Origin: Haladaptatus litoreus
Lineage (GTDB): Archaea; Halobacteriota; Halobacteria; Halobacteriales; Haladaptataceae
Direction of reading: 5' to 3'
NCBI RefSeq assembly: GCF_900156425.1
Contig: NZ_FTNO01000001.1
Location: forward strand, 1,798,001 to 1,862,000
DNA length: 64,000 nucleotides
In this document: positions 1 through 64,000 of the stretch, one piece after another
Layout of the letters: every line of letters starts with the position of its first letter
Numbering within the stretch: the first letter of the stretch is position 1
Program-made: the position numbers and the translations under genes
Notes under the pieces: generated by a model
The model's database searches: none
What the model was told of the DNA's origin: nothing
What the model saw: only the letters and a program-made list of their open reading frames with translations

Positions 1-2
1 CC

Positions 3-143
3 GCTCTCACGCCGCTTGCAGTCGGAATGCTGGAAAGTCGGTTAGCGCGAACTGCAACCGCTATCGGTGCGACGTTCGTAACGTGGACGGAATCCTCGAC
101 ACCCGCGAACGACGGGCTTTACGACTCCGTCGTCGAACCGTGA
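3..143 (+). CDS. C-terminal end of an unidentified gene (partial)
   Basis: An open frame enters from the left window edge and ends at a TGA at 141-143, giving the last 46 residues of a protein (ending DSVVEP). The composition (Ala, Thr, acidic residues) suits haloarchaeal coding sequence, and the other two forward frames read as basic noise. I do not recognise the family from this fragment. It runs tail-to-tail into the small zinc protein on the minus strand, overlapping it by about 25 bases. Confidence 0.4.
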   Translation, partial: ALTPLAVGMLESRLARTATAIGATFVTWTESSTPANDGLYDSVVEP

Positions 144-310
144 GCGCGTGCGAGTAGGGAAGTCGGTTCGGCCGCAATATCCGTACTCTCACACGCCGGG
201 CACTGCACGACGAGCGACCAGTCGAGCGGTTCGATGTCGCTCGCAACGTGAGCGGCGATGTCGAGAAGCAAAACGAACGAATCGGAATGTCCACAGTTTC
301 TGCAAGTCAT
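119..310 (-). CDS. Small CxxC/CPxC zinc-ribbon-like protein
   Basis: A 63-residue protein with two cysteine pairs, C3-C6 and C37-C40 (the second as CPAC), separated by an acidic and hydrophobic middle. This arrangement is typical of the many tiny zinc-binding proteins of haloarchaea, whose roles are mostly unknown. It starts at an ATG 77 bases downstream of the antiporter stop on the same strand, so the two may be co-transcribed. A specific function cannot be read from the sequence. Confidence 0.6.
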   Translation of the reverse strand: MTCRNCGHSDSFVLLLDIAAHVASDIEPLDWSLVVQCPACESTDIAAEPTSLLARAHGSTTES

Positions 311-387
311 TGGTAGTCAGACCGACTGGTGTATTCACGTTGTCGGCCGCTCCAAACTGGTTCCGTTTCGGTATTTGAACGTTCGGT

Positions 388-2052
388 TCAGTCGGTGTTG
401 GGAGAGAGTCCGTACTCGTCCATGCGAATGCGCCAGAACTCCGTGTAGGCCTCCTTTTTGGGGTCTTCTCGAACCGTGCTTTCCCCGCTGTCCACACGGT
501 CTAGTTTGAGGTCTACTTCCTCCAACAGTCGTTCGCCCACGTCGTCGCTGACGACGCCGGAACGCATCGCATCCATGATTGCACTCTTTTCTTCTTTTAG
601 CACGCGGCGTTCCCCGACGAGGAGTTCTTCTTGGCGCAAGTCCGGGTTGTCCGTGAGAAGTTGGGAAATTGCGGCGTTCAGGTCGTCTTTTTCCTGTTCA
701 TACTCGCCACGGAAATCCTCGTACACATCGCTGGGAAGTTCACCTTTCCGATGCAATCGCTTCGCGGCATTGAGCGCGGAATCCACTGCGCGCGCACGCC
801 CAAGGAGGAGTTCGTACAGTTCCTTTGATTCACTCCGAGTGATGACGCCGAGTCGGTCGAGCAATCTACCCATGGTAAGTCCTTGCACGACGAGGCTGAA
901 TGCCGCGACGCCGAACACTATCGCGCGCAGTTGGGTGACACGGGGGAAATCCGGAGGGAGACCGAGCACCAGCGCGATTGGAATCGAGGCGTGAAGTCCG
1001 CCCCAAACCATCACGTGCTGATACGAGAACGGCACCGTCCGACTACTGAACCGGTTGACGAGGCCGGTAATCGGGTAGACGATGAGCGCCCGAACCGCCA
1101 GCGTTAGCACGATGGCGATGACGATTATCTGCCAGTTGTTGAGCATCTGTGCGATAGGCGTTTTCGCGCCGATGAGGACGAATATGAGCGTGTTGACGAG
1201 GAAGGCTGCCGTCTCCCACGTGTTGAAGACCGAAATTTTCGTCTGCGGACTCATCGCATACTCCGCGCCGCGGTTGCCGATGAACAGACCTGCGGCGACG
1301 GTAGCGATAACCCCGCTGACGTGCAGGTAGTGTTCCGCCAGCAGGAAACTGCCGTAGGCGAGGATAAGCGTGAGGACGATTTCGGTCATATGCTCGTCCA
1401 GATTGACCATGATGCGGTAGATGAGATAGCCAGCGGCGAGACCGACCAGTAGGCCGCCGAGGCTGGCGACGACGATTTCGACACCCGCATCCGCGATAAC
1501 CGTCGGCGAGATACTTTCAGACTCATTTACCAGCACGAACAGCGTCGAGAAGATGACGACGCCGACACCGTCGTTGAGCAGGCTTTCACCTTCGACCAGC
1601 ACGGACAGTCGCTCCGGCGCGCCGAGTTCCTCGAACAGCGCGAGAACCGAAACCGGGTCGGTCGGAAGCACCATCGCGGCGAGCAACAGGGCGAGCAAAA
1701 GTGGATAGTCGAAGGCGTAGCTTCCGACCCACCCCAGAATGACGACAGAGAGAATCAGGCCGGGCACCGCGAGTGCCAACACGGGAACGATGTTCTCGCG
1801 GAAGCGCCCCAAGTCGGTCGTGGCCGCCCCTTCGAACAGAAGGGGCGGCAGGAGAACGAGTAGAATGAGGTCGTGTGAAAGAACGATATCGATGTCGAGA
1901 TTAAGAATCGAGACGCCGAGTCCGGCGAGAAGCAGGGCGATAGTGTACGGAAATCGCCCGATTTTGGCGACGAAGACGCCGACACCGCCTGCGATGATGA
2001 ACACAGCGAGCAGGTCTATGAGACCGGCCTCGATTCCCGATGAAGCAACCAT
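388..2052 (-). CDS. Na+/H+ antiporter, CPA1 (NhaP) family
   Basis: A 554-residue membrane protein that probably exchanges cytoplasmic Na+ for external protons. The first 400 residues form about 12 hydrophobic segments and carry the CPA1 signatures TDPVS near residue 130 and ESLLNDGVG near 155, which includes the Asn-Asp ion-binding pair. The last 145 residues form a charged cytoplasmic tail, as in other long NhaP proteins where it regulates transport. The ATG start immediately precedes the first membrane segment. The gene is followed on the same strand by a small zinc protein. Sodium export fits a halophile. The NhaC gene near 22 kb belongs to an unrelated antiporter family. Confidence 0.9.
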   Translation of the reverse strand: MVASSGIEAGLIDLLAVFIIAGGVGVFVAKIGRFPYTIALLLAGLGVSILNLDIDIVLSHDLILLVLLPPLLFEGAATTDLGRFRENIVPVLALAVPGLILSVVILGWVGSYAFDYPLLLALLLAAMVLPTDPVSVLALFEELGAPERLSVLVEGESLLNDGVGVVIFSTLFVLVNESESISPTVIADAGVEIVVASLGGLLVGLAAGYLIYRIMVNLDEHMTEIVLTLILAYGSFLLAEHYLHVSGVIATVAAGLFIGNRGAEYAMSPQTKISVFNTWETAAFLVNTLIFVLIGAKTPIAQMLNNWQIIVIAIVLTLAVRALIVYPITGLVNRFSSRTVPFSYQHVMVWGGLHASIPIALVLGLPPDFPRVTQLRAIVFGVAAFSLVVQGLTMGRLLDRLGVITRSESKELYELLLGRARAVDSALNAAKRLHRKGELPSDVYEDFRGEYEQEKDDLNAAISQLLTDNPDLRQEELLVGERRVLKEEKSAIMDAMRSGVVSDDVGERLLEEVDLKLDRVDSGESTVREDPKKEAYTEFWRIRMDEYGLSPNTD

Positions 2053-2192
2053 GTCTGTCGGTTTGGTAGGGATGTAATTAAGTATTAAAGCCGAGCAACC
2101 GGGGATAGTTGCAAAAATTGCGAATCGGTGTCAAAAACGTCGTCACTCGTCGGCTATCGAAACGAGAGAAGGGACCAATCGGATTACTGCGC

Positions 2193-3770
2193 TTACTGGT
2201 ACTCGGTGATGGTCAGGTCGTAGCTACCCGAACCACTGTAGGAGTCCACGTCGATCTGTAGCGCAGTCGAGGTGTCTGGGTTGTCGATGGTGATGGTTTC
2301 CTGACTGTTCGTGGTGGTGGATGCATAGTCGTAGTTGCCCGGACTTGCGTTGGTCGTCGTCCCCTCGTTGATGAAGAGGTCGAAGTCCGCGTTAGACGGC
2401 CCGTCGAGTTCGACGACGATTTGGCTCGGACTGCTGTACTCCCAGTTCCACGAGTAGTCGGCGTAGTCGGCGTAGCTCGACAGCGAGCCACTGACCGTCT
2501 CGGTCGTGGAGTCACCGCTTCCGCCATCGTCGCCGCCGTCGTCGCCGCCGCTACCGGGTTCGGTGGTAACCGCATTGTAGGCGTCAACCTGTCCTGCACC
2601 CTGTTTGTCCGACGAGAGGCCGATGTCCTTCGCCGTCGCCTTCAGGTGACTTCGGAGTTCGTTGTTCGAGAGACTCGACCATTGTGCGAGCGCCAAACCG
2701 GCGACACCGGACGTGACGGGCGTCGCCATCGAGGTACCGCTGAATTGCGCGTAGCTGTCGGTCGGAATCGTGGAGAGAACGTCCACACCGGGTGCAGCGA
2801 GGTCAACGTCACCGTACTGGGAGAACGAAGCGAGGTTTTCGTTGCTGTCCACTGCCGAGATAGCCATACATTCGCTGTAGGCCGCCGGATAGGAGACGCT
2901 GCTACTCCCGTTGTTACCTGCAGCACAGATGATGAGCGAACCTTGGTTGTTCGCGTACGACACCGCGTTCTTCATCGTGCTGTTGTATCCACCGCCACCA
3001 AGGGACATGTTGATGATGTCCGCGCCTTGGTCTGCGGCCCATTCGACGGCGTCCGCGATGTCTGCCGTGGAACCGCTTCCGCTCTCGTCGAGCGCGCGGC
3101 CGTTGATGAGCGAGGAGTTGCTCTGTCCGGCGACGCCGGTGCCGTTGTCGATGACTGCAGACGCACAGCCGGAAACGTGGGTACCGTGTTGTTCGTTCGC
3201 TGGGTCGTCCGGGTATGGGTCGGAGTCGCCGTCAGCGAAGTCGTAGCCGGGGTTGGATTTGTAGTTCGCCGCGAGGTCTGGGTGGTCGTACTGCGCACCC
3301 GTGTCCACGACAGCGATGGTCACGTCAGAAGAACCGAGACCTGCCGTGTCCCACGCTTGGTCTGAGCCGACCTGCTGTGGCGCGTACTGGTCGCCGAACT
3401 GCGGGTCGTTCGGCGTCAGTTGCGTCGAGAGCGTCTCGTTTTTCTCAGCGTACTTGATACCGGGACGGTTCTCGATAGCGTTGATGAAGTTCTCACGAGC
3501 CGTCTCGTTGCCGGGAACTTTCACAGCGACATATCGAAGCTTGTCGTTTTTGTGAACGATTTCCGCATTGCCCATCGTATATTGGGCAACCTTCTGTTCG
3601 ATGTCCCCTTCACCCGCAGAGATACCGACCAGCACTTCGTCTTCTTTTGGTCCTGGTTCACGGCCCGGCGTCGCCGCAGTAACCCCACCAAGGGCTGCAG
3701 CAGCACCGACTGCGCCGGTCGTTTTCAGGAACGTCCGCCTGTCAAATCGAGATGTGTTGTCGTCTGCCAT
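2193..3770 (-). CDS. Halolysin-like subtilisin (S8) protease, Tat-exported
   Basis: A secreted serine protease of 525 residues. The start at 3770 is chosen because it places the twin-arginine motif (RRTFLK, residues 11-16) at the N terminus, followed by an alanine-rich h-region; export should therefore be of the folded protein. An inhibitor-type propeptide covers roughly residues 40-115. The catalytic triad is complete: D156 in VVDTG, H195 in HGTH, S347 in GTSMA, with the oxyanion Asn near 286. After a Gly/Asp-rich linker near 410-430, a beta-rich domain of about 95 residues resembles the bacterial PPC extension, consistent with the C-terminal domains known in halolysins. Its upstream region is AT-rich. 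No dedicated inhibitor or regulator lies alongside. Confidence 0.93.
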   Translation of the reverse strand: MADDNTSRFDRRTFLKTTGAVGAAAALGGVTAATPGREPGPKEDEVLVGISAGEGDIEQKVAQYTMGNAEIVHKNDKLRYVAVKVPGNETARENFINAIENRPGIKYAEKNETLSTQLTPNDPQFGDQYAPQQVGSDQAWDTAGLGSSDVTIAVVDTGAQYDHPDLAANYKSNPGYDFADGDSDPYPDDPANEQHGTHVSGCASAVIDNGTGVAGQSNSSLINGRALDESGSGSTADIADAVEWAADQGADIINMSLGGGGYNSTMKNAVSYANNQGSLIICAAGNNGSSSVSYPAAYSECMAISAVDSNENLASFSQYGDVDLAAPGVDVLSTIPTDSYAQFSGTSMATPVTSGVAGLALAQWSSLSNNELRSHLKATAKDIGLSSDKQGAGQVDAYNAVTTEPGSGGDDGGDDGGSGDSTTETVSGSLSSYADYADYSWNWEYSSPSQIVVELDGPSNADFDLFINEGTTTNASPGNYDYASTTTNSQETITIDNPDTSTALQIDVDSYSGSGSYDLTITEYQ

Positions 3771-3896
3771 ACAGCACGCTAACAAACCTCCCGCCTATAT
3801 TTAAATTTTACCTATTTAGTTCGGAAATCTGTAAAATAATATCAATAAATAAAGGCGAAGTGGTCTGGTACTAATTGATGTCGAGAGTTAATTACC

Positions 3897-3906
3897 AATA
3901 TTAAAT
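3897..3906 (+). promoter_or_regulatory. TATA box for NYN-domain gene
   Basis: The AT-rich element AATATTAAAT lies 22-31 bases before the ATG at 3928. This spacing predicts transcription starting at or next to the start codon (leaderless mRNA) and supports 3928 rather than the downstream Met at 3973. Confidence 0.5.
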
Positions 3907-3927
3907 GTAGAGATACACCACAATCGA

Positions 3928-4464
3928 ATGCGTTTCAAAACGACTCCGGCAGCAGTGAGAATCGCCACGGCTATGTCCGGGTATCCGTTAGTTCGACGCA
4001 TGACTGGCGGCTTGCGGTCGGTACTCGGCGGAACGAGTGACGACGACGACACAACCGTCGCGCTGTTCGTCGATGGCCCGAACGTGCTCCGCGACGAGTT
4101 CGACGTGGATTTAGACGACGTTCGAACGGCGGGGCGGGAACTCGGCCAACTCGTGGTTGCCCGGCTCTACCTCGACGAGCACGCGACCCCCGGCCTGATT
4201 CAGGCGGCGGAAGCGCGCGGGTTCGAGGTCGTAATCACGAGCGGCGACGTCGACGTGAAACTCGCCATCGACGCGACCGAACTCGCGCTGGACGAGCGCG
4301 TTGACGCGCTCGCCATCGCGTCGAGAGATACGGACTTCAAACCAGTGCTGGAGAAAGCGGCGCGAAACGGTATCCGGACGGTCGCCATCGCCCCCGGCGA
4401 ATACGGCCGTTCGGACGCGCTTCAAAACGCGGCACACGACGCGTTCGTCATCGAAGAAGAGTAG
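3928..4464 (+). CDS. NYN-domain (PIN-like) ribonuclease-type protein
   Basis: A 178-residue protein of the NYN/LabA-type family (TIGR00288-like), a PIN-related fold usually linked to RNA cleavage. The fold's acidic residues are visible: D49 in LFVDGPN, the aspartates in SGDVDVKLAID near residue 108, and ASRDTDF near 131. The first 40 residues form a basic, mildly hydrophobic extension before the domain. A TATA box 22-31 bases upstream supports the start used. The RNA substrate is unknown. The TatD-like gene follows 31 bases later on the same strand. Confidence 0.8.
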   Translation: MRFKTTPAAVRIATAMSGYPLVRRMTGGLRSVLGGTSDDDDTTVALFVDGPNVLRDEFDVDLDDVRTAGRELGQLVVARLYLDEHATPGLIQAAEARGFEVVITSGDVDVKLAIDATELALDERVDALAIASRDTDFKPVLEKAARNGIRTVAIAPGEYGRSDALQNAAHDAFVIEEE

Positions 4465-4495
4465 GCGTTTTTTCCCCGGAGCGAGACGGATAGAT

Positions 4496-5344
4496 ATGAA
4501 CGAACTCGGCACGCCGGTACTCGACAATCATCTGCATTTAGACCCGGAACACGGACGGGGAATCGAAGCGGTCAAGGATTTCGCGCGGAGCGGCGGGACG
4601 CATCTCTTCGTCGTCAACAAGCCCTCGTGGTTGCTCGGCGTCGAGGCCGAGAGCGGTGACGATTTCAGAACGGTGTTCGACACTACCGTCGATGTCGTCG
4701 CGCGCGCAAACGAGATACTACCCGGAAAAGCGTGGCCCGTCCTCGGCGTTCATCCCGGTCTGATTTCGAAGTTAGTAGACGACCGCGGGTACGCGCCCGC
4801 GGACGCGCGTGACCTGATGCAGGCTGGACTGGAAGTTGCGAGCGAATATGTCGCAGATGGTTCCGCCCTCGCGCTGAAATCCGGACGACCGCATTACGAC
4901 GTGACGGACGAGGTGTGGGATGCTTCGAACGCGGTGCTTCGGCGCGCACTGGAGTTGGGCGCGGAAACCGACTGTGCAGTCCAACTTCACACAGAGGGAA
5001 CCGACGACCTCACCGACGTTGCGGAGTGGGCGGAAGATGCTGACCTCGCGCCCGAGCGAGTCGTGAAACATTACGCAGGTGGGAAGTTGGCGGGCGTGAC
5101 GCCGAGCGTGATGAGCGAAAAAGAGCGGCTAACGGTCGCCGTGGAGCGTGGTGAACCGTTCCTGATGGAGACGGATTTCGTCGATGACCCCGACAGGCCG
5201 GGGGCAGTGATGGGACCGAAAACGGTTCCGCGGCGGGTCAGTTGGATGCAAGAGCAGGGGTACGACGACGGGGTTCAAACGGCCCACGTTTCCACGCCAG
5301 AGCGAGTGTACGGGGTAGACACACTCGAAACACTCTCCCGATAG
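4496..5344 (+). CDS. TatD-family metal-dependent hydrolase (archaeal type)
   Basis: A 282-residue TIM-barrel amidohydrolase-like protein. The HxH metal motif sits near the start (DNHLHLD, residues 10-16). Further histidines occur in GVHPG, QLHTEG and VKHYAG, and acidic METDF lies near the end, matching the order of metal ligands in TatD-like hydrolases (COG1099-like archaeal branch). Some bacterial TatD proteins are DNA 3'-exonucleases, but the substrate of this branch is not established. The open frame extends upstream, but only the ATG at 4496 gives a sensible N terminus; it lies 31 bases after the NYN gene, suggesting co-transcription. Confidence 0.8.
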   Translation: MNELGTPVLDNHLHLDPEHGRGIEAVKDFARSGGTHLFVVNKPSWLLGVEAESGDDFRTVFDTTVDVVARANEILPGKAWPVLGVHPGLISKLVDDRGYAPADARDLMQAGLEVASEYVADGSALALKSGRPHYDVTDEVWDASNAVLRRALELGAETDCAVQLHTEGTDDLTDVAEWAEDADLAPERVVKHYAGGKLAGVTPSVMSEKERLTVAVERGEPFLMETDFVDDPDRPGAVMGPKTVPRRVSWMQEQGYDDGVQTAHVSTPERVYGVDTLETLSR

Positions 5345-5365
5345 ACGCCGACCGAAGGAAAGGCC

Positions 5366-5371
5366 TATTTA
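5366..5371 (+). promoter_or_regulatory. TATA box for DUF2150 gene
   Basis: TATTTA lies 23-28 bases before the ATG at 5394, so the mRNA is probably leaderless. Confidence 0.45.
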
Positions 5372-5393
5372 TCGTGCTACGCAGGGGAAAGGT

Positions 5394-5975
5394 ATGAGCG
5401 CTCCTCCAGAGGAGTTTTACTCCGAAGAACGCTGGCAGAACTGGTTGGACAGAATCAAGGACGAGGACATCGACCCGGAGAACGAGGATTCCGCGCGTCT
5501 GCTCCTCAACCTGCAAGACGACGTAGCGATTGCCGTCGCCAAAATCGTCACCGCCTACGACGATGACGACATCGACGAGGAGACGGCCCTCGATGAACTC
5601 ACGGACATCCGCGAAACCGTGTTGGCGGAAGTCGAGTTCGAGGACGAGGAAAAAGCGATGCTCATCGACGGCGTCCAGACGAGCCTGCTCTGTGTCTTTT
5701 ACGCCTCGGAGGAGTACGTGGCACACGGGCCAGCAGAGGACGCGGAAGTCGAGGAGTACATCCTCGAAGCAAAGAAGGCCGAAGCCGCGGAGGATCTGGA
5801 CTCCGCGCTCGGACTCGTCTCCGCCGGTGGAACGCGCATCATTGACGGTGACGAACTCGACATGTCCGTCACAGAGGATATGGACTACGGACTGGTGACG
5901 GAGTGGGTAAACGGCCTCGACAGCCTCCTCAGCGCGATGAGCGACCCCGAAGTCGTCGAGGAAGACGGCGAGTAG
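5394..5975 (+). CDS. DUF2150 family protein
   Basis: A 193-residue, very acidic, soluble, mostly helical protein. It matches the haloarchaeal family DUF2150, recognised from the N-terminal EEFYSEERWQNW pattern and the central region on restraint of expression-like helices. No catalytic motif, membrane segment or metal site is visible, and no function is known to me. It has its own TATA box, and the surface-protein gene begins 44 bases after its stop. Confidence 0.75.
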   Translation: MSAPPEEFYSEERWQNWLDRIKDEDIDPENEDSARLLLNLQDDVAIAVAKIVTAYDDDDIDEETALDELTDIRETVLAEVEFEDEEKAMLIDGVQTSLLCVFYASEEYVAHGPAEDAEVEEYILEAKKAEAAEDLDSALGLVSAGGTRIIDGDELDMSVTEDMDYGLVTEWVNGLDSLLSAMSDPEVVEEDGE

Positions 5976-6019
5976 TAGAGTAACAGGTTTTTTATCCTTT
6001 TCCTGTATCTGTCCCATCC

Positions 6020-8113
6020 ATGACGTTCTGGGCGGACGAGCGCGGGGTGACCGTGCAGGTAGGGACGATTTTGCTGTTCGCCACGCTCATCGTCGCCATG
6101 TCGGTGTACCAAGCCACGGCGATTCCGAGCCAGAACGCCGAAATCGAGTTTCGCCACAACGAGGAGTTGCAGGGCCAGATGCAGGACGTGCGCAACGCCG
6201 TGATTCGGACGGGCGCGACCGGAACCGGCCAACCGACCTCGGTAACCCTCGGGACGCAGTATCCGAGTCGGATGTTTTTCATCAATCCACCGCCGTCCTC
6301 GGGAACACTGCGAACCACGGATTTGGGCGCGGTCGGTATCGAAAACGTCACCGCACGCGCACCCGAGACGGCGGACTATCTGGACAGCAGTCGGACGAAT
6401 CTCTCGTTTTCCACACGGGCGCTGGTGTACGCGCCGAACTACGACCAGTACGGAAACGCGCCTGACACCGTGCTCGAAAATACGGTCATCTACAACCGCG
6501 CGGGCGAAGGGAACGCGACCTTGACCGGCCAGCAACTCGTACAAGGGCGAAGCATTTCACTCGTCACGCTCGACGGCTCGCTGTCGAACTCTCAATCAAC
6601 GACGACGAGTATCGACCCGCGGGCGCTTAGCCCATCTACCACGGAAACCCGTTCGATTCCGGTGGAATCGAACGGAAACGGAAACGTCACGGTGCGTGTT
6701 GCGACCGGACTCGGTGAGGAAAGATGGAACGACCTGCTCGCCGACCAGATGGTTTCGAAACCGGGCGGCTACGTGGCCGACGTGAGCGTCGAAAACGGCA
6801 TCCTCCGGCTAACGCTCCTCGGAACCGATTCGAGTGGAGAATCCGTCACCTACGACCTTCGTATGGCGAAGGTCGGCGTCGGGTCGGAGACGAGCGAAAC
6901 GAGCGCGACGTACATCACCAACGTCAGCGGCGGTGGTGGCGCTTCCGTCGGGGAGACGACCACGCTCGTCGCGGAAGTCCGCGACCGGTACAACAATCCG
7001 GTGAGCGGCGCGAGGGTGAATGCAAGCGGTGGCGTGACGCCGACGAGCGCGCGAACCGACGAAGAGGGCCGGGTTCGGTTCTCGTACACTGCGAACGCTC
7101 CGGGAACGGAAACGGTGACGCTCGCCATCGACGACGGGAGCGAGGAACGCGAGCGCGTGGATTTCGATGTGGAAGCAACTGCTGGTGGCGGCGGTAGCGG
7201 TGGAACCTACGACGTGGAGTGGATTGCGGAAACCGGACTGGAATGCGACGACGATTTCACCGTTTGTGACCTGAATCGCAGTCAGCGTCGCAGTGCGACG
7301 CTGACTGCCGACGTCACCTACTCCGGAGAGCCAGTGACCGACACCACCGTCGATTTCGGCCTGAACGAGACGGGAATCATCACAACCACGTCGAACGCGG
7401 AAGCCACGGATTCGAACGGCCGCGTCGAGACGGAGATTCGTGCAAGCGAGACGGGAACCGTTCGACTGTTTGCCGCGAGCGGCGGGGACGCAGACCCGGT
7501 CGTGGTTCACGTCACGCAATCGGGTGAACTACCGGGAATCATATACAACGAGGACGCAACGCCGACCCGCGGAAATCGCGGCGGTGGCCCGCAGTCCGGA
7601 TTCGAGTTCAGCGTCACGAACCAACTGCCGGAGGACGCGACCCTCACGGACGTTCGAATCGACCCACGGGATTCGTCCATCGACGGCTTGAGCGACCCAT
7701 CCACAGGAGAGGGCCGATATGAAAGCGAACTCCACGTCGAAGCCGAACGGGACGGAACGAGCGACATCGGCAACGGCGTCTCGCTTCCGGCGACCATCGA
7801 CATCGACAGGGATGGCCAGCAGTTCTCCTACGAAGCGCCGCTCCGACAGGAACCGAGAATCGGCGGCGACGGTGGAACCGCAACGTTCTATCTCTACCAG
7901 TTCGAGCGAAACGGCAACCCGGTCGAAATGCGCAACGAGGCCGTGGACATCACGCTGTATTTCGAAAACCACGACCCAGTGGAGTTCACCCTGAACGAGC
8001 AGGACGGCGGTGACGATGGCGGCGACGGCGGTCAAAGCGCGGACATCGGTTTCTCGCTCTCGGACACGAGCAGAAACAACAACGCGCGCGCTATCAACTG
8101 TCTTACGACGTGA
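6020..8113 (+). CDS. Surface protein with Big_1-like domains, truncated by a frameshift
   Basis: A 697-residue extracytoplasmic protein. Residues 14-33 form one hydrophobic segment after a short charged start, which probably anchors it in the membrane. The following 260 residues are Asn/Thr/Ser-rich. Two immunoglobulin-like domains of the bacterial Big_1 type occupy about 300-385 and 395-490, joined by glycine-rich linkers, and a further beta-rich region follows. The reading frame ends prematurely at 8113. Just upstream is a nine-base CG/GC alternation (8083-8091), and removing two bases there would continue the protein in the frame of the next entry. The gene is therefore either disrupted, phase-variable, or affected by a sequencing error. 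A poly-T TATA-like element lies about 30 bases upstream of the ATG. Confidence 0.75.
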   Translation: MTFWADERGVTVQVGTILLFATLIVAMSVYQATAIPSQNAEIEFRHNEELQGQMQDVRNAVIRTGATGTGQPTSVTLGTQYPSRMFFINPPPSSGTLRTTDLGAVGIENVTARAPETADYLDSSRTNLSFSTRALVYAPNYDQYGNAPDTVLENTVIYNRAGEGNATLTGQQLVQGRSISLVTLDGSLSNSQSTTTSIDPRALSPSTTETRSIPVESNGNGNVTVRVATGLGEERWNDLLADQMVSKPGGYVADVSVENGILRLTLLGTDSSGESVTYDLRMAKVGVGSETSETSATYITNVSGGGGASVGETTTLVAEVRDRYNNPVSGARVNASGGVTPTSARTDEEGRVRFSYTANAPGTETVTLAIDDGSEERERVDFDVEATAGGGGSGGTYDVEWIAETGLECDDDFTVCDLNRSQRRSATLTADVTYSGEPVTDTTVDFGLNETGIITTTSNAEATDSNGRVETEIRASETGTVRLFAASGGDADPVVVHVTQSGELPGIIYNEDATPTRGNRGGGPQSGFEFSVTNQLPEDATLTDVRIDPRDSSIDGLSDPSTGEGRYESELHVEAERDGTSDIGNGVSLPATIDIDRDGQQFSYEAPLRQEPRIGGDGGTATFYLYQFERNGNPVEMRNEAVDITLYFENHDPVEFTLNEQDGGDDGGDGGQSADIGFSLSDTSRNNNARAINCLTT

Positions 8114-8346
8114 CGGAAACGAACGATTTCGACCGTCTGGAAGTCAGGTATAACAATCTAGACGAGAACTACGACGCGGCGAGTGGCCGCTACGAAACCA
8201 CCGATTCGCGCGGAAAAACGGACCTGTTCACCGCGGGCGGAACGATGGGCGACGACTACGAAATCGTGTTGACCGCTTACGACGCCAGCGGAAACGTCCT
8301 CGTCGAGGAACGCACGACGGACACCGCGGACGGAAACGACCCGTAA
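8110..8346 (+). pseudogene. Detached C-terminal part of the preceding surface protein
   Basis: This open frame of up to 78 residues (GTG at 8110) has the composition and beta-rich character of the upstream surface protein and lacks its own promoter or Shine-Dalgarno site. Read in the upstream direction, the same frame continues sensibly as YQLSYDVTETNDFDRLEVRY right up to the GC run at 8083-8091. It is best explained as the C-terminal end of the 6020 gene separated by a 2-base expansion. Confidence 0.65.
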
Positions 8347-8431
8347 CGATTTCTAACGATTCTGATATTCCGACTGACTCCGATCGACTCTGACTGATTT
8401 CGACGGCTGTCGATACTTCCATCGACAAACA

Positions 8432-8437
8432 CTTATA
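8432..8437 (+). promoter_or_regulatory. TATA box for HMG-CoA synthase
   Basis: CTTATA lies 27-32 bases upstream of the ATG at 8464, giving a leaderless or very short leader. It argues against the GTG at 8452 as the start. Confidence 0.5.
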
Positions 8438-8463
8438 CCAAGTCAGACAACGTGGTGGCAAGA

Positions 8464-9801
8464 ATGACAGCCGTCGGTATCGACGCCATCGAAATCTGGA
8501 CTGGGAAGCTGAAACTCGACCTGCCGGAAACCTTCGCTCCCGTGAAGGACGAAGACCCGGAGAAGTACACGAAAGGACTGGGCCTGTACGCCAGTTCGTT
8601 CCCCGACGCGCACGAGGACATCGTGACGATGGGCGCGAACGCGGCCTACCGCCTCATGGACCGAAAGGGCCTGACGCCGGAGGACATCGGCCGCATCGAC
8701 GTTGCGACCGAGAGCGCGTTCGACAACTCCAAGCCCGTTTCGACGTACATCGCGGGCTGCCTCGAACAGGTGTACGACGGCGACTTCCACCACGCGAACA
8801 AGGGCGAGCGCAAGTTCGCCTGCATCGCAGGAACGCAGAGTTTGGACGACGCTTACAACTGGATTAAAGCGGGTCGGAACCGCGGCCGCTCCGCGCTCGT
8901 TATCGCAACCGACACCGCGCTGTACGCGCGTGGCGACCCCGGCGAGGCAACGCAGGGCGCAGGCGCAGTCGCGATGCTCATCAGCGAAGACCCGAGCCTC
9001 GTGGAACTCTCCACGGAGCAGGGCTACGGCAGTGCTGACGAAACCGACTTCCTGAAGCCCAACCAGCAGTTCCCGAGCGTTGACGGCAAACGCTCGATGC
9101 AAGTCTATCTCGCCCGAATGCGCGAAGCCCTCGAAGACTTCGAGAGCGTCGCGGGCGACACCCACCCCGACGACTTCGAGTACATCCCGTTCCACACGCC
9201 GTTCCCCGGCATGGTGCGAAAAGCGGGGCTGCTCGGCTATCGACACATGATTCGGGGCACGGATGTCGAAGACGAACTGGCCGAAGAAATCGGACGCCAG
9301 CCCCGCGAGGAGGAGTACGACGACCGGGAAGCCTACGAGGAGGCCATCCTCGGATACATGGACGAACTGAAATCGACCGAGCAGTACCAAAGCTGGTACA
9401 GCGAAACCATCGACCCGACGCTCGACATCTCCCGCGAGGTCGGCAACTGGTACACCGGTTCCGTCCATATCGCCCGCGCCTCGGCGCTCCGGTACGCCAG
9501 CGAGAACGACATCGACGTGACGGGCAAGCAACTCCTCGTCGGTTCCTACGGCAGCGGCGCGCAGGCCGAAATCCACGCCGAAACCATCCAGGACAGTTGG
9601 GAGGAAGAAATCAACGACTCAACCATCGACGAGCAGATTCGAGACCGCTACGACCTCTCCTTCGAGGAGTACGAGCAGGTTCACGACCGCCACAACCACG
9701 ACAAGCGCGTCGAACTCGGTGACTTCACGGAACCCGAAGACGAGTTCGTCTTCACGGGTCGCGGCGAGATGGACGAGCGAACCTACCAATACATCGAATA
9801 A
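8464..9801 (+). CDS. hmgB: Hydroxymethylglutaryl-CoA synthase
   Basis: A 445-residue enzyme that condenses acetyl-CoA with acetoacetyl-CoA to HMG-CoA, the first committed step of mevalonate and hence archaeal lipid synthesis. It has the thiolase-superfamily fold with the HMGS catalytic set: general base E83 in VATES, nucleophile C120 in FACIAG, and H244 in IPFHTPFPG. The length is normal for haloarchaeal HMG-CoA synthase. The ATG at 8464 is chosen from the TATA spacing and the family N terminus (TAVGIDAIEIW). The gene stands alone, flanked by the broken surface-protein gene and a repeat region. Confidence 0.95.
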   Translation: MTAVGIDAIEIWTGKLKLDLPETFAPVKDEDPEKYTKGLGLYASSFPDAHEDIVTMGANAAYRLMDRKGLTPEDIGRIDVATESAFDNSKPVSTYIAGCLEQVYDGDFHHANKGERKFACIAGTQSLDDAYNWIKAGRNRGRSALVIATDTALYARGDPGEATQGAGAVAMLISEDPSLVELSTEQGYGSADETDFLKPNQQFPSVDGKRSMQVYLARMREALEDFESVAGDTHPDDFEYIPFHTPFPGMVRKAGLLGYRHMIRGTDVEDELAEEIGRQPREEEYDDREAYEEAILGYMDELKSTEQYQSWYSETIDPTLDISREVGNWYTGSVHIARASALRYASENDIDVTGKQLLVGSYGSGAQAEIHAETIQDSWEEEINDSTIDEQIRDRYDLSFEEYEQVHDRHNHDKRVELGDFTEPEDEFVFTGRGEMDERTYQYIE

Positions 9802-10016
9802 GGCGTTGAGTACGGCGAAGTGACGTTCCGGTTTTTCGAGTAACGGTTTCGATTTCTTTGCGTATTTGAGCTACCGAGACGGTTGGTTCTGGTGTGGTGA
9901 CTGCAGATGCAGGCAATAGGTCACGCTCTCGGTATGGTGATGAGAGGATTGTTGAAAATGCAGCTAGCGATTTTAATGGAGTAAGGAAGACGGCAACTGC
10001 TGGCTCCAAGCCACGC

Positions 10017-10300
10017 CCTCGCTCGGTCAGTCACTCGTAGCTTCGCTACTCGTTACCTTCCTTACTCGCCCGTTGCCTCCAGGCCGCGGGAGGGCCGAGT
10101 GCGCTGCACACGGCCCTCAAGGGATTGGTCGTCCTTCCACTGGATGTCGGCAGGACGAGTTTCCACAGAAGACGGTCAACCGAATTTGGCTTGGACGGGC
10201 AGGCCATTGGCCTGCCCGTCCTGCGGTTCCTGGAGGCAACGGGCGAGCGAGGAATGAACGACTGCAAGGAGCGAGTGACGAGCGAGGGCCGGGGGAAATC
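10017..10300. repeat. Large imperfect inverted repeat with palindromic core
   Basis: Arms at about 10017-10083 and 10229-10300 are inverted copies. The innermost 19 bases (10065-10083 against 10229-10247) match perfectly, and the outer parts match imperfectly. Between them lies a perfect 13-bp hairpin with a 3-base loop (10193-10221). The outer arms contain words (CCCTCGCTCGGTCAGTCACTC) related to the dispersed arm family elsewhere in the window. The whole gap between HMG-CoA synthase and the next gene (9802-10527) contains no supportable gene. Confidence 0.7.
10193..10221. repeat. Perfect 13-bp hairpin, 3-nt loop
   Basis: GGACGGGCAGGCC, the loop ATT, then the exact complement. A related hairpin occurs at 20906-20934 with GGGCGGGCAGGCC. 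The A:T pair at stem position 3 is replaced by G:C on both arms, a compensatory difference. Confidence 0.8.
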
Positions 10301-10337
10301 GGAGATTTCCTCGGCCGCGAAAGACTCTGTCTTTCGC
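10294..10337. repeat. Two adjacent perfect hairpins with 3-nt loops
   Basis: GGAAATC-GGA-GATTTCC (10294-10310) is followed by GCGAAAGAC-TCT-GTCTTTCGC (10317-10337). Near-identical modules appear in the array at 47084-47182, again with 3-base loops and paired changes in both arms. Confidence 0.75.
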
Positions 10338-10527
10338 AGGCGTGACTTGGAGTCGGCATCAGGAAACGACACGTCGTCACCAAAATCCGCCATTGTCTCA
10401 ACAGAAAATCCACGCACTACCCATCGAAGTTTCCGTGGACAAACGATTTATCCGAGTCGCCACCCACTGTGCAACCAAGGAACACACCGGACTCACGAAC
10501 ACAGTCAAAAAACTCTCCACCACCAAA

Positions 10528-11484
10528 ATGACGGAAACCGAGTCGGAAACACAGTCGGCGGACGAACTGCCCGAAGCCATCGCCCCCGAAAATGACGACC
10601 GAGCAGACCCCACGGACGCCTTCTCGGTGCTTGGCAACGAAATCCGGATGGCCGTCCTTCGCGCGCTCGTAGATGCCGAAGCAGACGGCGAGGACACCCT
10701 CGCGTTCTCGGAACTGTTCGAGGCGACCAGCGCCGACAACACGGCGGGCTTTTCCTACCACCTCAGGCAGTTGACCGACCACTTCATTCGGAAAACCGAG
10801 GGGGGCTACACCCTGACCTACGCCGGGCGCGAAATCGCCCGCGCGATTCGGGCCGGAACCTACACCGACAGCGTGGATTTCGACCCGATAGAAATTTCAG
10901 ACCCGTGCCCCTTCTGCCGGGAAGAATCGCTGACCGCACACGGGAAAGACAACTACGTCGCCATCGAATGTTCGGCCTGCGACAGACCGACGCTCACGCT
11001 TCCGTTTCCGCCGGGTGGCCACCGCGCGCACGACCGCAACGGCCTGCTGACGGCGTTCGACCGGCACCACCGCCATCGCCTGTCGCTCATGGCCGACGGG
11101 GTTTGCCCGGAGTGCAGTGGCCCGACGGCGGCCCAAGTGGGCTATTTCGACGCCGATTCGTCGCTCGAATCCGAATCGAAGAAAAAGCGTCCGCAAGCCC
11201 GCTTCGACTGCGACCGCTGTGGCTGTCGCCTTCGCTCGCCTGTGACCTTGGCGGTGCTCGAACATCCCGAAGTCATCTCGTTCTACCACCGCCACGGAAT
11301 CGACATCCGGGAGCGCCCCGTCTGGAACGTCGGCGAGGAGTGGCGCGAAGCGGTCGTCTCCGAAGACCCGTGGTGCGTGCGGGTTTCGACGGAACTGGAT
11401 GGAAACGTTCTCGCACTGTTCGTCGCCGAAAATCTGGACGTAGTGACAGCACAGAAAACGACGATTTCGGAGGCAGCCTCGTAG
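10528..11484 (+). CDS. Winged-helix regulator with zinc-ribbon C-terminal region
   Basis: A 318-residue probable transcription regulator of a haloarchaeal type annotated as ArsR-like. Residues about 27-110 form a winged helix (FSVLGNEIRMAVLRAL, then a recognition-helix region ending SYHLRQLTDHF). The rest contains two cysteine sets, CPFC...CSAC near 130-152 and CPEC...CDRC near 190-235, likely zinc ribbons that could sense a ligand or bind metal. The ATG at 10528 is chosen because it gives the acidic start MTETESETQS directly before the domain; the upstream open frame is basic and runs into the repeat region. No partner gene is adjacent on the same strand. Confidence 0.8.
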   Translation: MTETESETQSADELPEAIAPENDDRADPTDAFSVLGNEIRMAVLRALVDAEADGEDTLAFSELFEATSADNTAGFSYHLRQLTDHFIRKTEGGYTLTYAGREIARAIRAGTYTDSVDFDPIEISDPCPFCREESLTAHGKDNYVAIECSACDRPTLTLPFPPGGHRAHDRNGLLTAFDRHHRHRLSLMADGVCPECSGPTAAQVGYFDADSSLESESKKKRPQARFDCDRCGCRLRSPVTLAVLEHPEVISFYHRHGIDIRERPVWNVGEEWREAVVSEDPWCVRVSTELDGNVLALFVAENLDVVTAQKTTISEAAS

Positions 11485-11512
11485 CCAAAAGTAACGAACT
11501 CGATTCGATTGC

Positions 11513-12256
11513 TTACGACGCTCCGTCGGCGAGCAAGTCGAGCGATTCCAAGGTTTCCCGGCGGGCATCGACGCCGAGTTCGCGGTAGGTCGGGTCGATA
11601 ATCGCCACATCGACTTCCTCGGGTGAGAGCGGTTCGTCTCGCGCTTCCGCGAGCGCCGATAAGACCAATTCGACGCCTGCATCGACCGACGGGTCGGGGT
11701 CGTAGTTCGTTTCGAGGTACTCCCGAACCACGTCGTCGTTCGCGCCGATTGCGGTTGCCTGCCACTCGTAGGGCGTCCCCGACGGGTCAGTTTCGAACAG
11801 GCGAGGACGCAGCTCACCCTCTGCATTCGTGTCCACCCCGCCGACAAGCAGGGCCGCACCGAACGGTCGCGCGCCCCCCTGCTGGGTGTACTCCTGTACG
11901 TGGTCGGTGACGGCTTTCGTGAACGGTTCGACGGCCATCGGTTGGTCGTAGCGCAGACGGTCGGTTTGCGCGCGCCGCCTGCCAAAATCAACGAGCCGGC
12001 GAGCGTCCGCGACGTGGCCCGCACTTGCAACCCCGAGGTGGTCGTCGATTTTGTGGAGCTTTTCGATACCTTCCGATTCGAGCAGGGGCGACCGGACGCG
12101 CTTGCTCGCAGCCAGCACGACGCCGTCGTGGCCGCGAACCCCGACGCTGACGCTTCCCCGGCGAACCGCCTCGCGGGCGTATTCCACTTGATACAGTCTC
12201 CCGTCGGGCGAGAAGATGTTCGTCCCGCGGTCGTAGGCCTGCTGCTGGCCGTTCAT
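11513..12256 (-). CDS. psmA: Proteasome alpha subunit
   Basis: A 247-residue 20S proteasome alpha-ring subunit. The N terminus carries the hallmark YDRG-IFSPDGRLYQVEYA gate and ring-assembly signature (residues 8-27). It overlaps the beta gene by 4 bases (ATGA, 12253-12256), so the two are translationally coupled and likely assemble together. The segment around KRVRSPLLESEGIEK and the acidic C terminus diverge from the commonest haloarchaeal alpha1. It may be an alpha2-type paralogue, in which case another alpha gene would lie elsewhere in the genome. Confidence 0.93.
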   Translation of the reverse strand: MNGQQQAYDRGTNIFSPDGRLYQVEYAREAVRRGSVSVGVRGHDGVVLAASKRVRSPLLESEGIEKLHKIDDHLGVASAGHVADARRLVDFGRRRAQTDRLRYDQPMAVEPFTKAVTDHVQEYTQQGGARPFGAALLVGGVDTNAEGELRPRLFETDPSGTPYEWQATAIGANDDVVREYLETNYDPDPSVDAGVELVLSALAEARDEPLSPEEVDVAIIDPTYRELGVDARRETLESLDLLADGAS

Positions 12257-12960
12257 GCCGACACCCCCTCGGAACCGGAATCGTCGTCGCTGTCATGGTC
12301 ATCGCTGACCTCGTGGCTGTCTTCGTAGTCGTCCTCTTCGTGGTCGGCGTAGCTGTCGTAACTACGGACTTCGACGCCGCCCTTCGTGATGGTCGCGATG
12401 GTAACTCCGTTGCCACTCGCGGTGTCTCGCTCCGCCGCGGACTCGATTGCCCGGACTGCGACATCGCGGGCGGCGTCGGTCGAGAGTCCGGATTCGAACT
12501 CGCGTTCTAAGACGCCGTAGGCGAGTTGCATGCCGCTTCCGCCCGCGACGTAGTCGGATTCCATGACGCTGCCGCCCGCGTCCAAATCGTAGACGTGTGG
12601 GCCGGTCGCATCGACGCCGCCGAGGGTCGGGTGCGCGCCGCGGAACGGGCCGTTCCGGAGGAGATTCCCGGTGAGCGTTGCGAGCGCGGACATGTCGATG
12701 GTCGTGTCCCGCCGCGTTTCGTAGAGGCTCGTTTCGGCGCGGAGCGTGCGGACGAACGATTGTAAGTCGCCGACTGCACCGGCGAGCGTTATCGCGGCGG
12801 TCGGATGAACCTGCTCGACTTTCACCATCTCCTTGTTCGAGACGAACCGGCCGCCGAGGCTGGCGCGGCGGTCTGCAGCGAGCAGAACGCTGTCCTCGGT
12901 CGTCAGGGCAACCGTGGTCGTCCCGGTCTTGATTCTCGAATCGGCTAGTGATTCGGACAT
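12253..12960 (-). CDS. psmB: Proteasome beta subunit (catalytic)
   Basis: A 235-residue N-terminal nucleophile hydrolase. A 13-residue propeptide ends at Gly13, exposing Thr14 as the active-site threonine (TGTTTVAL). D30 and K47 align with Asp17 and Lys33 of the Thermoplasma enzyme, allowing a one-residue insertion, so the subunit should be active. The C-terminal 35 residues are a highly acidic, Asp/His/Ser-rich tail (SDDHDSDDDSGSEG) beyond the normal fold. The gene is first of a beta-alpha pair and lies downstream of a 16-bp palindromic TATA element. Confidence 0.94.
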   Translation of the reverse strand: MSESLADSRIKTGTTTVALTTEDSVLLAADRRASLGGRFVSNKEMVKVEQVHPTAAITLAGAVGDLQSFVRTLRAETSLYETRRDTTIDMSALATLTGNLLRNGPFRGAHPTLGGVDATGPHVYDLDAGGSVMESDYVAGGSGMQLAYGVLEREFESGLSTDAARDVAVRAIESAAERDTASGNGVTIATITKGGVEVRSYDSYADHEEDDYEDSHEVSDDHDSDDDSGSEGVSA

Positions 12961-12996
12961 AACAAAACGAAGGTACTCCGTTCAGAAAAGTGTTAT

Positions 12997-13012
12997 CTAA
13001 AATATATTTTAG
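12997..13012 (-). promoter_or_regulatory. Palindromic TATA element upstream of proteasome operon
   Basis: CTAAAATATATTTTAG is a perfect 16-bp palindrome containing a strong TATA sequence. It lies 37-52 bases before the psmB start. It could serve as promoter and operator at once. The stop of the small zinc-protein gene (13019) is just beyond it. Confidence 0.55.
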
Positions 13013-13018
13013 CTCGTG

Positions 13019-13294
13019 TTAGGAATCGTTCCATTCGACCATCTCGTTCACGTCGCCGGAAAGCGGCCCCTCCACGAGTGTTCCGAACGCGCCGCGTCCC
13101 GCGAGGGTTCTGAGGTTCGAGACGAAATCGCGCCACTGGCCAGCACAATCGACGTGGAGATGCCACGTATGGCTTGGAGGACAGCGACCGGGAGAAGAGA
13201 TGCGAACATCATCAGTCTGCTGGTCGATACGTTCGGCACACCACGGGCATGTCGGACAGTTCGAAGCGACACCCTCGTGGGATTTCTCGGCACT
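13019..13294 (-). CDS. Small cysteine/histidine-rich haloarchaeal protein
   Basis: A 91-residue protein with CPTCPWC in the N-terminal third, a downstream Cys and a HTWHLHVDC segment. Together these could form a zinc site of mixed Cys/His ligands. The C-terminal half (WRDFVSNLRTLAGRGAFG) looks like an amphipathic helix plus loop. The ATG at 13294 is preferred over the upstream Met at 13315. It lies between the XRE regulator and the proteasome pair, all on the minus strand. I do not recognise a named family. Confidence 0.55.
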   Translation of the reverse strand, partial: SAEKSHEGVASNCPTCPWCAERIDQQTDDVRISSPGRCPPSHTWHLHVDCAGQWRDFVSNLRTLAGRGAFGTLVEGPLSGDVNEMVEWNDS

Positions 13295-13385
13295 CATTAA
13301 ATCAATCAGACACATCTATTTGGGTTCAATTCTCGCCTTCACAACGCCACCGTTTACATGCCCTGCCGGTCGGCCCCCTCTCCTA

Positions 13386-14093
13386 TCACACGGCGAGGTC
13401 GCGCATGGCATCGACCATGATTTCTTTATCGCAGTCGGTGACAGCCAAGGAAAAGCCGTCGAGTTGGGCCATCTTCGACGCGTGTTCCCACAGGTCGTCG
13501 GCGTCGAGTCCGTGGAGGACGACCGCGTTCGGCGTCGGGTTGACGACGCGCATGGCGACCAGCGGCGACTCCCCGCGCGTGACGTTCGTGAAGACGAGCG
13601 CGCGACTCGTGCTCTGGCCGTAGAGGCGGTAGAACTCCTCGCTGGAGAGTCGGGTGATGGCTTCGATGCTGTCGATGACGGTGTGGCCCGTGATTTCGTC
13701 TTTCGCGCCCGACGCGATTTCCGTGGCGTCGATGGCATCGTACAACCGAGAGAGGGGAACGCTCGTCGGATATTCGCGCAAATCGTTGACGATGGTGCTG
13801 TCGAACCCTGCCGAGAGGACGCGAGCGTACTGGCGGATTCGGTTGCCACCGCGCTGTTGGTCGATGTCCAACAGCGCCGTGACGGTTCTTCGAACGACGC
13901 CGATACCGGGGTTTTCTCGTCGCCCGCTCTCGTAGTCCGAAATGACCGACGAGGAGACATCGAGGTGGTCCGCGAGCGCGGTCTGTGACACGTCGAAATC
14001 CGTGCGCCACTTTCGAAGGGTCGCCCCGGGGTCGTCGCTCAAGGTGATTTCACCCGCGATTTGTTCCGCGAGCGTCCGGCGCGCATCTGTCAT
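13386..14093 (-). CDS. XRE-type transcriptional regulator (COG1709-like)
   Basis: A 235-residue DNA-binding protein. A classic helix-turn-helix of the XRE/Cro class spans residues 25-62 (TLRKWRTDFDVSQTALADHLDVSSSVISDYESGRR). The C-terminal 130 residues form an alpha/beta sensor region found in archaeal COG1709 regulators and contain no visible metal motif. It is transcribed toward the small zinc protein and the proteasome genes, 91 bases away, and could regulate them or itself. Confidence 0.82.
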   Translation of the reverse strand: MTDARRTLAEQIAGEITLSDDPGATLRKWRTDFDVSQTALADHLDVSSSVISDYESGRRENPGIGVVRRTVTALLDIDQQRGGNRIRQYARVLSAGFDSTIVNDLREYPTSVPLSRLYDAIDATEIASGAKDEITGHTVIDSIEAITRLSSEEFYRLYGQSTSRALVFTNVTRGESPLVAMRVVNPTPNAVVLHGLDADDLWEHASKMAQLDGFSLAVTDCDKEIMVDAMRDLAV

Positions 14094-14310
14094 GAATTTG
14101 GATGTGGCAGAGACACGGAAAAACGTATCGAAAGACCCCTTCGACAGCCGTCGAAACTACGTGGACGAGTGAGTGGTGTTGATGGTTTGCAGTGATGAGA
14201 CCCGTTCTAACTATCCTCCAGATTTTGAGAGCGAACAGACCAATTGGGAGTTATCATTGTTTTTGTGAAAATGGTGCTCTTTCCTTGAGTTTGTGAAGTT
14301 CGCGCTAGGT

Positions 14311-14589
14311 AGTCACGACTCCACTGAAACCGCCCCCGAACTGCAACCGCAGTTTCCCCACTTCTCCCCGCCAGCGCGGAAGTTGTACTCATGCTCACTA
14401 ACGTTCGGCATTCGTGCGAACGCGCTGGCGCATCCTTCCGCCTGAGCAATCAAGCTCTGTGGCGTGTGAAGGCGAACGTCGGTTCGCCCGCGTGAGGGGC
14501 GACTGAGCGAACGAAGTGAGTGAAGGAGTCAGTTGGGGAGGTATGTGGACGGTTGTGGTGCGGTGGCGGTTATGTGAAGTCGTGATTTG
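14311..14589. repeat. Dispersed inverted-arm element, copy A
   Basis: The left arm starts AGTCACGACTCC and continues through ACCGC and CCCCAC-CTCC words. The right arm (about 14465-14589) ends in AGTCGTGATTTG. The arms are imperfect inverted copies of about 90-120 bases facing each other around roughly 90 bases. A hairpin GGCGAAC-GTCG-GTTCGCC lies in the right arm. The surrounding gap 14094-14788 has no supportable gene. Confidence 0.65.
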
Positions 14590-14788
14590 AACGAAACTCT
14601 ACGAGAAAAATCCGCGACCGAGACTCGAAGAAATCATTCGATAAACTACCAAACCACTACCATACCAAAATCAGCGAAGCGTAACCAACGACAACCAGCA
14701 CATACCGTCACCATAGCGTGAAGTACGACAATCCTACCGCGCCTGTTGTCGGACAATTACTATCCGCAGCCCTGCCGTCCACCGTGTG

Positions 14789-15400
14789 ATGCCATCAGTG
14801 GTCGTACACGTCGCTGTGGCGGGATTGCTCGCCACGTCACTGCTTTCCGACCATTTCGACAGTCGGACCGCGATGATTGTAATGGTCGCCGCCGCAATAC
14901 CCGACCTCGACACGCTGGTCGGACTGTGGATTCCGGGGGGACACAGAGCCGTCTTTCACACGCTTCTCCTCCCGGCGGGAATCGGATTAGTGCTGTTCAC
15001 GGACAGAATCGGCGGAAATTGGATTCGTCGGCGCTGGGGGGCCTACGGTGTTCGAGTCGCGTGGGTGAGTCTCGTTGCACTGCTGGTCGCGGGAATCGGA
15101 TTGGATTTGGTCACCAACGGCGTAAACGTGTTCTATCCGGTTCACGACCAGTTTTACAGCGTTTCCGGGAAGGTAGAATTTTCGAACCAAGAAGGAGTCG
15201 TTCAGACGTTCATCGAACCGCAAGCCCGCGGTTCGACGGAAAATACGCACTACGGAACCGGATTCGACCTCGCGAGAGGGCCCGACCCGGCGGAAGAAGA
15301 ACGCGTCTTTCCAATCGTCAAAAGTGGGCGACAACTCCTACTGGGCGCGATGAGTTTCGGTATCGTCGGCTTTCGAATGTGGGAATCACGTAACAAGTAA
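14789..15400 (+). CDS. YdjM-like (DUF457) membrane-bound metal-dependent hydrolase
   Basis: A 203-residue membrane protein with about four hydrophobic segments (residues 5-22, 32-40, 60-75 and 95-115). It carries the pattern of the YdjM/DUF457 group: a His near the N terminus, DLDTLVG, HR.VFHTLLLP, and a later conserved Asp in LDLVTNG. These residues could bind metal at the membrane face. The substrate is unknown. The ATG at 14789 is used, with a GTG three bases earlier also possible. The GNAT gene begins 24 bases after its stop, so they are likely co-transcribed. Confidence 0.78.
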   Translation: MPSVVVHVAVAGLLATSLLSDHFDSRTAMIVMVAAAIPDLDTLVGLWIPGGHRAVFHTLLLPAGIGLVLFTDRIGGNWIRRRWGAYGVRVAWVSLVALLVAGIGLDLVTNGVNVFYPVHDQFYSVSGKVEFSNQEGVVQTFIEPQARGSTENTHYGTGFDLARGPDPAEEERVFPIVKSGRQLLLGAMSFGIVGFRMWESRNK

Positions 15401-15424
15401 GCCGTCTCCCTCTCGACAGAGAGT

Positions 15425-15940
15425 ATGGAAATCAGACCCTACGAGGGAACCGACTCCGACGCAAAACAGTTGTGGGAACTCAAACGCGGGTTCGAACTCG
15501 GACTCGGCGAGGGAACCGGCGCGGACGACAAAGCAGAAATCTACAGCGAGAAACTGACCGACGACTACCGCGAGAAGTACCTCGACTGGGTCGGACGATG
15601 CGGAGCGGACGACGAACGCTGTGTTACGGTTGCAGACGCGAGTGCGAAAGATGACGAAGCGACGGACGGCGAACTCGCGGGCTACGTCTTCGTTTTACCT
15701 GCCCGACTCGCGTTCATCTGGGACGCCGCAGTACTCAACGAGATTTTCGTCCGACCGGAGTACCGCGGAACCGACGTTGCGGACGACCTGATGGACGCCG
15801 CAGTCGAACTCGCACGCGACCAGACCATTCCGCTGGACAGACTCGTCCTCGACGTTGACCGGGAAAACGACCGTGCGAAGGCGTTTTACGACCGCCACGG
15901 CTTCGAGCATTGGGGCGAGATGGTCGCCCGGAAACTGTGA
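15425..15940 (+). CDS. GNAT-family N-acetyltransferase
   Basis: A 171-residue acetyltransferase fold. The acetyl-CoA binding strand and loop appear as LNEIFVRPEYRGTDVADDLMDAAV near residues 102-125, and the C-terminal DVDRENDRAKAFYDRHGFEHWG is the typical GNAT motif B. An acidic insertion lies at 50-85. The acyl acceptor cannot be deduced. It follows the YdjM-like gene by 24 bases. Confidence 0.85.
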   Translation: MEIRPYEGTDSDAKQLWELKRGFELGLGEGTGADDKAEIYSEKLTDDYREKYLDWVGRCGADDERCVTVADASAKDDEATDGELAGYVFVLPARLAFIWDAAVLNEIFVRPEYRGTDVADDLMDAAVELARDQTIPLDRLVLDVDRENDRAKAFYDRHGFEHWGEMVARKL

Positions 15941-16086
15941 ATCGGTAGCGGAGGAAATTCGGTGATAAACCAAAGTAACGACACACAATTACACGACATT
16001 CGGTATCACACTACAGAAATTATAAATCGTCCAAAACCTCATTCCGAATCGAGATATTTATTCAACCTCGAGTTAATCTCTGTATA

Positions 16087-16133
16087 ACGCCTGCCAACCC
16101 CCCGTTACTCTCTCAGGGTTCGGCAGGAGGTGA
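16087..16133 (+). promoter_or_regulatory. 5' leader hairpin overlapping a perfect Shine-Dalgarno site
   Basis: GGAGGTGA at 16126-16133 is a full match to the anti-SD sequence, 7 bases before the ATG at 16141. The two leading G residues pair in a stem: CCTGCC (16090-16095) with GGCAGG (16122-16127), extended by AACCC (16096-16100) with GGGTT (16116-16120) and one bulged C at 16121. The leader is unusual among mostly leaderless genes and could gate translation. Confidence 0.5.
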
Positions 16134-16140
16134 GAAACAA

Positions 16141-16368
16141 ATGTGGCAAGAGTACGTCTTCCTAGCGGGTAGTATCGTCATCATGGTTTCGCTCATCCCG
16201 ACGATTCGGGACGAAGAGGCACAGGTACCGCTTCGAACCAGTGTTCCATCAGTGGCCGTACTGTTCGTACAGACGCTGGCATTCCTCTCGATGGGGCTGA
16301 CCGCTTCGGCGGCCGGGACCGGAATGGGATTCGGATTGTGGACGCTGATTGCGAAATACAAATCCTGA
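16141..16368 (+). CDS. Small two-helix membrane protein
   Basis: A 75-residue protein with hydrophobic segments at about residues 5-20 and 38-68, joined by the loop PTIRDEEAQVPLRTSVPS. The second segment contains small residues (TASAAGTGMG) suitable for helix packing. It has one of the clearest Shine-Dalgarno sites in the window, partly covered by a leader hairpin. I recognise the type as a conserved small haloarchaeal membrane protein but know no function. Confidence 0.7.
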   Translation: MWQEYVFLAGSIVIMVSLIPTIRDEEAQVPLRTSVPSVAVLFVQTLAFLSMGLTASAAGTGMGFGLWTLIAKYKS

Positions 16369-16386
16369 CGACCGAAAATACGATTT

Positions 16387-16623
16387 TTACGATTCGTGCG
16401 TGAACAGCAGGGTTCGGTCATCTTCTCGAACGACGCAAAATCGCATCGACCCGGTCGGCTGAAAGCTGTGTTCTTGCTGTTCAGTTATCAGTACCTCGGC
16501 AAACGGTTCCTCACAGGCCGGACAGACCACCGAATCGCGGTTTTCGAACAGCGAGGTGTGTCCGGCGTCGCGTTTCAGTTTCAGCCGATGGCGAATCGCG
16601 TGAACGTCGAATCGGTCGGTCAT
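16387..16623 (-). CDS. Small haloarchaeal zinc protein (DUF7385 / 'flagella cluster' type)
   Basis: A 78-residue protein beginning MTDRFDVHAIRHRLKLKRD, with a single CPAC knuckle in VVCPACEEPF near residue 34 and a later FCVVRED. The N-terminal pattern resembles small proteins annotated in haloarchaea as flagella cluster proteins, although no archaellum gene lies here. It overlaps the upstream acetyltransferase by 4 bases (16620-16623), indicating translational coupling. Confidence 0.65.
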   Translation of the reverse strand: MTDRFDVHAIRHRLKLKRDAGHTSLFENRDSVVCPACEEPFAEVLITEQQEHSFQPTGSMRFCVVREDDRTLLFTHES

Positions 16624-17249
16624 GGTTCGGTATCATGCTCACGACTTTTTCGCCACTGTCCGCGCGCGACGGTGTAACGATGCGAATCACGAACTTCGTC
16701 TCCGTCGGGATGCCAGTTTCGGAGGATGCCGTCGTACTGCCCGCCGTGTGCTTCGATGTATTTTTCGATGGCTCGTTCCGATTTCTCGTTGCCGTCGAGA
16801 TATTCGACGGCGACGAGTTCGAGGTCGAGCGTGTCGAACGCGAGTTCCATCAGCGCGGCGGCGCGTTCGCCTGAGTAGCCGCGACCCCAGAACGGTTTGC
16901 GAATCCACAAGCCGAGCGTGCCGGTTCGGCGTTTCCAATCCATGTTTATGCCGGTCAGCCCGACGATTTCGCCTGCACGGTCTTCATTTTCGGATGCACC
17001 TTCTTCACCCTCTTGCAGGCGAATCACGAACTCCGCACCGTTTCCGTCGGCGCGGTTTTTCTCCATCGCGTCGATGAAATCCTTCGTCTCCTTGGGCGTG
17101 GCGTGCGGCTCCCACGAGACGTGTTTCGTAATCTCGTCGATGTTCGGCGCGTCGTGGGCGATGTGCCGATACAGATTGAACACATCGACGTTCTCGTGCG
17201 TCAGCGCTTCCAGTACGAGGCGTTCCGTCTCGATGCGTTCGGGGAACAT
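16620..17249 (-). CDS. RimJ/RimL-type GNAT acetyltransferase
   Basis: A 209-residue acetyltransferase of the ribosomal-protein type (Acetyltransf_3). It begins with the diagnostic IETERLVLEAL strand and has LGLWIRKPFWGRGYSGERAAALMELAF near residues 120-146 as the acetyl-CoA loop, followed by AVEYLDGNEKSERAIEKYIEAHGG. An acidic insertion lies at about 82-97. Relatives acetylate N-terminal amines of proteins or small amines, but the target here is not evident. It is the first gene of a coupled pair. Confidence 0.87.
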   Translation of the reverse strand: MFPERIETERLVLEALTHENVDVFNLYRHIAHDAPNIDEITKHVSWEPHATPKETKDFIDAMEKNRADGNGAEFVIRLQEGEEGASENEDRAGEIVGLTGINMDWKRRTGTLGLWIRKPFWGRGYSGERAAALMELAFDTLDLELVAVEYLDGNEKSERAIEKYIEAHGGQYDGILRNWHPDGDEVRDSHRYTVARGQWRKSREHDTEP

Positions 17250-17290
17250 AGCATGGACGACAAATCACAGGGATAAAAATTTTCTGACAG

Positions 17291-17677
17291 TTAGGTATTC
17301 TCTCGCACGCCGACGACCAGTACGACGGCGTAGGCCAACAGCAGGAAGCCGCCGAAATAGCCCGTCGATTCGGGGGCCATGTTCGGATAGACCGATTCGA
17401 ACAGCGGGAGAACGATGGCGTCGAGTGACATTCCGGGGAGGACGAGCAGACTCGCGGCTATCGGCTTGGACGCGGACGGGATTTTCCGCCAGCGGAAAAT
17501 CCCAAGCGTGAGCAGAACCATCGCCGGAATCGTCACCATGAAAACCGCCGCGATGAAAGGTTCGTTGTCGGGGTTGAGCAGAAAGTGGCCGACGAGTCGA
17601 AAGGCGACCGTTGCGACCAACCAGATGACGAATCCGATTGCGACCAGCGTGTTCATCTCGTTTCGCTCTATCGTCAT
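17291..17677 (-). CDS. Four-helix membrane protein (DUF5367-like)
   Basis: A 128-residue protein with four hydrophobic segments at about 9-30, 40-57, 70-88 and 103-123. The layout, with the PNMAPESTGYFGGFLLLAYA segment, resembles the DUF5367 family of unknown function. Codons for FRWRKIPS near residue 60 fall in a perfect 12-bp hairpin (17478-17503). Confidence 0.65.
   Translation of the reverse strand: MTIERNEMNTLVAIGFVIWLVATVAFRLVGHFLLNPDNEPFIAAVFMVTIPAMVLLTLGIFRWRKIPSASKPIAASLLVLPGMSLDAIVLPLFESVYPNMAPESTGYFGGFLLLAYAVVLVVGVRENT
17478..17503. repeat. Perfect 12-bp hairpin inside a coding region
   Basis: GGGATTTTCCGC, the 2-base loop CA, then the exact complement. It lies within the DUF5367-like gene. 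Confidence 0.75.
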
Positions 17678-17788
17678 TGTTGTTTGATTGTTGATAATAT
17701 TGTCAGATAATCGTTGCGATGGTCGGGGTGAAGAATTTCGCCCCGACCGATTCGAATTTCCCCCTCTTGCTCCCGCAGTTCGGTCAAA

Positions 17789-18238
17789 TCAGTCTTCGGC
17801 CTGAACCTCCTTTCTACTCGTCAGTTCGTCGGGCACAAGGTGGAAGAACCGAAACGAAACCTCCCGCGACGGCCGGTCGAAAATATCGACCAGCGGAATA
17901 TCCACTCGGCGCATTCCCTGCACGATTTCCGAATCGATGTCCGCCGCTTCCACGTCGTCCAGTTCCCCGGAGGCGATGACGCTCCGCCACCCCCCATCAC
18001 CGTCGTCGTAGGTGACGAAGGAGATTGGCCGCCCGACGAGTTCCGGTCTCTCGCTGTCCGGCCCGACTGCGAACCGGAAATAGAAGTGTTCGGTCGCCGC
18101 GTCGTAGCCATACGAAACCGGAATCGAGTGCGGCGGTTCGTCGGTTCCCGCCGCGAACGAAACGACGCCGGTTCCTCCGGTCTGCAAAAACGCTTCCAGT
18201 TCCTCCTCGTCCATCTGCACTGCTTCTGTCTCCCCCAT
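17789..18238 (-). CDS. Pyridoxamine 5'-phosphate oxidase-fold flavoprotein
   Basis: A 149-residue split-barrel protein of the PPOX type, probably binding FMN or F420. It has the family opening EELEAFLQTGGTGVVSFA, then PHSIPVSYGYD and FRFAVGPDSERPEL, and a basic FDRPSREVSFRFF end. The ATG at 18238 is preferred because the long upstream open frame is antisense to the phzF start. It is divergent from the PhzF gene, with 88 bases between starts. The substrate is unknown. Confidence 0.8.
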   Translation of the reverse strand: MGETEAVQMDEEELEAFLQTGGTGVVSFAAGTDEPPHSIPVSYGYDAATEHFYFRFAVGPDSERPELVGRPISFVTYDDGDGGWRSVIASGELDDVEAADIDSEIVQGMRRVDIPLVDIFDRPSREVSFRFFHLVPDELTSRKEVQAED

Positions 18239-18326
18239 GGCACAAGAAGTACGTCCTGTCGAGCGAAAAAGGTGCGGGACGAAATTCGGAGATGGGTATT
18301 TCCCGTTTCGGAGTGCAGATTCAGCT

Positions 18327-19217
18327 ATGCCCACCAATCCATTGCACGTCGTGGACGTGTTCGCACAGGAAAAATACGCGGGCAACCAACTCGCAGTCGT
18401 GCACGACGCCGCGACTCTGTCCGACGAGGAGATGCAGAAAATCACCCGAGAAACCAACTTTTCGGAAGCGACGTTCATCGAGTCGGCAGACGAAAACGGC
18501 GGCTACGAGGTTCGAATCTTCGACCCGGCCGAGGAAATTCCGTTCGCAGGACATCCGACCCTCGGCACCGCTTTCGTGATTCGGGAGTTCGTCCGCGACG
18601 ACCACCCGGACGAACTGACGCTGAACCTCGGCGTGGGGCAGATTCCGATTCACGTCGAAACGGACGAAAATGGGAACGAACTGTTCTGGATGCGCCAAAT
18701 TCCGCCAGCCTTCGAAAAAGCGTTCGACCGCGGACTCGCGGCCCGAGTCCTTTCTCTCAACGAGGACGACATCGACGAAGCGTATCCCGTCCAACTCGTC
18801 TCGACCGGGTTACCGACCCTCGTCGTCCCACTGCGCTCGCTTGACGCCGTCAAGCGAGCGCAAACGAACCACAAACCGTACTACGAGGAACTCATCGAAC
18901 CACACGGAAATCTGAACGTGCTGCTCTTCGCGCCGGAAACCGAGGACGGAAACGACCTGCACGCGCGGGTGTTCGCCGACTGCGCTGGCGTCCCCGAAGA
19001 CCCGGCGACCGGGTCTTCGAACGGCTGTTTAGCCGCGTATCTGGTCGAACACGACTACTTCGATTCGGACGAAATCGACGTGCGAGTCGAACAGGGATAC
19101 GAGATGGATCGTCCATCACTGCTCCACCTTCGAGCGGCGAAAGGCGGGGATAAAAACGGAATCGAGGTGCAGGTCGGCGGGCGAGTGATTCCGGTTGCCG
19201 AAGGAAATCTGCTGTGA
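18327..19217 (+). CDS. PhzF-family isomerase/epimerase
   Basis: A 296-residue protein with the two-lobed diaminopimelate-epimerase-like fold. The catalytic Glu of PhzF proteins is E46 in TNFSEATFI. GHPTLGTAFV near 74 and DPATGSSNGCLAAYLV near 230 are the substrate-binding loops of the two lobes. Family members isomerise small acids such as dihydro-3-hydroxyanthranilate, but no phenazine genes are present, so the true substrate is unknown. A perfect 13-bp hairpin lies in the codons for RSLDAVKRAQ (18833-18861). Confidence 0.87.
   Translation: MPTNPLHVVDVFAQEKYAGNQLAVVHDAATLSDEEMQKITRETNFSEATFIESADENGGYEVRIFDPAEEIPFAGHPTLGTAFVIREFVRDDHPDELTLNLGVGQIPIHVETDENGNELFWMRQIPPAFEKAFDRGLAARVLSLNEDDIDEAYPVQLVSTGLPTLVVPLRSLDAVKRAQTNHKPYYEELIEPHGNLNVLLFAPETEDGNDLHARVFADCAGVPEDPATGSSNGCLAAYLVEHDYFDSDEIDVRVEQGYEMDRPSLLHLRAAKGGDKNGIEVQVGGRVIPVAEGNLL
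18833..18861. repeat. Perfect 13-bp hairpin, 3-nt loop, inside phzF-like gene
   Basis: GCGCTCGCTTGAC, the loop GCC, then the exact complement. Confidence 0.8.
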
Positions 19218-19291
19218 GAAGTCGAGCGTTTCGACGTCGCTCGATTCAGCGTTCGCAACCACTAAACGCACCACCTGCATAGGACGAGGTA

Positions 19292-20761
19292 ATGGTAGAC
19301 TGGACGGAGAAGTATCGCCCGAGCACGCTTTCTGAAGTGCGCGGGAACAACAAGGCCCGGGACAAACTCCACAAGTGGGCAAAGACGTGGGACGAACACG
19401 GGGACGCCGTCATCCTCCACGGCAGTCCCGGCGTCGGAAAGACTTCGGCGGCCCACGCGCTGGCGAACGACATGGGGTGGCCGACCATCGAACTGAACGC
19501 CAGCGACCAGCGAACCGGCGACGTGATAAAACGCGTCGCGGGCGAGGCCGCAAAAAGCGGCACCTTGACAGGGGGCACGTCGGGGAGGCGCATCGTCATC
19601 ATGGACGAGGCAGACAACCTGACGCACAACGCCGACCGCGGTGGCTCGCGGGCGATTACGGACGTCGTGAAATCGGCGAATCAGCCGCTCATCCTCATCG
19701 CAAACGAGTTCTACGACATGTCGAACTCCCTGCGAAATGCCTGTGAAACCATCGAGTTCCGCGACGTGTCGTCGCGGAGCATCACGCCGGTTCTCCGCGA
19801 CATCTGCCGCCAAGAGAACATCGAGTACGAGCCCGAGGCGTTGGAAGCCATCGCCGAGAACGACAGCGGCGACCTGCGCTCCGCGGTGAACGACCTGCAG
19901 GCGGTCGCGGCCTCGAACGGCAAACTCACTGCCGACGACGTGGTGACGAGCCAGCGAGATACGACGAGCGGCATCTTCGACTTCCTGGACGACCTCATCA
20001 AAAAGCAGGACGCGGAGGGCGCGCTGAAGGCGTCCTACGACGTGGACGAGACGCCCGACAACCTGCTCAACTGGGTGGAGGACAACGTTCCGAAGGATTA
20101 CCAAGGGGCGGAACTCGCGGACGCTTACGGCTTCATGGCGAACGCAGACCGCTGGTTGGGCCGGGTTCGGGCTACGCAAAACTACCGCTACTGGCGCTAC
20201 GCGACCGACAACGCGACTGCCGGGGTCGCAGCCTCGCGCCGTGGAAAGAAAAGTGGGTGGACGCGCTACGGCCCGCCGAGCTACTGGCGCAAACTCGGGA
20301 GTTCGAAAGGCGCGCGCAACACCCGCGACTACATCGCCCGGCAAATCGCCGAGGAGAGCGGTATCAGCATGAGTACGGCCAGACGGGAGGTCATGCTGTA
20401 TCTCGCGGAGATGACTCACCACTGCAAGAACCGGGAGTTGACCGTGGCGATGGCGGCGCGCTACGACTTGGAGGAAAAACACGTCTCGTTCGTCACGGGA
20501 AGCGGAAAGACGACGAACAAAGTCCAACAAATAGTGGAGGACGCAGAGGAGTTGAAAGAGCAATCCGCCGTCGAGCACTCCGGCGGTGCGTTCGAAGGTA
20601 GTTTTGGTTCGAAATCGGACGATGAAGGAGAGAATGTTTCGGAAGTCGAAGCCGAGTCGGAAGCCGAAGATTCGGCCGACGAGCCTGAAGAAGCCGAAAC
20701 CGAGGACGAGGGAGACGACGGTGGAGACGACGGACAGGCCAGCTTTGGCGACTTCGTGTAG
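19292..20761 (+). CDS. rfcL: Replication factor C large subunit
   Basis: A 489-residue clamp-loader ATPase that, with RfcS, loads PCNA onto primed DNA. Walker A is HGSPGVGKTS near residue 44, Walker B IVIMDEADN near 104, sensor-1 IANEFYD near 133, and the AAA+ lid and C-terminal collar follow. The last 70 residues are an acidic low-complexity tail ending in QASFGDFV, which fits a PCNA-interacting PIP box. The ATG at 19292 has GAGGT a few bases upstream. Confidence 0.95.
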   Translation: MVDWTEKYRPSTLSEVRGNNKARDKLHKWAKTWDEHGDAVILHGSPGVGKTSAAHALANDMGWPTIELNASDQRTGDVIKRVAGEAAKSGTLTGGTSGRRIVIMDEADNLTHNADRGGSRAITDVVKSANQPLILIANEFYDMSNSLRNACETIEFRDVSSRSITPVLRDICRQENIEYEPEALEAIAENDSGDLRSAVNDLQAVAASNGKLTADDVVTSQRDTTSGIFDFLDDLIKKQDAEGALKASYDVDETPDNLLNWVEDNVPKDYQGAELADAYGFMANADRWLGRVRATQNYRYWRYATDNATAGVAASRRGKKSGWTRYGPPSYWRKLGSSKGARNTRDYIARQIAEESGISMSTARREVMLYLAEMTHHCKNRELTVAMAARYDLEEKHVSFVTGSGKTTNKVQQIVEDAEELKEQSAVEHSGGAFEGSFGSKSDDEGENVSEVEAESEAEDSADEPEEAETEDEGDDGGDDGQASFGDFV

Positions 20762-20905
20762 GCAGGACGACCGACGTTTCTCTTTCAAATTGCTATCGTG
20801 CAGGCGGACGAGTGCGCCGCACTCGCCCGCCAAGCGATTGACGACTGTGCTATCGACTTGGCAGGACGAATCTCTGCATCGAAATCGGCAGGTCGTCCTT
20901 GGATT

Positions 20906-20934
20906 GGGCGGGCAGGCCATCGGCCTTCCCGCCC
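20906..20934. repeat. Palindromic core of a second hairpin element
   Basis: GGGCGGGCAGGCC-ATC-GGCCTTCCCGCCC forms a 13-bp stem with one mismatch. The flanks (GGCAGGACGA upstream, GGTTC downstream) are shared with the element around 10150-10230, so these are two copies of one repeat. The gap 20762-21033 otherwise holds no gene. Confidence 0.7.
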
Positions 20935-21033
20935 TGGGTTCTTTTGTTGTCGTGTTTGAAGGCCGTAATCACACACAACAAAAAACTACTGAACGCTGTT
21001 TGCGCAGTGGTCGCAAAACAGCTCAAAATCGCT

Positions 21034-22707
21034 CTAGTACGGGAAGATGCGGAAGCTCTCCGGGAGCGTAATTCCGAGCAGGAGAAACATGGTGCCCGCA
21101 ATCGTGGCGCAAATTATCGCGTAAGGAATCTGCGTTTTGACGTGGACGAGGTGGTCGCTCCCGCTGGTCGAGGAGGCGAGAACCGTGGTGTCGCTGATGG
21201 GCGAACTGTGGTCGCCGAAGATGCCACCGCTGAACACCGCGCCCATGACGAGGGGCAGGTTCGCGCCCGTCGAGAACGCCACCGGAATGGCGATGGGGAA
21301 CATGATCCCGTAGGTCGCCCACGAACTGCCGTCAGAGAAGCTGACCATGCTGGTGACGACGAAGAGCGCGACTGGCACGAGGAAGGCCGGAACGTCGGAG
21401 AACCAGTCCGTGACGAAGTCCGAAATGCCGAGAATCGTCACCGCGTTCTGAATGGAACTGGCGAACATCAGGATGACCGCGGCGAGCAGAATGCCCTTGA
21501 ATCCGCGCGTCATGGCCTCCGTCGCGTCCTTGTTGCTCGGGATGTCGCCTTTCAGGCGATACAGGACGAACGCGACGACCAGCGCGGCGAAGGACGCGAG
21601 GCCGAGTCGAACGCCGCCGATGTCGAACGACCACTGGCCGCCCGCTGGAAGGATGAGTTGGTAGCCACCCACCGAGAACAGGGTGTTCATCTGCGGGGCG
21701 GAGACGACCGGATTCGGCCGCCAGAACATCGCGCCGAGGCCGACGAGAATCATCGTGGCGATTGGAATGGCGAAGTTGCGCCAGTCCGGGGTTGCCGTCT
21801 CGGCTACCTCGTACTCGTCCATCTCGCGGGAAATCATCGGGTCGTGGTCGTCGCCGACAACGCCGCCGCCGTTTCTGGCGCGCTCTTCTTCATCGCCCAT
21901 GCCGAAGATGTTGGGAACGACCTGCCACGCGACCAGCGCGGCGATAATGAGGGCAGTCCACGAGTAGAAGCCGAAGGCGAGGCTGTTGAAAAACAGCGGC
22001 CAGATTTGGTCGGTCGTTGCCTGCACCGAATCGCCGTTTTGGACGACGTAACTGCTCATGTCGGACGGGAGCGTGTTCTGCGCCGCGGCCTGTTCGAGGC
22101 CGCCGCCGATGAACCCGATGAGCGCGACCCCCCACGTCGAGTAGAAGGCGAGGCGGGCCGCCGGACTTCCGGCGCTGTCCACGTAATAGGCGAGTTTCGC
22201 CCGCGAAATGTTGTACTTGTCCGTCAGCGGGCGCATCATCGAACCGACCACCAAACAGTTGAAGTAGTCGTCGATGTGGATGGCGATACCCGCCAGAAAC
22301 GCCGCTTTCTCGGCGTCTTCGGGGGAATCCGCTCGTTCCACCAGTGCTTCGAGGACGCCTTGAATCGCGCCGGAGCGAATCATCAAACCGATCATGCCGC
22401 CGATAGCGAAGATGGCGAGCAGAACGTTCTCGACGTACCATGCGTCGGAAAAGAGCGGAGAAGTTGCGATGATGGTCGGAACGTGCTTTAACCCGAATAT
22501 TGCGCCGAGAGTTGGGCCGAACGCTCCGCCAATCATATCCTGTGGGACGCCCGCAGAGGCGGGTTTTAGTGCGCCGTACACCGCCCCGGCGCTGGCGACG
22601 CCGACGAACAAGCCGATGATAGCGTCGCGTGAATACCACGCGAGACTAATCGCGAGGAGGGCCGGGACGACGGACAGCCACCCCGCACTTATTTGGTCGA
22701 GAGCCAT
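21034..22707 (-). CDS. NhaC-family Na+/H+ antiporter
   Basis: A 557-residue integral membrane protein with about 12-13 hydrophobic segments. Signatures of the NhaC (COG1757) family include GLMIRSGAIQGVLEAL near 105, AGIAIHIDDYFNCLVVGSMMRPLTD near 140 and the late SFSDGSSWATYGIM with GAVFSGGIFGDHSSPISDTT. It probably exchanges Na+ for protons, although relatives exchange organic acids or amino acids. The ATG at 22707 is chosen as it places the first membrane segment at residue 10. It lies 75 bases downstream of the amino-acid ABC operon on the same strand. Confidence 0.87.
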   Translation of the reverse strand: MALDQISAGWLSVVPALLAISLAWYSRDAIIGLFVGVASAGAVYGALKPASAGVPQDMIGGAFGPTLGAIFGLKHVPTIIATSPLFSDAWYVENVLLAIFAIGGMIGLMIRSGAIQGVLEALVERADSPEDAEKAAFLAGIAIHIDDYFNCLVVGSMMRPLTDKYNISRAKLAYYVDSAGSPAARLAFYSTWGVALIGFIGGGLEQAAAQNTLPSDMSSYVVQNGDSVQATTDQIWPLFFNSLAFGFYSWTALIIAALVAWQVVPNIFGMGDEEERARNGGGVVGDDHDPMISREMDEYEVAETATPDWRNFAIPIATMILVGLGAMFWRPNPVVSAPQMNTLFSVGGYQLILPAGGQWSFDIGGVRLGLASFAALVVAFVLYRLKGDIPSNKDATEAMTRGFKGILLAAVILMFASSIQNAVTILGISDFVTDWFSDVPAFLVPVALFVVTSMVSFSDGSSWATYGIMFPIAIPVAFSTGANLPLVMGAVFSGGIFGDHSSPISDTTVLASSTSGSDHLVHVKTQIPYAIICATIAGTMFLLLGITLPESFRIFPY

Positions 22708-22782
22708 ACCATGTGTCCCGAGCAGTCGAATAAATGGGTTTCGACGTGTGGTAACCAACCCCTCGAAATGAAAAATTATCCG

Positions 22783-23520
22783 TTAGTGGACTCGTGCGAG
22801 AAACTGTCTCGCACGCTCAGTCTCCGGATTGGCGAAAAAGTCCCGCGGCGGCCCGGATTCAACGATACGCCCCTCGGACATCAACACGACGCGGTCGCCG
22901 ACTTCGCGAGCGAAGCCCATCTCGTGCGTGACGACGAGCATAGTCATGCCCTCTTCAGCCAAATTTCGCATGACTTCGAGGACTTCGCCGACCAGTTCCG
23001 GGTCGAGCGCGCTGGTCACTTCGTCGAACAGCATGACACTCGGGTCCATCGCCAGCGCGCGGGCGATGGCCACGCGCTGCTGTTGGCCGCCCGAAAGCTG
23101 GTTCGGATATTTGTGGGCTTGGTCGGTGAGTCCGACGCGGTCCAACATGGCTTTCGCCCACTTTTCCGCGTCGTCGTTCGAAAAGTCCTTGACGACTTTC
23201 GGGCCGAGCGCGACGTTTTCCATCGCGGTCTTGTGCGGAAAGAGGTTGAAACTCTGGAACACCATCCCGATGTGTTGGCGGAGTTGGTTCACGTCCACGT
23301 CCGGATTGGTGATGGCCTGTCCCTCGATTCGAATCTCGCCGTTCTGAATCTCCTCCAATCTGTTCGTACATCGAAGGAGCGTCGATTTCCCGCTTCCGCT
23401 CGGTCCGACGACGACGACGACTTCGCCGTCATCGACGGCGAGGCTCACGTCCTTCAGGACGTGCGTCTCGCCGAAATACTTGTCAATATGGTCGAACTCG
23501 ACCTCGGGGACGGAACTCAT
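22783..23520 (-). CDS. Polar amino-acid ABC transporter, ATP-binding protein
   Basis: A 245-residue ATPase of the GlnQ/HisP type that powers the importer encoded just upstream. Walker A is GPSGSGKST near 36-44, the Q-loop [10 protein letters not shown] near 86, the signature [15 protein letters not shown] near 141, Walker [15 protein letters not shown] near 160 and the H-loop VVTHEMGFA. The ATG at 23520 overlaps the permease stop in an ATGA, so translation is coupled. Confidence 0.93.
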
Positions 23521-24350
23521 CGTTCCGTCCCCCACATCGACCGCGTTTCCATCGTCCGCACCAGTTTCCCGAGCGGGACGGTGATGACGAGGTACGCCAC
23601 CGAGACGACCACGATTGGCGTCCACGCATCGAAGGTCGCGCTGTTCACGTTCCGGAAGACGCTGATGAGTTCCGGAATTGCCAGCACGGTCAGCAGTGAC
23701 GTGTCCTTGACCAGAATCACGAGGTCGTTACCGATGGCCGCCAGTGCGTTCCGCCACGCTTGAGGCAGAATGACGAACCGCATCGAGTCGATGTACGACA
23801 TGCCGAGCGACCGGGCCGCCTCGGTCTGGCCTTCAGCGACCGAATTAATGCCGCCTTTCACCGCCTCGCCAATGTATGCTGTGTGGTTGAGCGTCAGACC
23901 GATGATGGCGGCGGCGTAGCTCCAGTTTTCGATTGGAAACTGGCCGCTCGTCCAGAGTGCGGGTACCCCGAGATATACGACGAACAGCTGGAACAACAGT
24001 GGTGTCCCGCGGAAGAACTCCACGTACAGGGTGGCGATGGATTGGGTAAAGCTCGTCTGTGAGACGCGACCTAATCCGACGAGGACGCCGAACGTGAGCG
24101 AGAGTGCGCCGGAAATGAGGATAATTTCCAAGACGAGCAAAAGCGCCTCCACGAACTGCGGAATGATGGTCACCAGCAGGTTGTAATCCACGAACTGCGT
24201 CAGAATGAGAAGTAGGAAAAAGAGGACACTCGCGGTGAAGAGACCCGCCATGGCGATACCAATCCATCTGACGCGTCGGTCGGTCAGAAATCCTTCTTCG
24301 CCTCCCGCCGGTTGTTCGATTCTGCTTTCGTCGGTGTACGTCTCTGCCAT
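23517..24350 (-). CDS. Polar amino-acid ABC transporter, permease
   Basis: A 277-residue membrane subunit with an N-terminal segment at about 30-55 and a HisM-type core of four or five helices. The coupling motif facing the ATPase is [22 protein letters not shown] near 190. The [12 protein letters not shown] segment is diagnostic of the amino-acid (PAAT) permease family. The ATG at 24350 is used, with a GTG just before it. A single permease gene implies a homodimer. Confidence 0.93.
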
Positions 24351-24368
24351 CACGTCCTCCCGTGGCGA

Positions 24369-25208
24369 TTAGCCACTGGTTGTGCCTCCGTCAGTTCCGT
24401 TCGCCGCTTGGAAGTACTCGTTGTAGATTTCGTCGTACGTCCCGTTTTCCTGAATCGTCGCCAGCGCGTCGTTCACCTGCTGTCGGAACTGGTCGTCGTC
24501 CCGTCGGAACGCGATACCGTACTCCTCGACGGTGAGCGTAAGGTACGGCGGGGCGTCTTCCCGTCCCTGCTCTTCGGCCGCACCCTCTCCCTGTAACAAC
24601 CGAACTCGGTCATTCTGTTGCGCGAACTCGGCGTTGACCGTGTTGTCGTTGATGACCGCAGCGGCCTGATTGTTGCCGAGCGCGGCGAACGCATCGGGAA
24701 TCTGGTCGTAGCTATCGATGGTGAGATTCCCGTTGAACTCCTGTCGCAACTCTTGTGCGGCCGCCTCGCCGGTCGTTCCCTTCTGAACCGCCACCGTCTC
24801 TCCCTGCAGGTCTTGCAGATTGTTGATGCCGCTATCTCGCAAGACGAGCACGGTCTGGTACGCTGTGAAGTACGGATCGGAGAAATCGACCTGTTGTGCC
24901 CGTTCCTCCGTAATCGTCATCGCGCTCATGATAACGCGGAAATTTCCGTTGTTGAGGCTCGGAATGATGGTGTCGAAACTCGTTTGGACGAATTCGTAGC
25001 CCCTGTTCAGTTGGCCTTGGAAAATCGCCTCGGCGATGTCCACGTCGAAGCCGACGAGGTCACCCGTCGCAGTTTGGTATTCGAACGGTCGATACGGAAT
25101 GTCGGAACCGATTCTAACTGTGCCGCCGTCCTGTGCGCTCGCGTTCCCGGCGAGCGTCAGGCCAGCGATAGCTCCGCCGGTCCCCCTGAGAAAGGTCCGT
25201 CTGTGCAT
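24369..25208 (-). CDS. Amino-acid ABC transporter, substrate-binding protein (Tat)
   Basis: A 279-residue periplasmic-binding-protein fold (SBP_bac_3). It begins MHRRTFLRGTGGAIAG, a twin-arginine signal ending ASA before QDGG. There is no lipobox cysteine, so the mature protein lacks the usual lipid anchor; it may be released or retained by other contacts. The FEYQTATGDLVGFDVDIAEAI segment and YQTVLVLRDSG are typical of amino-acid binders. It is first of the operon and precedes the permease by 18 bases. Confidence 0.92.
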   Translation of the reverse strand: MHRRTFLRGTGGAIAGLTLAGNASAQDGGTVRIGSDIPYRPFEYQTATGDLVGFDVDIAEAIFQGQLNRGYEFVQTSFDTIIPSLNNGNFRVIMSAMTITEERAQQVDFSDPYFTAYQTVLVLRDSGINNLQDLQGETVAVQKGTTGEAAAQELRQEFNGNLTIDSYDQIPDAFAALGNNQAAAVINDNTVNAEFAQQNDRVRLLQGEGAAEEQGREDAPPYLTLTVEEYGIAFRRDDDQFRQQVNDALATIQENGTYDEIYNEYFQAANGTDGGTTSG

Positions 25209-25302
25209 TGTGGTTCTCCCCCGATACTACATGGTCAATCATCGTATAGAAAGCTACTATCGGTTTCTCGACCGATTTCGCTAAAAGTTTCGCCCGGAGC
25301 TG

Positions 25303-25782
25303 TTAGTCGTCCGACGGATAGCCAGCGGTCGATTCGCTGGTCGATGTCGCGTTTTTGTCCGGTTCCTCGTAGGCCCACAGTGTCGTCGCCAGCAGTGCCG
25401 CGAAGATGACCATCGCGGCACCGTGGTGAGCAACCTGCGAAGCGGGACCGTACATGAGGACGGTGGCACCGCCGAGGAGCAGTTGAACGGGAAGGACGAC
25501 CAGCGCGATGGTGGAGGCGACCCGAATACGGGTGCTGTCGTAGTATTTCCACGCGCCGACGGTCGTTCCGAGGATGAAGAAGCCGGTCACCATCGCCACG
25601 AGGCGGTGGAACCACTCGATGAAACTCGGAATGGTCTGCGGAAGCAGGCCGCCGTCACAGTACGGCCATTGGGCGCTACAGGACAGACCCGCTCCCGCCG
25701 CGGCGGTGTAGACGCCGAGCAGGATGAGGGCGAACGTCAAACTCGTTGTAAAAGCGGCGAATCGCCTGAATCGTGACCCCAT
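25303..25782 (-). CDS. Half-size heme A synthase-like protein (CtaA/Cox15)
   Basis: A 159-residue protein with four membrane helices, half the eight-helix bacterial CtaA, and comparable to the short archaeal forms thought to dimerise. The first extracellular loop holds the conserved cysteine pair (LSCSAQWPYC, residues 34-43). Likely heme-binding histidines are in FIEWFHR near 59 and VAHHGAAM near 124. Heme A synthase oxidises heme O for terminal oxidases. The gene stands alone, separated by about 95 bases from the ABC operon. Confidence 0.82.
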   Translation of the reverse strand: MGSRFRRFAAFTTSLTFALILLGVYTAAAGAGLSCSAQWPYCDGGLLPQTIPSFIEWFHRLVAMVTGFFILGTTVGAWKYYDSTRIRVASTIALVVLPVQLLLGGATVLMYGPASQVAHHGAAMVIFAALLATTLWAYEEPDKNATSTSESTAGYPSDD

Positions 25783-26005
25783 CAGGCGCTCACCTCACTG
25801 CTGTCGTGTCGTATCACGGTAATCCCCTTTTCCATGGGTTAGGAGGCGTCGTACTTAGGTCTGTCCGACTTTCCCGGAAACTGGGAGTCGAAGGGAAGAG
25901 ACGGAAAAGCGGATGATGTGCGAAGGCAGGGGTAGGCCGGGGTTCAGCGGGAACCGAACAGGGTCGCGAGGCCACCAACGGGCGGCACCGTGGTGGGCAC
26001 TCTCC

Positions 26006-26024
26006 ATTTACTGTAAATCAGTAA
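26006..26024. promoter_or_regulatory. Overlapping AT-rich palindromes, candidate operator
   Basis: ATTTACTGTAAAT (26006-26018) overlaps TTACTG-TAAAT-CAGTAA (26008-26024). The site lies 88 bases before the M24 gene in a 330-base gap (25783-26111) where I see no gene. It is a plausible binding site for a dimeric regulator. Confidence 0.35.
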
Positions 26025-26111
26025 TAAGTTTTGTGGGAATGATATGTCCTCTGACACTGGGCCGGTTTCGAGGGAAACAGGTTGAAGGGTGTCGGGGGCG
26101 ACGAACCGAGT

Positions 26112-27191
26112 ATGTCGAAACTGGCTCGTCTCGACGCCCTCCTCGACGCGCGCGACCTCCGGTCGGTCTGGTTCGCACGCCCGAACAGTTTCGCGTGGCT
26201 CACGGGTGGGAACAACGTCATCGACCGCGAAAGCGACGTGGGAGTCGCCGCGGTCGGTTACGACGGCGACGACCTGCACGTCATCACCGACACCATCGAA
26301 GCACAGCGCCTGCGGGACGAGGAACTACCGGAATCTCGTCCGGTAGTCGAATACGATTGGTACGAAACGTCGCTCGCGGAGGCGGTCGCGGAACACGCGA
26401 CCGCCCCCGCCGCGGCGGATTTTGACGTACCGAATTTCGAATCGGTCGATGTCTCGCCACTGCGCCAACCGCTGACCCCGGACGACATCGACACCTATCG
26501 TTCCCTCGGCGAGGAAACCGCGGCGGCAGTCGAAGCGATTTGCCGAGAGTTGGAGTCGGAGGATACGGAGCGAGAAATCGTCTCGGCGATTCGCGGCGCG
26601 CTCGATTCCAGAGGAATCGAGACACCGGTCGCACTGGTCGGCGGAAGCGAGCGCGCACAAAAATATCGCCACTACACGCCGACCGAGTCGAAATTGGGCG
26701 ACTATGCGCTCGTTTCCGTGACGGCGGAACGGGCGGGACTCCACGCCAGTCTGACTCGAACCGTGGCGTTCGACCCGCCAGAATGGCTGGACTCGCGCCA
26801 TCGCGCCGCCACGAGGGTCGAAGCGACGGCACTCACGGCGACCCGGCAAGCCGGAATCGAGGGGAAGACGGGAAGCGAGGTGTTTTCGGAAATCCAGTCG
26901 GCGTATGAGGAGGTCGGCCACGAGGGCGAATGGAAAAAACATCACCAAGGCGGGGCCGCAGGCTACGCCGGTCGGGAGTGGATTGCCACGCCGACGACGG
27001 ATGCCGAAATTCGGCTTCCGATGGCGTTCGCGTGGAATCCGACCGTACAGGGTGCGAAAAGCGAAGACACCGTCCTCGTCACCGAGGACGAGATGGAAAT
27101 CCTGACGGAAACCGGAAACTGGCCGACGGAGGCAGTGTCGGCGGTCGGCGGCGACGGCGCGATTCCGCGACCGACGATTTTGAACCTTTGA
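26112..27191 (+). CDS. M24 (prolidase-fold) protein lacking most metal ligands
   Basis: A 359-residue protein with the creatinase-like N-terminal domain (ARPNSFAWLTGGNN near 25) and the pita-bread M24 fold. Aligned by eye to the canonical motifs, both metal-binding Asp are Ser (LVSVTAERAGLHASLTRT), the EPG glutamate is Asn (FAWNPTVQG), while the His (KHHQGG) and last Glu (SEDTVLVTED) remain. The five-ligand set D,D,H,E,E therefore reads S,S,H,N,E, and dimetal peptidase activity is unlikely. It may bind peptides or proteins instead. The ATG at 26112 fits the family N terminus. The malic enzyme gene follows 72 bases later. Confidence 0.82.
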   Translation: MSKLARLDALLDARDLRSVWFARPNSFAWLTGGNNVIDRESDVGVAAVGYDGDDLHVITDTIEAQRLRDEELPESRPVVEYDWYETSLAEAVAEHATAPAAADFDVPNFESVDVSPLRQPLTPDDIDTYRSLGEETAAAVEAICRELESEDTEREIVSAIRGALDSRGIETPVALVGGSERAQKYRHYTPTESKLGDYALVSVTAERAGLHASLTRTVAFDPPEWLDSRHRAATRVEATALTATRQAGIEGKTGSEVFSEIQSAYEEVGHEGEWKKHHQGGAAGYAGREWIATPTTDAEIRLPMAFAWNPTVQGAKSEDTVLVTEDEMEILTETGNWPTEAVSAVGGDGAIPRPTILNL

Positions 27192-27263
27192 TTTCGACGA
27201 ACGTCGAAGGCAAATTCGACGGATTCGGATAGATTTTTAGCTGAGGGCAGGAAGATAGGGGAC

Positions 27264-29522
<2,259 letters not shown>

Positions 29523-29614
29523 CGCGACGAATACGAATCAGGATCTGAGTTTGTTTTTCTGGATTTCCCATCAGATATTTTTGCTGTGATTAGCTCATGG
29601 GATTTGGGTTGTTT

Positions 29615-29928
29615 GCAATTCCCGACTCCGATGAGACCGCACCGCCACCGCAGGCCGCACCCTCCCCAACCGATTCCCTCGTTTCACTCGGTCATCCCTC
29701 GTGCGAACCCACACAGACCCTCGGACAACGAGTCCTCGGGCCTGTTGGCGCACGCGCCATCGAATTTGTGAAGATTCACAGTACCCAAACTTGGCAACAT
29801 GGCGCGCGAAGGCGAACCGGAAGTTCGCCCGCGCGAGGGACGATTGCGCGAACGAAGTGAGCGAAAGCGTCGGTTGGGGAGGGTGTGGCCTGCGGTGGCG
29901 GTTGCGGTCATGTGTTGTCGTGATTTGC
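29615..29928. repeat. Dispersed inverted-arm element, copy B
   Basis: The left arm begins GCAATTCCCGACTCC and includes CCGCCACCGCAGGCCGCACC, CTCCCCAACCGATTCCC and TCATCCCTCGTGCG. The right arm, about 29830-29928, is its imperfect reverse complement and ends GTTGTCGTGATTTGC. The roughly 90-bp arms face inward around about 130 bases. It lies in the gene-free stretch 29523-30000 after the malic enzyme. Confidence 0.7.
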
Positions 29929-30000
29929 CAACGAGGTAGTAGAACTCAAAAGTTCAACTGTGAGATGAAGGACGTTGCCCAATCGAAAAACAAACAGTCG

Positions 30001-30420
30001 CTACCGAGGTCGTCCCGAAACCTGTTCTTTCGAAACAGACTCTGATTCCGCTTCATCCACCGAGTACAGCGGTTTCACGGGCACCACAGTGTGCGTCTTC
30101 GCAACACCGTCCTCGTGCCGCCGCCATTTGGTTGACGAATGCAGAACGTACTCGTCCGGACAGCGCTCCCGAATCTCGGTCACCAACTCCCTGAATCTCT
30201 CAGAATCGAACCGCGCCTCCGAAACGAAATCCGTCTCGATGACGAGCGAATCCCGCTGTGGAATCCGGTCGAGTCGGCCCTCACAGATTTCCTCGAACTC
30301 GTGCGCCAACTGTGGAAGGCTGGTGTCGAGCGGGAGTTTGACGTAGGCCTGTCTGTAGTCGGGGTGGTCTGTCGTGCGCTTCCAGTACCGCAGTATCGAA
30401 TCGAATATCCGCGTGCCCAT
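30001..30420 (-). CDS. Hypothetical haloarchaeal protein
   Basis: A 139-residue soluble protein of mixed charge. It opens MGTRIFDSILRYWKRTTDHPDYRQAYVKLPLD and ends in a Ser/Glu-rich tail. Helix-strand alternation suggests a small alpha/beta fold, with no catalytic or metal motif visible. The ATG at 30420 is preferred over a GTG 12 bases earlier. Composition and length argue it is real, but I do not recognise it. It faces away from the tiny zinc-finger gene. Confidence 0.55.
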   Translation of the reverse strand: MGTRIFDSILRYWKRTTDHPDYRQAYVKLPLDTSLPQLAHEFEEICEGRLDRIPQRDSLVIETDFVSEARFDSERFRELVTEIRERCPDEYVLHSSTKWRRHEDGVAKTHTVVPVKPLYSVDEAESESVSKEQVSGRPR

Positions 30421-30515
30421 CGCGTGCCACACCTTGGACAGTCCTCTCTGAGCGACGTTGTAGTCGTTTCGTTGTCGGCATCAGACCGATTGGTGATACG
30501 TCAGCGGTGATGAAG

Positions 30516-30568
30516 TACACCGATACGCAGAAAATACACCGGTATGCAGGAGAGACACCGATACGCAG
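30516..30568 (+). repeat. Three 15-base direct repeats at 19-base period
   Basis: TACACCGATACGCAG (30516-30530), TACACCGGTATGCAG (30535-30549) and GACACCGATACGCAG (30554-30568) lie 56 bases upstream of the tiny C2H2 gene. The even spacing suggests repeated protein-binding sites. Confidence 0.6.
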
Positions 30569-30623
30569 GAGTTTGTTTCCGTCCCGAACGACATTGTTGT
30601 TCCCGAAGTAGCGACGAAAGTGA

Positions 30624-30779
30624 TGCGAGACGTTACCGGCCTGTCTCCCGTCAGTTCGACGGTGTCCGATAGTTCAGACGGGACGGACAGCAACTACCAG
30701 TGTGACGCGTGCAGTGCGGCGTTCGACACTGAGGACGAACTCCGAAAGCATCTCCACGAGCAAGGACTCGTGGACTGAA
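30624..30779 (+). CDS. 51-residue single C2H2 zinc-finger protein
   Basis: A short gene ending in a clear zinc finger: YQCDAC, then SAAFDTEDELRKHLHEQ, giving Cys27-x2-Cys30-x12-His43-x-His45. The His spacing is one residue in this reading, shorter than the classical three to five. The first 24 residues are Ser/Asp-rich and unstructured. The ATG at 30624 is preceded by an in-frame GTG and by three direct repeats. Tiny single-finger proteins are common in haloarchaea and some influence gene expression. It ends 21 bases before the convergent RNase H gene. Confidence 0.6.
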
Positions 30780-30800
30780 CGTGTCTGACGGACGTTTCAA

Positions 30801-31433
30801 TCAATCACTTGCGTGTCTGTTCGCCCGGGATGGCGGCGGAATCTGCGTTTCGCTGGATTGTGGAACGTCGGGGAGCAGACAGCGGTCTGGCTCCCGATTC
30901 ACGTGGGCGTACTCTTCCGGCGCGTTCGCCAAGGGATGTGCGGGGTTGCGGTCGCTCCGGATTTGGGCGGCCCGGAGTTCGCCGAACCCGGCGATTCTGG
31001 CGCGGATGCCTCGCCAATGGAACTTCCCGGGTGGCGGAACCGAGAACGGTTTCGGCGGTCGCCAATCCAGTCGATTGGACGCGAGCACCGCGTTGTTGAC
31101 GTTGGCGGCCAGTTGGTCGTGGTCAACCAGCACACCAACCCGCGCGTCTGGAGGGGCGCGAGCCGCCAACACGTCGAGTCCGAGGTGGAGCGCTCGGTAC
31201 TCCGCGACGTTGTTGTCCGGGACATCGTCCGGAATCGAGAGACGGGTGACGCGCTTGCCATCGCGGGTTTCGATGATAACACCGAGTCCGCCCGTTCCGT
31301 TGTTGTGACTGTAGGAGCCGTCGGTTGCGACGTAGAAATCACGATGGTGTGTGTGTGGTGGATGGGCGATATGCGGTGTGGGCGACTCGTCGAACAAGTC
31401 TCGCAATGAGGGATGTCGGCCGTGAACGGCCAT
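30801..31433 (-). CDS. rnhA: Ribonuclease HI-like protein
   Basis: A 210-residue RNase H-fold protein with a 30-residue N-terminal extension. Catalytic acids are visible: Asp in VATDGSYS near 38, Glu in DNNVAEYRAL near 77, and Asp in VLVDHDQLAAN near 103. The fourth position, normally Asp in an N-x-x-D-x-LA context, reads NPAHPLANA with His near 168, a variation to note. It probably removes RNA from RNA-DNA hybrids. The tail after residue 185 is basic and Ser/Pro-rich. Confidence 0.8.
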   Translation of the reverse strand: MAVHGRHPSLRDLFDESPTPHIAHPPHTHHRDFYVATDGSYSHNNGTGGLGVIIETRDGKRVTRLSIPDDVPDNNVAEYRALHLGLDVLAARAPPDARVGVLVDHDQLAANVNNAVLASNRLDWRPPKPFSVPPPGKFHWRGIRARIAGFGELRAAQIRSDRNPAHPLANAPEEYAHVNREPDRCLLPDVPQSSETQIPPPSRANRHASD

Positions 31434-31531
31434 AAGAAACGGTTCGGTGTCTGATTACTTAACTGTGCGGTTATGTTCGGCAGAAAATGTCATGGGATTA
31501 TTAGACGCGGGGAATGATGACTTGTACCACA

Positions 31532-31540
31532 GATATATAA
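31532..31540 (+). promoter_or_regulatory. TATA box of the dipeptide ABC operon
   Basis: The GATATATAA sequence lies 24-32 bases before the ATG at 31564. It fixes that codon as the probable leaderless start rather than the downstream Met at 31579. Confidence 0.55.
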
Positions 31541-31563
31541 TGGATTGTGCGCCATATCAGGGC

Positions 31564-33171
31564 ATGCCCGACGAAACAATGAATCGGCGGACGTATCTGA
31601 AATTTGCAGGTGGCGCAGCGGCGTCGGCAGCACTCGCTGGCTGTACCGGTGGCGACGGCAATCAGGACGGAACGAACACCGGAGACGGCGGAAACGGTGG
31701 CGGTGGTGGCGGTGGCGGGCAGTCGGGTGACTTCGCGGTCACCATCACGCAGGGTCAGATGCCATCGACGCTCGACCCGCACAACCACCGGGAGACGACG
31801 ACGGACAACGTGGTTCTACAGGCCTACGAGGGCCTGCTCTCGCGCAACGCGGAGGGAAAAATCACCAACAGTCTGGCGACGGAGTACGAACGAGTGAACG
31901 ACGGGACGGTACAGTTCACCATCCGCGACGACGTGCAGTTCCACAACGGCGACGACCTGACGCCCGAGGACGTTGCGTTCAGCATCAACCGCATCGTGCA
32001 GTCGGATGTCGGCGGGTTGGAAAGCCCGCAGAGCGACCAGCTTTCGGGCGTGACCGGGGCGGAAGTCGTGGACGGCAACGTGCAGGTGTCCTCGGATGGC
32101 ATCAACCCTATCGTGTTCGCGCTGTTCGCGTCCTACTGTGACATCGTGCAACAGCAGTGGATTGAGAACAACAACAGCAGCTTTATCGCCAAGAATATGA
32201 ACGGCACCGGGCCGTTCGAACTTCAGAACTATCAGGAAGACGTTCGTGTCGTCTTCCAGCGAAACGAAAACTACTGGCGCGAACCCGCCGCTGTCTCGGA
32301 GTTGACTTTCAACTCGGCGACGGAGTCGAGCACGCGGGTCAATCAACTCATCAACGGCGAAACGGACATCGTCGTCAACGTTCCGCCACAGGATGCAGAG
32401 CGCGTGCGAGGGTCGAACAGCACCCGACTCGCCGCGAAGGCGAGTACACGCGTCATCTACAACGCGATGCGATACAACGTGGAACCGTTCTCCAGCGCGC
32501 AGTTCCGCCGGGCGATGAACCTCGCAATCGACCTGCCGAGCATCATCGACAACGTCCTTTCCGGCTTCGCCGACCCGACCGGACAGCCCACGCTGGACGG
32601 GTTCACCGGCTACAATTCCAACGTCAACCCCTACGGAACGAACAGACAGGAAGCCGAGCGACTCGTCGAGGAAAGCGGCCACGCTGGCGCGAACATCACG
32701 CTTCACACGCCGGTCGGCCGGTATCTGAAGGACGTGGAAATCGCACAGGCAGTGTCCGAGCAGATAAACCAACTCGGCAACGTCAACTGTTCGGTGCAAC
32801 AGCGAGATTTCAACACGCTCGCGGGTGAGTTGTCCGATGGAAATCTCGACACGAGTCCGAAGTTCTACCTCATCGGCTGGGGGAACGCCACGTTCGACGC
32901 CAGCCAGACCATCATCCCACTGCTGACGACCGACGGCGCACTCACCTCCTACAGTAACGAAGAGGTGGACACGCAGATGAACGAAGCCCAAAACATGCCG
33001 GACGGAAACGAACGAAATTCCAAACTACAGGAGGTAAACCAACTCCTCCACGACCAGGCACCGTGGATATTCCTGAACCGGCAGTACAGCGTCTACGGCG
33101 TCAGCGAACGACTCAAATGGCAAGCACGGGCTGACGAACGTATCGAAGCATACGCGATTTCCCAAAACTAG
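31564..33171 (+). CDS. Peptide/nickel-type ABC transporter, substrate-binding lipoprotein
   Basis: A 535-residue binding protein (SBP_bac_5). It carries a Tat signal (NRRTYLKFAGG) ending in the lipobox ALAGC near residue 25, so it is a lipid-anchored external protein, followed by a Gly-rich linker. The mature part begins with the family pattern TLDPHNHRETTTDNVVLQAYEGLL and contains the long two-lobe fold. It heads a five-gene operon (33202-37709). The substrate, dipeptides or oligopeptides, is inferred from the family only. Confidence 0.92.
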   Translation: MPDETMNRRTYLKFAGGAAASAALAGCTGGDGNQDGTNTGDGGNGGGGGGGGQSGDFAVTITQGQMPSTLDPHNHRETTTDNVVLQAYEGLLSRNAEGKITNSLATEYERVNDGTVQFTIRDDVQFHNGDDLTPEDVAFSINRIVQSDVGGLESPQSDQLSGVTGAEVVDGNVQVSSDGINPIVFALFASYCDIVQQQWIENNNSSFIAKNMNGTGPFELQNYQEDVRVVFQRNENYWREPAAVSELTFNSATESSTRVNQLINGETDIVVNVPPQDAERVRGSNSTRLAAKASTRVIYNAMRYNVEPFSSAQFRRAMNLAIDLPSIIDNVLSGFADPTGQPTLDGFTGYNSNVNPYGTNRQEAERLVEESGHAGANITLHTPVGRYLKDVEIAQAVSEQINQLGNVNCSVQQRDFNTLAGELSDGNLDTSPKFYLIGWGNATFDASQTIIPLLTTDGALTSYSNEEVDTQMNEAQNMPDGNERNSKLQEVNQLLHDQAPWIFLNRQYSVYGVSERLKWQARADERIEAYAISQN

Positions 33172-33201
33172 ATGTCAGCGTTATCGAAGAGGTGTCTATA
33201 G

Positions 33202-34188
33202 ATGTCGATGGGTCGATTCCTGTTCCGGAGAGGATTGCAGGGGATATTCGTCATCTGGGGCGTCGTTACCGTGGTGTTCCTCCTTCGATTCATCACGCCC
33301 GGTAACGCGATTACGTTTATCGCACCGTTAGACGCGAGTCCAGAATTAAAACAGCGAATCGCGGTCGAACTCGGCCTGAACAAACCGATGTACGTCCAGT
33401 ATTTCGACTATCTCGCTCGGCTCTTACAGGGCGACATGGGATATTCGTACATCTCGGGAACACAGGCGAGTACGCGAATATTCAACCGCCTTCCGGCGAC
33501 GCTGGAGCTGGCAGTCGCGGCGAGTCTCGTCGCGGTCATCATCTCGATTCCACTCGGGGTGCTAAGCGCAACGCGACGCCACGAACCGGCCGACTACGCG
33601 GCTACGACGTTCTCGCTGATCGGTATCAGCACGCCGAACTTCTGGCTCGGCATCATGCTGGTACTCTTGCTCGCCGTCGGCGGGCCGCTTCCGACGAGTC
33701 AGCGTGGAATTGGACTGGTTCCCGCAGTGGAGATGCTGTTCACCAGCGGGAACGTGAACGGACTGATAACGTGGCTGAAGCACATCTTCCTTCCAGCGAT
33801 AACGCTCGGAACGTACTTCACCGCGCTCATCACGCGCCTGACGCGGAGTGGCATGTTGGACGAACTCGGGAAAACCTACATCCGCGCGTCGCGGGCGAAG
33901 GGCCTCCCGGAGACGCTGGTTCGGTACAAACACGCGCTGAGGAACACTTTGATTCCCGTCATCACCGTTCTCGGCTTGCAGTTGGGGACGCTCATCGGCG
34001 GGGCCGTCATCACGGAGCAGGTGTTTGCGTGGCCCGGACTCGGCACGCTCATCATCAACGCCATCAACGCGCGTGACTGGCCGCTGATTCAGGGGTCGCT
34101 CATCGTCGTCGGCACCGGGTTCGTCGTCCTCAACATCTTCGTGGACGCGCTGTACGCCTACATCAACCCACAGGTGGTGTACGAATGA
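33202..34188 (+). CDS. Peptide ABC transporter, permease DppB-type
   Basis: A 328-residue permease with six hydrophobic segments. It opens with the DppB pattern (FLFRRGLQGIFVIWGVVTVVFLLRFITPGNA) and carries the coupling loop with RASRAKGLPETLVRYKHALRNTL near 228. It overlaps the next gene by four bases (34185-34188, ATGA). Confidence 0.92.
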   Translation: MSMGRFLFRRGLQGIFVIWGVVTVVFLLRFITPGNAITFIAPLDASPELKQRIAVELGLNKPMYVQYFDYLARLLQGDMGYSYISGTQASTRIFNRLPATLELAVAASLVAVIISIPLGVLSATRRHEPADYAATTFSLIGISTPNFWLGIMLVLLLAVGGPLPTSQRGIGLVPAVEMLFTSGNVNGLITWLKHIFLPAITLGTYFTALITRLTRSGMLDELGKTYIRASRAKGLPETLVRYKHALRNTLIPVITVLGLQLGTLIGGAVITEQVFAWPGLGTLIINAINARDWPLIQGSLIVVGTGFVVLNIFVDALYAYINPQVVYE

Positions 34189-35201
34189 TTTCGCCGCGCA
34201 CGCTTCGCAACCTCAAACGCGAGTACAGACAGAGTTTGCTGGCGAAAATCGGTATCGTCGTCGTTATCGGGGTTATCCTGATCGCGGCGTTCGCACCGCT
34301 TCTGGCACCGCACAATCCTCACCGGCAGAATTTGGACAACTCCAATCTGCCGCCGTTAGGATTCAGCAAACAGACGACTGAAACGACCACGCAAATGGTC
34401 GATGGAGAGATACAAATCATCAACAACACGACGTACGTCGAAGCACAGTCGGCCCACCCGCTGGGAACTGACCAACTCGGACGCGATATGCTCTCGCGGG
34501 TGATTTACGGGGCGCGAACCTCGCTCCTCGTCGGCCTGTTCGGAACCATGCTCGCCACGCTCATCGGCGTAACAGTCGGCTTGGTCGCGGGCTACTACGG
34601 CAAACTCGTGGACGACGCGCTGATGCGGAGCGCCGACATCATGTTGGCGTTCCCGTCGCTCGTGTTAGCTATCGCACTGGTCGGCCTGTTCCAACGCGCG
34701 GTGTTGACCATCCCCGACCCACTCGTAGCGCTAGGGGTTGTCTCCGGAATGCCCGCACAAATCGCGCTTCCGGGGACGGTCATCCTCGTCGTCGCGCTCG
34801 TCAACTGGGTGTGGTTCGCCCGCGTCTCACGCGGTGAGGCGCTGACCGTCTCGGGTGAAGAGTACGTGAAAGCCTCTCGCTCCGTCGGGGCACCCGACTC
34901 GTTCATCCTGCGCAAACACATCCTGCCGAACAGCGTGACGCCGATTATCGTGTTGGCGACCATCCAAATCGCGGCCATCATCCTGCTCGAAAGCGCGCTG
35001 TCGTACCTCGGATTCTCCGGGGTGAGCCTCTCGTGGGGCTTCGACATCTCGCAGGGACGCGATTATCTCGCGACTTCGTGGTGGATTTCGACGGTTCCCG
35101 GAATCGCAATCGTCATCACCGTCATCGGAATCAACCTCGTCGGCGACTGGTTACGCGATGCGCTTGACCCCGGTATCGAAGGCGAAGGAGGTGGCGTATG
35201 A
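34185..35201 (+). CDS. Peptide ABC transporter, permease DppC-type
   Basis: A 338-residue permease with an N-terminal anchoring helix, an extended external loop of about 60 residues (including a FSKQTTETTTQM stretch), and five core helices. HPLGTDQLGRDMLSRVIYGARTSL near 90 is the hallmark of the DppC family, and KASRSVGAPDSFILRKHILPNS near 227 is the ATPase coupling loop. It overlaps the following ATPase gene by 4 bases. Confidence 0.92.
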   Translation: MISPRTLRNLKREYRQSLLAKIGIVVVIGVILIAAFAPLLAPHNPHRQNLDNSNLPPLGFSKQTTETTTQMVDGEIQIINNTTYVEAQSAHPLGTDQLGRDMLSRVIYGARTSLLVGLFGTMLATLIGVTVGLVAGYYGKLVDDALMRSADIMLAFPSLVLAIALVGLFQRAVLTIPDPLVALGVVSGMPAQIALPGTVILVVALVNWVWFARVSRGEALTVSGEEYVKASRSVGAPDSFILRKHILPNSVTPIIVLATIQIAAIILLESALSYLGFSGVSLSWGFDISQGRDYLATSWWISTVPGIAIVITVIGINLVGDWLRDALDPGIEGEGGGV

Positions 35202-36403
35202 GCGACCTGCTTCGCGTCCGCGACCTCTCGACGCGCTTTTTCACGGAGAAAGGGCAGGTCAACGCCTGCGAGTCGTTGAACTTCGACGTTCGAGAAGAAG
35301 AAGTGTTCGGCGTCGTCGGCGAATCCGGGTCGGGAAAGAGTGTCGCCGCGCTCTCCATCATCGACCTCGTGGAATCGCCCGGCAAAATTACCTCGGGCGA
35401 GGTCTGGTACCGCAACCCGACGCTCGCCGAGGAGACGAAATCCGACCGACCGGAGGCAGTTGACGGCGAGTTCGTGGACATTCGACAGTTGACGGTTCGG
35501 GAACGACGGGCCCTGCGCGGCCCGTCGTTCAGCATGATCTTCCAAGACCCGATGAGCAGTCTGAACCCGTCGATTACGGTCGGCGAACAGATTGCGGAAG
35601 CGGTCGAAGTTCAGAAGCGAGCGCGGTCGAACCCGCGTTCGACGCGCTCGCGGACACAGGGCTACGGACTGGCGAACCTGATTTCGAGCGCCGTGCTACC
35701 GTCACAGGATTACGTCAGCGAGGAAAGTCACGCGGAAGCAGTCTCGCTGCTGGAGCAGGTCGGTATCCCCGACCCCGCAGACCGCGCCGAGGAGTATCCA
35801 CACCAGTTCTCCGGCGGCATGCTCCAACGGGCGATGATTGCCCAAGCGCTTGCGGGCGAACCGGATTTGCTCATCGCGGACGAACCGACGACGGCACTGG
35901 ACGTGACGATTCAAGCCCAAATCTTAGACCTCCTGCGCGATTTGCAGACGGAGACGGGTATGAGCATCATGCTCATTACGCACAATCTCGGCGTCGTCGC
36001 CCGGATGTGCGACCGCGTCGGCGTGATGTACGCCGGAGAACTGGTCGAACGCGGGAGCCTCGAAGACGTGTTCGACAGACCGGTTCATCCCTACACTAAG
36101 GGACTGCTCGGGTCGCTTCCGGACTTGGAAGACCCCGCGCCGCGACTCCAGCCAATCGAGGGGAACGTCCCCGACCTGCTGGATTCGGAGATGGACGACC
36201 GATGTTACTTCGCCGACCGCTGTCCGAAGGCGATGGAAGAGTGTCTCTCCCATCCGTCGATGGACGATGCGGGCGGAAGCGACGAACACGAGGCGCGCTG
36301 TGTCCTCACGGAGATGGAGTACGACGAATCTCGCGCGCTGGCGAGCGACCGGTTCGAACGAAACTCGGGAACCGCCGAAACAGAGGTGAAACAAAATGAC
36401 TGA
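35198..36403 (+). CDS. Peptide ABC transporter, ATP-binding protein DppD-type
   Basis: A 401-residue ATPase. Walker A is GESGSGKSV near 44, the signature [14 protein letters not shown] near 206, Walker [13 protein letters not shown] near 226. The C-terminal oligopeptide extension with the cysteine cluster [14 protein letters not shown] and a final C near 366 may hold an iron-sulfur or zinc site, as in relatives. An insertion of about 30 residues after the Q-loop (residues 128-160) separates the helical domain. It overlaps DppF by 8 bases. Confidence 0.92.
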
Positions 36404-37709
36404 CCCACTCCTTCGCGTCGATAGTCTGCAAAAGTACTACTTCGAGCAGGACACGCTGACCGACCGCCTGTTCGGACGGGAGCCGAAAAGCGTGAAAGCA
36501 GTCGATGGCATCTCGTTCCACATTCAGGAGGGCGAAACGCTCGGACTCGTCGGCGAGTCGGGCTGTGGAAAATCGACGACCGGCGAAACTCTGTTGAGCC
36601 TGCGCGACCCGACCGACGGGCGCGTCGAGTTCGACGGCCAGAACGTCTACGAGATGGACGATTTGACCGAGTTCAGAAAGCGCGCGCAGGTGGTCTTCCA
36701 AGACCCCTTCTCCAGCCTCGACCCGAGAATGACGGCGGGTGAAATCATCCGCGAACCACTCGACGTTCACAAAGTCGGCTCGCGGAACGAACGCAGGGAG
36801 CGCGTACAGGAACTGATGGAACGCGTCGGTCTTTCGGCGGGACAAATCGACCGCTATCCGAACGAGTTTTCGGGCGGTCAGCGCCAGCGAATTGGGATTG
36901 CCCGCGCACTCGCGTTGGAACCCGATTTCATCGTGCTGGACGAACCGGTTTCCGCGCTGGACGTGTCGGTGCAAGCGCAGGTGTTGAACCTTCTGCAAGA
37001 CTTGCAGAACGAGTTCGGCCTCACGTATCTGTTCATCGCGCACGACCTCTCCGTAGTTCGTCACATCTCAGACCGCGTGGCGGTGATGTATCTCGGCGAA
37101 ATCGTGGAGGTCGGGCCGGTTGACGAAATCTACAACGACCCACAACATCCGTACACGAAAGCACTGCTGGAGAGCGTTCCGCGCGCAGATACGAGCGAGC
37201 AGGAACGGGACATCCACACGCTTTCGGGCGACGTGCCATCGCCGCGAAATCCGCCGTCCGGGTGCCATTTCCGGACGCGGTGTCCGAACGTGATTCCGCC
37301 GCAGGACATGGAGATTCAGCAGTTAGCCTACCGCGAGGTGATGGATTACCGCGAACGACTCGAATCGGACGAACTCAGCGTGGAAGGCGTGCGCGAACTG
37401 GCCGCTGGCCCAGACGAGAATCCCGAAGAACTGGACGACGAGACGCTCAAAGCGGAGTTGTGGGACGAACTGTTCACGCATCAACTCGGAGGCGAAAATC
37501 GCGCCACCGTCGCGGAATCGTTCGACCGAGTCGTCTCCGGCGACCGAGACGGTGCAATCGAAGTGCTCAAAAAGCGGTTCGAAAGTGTCTGCGAGCGAAA
37601 ACGGCCAGTGCTTCAAAACCGCGAACATCCCGCTGCGTGCCACCTCTACGACCAACCGGAGTCGGTACAGACAGAGTCCGAGCGCGGAATCGAATCGTCC
37701 GCAGACTGA
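36396..37709 (+). CDS. Peptide ABC transporter, ATP-binding protein DppF-type
   Basis: A 437-residue ATPase. Walker A is GESGCGKST near 49, the signature [14 protein letters not shown] near 157, Walker [13 protein letters not shown] near 178. The C-terminal cysteine motif is split by a long acidic insertion of about 100 residues: FRTRCP near 293 and then CERKRPVLQ...AACHLYD near 400. This insertion lengthens it well beyond bacterial DppF and is seen in haloarchaeal versions. It is the last gene of the operon. Confidence 0.92.
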
Positions 37710-37792
37710 CTGAACGGGCGGCAACGGTCCCGATTCGGTCGGCTTTTCGAGTCTCCTTTCTGTCGGATTCCGCGTCGATGTTTGACGAAGAG

Positions 37793-37798
37793 TTATAA
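37793..37798 (+). promoter_or_regulatory. TATA box for HAD hydrolase
   Basis: TTATAA lies 29-34 bases upstream of the ATG at 37827, supporting that start. Confidence 0.5.
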
Positions 37799-37826
37799 GC
37801 GAAGAGGCACTACTATAGGAACCCCA

Positions 37827-38489
37827 ATGGTCGCCGGCGAGTACGATTTTTGGCTTCTCGATTTGGACGGGACGCTCATCGATATCGAACCAACCTACGT
37901 CGAAACGGTGTTCGACCGTGTGAGCGACTGTCTCGGCCGCGAGTTTACGGAGTACGAATCCGAAATCATCTGGCACGGACTGGGCGGGTCGCGGGACGCA
38001 CAACTGCGCGAGTGGGGCATCGACCCCCCGAACTTCTGGGAGGCATTCCACTCGATAGAAGACCCGCAACTCCGCGCCGAGCATACGTTTTTGTACGACG
38101 ACGCCGCGTTCGTCGCCGACTTGGACTGCCCCGTCGGGTTGGTTACGCACTGCCAGCAGTTCCTGACCGACCCCGTCATCGACCGACTGGGCATTCGGGA
38201 CTGGTTCGACACCGTCGTCTGCTGTGACGAGCGATTGGGGTGGAAACCCGACCCCGCGCCAATCGAATACGCGATGACCGAGATGGGCGTCGAGCAGGGT
38301 GGCCGCGGCGTTCTGGCTGGCGACGGTTCCAGCGACATCGGCGCGGCGTGGAACGCAGGACTCGACGCGATACACGTCGAACGACACGACCCGCACCGCA
38401 GAAATCAGTGCGTGTTGGGCGACTACCGAGTGAACAGTTTCGACGAACTATGGTCGAACGCCGGGCAGGTCGCGGAGTACACCGACTAA
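37827..38489 (+). CDS. HAD-superfamily phosphatase (phosphoglycolate phosphatase-like)
   Basis: A 220-residue haloacid dehalogenase-like hydrolase. Motif I is LLDLDGTL (residues 9-16) with the nucleophile Asp and acid Asp. Motif II is Thr in GLVTHC near 107, motif III Lys in GWKPDP near 143, and motif IV GDGSSDIGAAWNAG near 168. A helical cap lies between residues 17 and 85. The substrate is unknown. The last 42 bases overlap the tail of the convergent moeA gene. Confidence 0.87.
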   Translation: MVAGEYDFWLLDLDGTLIDIEPTYVETVFDRVSDCLGREFTEYESEIIWHGLGGSRDAQLREWGIDPPNFWEAFHSIEDPQLRAEHTFLYDDAAFVADLDCPVGLVTHCQQFLTDPVIDRLGIRDWFDTVVCCDERLGWKPDPAPIEYAMTEMGVEQGGRGVLAGDGSSDIGAAWNAGLDAIHVERHDPHRRNQCVLGDYRVNSFDELWSNAGQVAEYTD

Positions 38490-40370
38490 CTCGGATTCGA
38501 GCGCAGCCCGCAATTCAGCCATCCCATCCTTGCGTTCGCGTGCTGGATTCGCCAGCACGCGAACGGTTTCCTCGCCGAGCGGGACGAATCCCAAATCCAG
38601 TTTTTCGGCCGTCGAACGCAGGCCGAGTCCGGTGTCCGCAAATCCGGCGGCGACCTTTCGGGCCGGGCTTTCGTGGGCTTTCACCGTCATCTCGAATCCG
38701 GAGATGGATTCGACGAGTTCGTGGCGGGTCGTTCCGCGCTCCTCCGCGAGGTCGGCGACGGCGTTGCCGAGCGTCGTCCGCAGACCGGAGTCGGTGCCGC
38801 GGTTGATGAATGTGAGGTCGCGTTCGACCAAATCGGCGAGTCCTTCGATTTCCTCGGGGTTTCCGGCGGGAACGACCAATCCCCACTCACGGGAGTAGGA
38901 CGCGAGTTCGGTTCCCTCGCTCGCGTCGGAATCTCCGGTCGCCACCGCGAAATCCGGCACGCCGTTTCGGAGTCGGCGCAGCCCTTCTCGGCTTCCCAAT
39001 GCGAGGTAGCGCGGCGAATCGAGCGTGTCGAGCAGGCGCGAAAACGCGGGGTCGTCCTCGCCGACGCCGAAAACTGACGGTGGGCGCACGTCCGGTGAAA
39101 ACAGGCGCACTTCGACCGACTCGCCTTCCGCGAGGTAGGCCGTATCTGGTTCGACGGTCACTACGCCGTCTGCTTCCACGAGGCTGGTCGTCGCGCCACT
39201 TCCCTTATCGACCGGATAAGCCAGTACGCGACCGGTTTCGTCTTCGACCAAACCGGTCGGCATGAGTCGCATTCTGCCCTCCCCATAGCGTTCTTCGACT
39301 GCCATCCGAGCCTCGATGGTGGCCGTGGTCGGTTCCGGAACACCCGCCGCGTTTCGAATCGCTGGCGCGACAAAGGTTCGGAAGATGGTCAGCGCGGAGA
39401 CGGGATACCCCGGCAGGCCCACGTAGGCCGAGTCCGGAAACCGTCCGATGAGCATCGGTTTGCCGGGTTTGACTGCGACGCCGTGCAACAGGAGTTCCCC
39501 CTGCGATTCGATGACGCGGTAAATCACGTCTACTGCGCTCGCGCTGGTCGAACCAGACGAGAGGACGAGGTCGCACTCCGCTTCGGCCTCCAACAGCAGG
39601 CGCTCCATTTCGTCGTAGTCGTCGCCAGCGTGGGGGTACAGAATCGGTTTCCCACCCGCCTCCTCGACTGCCGTGGCGATGGTGTAGCTGTTCACGTCGT
39701 AAATCTGGCCGGATTGGTCGGACAGCGGATTTCCGGGGCGGACGAGTTCGTCTCCCGTCGAGATGATGCCGACTTTGGGTTTCCCGCGAACCGGTACCTC
39801 GTCCACGCCGAGCGCGGACAGCAGGCCGATTTCTCGCGCCGTCAGTCGCGTTCCGGGGCCGAGTGCGCGCTGTCCCGCAGAAACGTCCGCACCTGCCAGC
39901 ATGACGTGGTCGCCGGGCGCGAGTGACGTACGGATTTCGACGCGGCTCGCGGCTTCGCCGCTCGCTCGTTCCGAGTCGCGTGGCGACTCGTGTTCATCCG
40001 TTCGCTCGACCATCACCACCGCGTCCGCACCGAGCGGCATCACGGCCCCGGTGGAAATTTCGACCGCTTTCCCCTCGCCGACTTCGACTGTGGGTTCCAC
40101 TCCTGCGTGGACTTCCCCGACGAGGTCGAGAATTACGGGGTCGGCCTCGTCCGCGCCGAAGGTGTCCCGGGCTTTGACCGCGTAGCCGTCCATGCTCGCG
40201 CGGTCGAATCCGGGCACGTCCCGGTCTGCGTCCAGTCGCTCGGCCAGCACTCGCCCTCGCGCGTCCACGAGTGGAACGCGCTCGGTTTCGGGCGACAGGT
40301 CGAGTGACGCGATGGCTTCGCGGGCGGCGTCTGGTTCCGCGAGGTCACGGAACTCCTTGCGCTCGCTCAT
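38448..40370 (-). CDS. moeA: MoeA molybdopterin molybdotransferase fused to a periplasmic-binding-like domain
   Basis: A 640-residue fusion. Residues 1-400 form MoeA, which inserts molybdate (or tungstate) into adenylylated molybdopterin: DRASMDGYAVKA near 52, VGIISTGDELV near 177 and LVLSSGSTSASAVDV near 243. Residues 410-640 form a LysR-substrate/PBP-like domain (SRYLALGS-type start, TFINRGTDSGLR near 532, KVAAGFADTGLG) thought to bind an anion such as molybdate in archaeal fusions. It overlaps the upstream second moeA by 4 bases. A perfect 14-bp hairpin lies near its 3' end. Confidence 0.9.
   Translation of the reverse strand: MSERKEFRDLAEPDAAREAIASLDLSPETERVPLVDARGRVLAERLDADRDVPGFDRASMDGYAVKARDTFGADEADPVILDLVGEVHAGVEPTVEVGEGKAVEISTGAVMPLGADAVVMVERTDEHESPRDSERASGEAASRVEIRTSLAPGDHVMLAGADVSAGQRALGPGTRLTAREIGLLSALGVDEVPVRGKPKVGIISTGDELVRPGNPLSDQSGQIYDVNSYTIATAVEEAGGKPILYPHAGDDYDEMERLLLEAEAECDLVLSSGSTSASAVDVIYRVIESQGELLLHGVAVKPGKPMLIGRFPDSAYVGLPGYPVSALTIFRTFVAPAIRNAAGVPEPTTATIEARMAVEERYGEGRMRLMPTGLVEDETGRVLAYPVDKGSGATTSLVEADGVVTVEPDTAYLAEGESVEVRLFSPDVRPPSVFGVGEDDPAFSRLLDTLDSPRYLALGSREGLRRLRNGVPDFAVATGDSDASEGTELASYSREWGLVVPAGNPEEIEGLADLVERDLTFINRGTDSGLRTTLGNAVADLAEERGTTRHELVESISGFEMTVKAHESPARKVAAGFADTGLGLRSTAEKLDLGFVPLGEETVRVLANPARERKDGMAELRAALESELVGVLRDLPGVRP
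38533..38565. repeat. Perfect 14-bp hairpin inside the moeA fusion gene
   Basis: CGTTCGCGTGCTGG, the 5-base loop ATTCG, then the exact complement. The codons specify the region around LANPARER near the C terminus. Confidence 0.75.
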
Positions 40371-41578
40371 GCAGACCACTCCCAGTTCGCAACCGAAACC
40401 GTTTCGCCTTCGGGAATTCCCTCGCGTTCCTCGGGTACTTCGACCCAGCCGTCAGCCAGCGCGACGCTGGACAACACGCCGGAACCGCTGGCCCGCGTTG
40501 GGGTTGCGGTGCCGTTCTCCATCGTGACGCGGACGAACGACCGGATTCCGGGTTCGCTCCGGATTTTCCTGCTGAGTTCTGCGGTCGTCGTCGGAAAGGA
40601 ATCGACCGGGAGGTGACCCGCCCATTTCATCGCAGGACGGAGGAACTGCACCGCGTTGATGATGCAGGCGACGGGGTAGCCCGGAAGCAGGACGATTGGC
40701 GTTTCGTCCACGACGCCGAGTGCGACTGGATGGCCCGGTTTGAGGGCGACACCGTGAACGAGAACCTCACCCAGCTCCGCGACGACTTCCGGAAGTAAAT
40801 CGCGCTCACCGACCGAGGAACCACCGGTAGTGACGATAATGTCGTGGTTGAGGTTCGATTCGATAGCCTCGCGGAGCGCATCCTCGTCGTCGGTGACCAC
40901 GTCGTGGTAGGTCGCCTCTCCACCCCAACGCTCGACGAATCGCGAGACGGTCAATCCGTTCGTTTCGACTACCTCGCCGGGTTCCGGGTCGGATTGAACC
41001 AGTTCTTCTCCGGTCGGAATCACGGCGACTCGTGGGCGCTCGTACACCGATAGTTCGCGGATGCCGACCGATTTCAGCATCCCGAGGTCGGAGGGCCTGA
41101 GTCGGTGGCCGGGTCCGTACAGCGATTGGCCTTCTTCCACGTCTTCGCCGATTGGGGCGACGTTTTCACCCTCCGCGACGGCGTCGAAGATTTCGACGTC
41201 CTCGCCGAATTTCTCTGTCTGTTCTATCATCACCACGGCGTCAGCGCCCTCGGGAAGTTCGCTTCCGGTGTGGACGCGAACAGCGGTATTCGGCCCCATT
41301 TCCGCTTCTCGACGGAGGATTTCCGGCGACCGACCGCTCGCGCCGAAGGTGTCCTGCGCTCGCACCGCGAAGCCATCCATCGCGGCCCGCGGGTAGTGGG
41401 GAACGCTTCGTGGGGCGACGATTGCCTCGGCGAGTATCCGCCCGTCTGCCGAATCGACGGGGACGGATTCGGTGCGGTCGTGCCCGGAAACCGACTCGTG
41501 GAGTCGCTCGCGGGCGGCCGACACGCGAGTCGTCTCCTTGAAGCCGGACTGCTTTCTGTCCGGTTGATGGTCGCTCAT
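40367..41578 (-). CDS. moeA: MoeA molybdopterin molybdotransferase (single-domain)
   Basis: A 403-residue MoeA without the extra domain. Motifs include PRAAMDGFAVRAQDTFGA near 67, ELPEGADAVVMIEQTE near 108, VAVIPTGEELV near 190 and DIIVTTGGSSVGERD near 245. It is coupled by a 4-base ATGA overlap to the fused MoeA gene downstream. Such pairs may specialise for molybdenum versus tungsten or form mixed complexes. The ATG at 41578 is used because the open frame upstream is antisense to the next gene. Confidence 0.9.
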   Translation of the reverse strand: MSDHQPDRKQSGFKETTRVSAARERLHESVSGHDRTESVPVDSADGRILAEAIVAPRSVPHYPRAAMDGFAVRAQDTFGASGRSPEILRREAEMGPNTAVRVHTGSELPEGADAVVMIEQTEKFGEDVEIFDAVAEGENVAPIGEDVEEGQSLYGPGHRLRPSDLGMLKSVGIRELSVYERPRVAVIPTGEELVQSDPEPGEVVETNGLTVSRFVERWGGEATYHDVVTDDEDALREAIESNLNHDIIVTTGGSSVGERDLLPEVVAELGEVLVHGVALKPGHPVALGVVDETPIVLLPGYPVACIINAVQFLRPAMKWAGHLPVDSFPTTTAELSRKIRSEPGIRSFVRVTMENGTATPTRASGSGVLSSVALADGWVEVPEEREGIPEGETVSVANWEWSA

Positions 41579-41650
41579 GTCCGTCCGTTCGAGTCGCCGG
41601 GCAAAAAGGAAGCGGGGAACACTTATCATCGGATGGACAACAGTTCGACT

Positions 41651-42433
41651 ATGTCCCTCCTCGATTATCCGCTCGCGCTGGCGATTTTCTGCATCAGTTC
41701 CCTCGTCGGAACCGTCATGTTCTGGTATGGAACCAAAGACCTCCGAACCGCCTACCGAATCCTGACGAACGACCCGAACGACGTCCAATCGCTCGGCGAC
41801 GGCGCTCCCGTCGAAGTGGAAGGCACTGCACAGGCCGAAAGCGGCGTTCTCCAATCGCCGTTCACTGGAACCGACTGTCTCGCCTACGAATACGAGGTGC
41901 AAGAGGAACGAAACAGCAAGAACGGACGCCACTGGCGCACCATCGATTCCGGCCGAAATCACGTGCCGTTTCGCATCGAGGACGAAACTGCCAGTGCGCT
42001 GGTTGACCCGCGCGGTGCGGATTTTCGATTCAAATCGGAGCGTTCGATCGACGTTCGCGGCGGGAACAAACCGCCCGAGCGAGTTCGAGAGTTCATCGCC
42101 GCGAACAAGGATGTAGACTCGGAAGACCGCACGCTCGACCTCAAACTGTTCGAACTGAAAACCGGAAAGGACAGAAAGTACATCGAGAAACGCCTCGACT
42201 TGGGCGAATCCGTTCACGTCCTCGGCGAAGCGCGCTACGATTCGATGGCGGGAAGCGAGGCAGGAGAGGTAAACATCGTCATCGGTCACGGCGAAAACGC
42301 CCCGCGATTCCTCGTTTCGGACGCGGACGAACGCGGCGCGGCGTGGCGCGTCGCGTGGGGCGGCCTGCCGTATGCCCTCGGAGGCGTCGTACTGTTGGGG
42401 ATTGCAGGATTCGTGTTGGTCGGGGCGTTGTAG
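41651..42433 (+). CDS. GIDE-domain membrane protein without RING
   Basis: A 260-residue protein with membrane helices at about residues 5-25 and 238-258, flanking a domain that resembles the GIDE domain of mitochondrial MULAN/GIDE E3 ligases: GTAQAESGVLQSPFTGTDCLAYEYEVQEER near 58, then VPFRIEDETASALVDPRGA near 108. Prokaryotic members lack the RING finger and their role is unknown. The ATG at 41651 follows an alternative in-frame ATG at 41633. It is divergent from moeA, with 72 bases between starts. Confidence 0.75.
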   Translation: MSLLDYPLALAIFCISSLVGTVMFWYGTKDLRTAYRILTNDPNDVQSLGDGAPVEVEGTAQAESGVLQSPFTGTDCLAYEYEVQEERNSKNGRHWRTIDSGRNHVPFRIEDETASALVDPRGADFRFKSERSIDVRGGNKPPERVREFIAANKDVDSEDRTLDLKLFELKTGKDRKYIEKRLDLGESVHVLGEARYDSMAGSEAGEVNIVIGHGENAPRFLVSDADERGAAWRVAWGGLPYALGGVVLLGIAGFVLVGAL

Positions 42434-42445
42434 TCGCCGCTCGAA

Positions 42446-42619
42446 TCAGAACGAGAGACGGAAGTTCGATTTTTGCGCGATTGAGATACCGATGCCCGAC
42501 CCAACCGCGGAGGGGATGTAGGCCAACCATCTGGTTTCCCCCATGAGAAACGTGTCGAGAACGACGATACTGACGTAAGAGACAGCAGCCCAGAGGGCGA
42601 AAGCGGTGATGAATCTCAC
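42446..42619 (-). CDS. 57-residue membrane peptide
   Basis: An uninterrupted small frame with a GTG start at 42619. It encodes RFITAFALWAAVSYVSIVVL, a polar turn (DTFLMGETRW), then a second hydrophobic stretch LAYIPSAVGSGIGISIA and a polar end. The two-helix pattern with charged ends is protein-like. It lies 66 bases downstream of the next membrane protein on the same strand and 12 bases from the convergent GIDE gene stop. No family is recognised. Confidence 0.45.
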   Translation of the reverse strand: MRFITAFALWAAVSYVSIVVLDTFLMGETRWLAYIPSAVGSGIGISIAQKSNFRLSF

Positions 42620-42685
42620 AGTCGATCCATCGTTCCAACAGGTAGTAGTTGTTCCGAAAATTACGTTTTTGCTCGAAAATGGAAC

Positions 42686-42889
42686 TCAGTCGTTTCGAGA
42701 GCGCGATTCGGAGGCCTCCGAATCGCGCTCGTGTGCCGACGCGGATAGCATGACGACGACGAATCCGAACAGTAGCCAGACGAAAAATTCCGGGTCGAGC
42801 AGTGCGGTGTTGTCGTACTCGGTCAGTGTTAGAAAGGCAGTCCCGACGACGGTAGTAACTCCGAAGGAAACGACGGTGATGAGCGCCAT
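42686..42889 (-). CDS. 67-residue two-helix membrane protein ending in a palindrome-encoded tail
   Basis: Hydrophobic segments span residues 2-22 and 35-50. The tail SASAHERDSEASESRSRND is hydrophilic. The codons for ERDSEASESR fall in a perfect 32-bp palindrome (42699-42730), so the tail may have been created by insertion or conversion of palindromic DNA. The ATG at 42889 is used. Function unknown. Confidence 0.5.
   Translation of the reverse strand: MALITVVSFGVTTVVGTAFLTLTEYDNTALLDPEFFVWLLFGFVVVMLSASAHERDSEASESRSRND
42699..42730. repeat. Perfect 32-bp palindrome without loop
   Basis: GAGCGCGATTCGGAGG is followed immediately by its exact reverse complement. It lies in the 3' end of the small membrane-protein gene. 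Confidence 0.85.
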
Positions 42890-42957
42890 TTTCGACAGAT
42901 ACTCCACAGCACGACATACGATTACACAGTTATATTCTATCCGGAAAGAAAACGAGT

Positions 42958-43164
42958 ATGGAACGTCACTCTGCAATTTTGATGTATATCATCCTCCCAT
43001 CGGTTTGCAATGCCGGAATCATCGCCGTGACGCTTCTCCGATTTCCAGACGCGATTGGAGCGCACTCGTTCCGACTCGTCCAACTCGTCTTTTTTGCCGC
43101 CTTCGGCTGGCTTCTCCACACCAAACGGGACGAACTATTTGGCGAGATGGAACCACAAGGATGA
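42958..43164 (+). CDS. 68-residue small membrane protein
   Basis: Two hydrophobic segments (residues 6-26 and 38-52) are joined by PDAIGAHSFRL, with a charged C terminus (HTKRDELFGEMEPQG). It is divergent from the 67-residue protein, with 68 bases between starts and AT-rich sequence (ACAGTTATATTC) between them as likely promoter. No family is recognised. Confidence 0.5.
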   Translation: MERHSAILMYIILPSVCNAGIIAVTLLRFPDAIGAHSFRLVQLVFFAAFGWLLHTKRDELFGEMEPQG

Positions 43165-43237
43165 ACGCGAATCGCTATCCGGTGAGATTTCTGTGCTCTC
43201 TTACTCTCGGCGTGCATCTCCCAGTTCACGGGTCGTT

Positions 43238-43259
43238 GCGGAAGAGCGCGCTCTTCCGC
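43238..43259. repeat. Perfect 22-bp palindrome upstream of hsp20
   Basis: GCGGAAGAGCG is followed directly by its reverse complement, about 115 bases before the Hsp20 gene. Confidence 0.7.
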
Positions 43260-43311
43260 GTTCTCGTTCACCCCATACGTCGCTCACGAGAACACCACTC
43301 CCCGTTCACAC

Positions 43312-43332
43312 CGTGGTTCCTCCGGAACCACG
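43312..43332. repeat. Perfect 9-bp hairpin, 3-nt loop
   Basis: CGTGGTTCC-TCC-GGAACCACG, 43 bases before the Hsp20 ATG. It could be an operator or one of the general palindromes. Confidence 0.55.
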
Positions 43333-43374
43333 TAGACCGCACCCTTTTTCGGCTTTGCCTCCCAAGATGGAAGT

Positions 43375-43731
43375 ATGTCAACGCTTCGTGATGCGTTGCG
43401 GGAACTTCCGGACGCCGTGTTCGCGGACTTGTTAGAGAGCGAGGAGGCCTATCTCCTCGTCATCGACATGCCCGGCGTTACCGAAGAGACGATAGACATC
43501 GACGTGACAGATGGCCGCCTCCAAATCGAAGCGCGGCGCGAGAAAGACGTGCCCATGGAGTTCGATTATTTGAGCGAGGAGCGCTCTCTGTTTCTCGACG
43601 CCGAACTGCCGCTGCCGCCGGATTCGACCGGTTCGGGCGCGGAAGCAACCGTCTCGCGGGGCGTCCTCGAAATCACGCTCCCAAAACGGTCGGCGGCGCC
43701 AGACCAATCCATCCCTATCAAAGGTCGATAG
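43375..43731 (+). CDS. Small heat-shock protein, Hsp20 family
   Basis: A 118-residue alpha-crystallin-domain protein that probably holds unfolded proteins. The domain occupies residues 22-108: LLVIDMPGVTEETIDIDVTDGRLQIEAR near 28 and the closing strand SRGVLEITLPKR near 95, corresponding to the conserved GVLxxxxPK motif. The N-terminal arm is short. The ABC1 kinase gene starts 6 bases after its stop, so the two are probably co-transcribed. Confidence 0.88.
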   Translation: MSTLRDALRELPDAVFADLLESEEAYLLVIDMPGVTEETIDIDVTDGRLQIEARREKDVPMEFDYLSEERSLFLDAELPLPPDSTGSGAEATVSRGVLEITLPKRSAAPDQSIPIKGR

Positions 43732-43737
43732 CGGTAG

Positions 43738-45411
43738 GTGGTCTTTCTGGCATCTCTTCGCGCGTATCGTCGGTTCTTCGTCGTCGCATGGCACTTCCTG
43801 CCGCTCCTGCTTAGCTACGCCCGTGACCGGAATCGGTTTTTCATCTTCGGTCGCTCCCGGCAGGTGGACAGTAAAACGCGAATCGAGCGGGCGGACACGC
43901 TCCTCGAATCCCTTCTCACGTTGGGGCCGACGTTCATCAAACTCGGCCAACTGCTTTCGACCCGCCCGGACATCCTCCCGCCAGAGTACGTTGAGGAACT
44001 CTCGAAACTACAGGACGAGGTTCCGCCCGCAGAGTGGGAGCGAGCACGGAAAGTGCTCGAATCGGAAATCGGGCCGGTAGAAGAGAAGTTCGCCGAGTTC
44101 GACACCGAGGCGATAAGCGGTGCCAGCCTCGGGCAAGTGTATGCCGCGCAAATCAACGGCGAGAAAGTCGCCGTGAAAGTTCGCCGCCCCGGCATCGAGG
44201 ACTTGGTCGAGGCCGACCTGCGGGTGATTCGCTGGTCGCTTCCCATCCTGATGCGCTTCATCGGCCAAGGGCGGGCGTTCTCGCTCGAAAACCTCGCCGA
44301 CGAGTTCGCCCGGACGATTCGGGAAGAGATGGATTACGGTCGGGAGGCGTCGATGCTCCGAGAAATTCGCTCTAACTTCGAGGACGAAGACGGCATCGCC
44401 ATTCCACGAGTTATCGACAGTCACTCCGGGTCGCGCGTTCTCACGATGAAGTACATCGGCGGGACGAAAATCAACCGCGTCGATGAACTGGACGACAAAA
44501 ACATCGACCGCCACGAACTCGCAGTCACCCTCCAACGGGCCTACCTCCAGATGATAATCGAGGACGGCGTTTTCCACGCCGACCCGCATCCCGGCAATCT
44601 GGCAGTCAAGGACGACGGCACCATCGTCTTCTACGACTTCGGAATGAGCGGTCGGGCGGACGAGTTCATCCAGCGCAAAATCGTGGATTTCTACATCGCG
44701 GTGGCGAATCAGGACATCGACGGGATTCTCGACGCGCTCATCGAGATGGGTACCCTCAGTCCGGAAGCAGACCGGGCGACGATGGGGAAAGTGATGGAAC
44801 TCGCAATCGAGGACGCTCGCGGGGAGGACATCGAAACCTACCGCGTTCAGCAAATCGTGGAACAAGTCGAGGATACGATTTACGAGTTTCCGCTTCGTCT
44901 CCCGTCGAATCTCGCGCTCGTCCTGCGCGTAGCGACGGTCGTTGAGGGCGTCTGTGTCACCCTAGACCCCGAGTTCGACTTCATCTCCGTGGCGACGGAG
45001 TACCTGACCGAAGAAGGCTACCGCGAAGAATCCATCAAACAGTACGTTTCCGAGACGGGCGACCAACTGCAAGCCTCGGCCCAGTCGATAATCAGAACGC
45101 CGCCGAAACTGGAGCGAACGCTGGATAGAATCGACCGCGACGATTTCTACGCCCGTGTCAGCATCGAGGACGACAACGACGTGTTCGATTTGCTGGCGAA
45201 ACGCCTCATCTACGGTATTCTGCTCGCCTTCGGCGGCCTGACGACGGCAGTGTTGTACGCGGCGGAGGCGGTTCCCGCTGCCGGGATTTCGGGCGCAATT
45301 TCGCTGTTCGTTGTCGGACTGCTCTATCGCTCGTTCCGCAAACGAAAGGGGATTCGGACGACGCCACAGTTTACGCGGCAGAATCTTCGGGATCGGCGCG
45401 GCGGGAAGTAA
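43738..45411 (+). CDS. ABC1/UbiB (AarF) family atypical kinase
   Basis: A 557-residue protein. The GTG start at 43738 lies 6 bases after hsp20. The ABC1 signature KxGQ motif appears as FIKLGQLLSTRPDILP near 62-77, followed by GASLGQVY (the Ala-rich nucleotide loop) near 123, VKVRRPG near 140, and HADPHPGNL with YDFGMSG near 280. These are the family's kinase-like residues. Two C-terminal hydrophobic segments at about 490-530 anchor it to membrane. Bacterial relatives support quinone synthesis, and a similar lipid or quinone role is inferred. Confidence 0.88.
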   Translation: MVFLASLRAYRRFFVVAWHFLPLLLSYARDRNRFFIFGRSRQVDSKTRIERADTLLESLLTLGPTFIKLGQLLSTRPDILPPEYVEELSKLQDEVPPAEWERARKVLESEIGPVEEKFAEFDTEAISGASLGQVYAAQINGEKVAVKVRRPGIEDLVEADLRVIRWSLPILMRFIGQGRAFSLENLADEFARTIREEMDYGREASMLREIRSNFEDEDGIAIPRVIDSHSGSRVLTMKYIGGTKINRVDELDDKNIDRHELAVTLQRAYLQMIIEDGVFHADPHPGNLAVKDDGTIVFYDFGMSGRADEFIQRKIVDFYIAVANQDIDGILDALIEMGTLSPEADRATMGKVMELAIEDARGEDIETYRVQQIVEQVEDTIYEFPLRLPSNLALVLRVATVVEGVCVTLDPEFDFISVATEYLTEEGYREESIKQYVSETGDQLQASAQSIIRTPPKLERTLDRIDRDDFYARVSIEDDNDVFDLLAKRLIYGILLAFGGLTTAVLYAAEAVPAAGISGAISLFVVGLLYRSFRKRKGIRTTPQFTRQNLRDRRGGK

Positions 45412-45496
45412 CGTCGTGGCCAATCCAGTCACTCCCGAGGGGAAATTATCAGACATTTTTAAAAATATCTTAAAGTTTGAATAATATATTTCGAAT

Positions 45497-45862
45497 ATGT
45501 CCTCCAGCGTTCAGTCGTCCACCACGACAACCCAGAAAGGGAGTCACTGGTGGTTACTAGTTCTGCCTGGATTAGTAGCGACCCTGATTACAGCAGTTAC
45601 GTCTGCCGTATTCGGTGTGTCGCCGACACTGACTTCGACGGTTCCGGCACCAATCAAGTTCGTCTTCGGTGCCGCAGTTCTCACCGCGCCCGCCCTCGTC
45701 GCAATCGGGATTCATTTCGACCGCAAGTACGTCGCGTCGGTGTCGGCGTGGAAACCGCGTTCCGAGTACATCCTACTCGGAATCGCCATGTGGTTCGGTA
45801 TCGGCATTCCGCTCGCCCTGTTGTATCTGTTCCGGCGGCACAAGTACGTCGGCGTGCCGTGA
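45497..45862 (+). CDS. Three-helix membrane protein, hypothetical
   Basis: A 121-residue protein with hydrophobic segments at about 18-40, 53-72 and 90-112. A Ser/Thr-rich N-terminal tail precedes WWLLVLPGLVATLITA, and the C terminus is basic (RRHKYVG). AT-rich sequence just upstream (TTGAATAATATATTTCG) contains a plausible TATA box close to the ATG. No family is recognised. Confidence 0.6.
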   Translation: MSSSVQSSTTTTQKGSHWWLLVLPGLVATLITAVTSAVFGVSPTLTSTVPAPIKFVFGAAVLTAPALVAIGIHFDRKYVASVSAWKPRSEYILLGIAMWFGIGIPLALLYLFRRHKYVGVP

Positions 45863-45927
45863 TTTTCGACTGCTCCCTCAACTGCCCCATTCCGTAGCTT
45901 TTCCACCGCCCGCGAACAAGAGTCGGT

Positions 45928-47013
45928 ATGCAAATCGAACCGTTCAAACTGGAACGCTGGTTCGCGGAATACGAACACGAGGCGGACATCATGTTGGCCG
46001 AGAGCGGTATCCGAAGCCTCGATGCAGACCGCTTCGACACGAATCCCGGCGAGTTGGGCTACGTCATTCCGACGAACGGCAGTCCTAAGTTTCGCGCGGA
46101 AGTCGGCGAGCGCTACGACCGAACCGCCGACGAAGTGCTGTTCACCTGCGGAACGCAGGAAGCGAACTTTCTGGCGTTTTTGAGCCTGTTAGGCAAGGGA
46201 AACGAAGAAGGGAATGGCCACGCGGTCGTCGTCACACCGACCTATCAAGCACTCCACGCCGTGCCTGACTCATTGGGAGAGGTAACTCGGGTGTCACTCG
46301 AACCGCCGGAATGGGAACTGGACGTTGATGCGGTGGCCGACGCGATTCGGGATGACACCCGAGTCATCGTGTTGAACAACCCGAACAACCCGACCGGACG
46401 GTATCACCCGCAGGAGAAAGTCGAAGCCCTGTACGACCTCGCGGAAGACGCCGGGGCGTACCTGCTCTGCGACGAGGTGTATCGCCTGCTCGCGGACGAC
46501 CCACTGCCACCTGTCGCTAGCATGGGCGAACACGGCATTAGCACGACGAGTCTCACGAAAGCCTACGGGCTGGCGGGCCTGCGATTCGGGTGGCTCGTCG
46601 GTTCTGAGGAGGTCGTAGAGGGTGCGTGGGAGTGGAAGGATTACACGACCATCTCGCCGGGAATCATCGACCAGCACGTCGCTCGGCAAGCACTGGGTGA
46701 GCAGGAAGACGAGATTTTGGCGGAAAACCGCGAGTTGGCCGAGAAAAATCGAAATCGGGTTCGTGAATTCGTGGAGGAGTACGGACTCAACTGGTACGAC
46801 CCAGTCGGCGTGAACGGATTCGTCTCGATTCCGGACGGGTTCGAAAACGGGACTGAGTTTTGTCGAGAGGTCGTTGAAACCGAGAGTGTGGTTCTCGCTC
46901 CGGGGGATTTGTTCGGGTATGAGGAGTATTTCCGGATTGGATTTGGGCTCCCCACCAAAGAGTTGGAGGAGGGATTAGGTCGTGTCGAATCGTTCCTCAA
47001 CCGGCAAACGTAA
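45928..47013 (+). CDS. Class I/II pyridoxal-phosphate aminotransferase
   Basis: A 361-residue fold-type I enzyme. Cofactor contacts include VLFTCGTQEANF near 70, LNNPNNPTGRYH near 150, and CDEVYRLL near 187. The Schiff-base Lys is in STTSLTKAYGLAGLRFGW near 214, and the substrate carboxylate Arg in FRIGFGLP near 344. It transfers amino groups between an amino acid and 2-oxoglutarate. The amino-acid specificity is not evident and no biosynthetic partner is adjacent. Confidence 0.88.
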   Translation: MQIEPFKLERWFAEYEHEADIMLAESGIRSLDADRFDTNPGELGYVIPTNGSPKFRAEVGERYDRTADEVLFTCGTQEANFLAFLSLLGKGNEEGNGHAVVVTPTYQALHAVPDSLGEVTRVSLEPPEWELDVDAVADAIRDDTRVIVLNNPNNPTGRYHPQEKVEALYDLAEDAGAYLLCDEVYRLLADDPLPPVASMGEHGISTTSLTKAYGLAGLRFGWLVGSEEVVEGAWEWKDYTTISPGIIDQHVARQALGEQEDEILAENRELAEKNRNRVREFVEEYGLNWYDPVGVNGFVSIPDGFENGTEFCREVVETESVVLAPGDLFGYEEYFRIGFGLPTKELEEGLGRVESFLNRQT

Positions 47014-47036
47014 ACTGAAAATTTCCAATGGAATCA

Positions 47037-47208
47037 GGCGCGCGAGGGATGACTGAGCGACGAAGAAGCGACTGAGGGCCGGGGGAAATCTCCGATTTCC
47101 TCGGGTGAGCAAACGCGAAGCGTTTGCGAGTCACGGAAAACCGTCGGTTTTCAGGTGCCGCGAAAGAGCAGCGCTCTTTCGCAGGCTTCGTTTGTTGTCG
47201 TGATTTGC
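47037..47208. repeat. Dispersed arm element, copy C1, carrying a hairpin array
   Basis: Begins GCGCGCGAGGGATGACTGAG and ends GTTGTCGTGATTTGC. Its arm is interrupted at 47084-47182 by four hairpins. With C2 it forms an outward-facing pair separated by 30 bases (47209-47238). The gap 47014-47381 between aminotransferase and HARP genes holds only these repeats. Confidence 0.65.
47084..47182. repeat. Array of four perfect hairpins, all with 3-nt loops
   Basis: GGAAATC-TCC-GATTTCC (47084-47100); GCAAACGC-GAA-GCGTTTGC (47109-47127); GAAAACC-GTC-GGTTTTC (47136-47152); GCGAAAGAGC-AGC-GCTCTTTCGC (47160-47182). The first and last have relatives at 10294-10337 with paired stem changes. Confidence 0.8.
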
Positions 47209-47238
47209 ATAGTCTCGTTTGATTAGGCTGTGTTGGGG

Positions 47239-47355
47239 CAAATCACGACAACAATGAAACCGCTATCGCACAGCAACCGCACCACGCCCTCCCCAACCGA
47301 CTCCTTCGCTCCCTTCGGTCACTCAGTCGTCCCTCGCGCGTTACTCGCGCGCCAG
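47239..47355. repeat. Dispersed arm element, copy C2
   Basis: Begins CAAATCACGACAACAATG and continues ACCGC...CAACCGCACCACGCCC, CTCCCCAACCGACTCC and TCACTCAGTCGTCCCTCGCG. It is the inverse of the C1 and D1 arms. Confidence 0.65.
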
Positions 47356-47381
47356 ACGAATGCAACCGGGAAGTTGGTCGG

Positions 47382-48011
47382 TCACTCCTCCTCGAGAGCG
47401 TCAAGATACTCTTCGAGCAACGACGGAAAATCCCGTCCGCGCAGATACCGCAGGCCGAAATCCTCGGCCCAGTTGATGATGCCGGTGTCCTCGGTGACGA
47501 CGCCTGCATCGAGTTCGCGGGCGAGGATGAGTAGGTCGAAATCCTCGCGGGAGTCGAGAACGCCGCGTCGGAGGGTCGAGCGATACTCGCTTCGCAGGTC
47601 GGAAATGACCTCGCCGACGTTCGCCTCGCCGTCGTCGAAAGCTTCCCGCACCGCGTTTTCGGAGACGCGTAGGCCCCTATCGACTCGCCCGCTCATCTCG
47701 TCGATGAACCGGTAGACGAGTTCGGCGGGAATCATCACCTCGAAGCGGGCGGGGTTTTTCTTGATGACCCACGTTTCCAGTTTCGAGAGGGTGGATTCGG
47801 AGATGTTGCGCTCTTGCAGAATGACGGTGAGTTCGTTGTGAACCGAGGGCGGGATGTAACAGGAGATGTTGAGCGAGAGTTTCGCCCGGGCAATCGCATC
47901 GAGTAGACGGTCGATGGCCGACTCCAGCGCCTCGTCTTCGTTCCGAATCTCCTCCGTGAGGAAAACCGACGTATCGAGGACGAACCGCTGTTTCAGCGGA
48001 TGTTCCGGCAT
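47382..48011 (-). CDS. Protein-only RNase P of the HARP type (UPF0278, 'RNA ligase partner')
   Basis: A 209-residue PIN-like nuclease of the HARP family (homologues of Aquifex RNase P), which removes 5' leaders from pre-tRNA. Motifs: [11 protein letters not shown] near 8-18 with the first catalytic Asp, SVHNEL near 54, the protruding helical region to about 110, then [30 protein letters not shown] at 160-190 with the remaining acidic residues. Haloarchaea also have RNA-based RNase P, so this may be a backup or have another substrate. The ATG at 48011 gives the family N terminus. Confidence 0.88.
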
Positions 48012-48027
48012 ACGTGGCGATTCGCGC

Positions 48028-48047
48028 GCGAGAGTAAAAGCTCTCGC
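48028..48047 (-). promoter_or_regulatory. Inverted repeat enclosing the HARP TATA region
   Basis: GCGAGAG-TAAAAG-CTCTCGC. The loop reads CTTTTA on the gene strand and lies 24-29 bases before the HARP start, where a TATA box is expected. A protein bound to the repeat would block the promoter. Confidence 0.4.
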
Positions 48048-48430
48048 ATGGTATTCGCTCACGAATGTCATGACTGAAACGCTGAAAAATATTTATAATG
48101 ATTGATGGCCAAGTAGTAACTGTCGCGGGAACCGGGAGAACAAACCGGATGGTCTTCGTTCGATTGAACGTAGACGCGGAGCAAAAACCAAGTGGTCGGT
48201 AACACGACACCGAGGTCAACGCTCCGACGGAGAACCGAAGCGACTCAAAAATCGTCCACGCGGACGATTGTGAAGACCAAGTAACGGACGGCGTGAAAAC
48301 GGCGTTCGTGAAACTGGTGGAAGCCAGCAGGGTCGTACGAGTCGTGGAAAACGTCTCTCGTCCGGGTTCTAATCGCGGTTCTCGTGCTTTCTCGTTACAC
48401 TACCTGCTGAGCGACAGCGCGACAGTTCCA
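48048..48430. other. Gene-poor stretch between HARP and eIF5A
   Basis: About 380 bases with no convincing gene on either strand. It includes AT-rich TATTTATAATG at about 48090-48100, a small hairpin CGTCC-ACGC-GGACG near 48250, and otherwise mixed sequence. It could hold an untranslated RNA driven by the AT-rich site, but I see no recognisable class. Confidence 0.3.
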
Positions 48431-48435
48431 AACGG

Positions 48436-48441
48436 TTTATA
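48436..48441 (+). promoter_or_regulatory. TATA box for eIF5A-agmatinase operon
   Basis: TTTATA (in GGTTTATACC) lies 25-30 bases before the eIF5A ATG at 48466, implying a leaderless transcript. Confidence 0.6.
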
Positions 48442-48465
48442 CCGGAGCGAACGCAATCCCGCGGT

Positions 48466-48846
48466 ATGGCGAAAGAGCAAAAGGAAGTCCGCGAACTCCA
48501 AGAAGGAAACTACGTCATGATGGACGGTGCCGCATGTGTCATCAAGTCCTACAGCACCGCAAAGCCCGGCAAACACGGCAGCGCGAAAGCCCGAATCGAG
48601 GGTAAAGGCGTTTTCGACGAGAAAAAGCGCAGCCTCAGCCAGCCGGTTGACGCGAAGATTTGGGTTCCGATTATCAACCGGAAACAGGGCCAAGTCGTCA
48701 GCGTCGAGAGCGAAACCGTCGCACAGGTCATGGACCTCGAAACCTACGAGACAATCACCATCAAGACGCCCGAGGGAATGGGCCTCTCGCCCGACGACGA
48801 AATCGAGTACCTCGAAATGGACGACCAACGCAAAATCGAACGCTAA
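48466..48846 (+). CDS. eif5A: Translation factor eIF5A
   Basis: A 126-residue factor that relieves ribosome stalling at proline-rich and other difficult sequences. The SH3-like N domain carries the modification loop [12 protein letters not shown], where K36 is the lysine converted to (deoxy)hypusine. The C-terminal OB domain covers residues 72-126. The stop codon is followed directly by the ATG of the agmatinase gene with no gap. Deoxyhypusine synthase, which modifies K36, is encoded 3.8 kb downstream. Confidence 0.96.
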
Positions 48847-49653
48847 ATGTTTCCCGGTGCGTCCACTGACCGCGGACAAGCGGACTTCGTGGTGGTGGGT
48901 GCGCCGCTCGACGTGTCCACCACGTTTCAGCCCGGAACGCGATTCGGTCCCGAACGAATCCGACGATTCGCCCGGACGTTCGACGACTACGACCATCGCA
49001 CCGGGCAGTTCTTTTCAGACCTTGCAGTTCACGACCACGGCGACGTCTACGCATGGGACGACGCCGAAGAGTACCTCGAATACGTCGAAGGCGTCCTCAC
49101 CGACATCGTCTGGGACGACGCCTGCCCCCTCCTCCTCGGCGGCGAACACACCGTCACACTGGCTGGAGTGCGGGCGACCGAACCGGACACCTTCGTCTGT
49201 CTCGACGCCCACTTAGATTTACGAGAAGCCTACGACGGCAACCCCCTGAGCCACGCGACCGTCACCCGGCACGTTCTCGACGTCGCCGACCGCGCCGTCA
49301 TTCTCGGTGCCCGAACCGGAAGCGAGGAGGAGTGGAACCGCGCCGCCGAATCCGACGTGACGGTCGTCCCACCCGAGGAGGTCGCCGACTGGGAACCCGA
49401 CTTTGAGGGTTCCACCTACCTCAGCGTGGACATCGACGGCGCAGACCCCGGATTCGCCCCCGGCACCGGAACTATGGAACCCTTCGGTCTTTCCCCCCGG
49501 GAGATGCGCGACGTGGTTCGGGACGTAGCTGAAGAAACCGACGTTGTCGGATTCGACGTTGTCGAAGTCAACGACCGCGACGACGGACAATCGGCTTCGC
49601 TCGGTGGGAAATTACTGCGCGAGTTTGTGTTTTCACGTGCGCAAGGCGAGTGA
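48847..49653 (+). CDS. speB: Agmatinase-family ureohydrolase
   Basis: A 268-residue manganese ureohydrolase. Metal ligands are all present: H101 in GGEHT, D120, H122 and D124 in DAHLDLR, D195 and D197 in SVDIDGADPG. Classical agmatinase turns agmatine into putrescine and urea. In haloarchaea, work on Haloferax links an agmatinase-like enzyme to eIF5A modification via aminopropyl-agmatine chemistry, and the zero-gap junction with eIF5A here supports that role. The gene is probably co-transcribed with eIF5A. Confidence 0.92.
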   Translation: MFPGASTDRGQADFVVVGAPLDVSTTFQPGTRFGPERIRRFARTFDDYDHRTGQFFSDLAVHDHGDVYAWDDAEEYLEYVEGVLTDIVWDDACPLLLGGEHTVTLAGVRATEPDTFVCLDAHLDLREAYDGNPLSHATVTRHVLDVADRAVILGARTGSEEEWNRAAESDVTVVPPEEVADWEPDFEGSTYLSVDIDGADPGFAPGTGTMEPFGLSPREMRDVVRDVAEETDVVGFDVVEVNDRDDGQSASLGGKLLREFVFSRAQGE

Positions 49654-49757
49654 TTCGAAACGTTGCTGAACTCGATTCTCAATTGTTTCAGAATGCTGAC
49701 TTTCCTCACGGCGCGTGCGTTAGCAGGGCTGAGGATTCCGAAGCCCTGCTGAGTATC

Positions 49758-49843
49758 ACGCGAGGGATGACTGAGTGAGTGAAACGAACGAAGGAATCGG
49801 CTGGGGAGGGTGTGGTTCGGTTTCCATTGGAGTCGTGATTTGC
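49758..49843. repeat. Dispersed arm element, copy D1
   Basis: CGCGAGGGATGACTGAGTGAG, GGCTGGGGAGGGTGTGG, ending GGAGTCGTGATTTGC. It faces away from D2, with a 24-base spacer (49844-49867) containing CGCTTGATTTTGTTG, similar to the C1-C2 spacer. Confidence 0.65.
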
Positions 49844-49867
49844 TCACGTCCGCTTGATTTTGTTGAA

Positions 49868-49965
49868 CAAATCACGACTCCAAACAACCGCCTCCGCACT
49901 GCGACAGCCACATCCTCCCCAACCGATTCGCTCGCTCCTCCGTCGCTCACGAAGACCTCGCGCGG
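49868..49965. repeat. Dispersed arm element, copy D2
   Basis: CAAATCACGACTCC, ACCGCCTCCGCACTGCG, ATCCTCCCCAACCGATTCGC, ending near CCTCGCGCG. The 700-base gap after agmatinase (49654-50351) contains D1, D2 and the basic peptide below. Confidence 0.65.
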
Positions 49966-50123
49966 CTATGCCTCGGCTCTTCGGACGACCGTGTCCTCGA
50001 GGTCTCGCCAGCACGCGCCACGAGTTAGTCCAAATACTCGTAACTCACCGGTCGCCCGTTTCGCATTGCTCTGAAAAATTCGAATCAGGTGTCAGGTAGT
50101 CCGCGAAACCGAGCGGAACAGGG

Positions 50124-50222
50124 TTAACCCCTGAACACGCGCCGAAGTTTGCTCACGATACGTCGCCTGAACCGTCGTGGCAGGCGTCGCCACGTAAACA
50201 TTGCTTTACGGAACTTGCCCAT
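50124..50222 (-). CDS. 32-residue highly basic peptide
   Basis: MGKFRKAMFTW is followed by RRLPRRFRRRIVSKLRRVF and RG: 13 Arg/Lys in 32 residues and no acidic residue, the opposite of haloarchaeal proteins. GAGGTG about 8 bases before the ATG could act as a Shine-Dalgarno site. It may be a nucleic-acid-binding peptide or a chance frame. I do not recognise it. Confidence 0.35.
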   Translation of the reverse strand: MGKFRKAMFTWRRLPRRFRRRIVSKLRRVFRG

Positions 50223-50351
50223 GGTCAAACACCTCGGTTACCGCTCGTCCCCATAGAGGGGAGTAAAAATAGGTCGCGAACGGTCTTAACCGTGATGGCT
50301 GATGGCACGAAAGCCGGGACATACAAACCGACGGCGCGTGGATGATGTGGT

Positions 50352-51113
50352 ATGAACCTCGCCGAACTCACCGAGGAGTACGACGCCCGACTCCGAACGA
50401 GCGACTTCGCGGACGTGGACGCGAGCGCGAACGGGCTACAAGTCGGCCCGGACGAAAAGGAAGTAGAGCGCGTTGCCTTCGCCGTGGACGCCGCAGAGAA
50501 GACCATCGAGGACGCTGTGGAGTGGGACGCAGACGCGCTGGTCGTCCACCACGGCCTATCGTGGGGCGGCATCGAACGCGTGACGGGGCGCGACTACAAC
50601 CGAATCGCACCGCTCATCGAAAACGACGTGGCGCTGTACGTTTCGCATCTCCCACTGGATTCGCATCCGGAACTGGGCAATGCGGCAGGAATCGCCGACC
50701 TCCTCGAACTCGATTCCAGAGAACCGTTCGGGAGCATAGGACCGGAACACATCGGCCAGCGCGGGCGCGGCGAACTGACGGTCGAAGAAATCCGCGACGA
50801 GTTGGCCGACGAACTCGACACCGGGGGACGGGAGATACGAGTGTTCGACTTCGGCCCCGAAACAGTCGAGGATGTAGCCATCGTCACCGGAAGCGGCGTG
50901 GATTGGCTGGACGAAGCCATCGACGCGGGGGCTGACGCGCTGATTACTGGCGAAGGAAAACAGAAGGTGTACCACGAGGCACGGGAGGCCGAAATCAACG
51001 TCCTCCTCGCGGGGCACTACGCAACCGAGACGTTCGGCGTGCAGTCGCTCCAGTCGCTCGCGGAAGAGTGGGGACTAAAAACGACGTTCATCGACGAGCC
51101 GACGGGACTGTAA
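50352..51113 (+). CDS. NIF3/YbgI-family dimetal hexameric protein
   Basis: A 253-residue protein of the Nif3-like family (formerly GTP cyclohydrolase 1 type 2). Metal ligands appear as ALVVHHGLSWGG (His pair near 64-65), SHLPLDSHPELGN near 98 with Asp and His, and GHYATETFGVQSL near 220 with His and Glu. Family members form toroidal hexamers with dinuclear centres and no settled function. The ATG at 50352 is used. Confidence 0.88.
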   Translation: MNLAELTEEYDARLRTSDFADVDASANGLQVGPDEKEVERVAFAVDAAEKTIEDAVEWDADALVVHHGLSWGGIERVTGRDYNRIAPLIENDVALYVSHLPLDSHPELGNAAGIADLLELDSREPFGSIGPEHIGQRGRGELTVEEIRDELADELDTGGREIRVFDFGPETVEDVAIVTGSGVDWLDEAIDAGADALITGEGKQKVYHEAREAEINVLLAGHYATETFGVQSLQSLAEEWGLKTTFIDEPTGL

Positions 51114-51165
51114 CTGCTAATCGGCCGAAGTATCACCACTGCACTACCGCAGAATGACTTCCCTA

Positions 51166-51275
51166 CAACGACTACCACGGAACCATAGAATGACTACCAC
51201 AAAATCGTGACTGAACTACGGGATGATGGCGACTGAACTACTGTACAATGTTAACTGAACTACCTGATTTTTCAT
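51166..51275. repeat. 22-bp iteron array, five units
   Basis: Units start at 51166, 51188, 51210, 51232 and 51254, an exact 22-base period. The conserved word is GACTAC in the first two units and ACTGAACTAC (51210-51219, 51232-51241, 51254-51263) in the last three. The spacing places all copies on one DNA face, as in operator or replication iterons. The array precedes the structured-RNA candidate. Confidence 0.6.
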
Positions 51276-51320
51276 CCTGATTTTTCCGAAATCGTCATAC
51301 GATTTCGTGGAAACAGATGG

Positions 51321-51329
51321 TATTAAAAG
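51321..51329 (+). promoter_or_regulatory. TATA-like element before the structured-RNA candidate
   Basis: TATTAAAAG lies between the iterons and the folded region. It would place transcription start near 51347-51352, close to the closing stem at 51355. Confidence 0.45.
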
Positions 51330-51346
51330 GGGGGACGACGAGAATT

Positions 51347-51470
51347 TGGACGTGTCCTGCGGGTTTCAACGGTTCGAGAGAACCGCCGGGACTATCGGAG
51401 TCACGTCCCGGTCTTGCAGGAGACGGGCCGCCGCCGACCGGCCCCGACAGCCGAGCCTTCGGGTTGCGGC
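51347..51470 (+). ncRNA. Candidate structured non-coding RNA
   Basis: A compact set of stems: a closing helix TCCTGC (51355-51360) with GCAGGA (51416-51421) encloses CGGTTC-GAGA-GAACCG (51370-51385, GNRA tetraloop) and CCGGGAC/GTCCCGG (51386-51392 with 51405-51411), forming a three-way junction. Next come GGGCCG/CGGCCC (51425-51430 with 51439-51444) and a hairpin GCCGAGCC-TTCG-GGTTGCGGC (51450-51470) with a UUCG tetraloop and one bulge. Conserved words of RNase P RNA, SRP RNA and tRNA are absent. The 3' end is not defined. Frames on either strand here are Pro/Gly/Arg-rich and do not look coding. Confidence 0.45.
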
Positions 51471-51621
51471 TAATCGAAGCGTCTCTGGCGTCTGACTCCG
51501 CGTCACGCGCGCCCTTCGTGGCAGTCGGCAACACAGTTTCTCCAATCAGATGACGGTATGAGAACCATCAGCACAGCGACCGGAACAGGGATGCTGCGGG
51601 ACGACGCAGTGACGCATTCAA

Positions 51622-52287
51622 ATGAGTTTTATCGTCGAAATCGAAATCCCAGTGGATGCATTTCCGTTAGGGGAACTCGTCCAACGGTATCCGGACGCAC
51701 ATATCGAACTCGAACAGCTCGTTCCCGCGGACGACGGCTTGCTCCCGTTTTTCTGGATTCGGAACGTCAGTGCAGGCGAAATCGTCGAAACCGAGGAGGA
51801 AGAACCCGCACTCGAATCCGTCTCCGTCCTCGACGATACTGGCGATGCGCTACTCTGTCGAATGACGTGGAACCGCGACCAACCCGGATTACAGGACATC
51901 ATCGTGGACGGACAGACGACGCTCCTCGGCGGAAGTGGGTCGTCGGACGGCTGGTATTTCCAGTTCCGGTTTACTACCCACGTCGCCGCGAGTCGGTTGC
52001 GCGAGGAACTTTCGGCGCGGTCGATTCCCTTCGAAGTGATGCGCGTCTACTCGGTACAGGAGATGCGCGAACGACAGTACGACCTGACCACAGAACAGTA
52101 CGACGCGCTGGTTTCGACGCATCAAGCGGGTTTCTTTAGAACACCGCGTCAATCGACGTTGGCGGAGGTCGCACAGGAACTCGACATCACCCCACAGGCG
52201 CTGTCGGCCCGGTATCGGCGCGGGTTGGATTCACTGCTCGACAGCACGCTGTACGAAATCGGTGATGATTCTGCATCGGGGAAATAA
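51622..52287 (+). CDS. HTH-10 (Bat-like) transcriptional regulator
   Basis: A 221-residue regulator of the bacterioopsin-activator type. Residues 1-150 form the N-terminal sensor region (beta-rich, acidic). Residues 165-215 contain the HTH-10 domain, with YDLTTEQYDALVSTHQAGFF and TLAEVAQELDITPQALSARYRRGLDSLL as the helix-turn-helix. Such proteins respond to light, redox or unknown ligands. It lies directly downstream of the iteron/RNA locus and may regulate it or neighbours. The ATG at 51622 gives the family N terminus (MSFIVEIEIP). Confidence 0.85.
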   Translation: MSFIVEIEIPVDAFPLGELVQRYPDAHIELEQLVPADDGLLPFFWIRNVSAGEIVETEEEEPALESVSVLDDTGDALLCRMTWNRDQPGLQDIIVDGQTTLLGGSGSSDGWYFQFRFTTHVAASRLREELSARSIPFEVMRVYSVQEMRERQYDLTTEQYDALVSTHQAGFFRTPRQSTLAEVAQELDITPQALSARYRRGLDSLLDSTLYEIGDDSASGK

Positions 52288-52341
52288 ATCCCCGAACTCA
52301 GCAACCCAAACCGACCAACCGGACACACACTAAGGACCGAT

Positions 52342-52608
52342 GTGAGCGACCAACCCAACCTGAAAAAGAGCGACGCAGTTATCAGCCAGTTCGAGGGGGC
52401 GTACCGACCTTCGGAAGCCGTCATCGAAGCGATTGCGGAAGTCGAAGAAACGGAACCGTGGAACCTCCAGCCACCGTTGTACGAGGCGCTCGACCCGGAC
52501 GCCCTCGATTCGCTACTGATGGGAAAATCGCCGCCGAAACGGGTGGTGTTCGGCTATCTCGGTCACGACGTGACCGTAGAGCGCGACGGGCGCGTCGTCG
52601 TGGAATAA
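52342..52608 (+). CDS. HalOD1 output-domain protein
   Basis: An 88-residue protein with a GTG start, corresponding to a single HalOD1 domain: AVIEAIAEVEETEPWNLQPPLYEALDPDALDSLL (residues 27-60) and a beta end FGYLGHDVTVERDGRVVV. HalOD1 domains occur as outputs of haloarchaeal response regulators and as standalone proteins such as this one. It lies 39 bases before the deoxyhypusine synthase gene and 55 bases after the HTH-10 gene. Confidence 0.75.
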   Translation: MSDQPNLKKSDAVISQFEGAYRPSEAVIEAIAEVEETEPWNLQPPLYEALDPDALDSLLMGKSPPKRVVFGYLGHDVTVERDGRVVVE

Positions 52609-52646
52609 TCGCGGCGTTCAAGCCGATAGCTCACACAGGGAGGGAC

Positions 52647-53720
52647 ATGAGCGACCACGACGAGCGGGACGACGAACACGGCGACCATACCGGTCACGAA
52701 GAGAACGGGAACCACGATAGCCACGGAGAACATCACGTTCACCGCGAGGAGTTTCACCACGACCCCATCGCCCACGCGGAAGTTCGGGCCGGGATGACCG
52801 TCGGTGAACTCGCCGACGAGTACGGTTCCGCAGGCGTCGGCGCGGCGAACATCCACAAAGCCGTGGACATCTACGCCGAGATGCTGGGCGACGACGTAAC
52901 AAACTTTTTCGGCCTCGCTGGCGCGATGGTTCCGACCGGAATGCGCAAAATCGTGTCCGACCTCATCCGCGACGGTCACATCGACGCGCTGGTGACGACC
53001 GGCGCGAACCTCACCCACGACGCCATCGAGGGTATCGGCGGGAAACACCATCATGGAAGGGACGAGCGGGACGACAAGTCCATGCGCGAGCACGACGAGC
53101 AACTGCGCGACGAGGAGGTAGACCGAATCTACAACGTCTATCTTCCACAGGAGCATTTCGCTCTGTTCGAGTCTCACCTGCGCTCGGAAGTCTTCCCGAA
53201 CATCGAGGAGACGGTCAGCATCCAACGCATGACCGAAGAACTGGGTCGTGCGAACAGCGAGGTGAACGAACGCGAAGGAATCGAAGAGGACGCCGGAATC
53301 GCGGCGGCGGCCTACGAAAACGACGTTCCAATCTACTGCCCCGCAGTGCAGGACTCGGTGCTCGGCTTACAGGCGTGGATGTACTCCCAGACCACCGATT
53401 TCACGCTGGACGCGTTGAAGGACATGACCCACCTCACCGACCTCGCGTTCGAGGCCGACAAATCCGGCGCGATGGTCGTCGGCGGGGGCGTACCGAAAAA
53501 CTACGTTCTCCAGACCATGCTCGTCTCGCCCTCTGCCTACGATTACGGCGTTCAGTTGACGATGGATCCGCCACAGACCGGCGGCCTCTCGGGAGCTACA
53601 CTGGACGAAGCGCGCTCGTGGGGCAAACTGGAGAAGGCGGCTCGGAACGTCTCCGTATATGCGGACGCGACGATTACGCTTCCGTTGGTGGTGGCGGCGG
53701 CGCGCGAGCGGATTGAGTGA
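52647..53720 (+). CDS. dys: Deoxyhypusine synthase with His-rich N-terminal extension
   Basis: A 357-residue NAD-dependent enzyme that modifies eIF5A Lys36 with an aminobutyl (or agmatine-derived) group. The catalytic lysine K327 is in EARSWGKLEKAARN, and GAMVVGGGVPKNYVLQ near 272 and LTHDAIEGIGGKHH near 122 are the NAD/substrate regions. The first 40 residues are an unusual His/Asp/Glu-rich extension (HGDHTGHEENGNHDSHGEHH), which could bind metal. The ATG at 52647 is preceded by GGGAGGG at 52638-52644. Confidence 0.93.
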   Translation: MSDHDERDDEHGDHTGHEENGNHDSHGEHHVHREEFHHDPIAHAEVRAGMTVGELADEYGSAGVGAANIHKAVDIYAEMLGDDVTNFFGLAGAMVPTGMRKIVSDLIRDGHIDALVTTGANLTHDAIEGIGGKHHHGRDERDDKSMREHDEQLRDEEVDRIYNVYLPQEHFALFESHLRSEVFPNIEETVSIQRMTEELGRANSEVNEREGIEEDAGIAAAAYENDVPIYCPAVQDSVLGLQAWMYSQTTDFTLDALKDMTHLTDLAFEADKSGAMVVGGGVPKNYVLQTMLVSPSAYDYGVQLTMDPPQTGGLSGATLDEARSWGKLEKAARNVSVYADATITLPLVVAAARERIE

Positions 53721-53793
53721 AAATGAAAATCGTGGGGTAGCACGTTGGCCGCAATCCCAACACTTTTCATATTTCTATTAAATTATTTAAAAT

Positions 53794-54471
53794 ATGGCAT
53801 ATGCACAACTGACCCGTCGTGGTGCTATCGGGACGCTCAGTCAGGCGTTCGGATGGCTCGCCAGCAATCCGATTTTGATCGTCCTCGGATTCGTCCTCGG
53901 ACTTCTGAGCGGTTTCGGAGAGATGTTTCTCATACTCTCGCTCGTCGGGACGCTGTTCGGTATCTTCGTCGATGGTGTCGCGCACGTCTTCGCGGAGAAC
54001 GAAGCGTACGACGAGCGAACCGATTTCGGCGATGCCGCCTCACGAGTCGGGAGCAAGTATCTCACTCTGTTCGTGATGAGTATCGTCTACAGCATCATCG
54101 TCGTGATTGGTTTCATCTTCCTCATCATTCCGGGCATCTACTTGGCGCTCCGACTGTCGCTCGCGTTTCCAGCCTGCGTCATTGACGACAAAAATCTCAC
54201 CGAAAGTCTCGAAACCAGTTGGGAAGTCGCGCCCGGAAACCTGCTAAAACTCTTCGGTATCTCGCTGTTGGCAGTCATCATCGGATTCGGTGTCGGAATT
54301 GTGGGCATTATCGGCGGTGGCGACCTCGAACTCACCATCATCGGGCTTTCGGTTCTGCTCACGACGTTTCTCCACCCCGCGATTCAACTGGCGTATGCGC
54401 GTGTCTATCTCGAAAACAAACCGATGGAAGAGGAAGGAGACACGAACGAAACGGACTCGATGCACGTCTGA
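53794..54471 (+). CDS. Multi-pass membrane protein (DUF7847/GlpM-like type)
   Basis: A 225-residue protein with about six hydrophobic segments. IPGIYLALRLSLAFPACVIDDKNLTESLETSWEVAPGNLLKLFG near 115-155 is the characteristic region of haloarchaeal DUF7847-type proteins, related to bacterial membrane domains of glycerophosphodiesterase-like proteins. An acidic C-terminal tail is cytoplasmic or external. No partner gene indicates its role. TATTAAATTATTTAAAATATGG upstream provides a strong AT-rich promoter close to the ATG. Confidence 0.75.
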   Translation: MAYAQLTRRGAIGTLSQAFGWLASNPILIVLGFVLGLLSGFGEMFLILSLVGTLFGIFVDGVAHVFAENEAYDERTDFGDAASRVGSKYLTLFVMSIVYSIIVVIGFIFLIIPGIYLALRLSLAFPACVIDDKNLTESLETSWEVAPGNLLKLFGISLLAVIIGFGVGIVGIIGGGDLELTIIGLSVLLTTFLHPAIQLAYARVYLENKPMEEEGDTNETDSMHV

Positions 54472-54873
54472 GTTCGTCACGTTGGCGCGGACAGAGACAA
54501 TCGTTTTTTAGGAGCAGTACTGTAGTTGAACGTGGCCGATGACGAAAACAGGTGTTCCGAGCTAGTCTGGCGGCTGGTGGTGACGAACCCTATGAGTGCC
54601 GAGGCCAATCGATTACGAAAGCACGAGGCTACCGTTTCGAAACTGGTCGGGAGTGAGAAGCAAGAACATGGCACAGTACCGAGATAAAAGCTGTAGATAC
54701 TACGGAAGTCTCCGCTCGTTGTGCAAATAGAGCAGTATATCAACGTAAAACTGCCCATCAATAACCGAATGGCCATCTAACCACCTACAATCAGTACATT
54801 TGTACAGTAAGAATCGAATTTTGAGGACGAATGCGGAACCCTTAACCGTGTCCCCCATTTGTATTTAGTTGTA
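54472..54873. other. Gap between membrane protein and cold-shock gene
   Basis: About 400 bases. A 99-codon minus-strand frame here is poor in acidic residues and is not convincing. CCCTTAACCG about 35 bases before the cold-shock ATG may be part of its promoter. Nothing else is recognised. Confidence 0.3.
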
Positions 54874-55068
54874 ATGGCAAACGGTAACGTTGATTTCTTC
54901 AACGACACAGGCGGCTACGGTTTCATTTCGACTGAGGATGCTGACGACGACGTGTTCTTCCACATGGAAGACGTTGGCGGTGAAGATCTTACGGAAGGTA
55001 CGGAAATCGAATTCGACATCGAACAGGCACCAAAAGGACCACGCGCGACGAACGTCGTTCGTAGCTAA
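54874..55068 (+). CDS. cspA: Cold-shock domain protein
   Basis: A 64-residue single OB-fold RNA/DNA-binding protein. RNP1 is GGYGFIS near 13 and RNP2 VFFHMEDV near 27, with aromatic residues for stacking, and FDIEQAPKGPRATNV closes the barrel. Such proteins act as RNA chaperones. The acidic surface fits a halophile. The ATG at 54874 is preferred over an upstream in-frame codon at 54859. Confidence 0.93.
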   Translation: MANGNVDFFNDTGGYGFISTEDADDDVFFHMEDVGGEDLTEGTEIEFDIEQAPKGPRATNVVRS

Positions 55069-55173
55069 AAATTTCTCACAGTCGCCAGAAGGCGATATAG
55101 CGTAACCTCGTTTCTTTCAGCGTACTACGTCTCCGAGAGCATTCGCTTCGCAACGAAATTCCGTAATCCGTAG

Positions 55174-57021
55174 TTAGCCGTCGGTTCGTGCGTGGGCGGC
55201 GTCGAACTCGACGCCGCCTACCTCGAATCTGGCACCACCGTCGGACGATTCGGTAATGGTTAGGTTCCAACCGTGTGCGTCGATGATTTCGTGAACGATT
55301 GCGAGTCCGAATCCGGTTCCATTGCCGTTGGAATAGCCGCGTTCGAAGGCGTCCGCCCGGTGCTCCGGGTCGATGCCGGAACCGGAGTCTGCAACGTAAA
55401 AGCCGTCTTCGAGCGTTCCGATACGGACGCGAACATCGGTGCCGCCGTGTTCGATTGCGTTGCGAAACAGGTTCTCGAACGCGGCTTGCAGTCGGTCTTC
55501 GTCGGCCGAAATCACAGCCTCCCCGTCCTCGATTTGAAAGGTCGCGTCGGCCGTCTCGGTCTGTCCCCACGCCCGAGTTCCGACCGTTTCGAGCGATATC
55601 GGCGTCCGGTCGTTGCAGGGCTGACCCCCCCGAGCTATCGAGAGCAGATTCTGTATCATCGTCTCCATTCGGTCGTGCGCCTGCTCGACCTCGTCGAGAT
55701 TCCCCTCGACACCGTTCCGGCGAACCTCTCCGAGATACATTTGTGCGATTCCGAGCGGATTTCGGAGGTCGTGGGAGACGATGTCCGCGAACTGCTCTAA
55801 TTTCTCCTCGCGCTCCTTTCGCTCCGTGATGTCGAAGTACAGTTCGAGGCGGCCACCGGCGTACTTTCCGGATTCGATTGGCTGACTTCGGTGCTGAAGA
55901 TACCGTTCGTCACGACCCTTGTCCGGCAATACGTGTACCTGAAACTCCCCGACGGATTCGTTGCCTTCGTACGCGTCGCTGGTCTGTTCCGCGAACGTCT
56001 CCGGTTCCGCGAGTCGGTATTTTAGAACCTCGCCGACGAGTTCGGTCATGCCTCGTCCCTCGACGGCGATATCTTCGAGTCCGAAGTAGCGTTCGGTCGC
56101 CTGATTGATCCACGCGATGTCGAACGACGAATCGAGGATGAAGACACCGACCTCGGATTCCCCGAAAACGTCCTCCACGACCGAACGGTAGTATTCGACC
56201 AACTCCTTTCGCTCCTTTCGTTCCGTGATATCTCTGATAGTACAGACGAGACCGCCATCCGCCGTCGTCGAAAGCGAGTGGTTTTCGAGGAACGTGCTAC
56301 CGTCCCGGCGCAGTCCCTCGGTTTTGCCCGACCACGTCCCTTCTTCGTAGAGAAGCGGAAGAACGTCGTCTTGCACCCGCTCCACCTCGTGGTCTGCGTA
56401 CTTTTGCATCCACGTCATTCCGAGCATCTCGTCGGAGTCGTAGTCGTGAAGGTCGGCGTACGCTTGGTTGACGTAGATGAACTCGCCGTCGTCGTCGAGC
56501 AGAGCGATTCCTTCCTGTGCCGTTTCCAGCGCGCGGTAGATGCGGTGGAACTCGTTCTGTCGTGATAGACGCCCGGTTCGTCCGTTCCTTTGGTGGTCGA
56601 CCGCCGCCCGAATCCGGTGGGCGAGAAGGCCGATGCCGTCGCCGGAGGGATGGTGGACATAGTCGGTCGCGCCCGCAGAGAGTGCTTTCTCGGCGAGTCC
56701 TTCGACCGTCTGATCGGAAACGAGGATGAAAGGGAGTGCCGGAGACGTACGCTTGATGCTGGCGAGAACTTCGAGTCCGTCACCGTGGTCAAGTCGGTAT
56801 TCGCTAACGAAACAATCGACGGTGTTTGCGCCGACTCGGTCGAGACCGTCGTCGGCGCTCACCGTCGTCACGCAGAACTGGTGGTGGTTCCCAAGAGCAG
56901 TGGCCATCTCAGAATCATCTCCACTGCCGGTTACGAACAGCACGCGAATAGCCCTCCGCTCGACCTCGGCCGAGGTTACACCGGAACTCGGCTCTTTCGA
57001 CAGTCCCCGTTGGTCAGCCAT
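55174..57021 (-). CDS. PAS-domain sensor histidine kinase with degenerate receiver-like domain
   Basis: A 615-residue soluble signalling kinase. Residues 24-140 resemble a receiver domain, but the phospho-acceptor Asp is Glu (DCFVSEYRLDHGDG near 72). Two PAS domains follow, about 155-270 and 275-395. The phospho-accepting His is in FADIVSHDLRNPLG near 425. HATPase boxes are NLFRNAIEHGG (N), DSGSGIDPEHR (G1) and GTGFGLAIVHEI (G2). No membrane segment is present, so the signal is cytoplasmic. TTATATACC about 33-41 bases upstream is a likely TATA box. A perfect 11-bp hairpin lies near the 3' end. Confidence 0.92.
   Translation of the reverse strand: MADQRGLSKEPSSGVTSAEVERRAIRVLFVTGSGDDSEMATALGNHHQFCVTTVSADDGLDRVGANTVDCFVSEYRLDHGDGLEVLASIKRTSPALPFILVSDQTVEGLAEKALSAGATDYVHHPSGDGIGLLAHRIRAAVDHQRNGRTGRLSRQNEFHRIYRALETAQEGIALLDDDGEFIYVNQAYADLHDYDSDEMLGMTWMQKYADHEVERVQDDVLPLLYEEGTWSGKTEGLRRDGSTFLENHSLSTTADGGLVCTIRDITERKERKELVEYYRSVVEDVFGESEVGVFILDSSFDIAWINQATERYFGLEDIAVEGRGMTELVGEVLKYRLAEPETFAEQTSDAYEGNESVGEFQVHVLPDKGRDERYLQHRSQPIESGKYAGGRLELYFDITERKEREEKLEQFADIVSHDLRNPLGIAQMYLGEVRRNGVEGNLDEVEQAHDRMETMIQNLLSIARGGQPCNDRTPISLETVGTRAWGQTETADATFQIEDGEAVISADEDRLQAAFENLFRNAIEHGGTDVRVRIGTLEDGFYVADSGSGIDPEHRADAFERGYSNGNGTGFGLAIVHEIIDAHGWNLTITESSDGGARFEVGGVEFDAAHARTDG
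55195..55218. repeat. Perfect 11-bp hairpin in histidine kinase 3' end
   Basis: GGCGGCGTCGA-AC-TCGACGCCGCC. It is in the coding region for GGVEFDA. Confidence 0.65.
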
Positions 57022-57134
57022 AAACTAACAAATAATTCGAGAGCAAAAAGACTAGGTATATAATCCGAATTCGGGGCGGAGTTCGATGAGGGTGGAGATA
57101 GCTCCGAGAAGTTTCAGTCGTTTTCGAGTCGGTT

Positions 57135-57251
57135 ATGCAGTGGCTGATGGCGCGACAACTTCGGAAAGAACTCCGAGAACTGAAATCAGTGCTGGAGGCG
57201 GGTGACAACCCGGTTTCGGAGGCAAATCAGGCAGGGCCTTCTGGGGCGTGA
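57135..57251 (+). CDS. Possible 38-residue helical peptide
   Basis: MQWLMARQLRKELRELK, then SVLEAGDNPVSEANQAGPSGA. It has an amphipathic, charged helix followed by a small-residue tail and lies alone in the 394-base gap (57022-57415) between histidine kinase and PEP carboxykinase. No Shine-Dalgarno site is obvious. Composition is protein-like, but the length makes it uncertain. Confidence 0.3.
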   Translation: MQWLMARQLRKELRELKSVLEAGDNPVSEANQAGPSGA

Positions 57252-57379
57252 AAATCGTGAAACCGAGTCGATATGATTGCGTCCGTGCGGCAAAAATCCA
57301 CAAATGTTTACTCACTTCCGAAATCCAAAATCCGCTAAAAAGTGTGTTATGACACCACTAAGGCGGAGATAAACCGTGC

Positions 57380-57389
57380 ATAATTATAG
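57380..57389 (+). promoter_or_regulatory. TATA box for PEP carboxykinase
   Basis: ATAATTATAG lies 27-36 bases before the ATG at 57416. Confidence 0.5.
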
Positions 57390-57415
57390 TCGTCTATGTC
57401 GGCCTCATTAGTACG

Positions 57416-58930
57416 ATGTCAGACAGTGGGCAGGCAGTCCGACCCCTGAAAGAGACGCTCCCTAATCCGGTAGAGGCAGACAATGTACTCTACAATCCGT
57501 CACTCGAAGAGCTACGCGAATTTTCGCGCGAGCTCGAGACCACGGCGGAGTTCGGTTCCCCGTCCTACGTGAGCAGAGAACGCTCACGCAATTCGGATAA
57601 AACGAAAAACGCGATAGACCACGCATTTGGCCCGGAGGATTACGGACACATACAAGACGCACTCGACTACGCACAGGAAGAAGAAATCCTCTGTATCGAC
57701 CGGCAGATGGGCCGCCACGCCGAGCACTCCTACCGATGCAGATTGTACGTCCCGAAGGAGTACGGTCGCATCGCCCTCGCGTGGGCGAAATTGTTCGAAC
57801 CCGTCGAGGGTGAGGGCGAACCGGATTTCGTCACCGTGCAGATTCCCGACTGGGACGAAATCGCGGTTCGAATCCTTCCCGAAGAAGGCCTCACTGCGGT
57901 TCTCGGAAGCGACTACACCGGTGAAGCCAAGAAGTCGTTCCTCCGCTTGTTCATGTTCCACGCCAAGCGAAAGGGCGGCCTCGGCCTCCACGCGGGGAGT
58001 AAGCGCGTCACGCTCCGCGACGACGACGATAACCTCCAAAACGTCGGGCAGGCGTTCCTCGGACTCTCCGCGACCGGCAAATCGACGCTGACCGCCCACG
58101 GCCTCTGGCTTGACGAAGACGAGGGCGAGACGGCGACGATGCTCCAAGACGACGTGTGCGCCCTCCTCCCGGACGGCTCCATCGCGGGGAGTGAAGGCAA
58201 CGGTCTGTACGTCAAAACCATCGGACTGGACGCTGACGAACAGCCAGCCATGTACGACGCCGTGACCCACGACTCCGCCGTCCTCGAAAACGTGGATGTG
58301 GCAGACGATGGCACCGTGGACTTCGACAGCGACCGCCACACCGCAAACGGTCGGGCAATTATCCTCCGCGACTATCTCTCGTCTTCAGGTGAGGACATCG
58401 ACCTCGATAGGGTTGACCAAGTGTTCTTCATCACCCGCAATCCCGTCATGCCGCCGGTCGCCAAACTCACTTCGGAAGAGGCCGCCGTGGCGTTCATGCT
58501 CGGCGAGTCCATCGAAACCAGTGCTGGCGACCCGTCGAAGGCTGGCGAATCCATCCGCGTGGTCGGCACCAACCCATTCATCGTCGGGTCGAAAGGCGAG
58601 GAAGGAAACCGCTTCCGCGAACTCATCGACGACCTCGGTGTGGACTGTTTCGTCCTCAACACGGGCCATCTGGGCGGCAAGGACATCGGCGTTACGGAGT
58701 CGGTGACACTTCTCCGAGAAATCGCCCGTGACACCGTCGAGTGGACGACGGACGACGCGACGGGACTCACGGTTCCGAGTTCGGTGCCCGGCATCGACAT
58801 CGAGGAGTTCGGCGTCGCCGACAACGTCACTGACTACGAGGCCGAACTGGAGAACCTCCGCACCGAACGGCAGGTACATCTCGACACGTTCGACGACTTG
58901 GACGAAGACATCAGAGACTCGGTTTACTGA
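57416..58930 (+). CDS. pckA: Phosphoenolpyruvate carboxykinase (ATP-type)
   Basis: A 504-residue enzyme converting oxaloacetate and ATP to PEP, CO2 and ADP, the entry to gluconeogenesis. The kinase P-loop is GLSATGKSTLT near 221, the metal-binding LQDDVCALLPDGS near 243, and RAIILRDYL and FFITRNPVMPPVAKL follow near 305-345. The length is normal for the ATP-dependent class. It has its own promoter and may be controlled by carbon source together with the malic enzyme at 27 kb. Confidence 0.93.
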   Translation: MSDSGQAVRPLKETLPNPVEADNVLYNPSLEELREFSRELETTAEFGSPSYVSRERSRNSDKTKNAIDHAFGPEDYGHIQDALDYAQEEEILCIDRQMGRHAEHSYRCRLYVPKEYGRIALAWAKLFEPVEGEGEPDFVTVQIPDWDEIAVRILPEEGLTAVLGSDYTGEAKKSFLRLFMFHAKRKGGLGLHAGSKRVTLRDDDDNLQNVGQAFLGLSATGKSTLTAHGLWLDEDEGETATMLQDDVCALLPDGSIAGSEGNGLYVKTIGLDADEQPAMYDAVTHDSAVLENVDVADDGTVDFDSDRHTANGRAIILRDYLSSSGEDIDLDRVDQVFFITRNPVMPPVAKLTSEEAAVAFMLGESIETSAGDPSKAGESIRVVGTNPFIVGSKGEEGNRFRELIDDLGVDCFVLNTGHLGGKDIGVTESVTLLREIARDTVEWTTDDATGLTVPSSVPGIDIEEFGVADNVTDYEAELENLRTERQVHLDTFDDLDEDIRDSVY

Positions 58931-59029
58931 ACTGCCCGTTCGCAGATTTTTGCGGTAAAATCGGTCTTTTGGATTGTTTTGCGAATAAAAGAAGCGAAAG
59001 AACGGTAGTCGCTTGTCCGAGCAGACCTG

Positions 59030-59524
59030 CTATTCCGAATCGAGACTGTCCATCGCCGTCTCGAAATCCAACTCGGTGTCCACGGGTTCCGTGAAGACGA
59101 GTCGGTATCCGTCGGGGTCTGCGAGCGTTATTTGCCGCGTGTTCCACGGCGTTGCTTCGGGGCCACTCACGACGGTTGCATCGTGCGATTGCGTCCGTTC
59201 GAACACGTCGTCCACCGTCTCGTTTTCTACGTTGAGGGTGAGCGACAGTCCGTTCCCGGCCAGTTCGGACGTCGCTTGTGCAGCCTGCTCCGGACGTTCG
59301 GATTCGTCGGCGGGAACGAGCATCACGTCCGCGTACTTACGATAGCGGAGGTGAGCGATGCCCGGCAGTGGTGCGACTTCTCGGAATCCGGCGACTTCTC
59401 GATACCAATCGGTCGAATCCTCCATGTCGGTCACCTCCATTCGGGCGAACATTGGCATCGGGTAGATGTCAATGTCGTTCGATTGCGATTCTGTATCCGT
59501 CGGTTCGTCGTTTGGTGTCGGCAT
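59030..59524 (-). CDS. Glyoxalase/VOC-superfamily protein
   Basis: A 164-residue protein with two vicinal-oxygen-chelate beta-alpha-beta-beta-beta units. Recognisable elements are MFARMEVTDMEDSTDWYREVAGFREVA near 26 and NTRQITLADPDGYRLVFTEPV near 124. Possible metal ligands are not complete by eye (no clear His in strand 1), so it may be a binding protein rather than an enzyme. The ATG at 59524 is chosen. Confidence 0.82.
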   Translation of the reverse strand: MPTPNDEPTDTESQSNDIDIYPMPMFARMEVTDMEDSTDWYREVAGFREVAPLPGIAHLRYRKYADVMLVPADESERPEQAAQATSELAGNGLSLTLNVENETVDDVFERTQSHDATVVSGPEATPWNTRQITLADPDGYRLVFTEPVDTELDFETAMDSLDSE

Positions 59525-59702
59525 CTGTTGTGAATTGTGGAGCGTCGTCACTACGCAATGCGTAGGAGCAGTTCCGAAAGCAGTGGCTCGACCCACACCG
59601 AGTGGCGTACTCGGTGCAGAGCGAACGGAAACGAAAGAGACGGCGTTAAATCGCCATGGTACCGGTGTGTACGGAAAATATCGTATTTAACTGTTTTGCC
59701 GG

Positions 59703-60971
59703 ATGACTGACCATCCGAGAATCGACTATTGTCTTCCACCCCGTCTATGGCATATGAACGTCCACTTCGAGGACACGACCTTCGACTACCAGACGCTCAG
59801 GGCGATGAGTTACGCCACCTACGGCGGGGCCGAACCGGGCGAATGTCTGACCACGGTCGAAAACATCGGTGAGGGAAATTTCGAAGAGTGGTTCACCGAA
59901 TGGCGACGAACCGCCGACCGGGTCGCCGAAACGGCCCGTGATGCACTCGACGGAGAACACCACGAAACCGCGCGAGGAGCGTTCTTTCGGGCACACAACT
60001 ACTATCGAACAGCGGAGTTCTTCCTCGATTCGGACGACCCGAGACGACGTCCGACGTACGAGCGAAGCAGGGAGACGTTCAGGAGTGCGCTCGACCTGCT
60101 CGACAATCCTGTCGAGCAGGTCGAAATACCCTACGAAGATACCACCCTGCCGGGATACTGGTTCTCGCCCGAAACGGGCGGTGACGACGGTGATGACTCT
60201 TCCGAACAATCGTGTCCGACCGTCGTCTGCCTCGGCGGGTTCGACTCGATTGCCGAGGAACTGTACTTCCTCTGTGGCGTCCCGTCGGCGCTCTCCCGCG
60301 GCTATTCCTGCCTCGTCTTCGACGGGCCGGGACAGGGCGCGCCGCTTCGGGTCGCGGGACTTCGGGCACGTCCGGACTGGGAAGCGGTCGTCGGCCCCGT
60401 CCTCGATTTTCTCGAAGGGAAATCCGCCGTGGACGAAACCCGAATCGCTCTCCTCGGCGCGAGCATGGGCGGGTACTACGCACCCCGGGCCGCGGCGTTC
60501 GACGAGAGGGTGTCGGCCTGTATCGCGTTCGACCACTGCTTCGACCTGTGGTCTGCGTCGGCCCACGGACAGGAGCGAATCGCCGAGCTCATCGACTACG
60601 CCCCCGGCGTGGTCGTGAACGCATTAGCCGAACTCGGCGCGCGGTTCGACCCCGGCGCACGCTGGCAGTTGCAGAACTCCAGTTGGGTGTTCGGCACCGA
60701 CGCCGCAAGCCTCCGTCGGACACTTCGGGAGTATTCGCTCCGCGACGTTGCAGACCGGATTACTTGTCCGACGCTCGCGCTGGCAGGCGAGGACGACCAC
60801 CTGATTCCGCTGCCACTCGTTTACGAGTTCGTTGACGCTGTGAGCGGGCCGACGACGCTTCGCGTATTCACGGCGGAAGAAGGCGCAGGTGAGCACTGTC
60901 AACTCGGGAACCTTTCGTTAGCTCACGGGGAAATCTACGATTGGTTGGACGAGCGTTTTTCCGACGTGTAG
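59703..60971 (+). CDS. Alpha/beta hydrolase (DHPON-hydrolase-like)
   Basis: A 422-residue hydrolase with an N-terminal helical lid domain (about residues 1-135) and an alpha/beta hydrolase core. The nucleophile is Ser in LLGASMGGYY near 256, the acid Asp in AGEDDHLIPL near 362, the His in EGAGEHCQLG near 400. The arrangement resembles 2,6-dihydropseudooxynicotine hydrolase and related C-C or ester hydrolases, but the substrate is unknown. TATTTAA at 59684-59690 is the promoter. A perfect 15-bp hairpin lies in the codons around LLDNPVEQ. Confidence 0.85.
   Translation: MTDHPRIDYCLPPRLWHMNVHFEDTTFDYQTLRAMSYATYGGAEPGECLTTVENIGEGNFEEWFTEWRRTADRVAETARDALDGEHHETARGAFFRAHNYYRTAEFFLDSDDPRRRPTYERSRETFRSALDLLDNPVEQVEIPYEDTTLPGYWFSPETGGDDGDDSSEQSCPTVVCLGGFDSIAEELYFLCGVPSALSRGYSCLVFDGPGQGAPLRVAGLRARPDWEAVVGPVLDFLEGKSAVDETRIALLGASMGGYYAPRAAAFDERVSACIAFDHCFDLWSASAHGQERIAELIDYAPGVVVNALAELGARFDPGARWQLQNSSWVFGTDAASLRRTLREYSLRDVADRITCPTLALAGEDDHLIPLPLVYEFVDAVSGPTTLRVFTAEEGAGEHCQLGNLSLAHGEIYDWLDERFSDV
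60091..60124. repeat. Perfect 15-bp hairpin inside alpha/beta hydrolase gene
   Basis: TCGACCTGCTCGACA-ATCC-TGTCGAGCAGGTCGA, the longest looped hairpin found in coding sequence. Confidence 0.85.
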
Positions 60972-61030
60972 CGCCACTCACATGCAGACCCCATTTCGGG
61001 AGGGGTCCACAAACCGATGGGGGACGACCG

Positions 61031-61483
61031 TCAGTCGGCGTTCGCCTCCCGAACAAGTGCGTCGAGCGGCGGCAACACGTCGAGTTGCTGTAACAGGCCA
61101 ACCGTATCGTAGTTCGTCCACATTTCGGCGATTTTCCCGTCCTCAACGCGATACATCTCCATTCCGGAGACGGTTACCTGCTCGCCGGTCGGTTCGATAT
61201 CCATGAGTTCGCCCTCGTGAGTGCCGCGAGCCGTGTACCGAACCGATACGAAGTCGTCTTCGGCAACCTCCTTTTCGACCGTGTACTCGGCGTCGGGAAA
61301 GGCCCGACGGTACGTTTCGACGTACTCACGGTAGTCATCCCGTCCCCCTTCTTCGTCCGGTGACGACGGGTCGTGAAGGACGAAATCCTCATGGAATATC
61401 TCGTTGATGACTTCGATGTTCCCCTCCGACCAGATTTCCTCAGCGTCGCGCCGAACGAGTTCCGTGTTCGATTCCATGGTCAT
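61031..61483 (-). CDS. SnoaL-like ester cyclase family protein
   Basis: A 150-residue cone-shaped NTF2-like fold. It opens NTELVRRDAEEIWSEGNIEVINEIFHEDFVLHDPSSPD, a typical SnoaL pattern, and closes YRVEDGKIAEMWTNYDTVGLLQQL. Members hydrate or cyclise polyketide intermediates or have unknown roles, and no polyketide genes are here. GGAAGGGG about ten bases upstream favours the ATG at 61483; another is at 61477. Confidence 0.85.
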   Translation of the reverse strand: MTMESNTELVRRDAEEIWSEGNIEVINEIFHEDFVLHDPSSPDEEGGRDDYREYVETYRRAFPDAEYTVEKEVAEDDFVSVRYTARGTHEGELMDIEPTGEQVTVSGMEMYRVEDGKIAEMWTNYDTVGLLQQLDVLPPLDALVREANAD

Positions 61484-61623
61484 TCTATCCCCTTCCAGAA
61501 TCGACGGGCAGTCTAATCAAACGTCGGGCCGATGCACACCGGGCACGGGTTCGGCGGCCATACAGGTCGCGCGACCGAAACGTTCTTCTCAGTGGTCGAA
61601 TAAGTTCGCGCTCCCGTTCAAAG

Positions 61624-62157
61624 ATGACAGATACAGCAAACACGATGGACAGAATCATGGTTCTCGGCCCGCCGGGTGCGGGAAAATCCACGTTCGCTGT
61701 GCGATTAGGCAAAACACTGGAGTGGCCGGTTACGCACCTCGACGCCCATTTCTGGGAACCCGGATGGGAAAAACCGGATAGTGACGACTGGGAGGAGACA
61801 CACCGAACCCTCATCGAGCGACCGAACTGGATTATCGACGGCAATTACGGAAGCACCATCGACGCGCGACTCGACGCCGCGGATACCGTGATTTTGCTGT
61901 CCGTCTCGCGGTATATCTGCCTGTATCGGGTTCTCAAACGATGGCTCACAAATCACGGTCAGACGCGCCCCGACATGGCCGAGGGTTGCGAGGAGAAAGT
62001 CGATCTGGAGTTTCTCCGCTACATCTGGAACTTTCCCACGGAAAAAATTCCGGCGATAGAACGAAAGTTCGCGGGATTGGACGAGGACACGACGGTAATC
62101 AGACTGGATTCGAATGCGCAACGAGATGCGTTTTTCGCGCGACTCAGCAAGAGATGA
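61624..62157 (+). CDS. P-loop kinase-like protein (FlaR/adenylate-kinase relative)
   Basis: A 177-residue nucleotide-binding protein. Walker A is VLGPPGAGKST near 13-23. The pattern THLDAHFWEPGWEKPD near 37 and IIDGNYGSTIDARLDAADTVILL near 70 match the COG0563 family annotated as topology modulation or FlaR proteins, whose members act as small-molecule kinases. A Leu-rich linker and helical lid follow. The substrate is unknown. It converges on the D-2-hydroxyacid dehydrogenase gene, with 13 bases between stops. Confidence 0.82.
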   Translation: MTDTANTMDRIMVLGPPGAGKSTFAVRLGKTLEWPVTHLDAHFWEPGWEKPDSDDWEETHRTLIERPNWIIDGNYGSTIDARLDAADTVILLSVSRYICLYRVLKRWLTNHGQTRPDMAEGCEEKVDLEFLRYIWNFPTEKIPAIERKFAGLDEDTTVIRLDSNAQRDAFFARLSKR

Positions 62158-62170
62158 ACTGAAACGACGG

Positions 62171-63124
62171 TTACACGATTCGATTGACCATCTCGTCCAC
62201 CTTGTCCGACGCAAGAACCTCGTAGTTTTCCACGATGATGTCTTGCCAGCGTTCCGCTTTGTGCGGCGTCGAACCGGCCATATGTGGGGTGAGTACCGCG
62301 TTCGAGAGGTTCCACAGCGGCGAATCCGACGGAAGCGGTTCCGTCGAAAACACGTCGAGTCCGGCACCGCGAATCAAGCGGTACTGGAGCGCGCGTATCA
62401 GGGCGTCCTCGTCAACCACGTCACCGCGGGCGATGTTGACGAGGACAGCATCGCTCGGCATGAGTCGGAACTCCTCCGACCCGAGGAGACCCTCGGTTTC
62501 GTCCGTTAGCGGACAGGCGAGGACGACGTAGTCCGCTCGGCGAAGCACCTCGTGGTGGTCGTCCGCAGCGAAACAGTCGTCGAGAACCGTCGGAGCAGTT
62601 TCGACGGTTCGCTTGGTGCCGAGAACCGTCATTCCGAGTCCGGAACCCAACTCCGCGACACGGGTTCCGATTGCGCCGACACCGATGATTCCGAGCGTCT
62701 TTCCGCGGAGTTCGCCGCCCTCGAATCGTTCCCAGACGCCGCGGGACTGCTGGCGAACGCCGACGTGAAGTCGGCGTTCGAACGTCAGCAAAAACCACAG
62801 CACTTGTTCCGCGATAGGTTCTGCGTGAACGCCAGAGGCGTTCGTCAGGGCAATGTCTCGCGCTTCCAGCGCGTCTTGGTCGTATTGGTCAACCCCGGCA
62901 CTGAGCACCTGCACCCAGCGAAGGCTGGTTGCCGAGTCGAGCAGGTCTTCGGAGAGTCCCGCCGTGACGATTCCATCGGCTTCGGGAAGCAGTTCGAACG
63001 TTTCTTCCGGTGTTCGCGCCCGAGCGAGGGCACCGTCGGGAAGGTGGTTGGCGAGTTCGGCGTGGAGGTCGGACGCGATGTCGGGTGTGAGACGATGCGT
63101 TAGTAGGAGCGTCGGTGTGGACAT
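62171..63124 (-). CDS. D-2-hydroxyacid dehydrogenase
   Basis: A 317-residue NAD(P)-dependent dehydrogenase. The dinucleotide loop is GIIGVGAIGTRVAEL near 148. The catalytic Arg is in NIARGDVVDE near 237, Glu in DVFSTEPLP near 266, and His in TPHMAGSTP near 284. It reduces 2-keto acids to D-2-hydroxyacids; haloarchaeal relatives act on several keto acids. The ATG at 63124 is preferred. A perfect 11-bp hairpin (62754-62780) lies within the gene. Confidence 0.9.
   Translation of the reverse strand: MSTPTLLLTHRLTPDIASDLHAELANHLPDGALARARTPEETFELLPEADGIVTAGLSEDLLDSATSLRWVQVLSAGVDQYDQDALEARDIALTNASGVHAEPIAEQVLWFLLTFERRLHVGVRQQSRGVWERFEGGELRGKTLGIIGVGAIGTRVAELGSGLGMTVLGTKRTVETAPTVLDDCFAADDHHEVLRRADYVVLACPLTDETEGLLGSEEFRLMPSDAVLVNIARGDVVDEDALIRALQYRLIRGAGLDVFSTEPLPSDSPLWNLSNAVLTPHMAGSTPHKAERWQDIIVENYEVLASDKVDEMVNRIV
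62754..62780. repeat. Perfect 11-bp hairpin in D-2-hydroxyacid dehydrogenase gene
   Basis: CGAACGCCGAC-GTGAA-GTCGGCGTTCG, in codons around FERRLHVG. Confidence 0.65.
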
Positions 63125-63261
63125 ACTGCTCACGACGGAAGCCCACGTGGTAGTGTTTTACCTCGCGGAAGTCCGGATAAAGCGACCGTTATGAGGGTCG
63201 TAACCGGATTTTTGTTGAGAATGGGTGGAAATTGGGCGAATTCGCGGTGGTTCTATTCGCT

Positions 63262-63480
63262 TCAGTTCAGTGCCTCCACCTCGTTCGTCAAATCCTGCGG
63301 TTCATCGACGGGGCCGTTGATGAACAGGCCGTGGCCGATGATGGCGCACGCGACCAGACCTGCCGAGATGATTGCCACCGAGAGCGAAATCGAGGTCAGG
63401 TATCCGACACCTGCGCCGACGGACATACTGAGGGCGATACCGAACAGGACGAGGTCGTAGTACTGCCAGTCGTATGCCAT
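63262..63480 (-). CDS. 72-residue two-helix membrane protein
   Basis: MAYDWQYYDLVLFGIALSM opens the protein. Hydrophobic segments span about 8-28 and 33-55, followed by GLFINGPVDEPQDLTNEVEALN as an acidic tail. It has the form of a conserved small haloarchaeal membrane protein. The ATG at 63480 is preferred over upstream starts. No function is known. Confidence 0.65.
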   Translation of the reverse strand: MAYDWQYYDLVLFGIALSMSVGAGVGYLTSISLSVAIISAGLVACAIIGHGLFINGPVDEPQDLTNEVEALN

Positions 63481-63718
63481 ACGATACTGTTGTTCGTCCA
63501 GCCACGAAAAGCTGGGGGTGAGACTGCCGATGAACGAATACGGGTGAGTAGCGAGGATTACGCCCGACCGACGGCGGTCGCTCACCGAACTCGCACTTCT
63601 CAGTGAACCGTTTCCGGCGAATCGACCGGCTCACTCTCGATTCCCACCACGGCCGCGGTAAACGTCTTGGCGTTGGATGAGTGATAGAGGGACGGATACA
63701 TTTCAGAGCGAACCGCAA

Positions 63719-64000
63719 TCAGTCCCGAAGCAGTTCCCGAATTTCCCGAAGTCCCTCAACCTCGTAAGTCGGGTCAACCGAAAGGTCGTACTCGGCGCGA
63801 TGCGGTCTGCGGATGAACACCGAATCGAGGTCGGCGTTGTGGGCGGCGACTACGTCGCTTTCGCTGTCGCCCACGAAGAGGGCGGAGTCCACGCCGAGGT
63901 CGGCGAGGGCTTGTTCCAAAAAATACGGTTCGGGCTTTTTCCGGTGGAAGGCGTCCAGCGTCGGCGGTCTGCCGTAGTACGTTTCGAAATGCCGACCGAG
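63719..64000 (-). CDS. HAD-superfamily hydrolase (partial, 5' end outside window)
   Basis: The last 93 residues of a HAD phosphatase. The frame enters from the right edge, where HFETYYGRPPTLDAFHRKKPEPYFLEQAL contains the motif III Lys, then motif IV LFVGDSESDVVAAHNAD and the end LREIRELLRD. The pattern suits phosphoglycolate phosphatase-like enzymes. The nucleophile motif lies outside the window. The gap 63481-63718 shows no gene. Confidence 0.82.
   Translation of the reverse strand, partial: LGRHFETYYGRPPTLDAFHRKKPEPYFLEQALADLGVDSALFVGDSESDVVAAHNADLDSVFIRRPHRAEYDLSVDPTYEVEGLREIRELLRD

What the first reader, a model, noticed from the sequence alone, without database searches (positions are those of the whole stretch)
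51166..51480. 22-bp iterons followed by TATA element and a strongly folded RNA candidate
Five units at an exact 22-base period (two helical turns) lie upstream of TATTAAAAG. Next come a three-way junction with a GAGA tetraloop hairpin, a GC-rich stem and a UUCG-capped hairpin. An HTH-10 regulator follows 150 bases later. Neither strand looks coding, and the known archaeal RNAs I can check by motif do not match. This is the best candidate in the window for an undescribed regulatory RNA locus.
Basis: partly seen in the sequence, partly recalled or inferred. Interest (0 to 1): 0.75.

Follow-up and report, generated by a model that had tools for sequence, protein, structure and literature searches.

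The report
Domesticated transposon guide RNA, standing alone
A strongly conserved RNA gene in the salt-loving archaea Haladaptatus and Halorussus turns out to be a captured guide RNA of a jumping gene, and the same species all keep one nuclease-dead version of the protein that such RNAs normally guide, encoded elsewhere in the genome, which suggests a home-made RNA-guided regulator.

Summary
The RNA is not of an unknown kind. It is a stand-alone derivative of an omegaRNA, the guide RNA of IS200/IS605 TnpB nucleases. It occurs once in all 28 genomes searched of its family (Haladaptatus, Halorussus, Halomicrococcus), with a conserved TATA box, no tnpB beside it, and a pseudoknot kept by compensatory changes (IS GUCAAC/GUUGAC; Halorussus GCCAAC/GUUGGC; window GCCGAC/GUCGGC). 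Covariance models built from either side find the other. The same family, and no other genome searched, carries one syntenic, vertically inherited TnpB (27/28 genomes). In it the RuvC-II glutamate is Gly in 27/27 and the RuvC-I aspartate is Ala/Ser in all nine Haladaptatus; dN/dS is mostly about 0.1, and it has no omegaRNA of its own. Best model: the window RNA is the trans-encoded guide RNA of this dead TnpB, an archaeal counterpart of the bacterial TldR systems. Shown: omegaRNA ancestry, fixation, dead partner, co-distribution (one evolutionary branch). Inferred: binding to each other and DNA targeting. Four searches found no chromosomal target for the conserved 12-nt tail AACACAGUUUCU. The neighbouring HTH-10 gene is incidental.

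The parts
51149..51265 (+). 22-bp phased repeats upstream of the promoter; exact AACTAC cores at 51214, 51236, 51258, two degenerate units upstream
   Evidence: lag-22 signal, 0/5000 resamples; same register in 6 of 9 Haladaptatus, -63 copy in 9 of 9
51287..51307 (.). palindrome CGAAATCGT-CAT-ACGATTTCG just upstream of the TATA box, candidate operator
   Evidence: perfect inverted repeat; largely kept in Haladaptatus relatives shown
51321..51328 (+). TATA box TATTAAAA, preceded by a BRE-like GAAAC
   Evidence: TATA box kept in 28/28 relatives at near-constant distance from the RNA
51348..51541 (+). stand-alone omegaRNA-derived RNA (model hit 51348-51540; exact 5' and 3' ends inferred)
   Evidence: DNA and covariance-model matches in 28/28 family genomes; covariation
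51352..51424 (+). 5' three-way junction: P1 51352-51361/51415-51424, P2 51370-51374/51381-51385 (GAGA loop), P3 51386-51392/51405-51411
   Evidence: covarying pairs in P1, P2, P3
51425..51444 (+). P4 hairpin = omegaRNA stem 1 (51425-51429/51440-51444); its loop holds the pseudoknot strand GCCGAC, 51433-51438
   Evidence: best match in 64 kb of model R2, built only from IS/tnpB omegaRNAs; pseudoknot pairs 27/27
51449..51471 (+). P5 hairpin AGCCGAGCC-UUCG-GGUUGCGGCU
   Evidence: covarying pair C-G/A-U/G-U
51479..51522 (+). P7 and P8 hairpins, at the place of the right-end hairpin of the IS omegaRNAs
   Evidence: alifold consensus with some two-sided changes
51524..51529 (+). pseudoknot 3' strand GUCGGC, at the place of the IS right end GUUGAC (end of scaffold)
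   Evidence: 27/27 stand-alone RNAs and 19/19 tnpB-linked omegaRNAs pair fully
51530..51541 (+). 12-nt tail AACACAGTTTCT in guide position, ending in a T-rich terminator-like stretch
   Evidence: at least 90% identity at each of 12 positions in 10 Haladaptatus/Halomicrococcus genomes, then conservation falls away

Best explanation
The locus encodes a domesticated omegaRNA. An IS200/IS605-type element, or a solo omegaRNA unit derived from one, was fixed in the ancestor of the family holding Haladaptatus, Halorussus and Halomicrococcus. It lost its mobility and kept a promoter; in Haladaptatus it gained phased upstream sites. The RNA is the trans-encoded guide RNA of the family's single-copy, nuclease-dead TnpB, encoded elsewhere in the genome (G000:C3:573435-574673). 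P4 and the pseudoknot dock it in the protein, and the short tail after the scaffold (AACACAGUUU..) serves as a short guide, so that the complex binds rather than cuts nucleic acid and acts as a TldR-like regulator. Shown: omegaRNA ancestry and architecture, vertical fixation, purifying selection on both parts, loss of catalytic residues, loss of the protein gene's own omegaRNA, matching distribution. Inferred: physical partnership and regulation by DNA binding. Not shown: any target. My confidence in the omegaRNA ancestry alone is about 0.95; in the partnership with the dead TnpB about 0.8; in guided DNA binding about 0.6.
For: Stand-alone RNA in 28/28 family genomes. Its model R1 also hits the 3' ends of 19 of 26 active tnpB genes of one subfamily and 0 of 27 dead ones, plus solo IS-like units. 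The reciprocal model R2 hits all 22 stand-alone loci tested. The pseudoknot between the stem-1 loop and the nucleotides just before the guide is that of ISDra2 omegaRNA (PMC10097598), kept through two compensatory steps. Dead TnpB: 27/28 family genomes (the missing one is 62% complete), 0 of 366 other genomes of the order; RuvC-II E to G 27/27, RuvC-I D to A/S 9/9 Haladaptatus, zinc cysteines 27/27; one clade, SH-aLRT 100; dN/dS 0.07-0.24; fixed gene order in 10 genomes.
Against: No chromosomal target found for the tail with the element's own TAM, T(C/T)AAC, or the first TAM guess TTCAA; exact 11-nt matches elsewhere are not at one orthologous site across the genus. In Halorussus the tail varies at positions 2, 3 and 6, unusual for a guide seed. 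Co-distribution rests on one branch of the tree, so it is not independent evidence. Halorussus proteins keep both aspartates, so their inactivity rests on the lost glutamate; some other TnpB subfamilies in this genome also align G at that site. R2's score on the window copy itself is weak (12 bits, E 0.005).
Confidence: 0.6

Rival explanations
1. The RNA and the dead TnpB form a complex that does not target DNA: the tail is only a terminator and the complex has a structural, RNA-binding or regulatory role without a guide.
For: No DNA target found; the tail ends in a T-rich stretch, conservation stops after 12 nt, and seed-like positions vary in Halorussus.
Against: Positions 1, 4, 5, 7 and 9 of the tail are 94-100% kept across the family and all 12 are at least 90% kept in Haladaptatus/Halomicrococcus, more than a terminator needs; a bacterial TldR works with a 6-nt seed (PMC13418256), which the searches could not resolve.
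Confidence: 0.2
2. The RNA is a guide-less decoy that occupies the active TnpB nucleases of resident IS elements and so protects the genome.
For: The genome carries about 20 OrfB_IS605 matches; the scaffold is kept while a normal-length element-specific guide is absent.
Against: The pseudoknot sequence departs from that of the IS omegaRNAs; R1 finds almost nothing in the own-genome TnpB loci recovered by PF01385, so many resident TnpBs belong to other subfamilies; the co-distributed dead TnpB is unexplained.
Confidence: 0.1
3. A decaying remnant of an IS element without function.
For: IS origin is clear; solo omegaRNA units are common in related genomes.
Against: Single copy, kept in 28/28 genomes with compensatory pair changes, conserved TATA box and tail.
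Confidence: 0.03
4. A cis-acting leader or riboswitch of the downstream HTH-10 gene.
For: Same strand; the gene starts about 80 bases after the RNA.
Against: HTH-10 is absent beside the RNA in L006, L007, L008 and L010, and the RNA itself is conserved there.
Confidence: 0.02

Closest known systems
omegaRNA (reRNA) of IS200/IS605 TnpB, e.g. ISDra2 (PMC10097598), and haloarchaeal IS omegaRNAs/sotRNAs (PMC12558985)
   Same: Stem-1 hairpin whose loop pairs with the bases just 5' of the guide (pseudoknot), further hairpins, right-end hairpin position, scaffold end followed by a tail
   Different: Not at the end of a tnpB gene, not in a mobile element, own TATA promoter, extra P2/P3 arms, single copy at a fixed place, tail conserved between species instead of element-specific
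TldR-guide RNA systems (TnpB-like nuclease-dead repressors; described in PMC13418256)
   Same: Domesticated TnpB with inactivated RuvC, conserved zinc ribbon, vertical inheritance, short guide position
   Different: Archaeal; guide RNA encoded in trans at another locus rather than next to tldR; no target identified; the protein gene's own 3' omegaRNA is lost
Solo omegaRNA/IS605-like non-autonomous elements of haloarchaea (L062-L081)
   Same: Same RNA body, left end and right end recognisable, no tnpB
   Different: Those are dispersed, multicopy and varied in the following sequence; the window RNA is fixed, lacks IS ends and is under selection

Membership tests
TnpB omegaRNA | Pseudoknot between the stem-1 loop and the last scaffold bases before the guide | tested here: met
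   27/27 stand-alone RNAs and 19/19 tnpB-linked RNAs fully paired, with two compensated positions between them
TnpB omegaRNA | Profile homology to omegaRNAs of known tnpB genes | tested here: met
   R1 hits at 19/26 active tnpB 3' ends; R2 hits 22/22 stand-alone loci, best E 1e-8, but weak on the window copy
TnpB omegaRNA | Encoded at or overlapping the 3' end of tnpB within an IS | tested here: not met
   Locus lies between NIF3-like and (HTH-10/HalOD1 or) deoxyhypusine synthase genes in many relatives, no tnpB beside it
TnpB omegaRNA | Element-specific guide of about 16 nt | tested here: not met
   12-nt tail conserved between species, then divergent sequence
TldR system | TnpB homologue with inactivated RuvC and conserved fold and zinc ribbon | tested here: met
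   E to G 27/27, D to A/S 9/9 Haladaptatus, CCCC 27/27; Foldseek hits to Cas12f and TnpB, with a medium-confidence model
TldR system | Guide RNA next to tldR | tested here: not met
   R1 finds no omegaRNA at the 3' end of 27 dead tnpB genes
TldR system | Guide matches a chromosomal target next to a TAM | tested here: not met
   no conserved target; a match shorter than 7 nt or another TAM was not testable
TldR system | RNA-guided DNA binding and repression | not testable with these tools
   needs RIP-seq and ChIP-seq
Rfam families | Match above gathering score | tested here: not met
   Only sR-tMet at 54534-54606 in the window; nothing credible over the RNA

The most novel reading that the evidence does not exclude
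A family-wide archaeal RNA-guided regulator made from a transposon: a nuclease-dead TnpB whose guide RNA has become a separate, independently regulated gene with a short fixed guide, so that protein and RNA assemble in trans. It would be an archaeal case parallel to TldR, with a split-locus architecture not found in the literature searched here.
Probability: 0.5. Interest if true: 0.9.

Novelty: new variant of a known kind. Interest (0 to 1): 0.82.

Why it matters
It names both halves of a probable RNA-guided system in a whole family of archaea, found from an intergenic RNA. Domesticated TnpB regulators were described from bacteria, with their guide RNA beside the protein gene. Here the guide RNA has moved to its own gene with its own promoter, a step towards a separate guide-RNA gene such as those of CRISPR systems. 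It gives testable questions: does the dead TnpB bind this RNA, and what does the 12-nt tail recognise?

Tried and rejected
RNase P RNA: lies elsewhere in the genome. Rfam classes: none. H/ACA sRNA: the tail ANYACMG does not keep an ACA box, by inspection. HTH-10 leader: gene absent in several relatives. Guide target with TAM TTCAA: counts not above the reversed-pattern control; the TAM was then corrected to T(C/T)AAC from full-length elements and searched again, again without a target. Exact 11-mer of the tail in nine Haladaptatus genomes: only the RNA locus itself recurs, apart from one pair of homologous sites in two genomes. Target inside the dead-tnpB locus: no consistent site. R1 on the own-genome OrfB_IS605 loci: no good match. 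Weak hits in G033 and G035 in the first DNA search were short GC-rich matches and were dropped.

Full report
1. The observation. The 22-bp repeats are real: self-identity at lag 22 is 0.55 over 51140-51272, the best of lags 6 to 65, and no value that high was seen in 5000 resamples. A TATA box, TATTAAAA, follows at 51321. The three-way junction, GC-rich stem and UUCG hairpin are present. The single-sequence fold is only mildly better than shuffles (z -1.7), so the claim of structure rests on comparison.

2. Conservation. A DNA search found the RNA once in each of 28 genomes of its family, 82-90% identical in the genus and 74-81% in the second genus; named records show that the genera are Haladaptatus, Halorussus and Halomicrococcus. 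The alignment (A1) has indels of 1-3 nt and changes that keep pairs: 95.5% of cells paired, 12 pairs with changes on both sides, 0 of 500 shuffles as high on either measure, and slid controls at 21-42% paired. The TATA box is kept in all loci, at a near-constant distance from the RNA. In Haladaptatus the AACTAC core lies at -63 in 9 of 9 genomes and in 22-bp steps further up in most of them; Halorussus lacks the series. In many relatives the RNA lies near NIF3-like and deoxyhypusine synthase genes, while the HTH-10 gene comes and goes. The RNA is therefore a gene of its own.

3. What it is. A covariance model of the family RNA (R1) found weaker matches across the order. Some are short solo IS200/IS605-like units with a left-end hairpin, a related RNA body and a right end GGGGTAGTTGAC or CCCGTGGCAGTTGAC. 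One overlaps the 3' end of a tnpB gene. That gene's subfamily was then collected: R1 matches the 3' end of 19 of 26 active tnpB genes, at 8-38 bits. Full-length copies fix the element borders: left flank T(T)YAAC, right end GTTGAC. A second model, built from IS/tnpB omegaRNAs alone (R2), finds the stand-alone RNA in all 22 loci tested, best E 1e-8, and its best hit in the whole 64-kb window is P4, 51419-51444 (E 0.005). The decisive structural feature is the pseudoknot: in ISDra2 omegaRNA the bases just before the guide pair with the loop of stem 1 (PMC10097598). Here the P4 loop pairs with the last scaffold bases in 27 of 27 stand-alone RNAs and 19 of 19 tnpB-linked ones, as GUCAAC/GUUGAC in the IS, GCCAAC/GUUGGC in Halorussus and GCCGAC/GUCGGC in Haladaptatus, that is, two compensated changes. 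An alternative partner for the same 3' strand, CCGAY just after P4, is what nested folding prefers; the loop pairing is favoured here because both its variable positions are compensated and because it matches the solved omegaRNA. In Halorussus the distance from the TATA box to a TTGA(A) motif is 22 nt, as in the tnpB promoters of the IS elements, so the promoter may be inherited too (inference).

4. The partner. Each family genome searched with the L071 TnpB gave one match of similar score. With the window genome's own copy as query (P0002), 27 of 28 family genomes have it, the exception being a 62% complete assembly, and no other genome of 366 in the order does; the next best are active copies at about 54% identity. 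It sits at one place in the ten genomes compared, between an M50 peptidase/SRAP pair and a cupin and a DEAD-helicase gene. All 27 lack the RuvC-II glutamate (Gly), all nine Haladaptatus copies also lack the RuvC-I aspartate (Ala or Ser), four also the RuvC-III aspartate (His), and all keep the four zinc cysteines; 26 active relatives are D-E-D. The dead copies form one clade with SH-aLRT 100 and dN/dS is 0.07-0.24. None of the 27 has an omegaRNA match at its 3' end. A medium-confidence model (pLDDT 68) matches Cas12f and TnpB structures by Foldseek E-value, though with low global TM-scores.

5. How it probably works. The simplest reading is that protein and RNA are two halves of one system that now assemble in trans: the dead TnpB binds the stand-alone omegaRNA through stem 1 and the pseudoknot and is led by the short tail. 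This would parallel bacterial TldRs, where a 6-nt seed is enough (PMC13418256). Ancestry and fixation of both parts are shown; the partnership is inferred from common origin, loss of the protein's own RNA, and matching distribution. The distribution reflects one ancestral branch, so 28 genomes are not 28 independent trials.

6. The gap. The tail is AACACAGUUUCU, at least 90% identical at each of 12 positions in ten Haladaptatus/Halomicrococcus genomes; in Halorussus it follows ANYACMGNTT. Searches for tail plus TAM (TTCAA, then T(C/T)AAC) and for the 11-nt tail alone found no site shared across genomes. A shorter seed, another TAM, or foreign DNA as target remain possible, as does a role without DNA targeting.

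7. Known or new. OmegaRNAs in haloarchaea are known (PMC12558985), and TldRs are known from bacteria (PMC13418256). In the open-access library searched I found no archaeal nuclease-dead TnpB system and no trans-encoded omegaRNA gene; most subscription papers were not covered, so novelty is provisional. I rate it a new variant of a known kind.

Noticed in passing
window 54534-54606 (+): Rfam match to the C/D box RNA sR-tMet (55.1 bits, above gathering score).
   Followed up: no
L070, L072-L074, L076-L078, L080, L081 and L062-L069, L075, L079: Solo IS200/IS605-like units that carry an omegaRNA but no tnpB are dispersed in many haloarchaeal genomes, up to six R1 matches in one genome (G148).
   Followed up: partly
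window 51287-51307: Perfect palindrome CGAAATCGT-CAT-ACGATTTCG upstream of the TATA box, largely kept in Haladaptatus: candidate operator for the RNA gene.
   Followed up: no
L011, L012, L014, L016 upstream of the RNA: Halorussus promoters carry TTCAACTTGAAT, with 22 nt from the TATA box to TTGAAT, the same spacing as in IS tnpB promoters: possible fossil of the tnpB promoter, and it contains the IS TAM TTCAAC.
   Followed up: partly
G000 contig C6 (L083-L101): Dense cluster of OrfB_IS605 (tnpB) copies on one contig of the window's genome; some of the genome's copies (L082, L086, L088, L092) align a Gly at the RuvC-II glutamate column, perhaps an alternative catalytic layout.
   Followed up: no
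L132 3433-4674 (-) and flanks: The dead tnpB gene is fixed next to SRAP (abasic-site protein), M50 peptidase, cupin and DEAD-helicase genes.
   Followed up: partly
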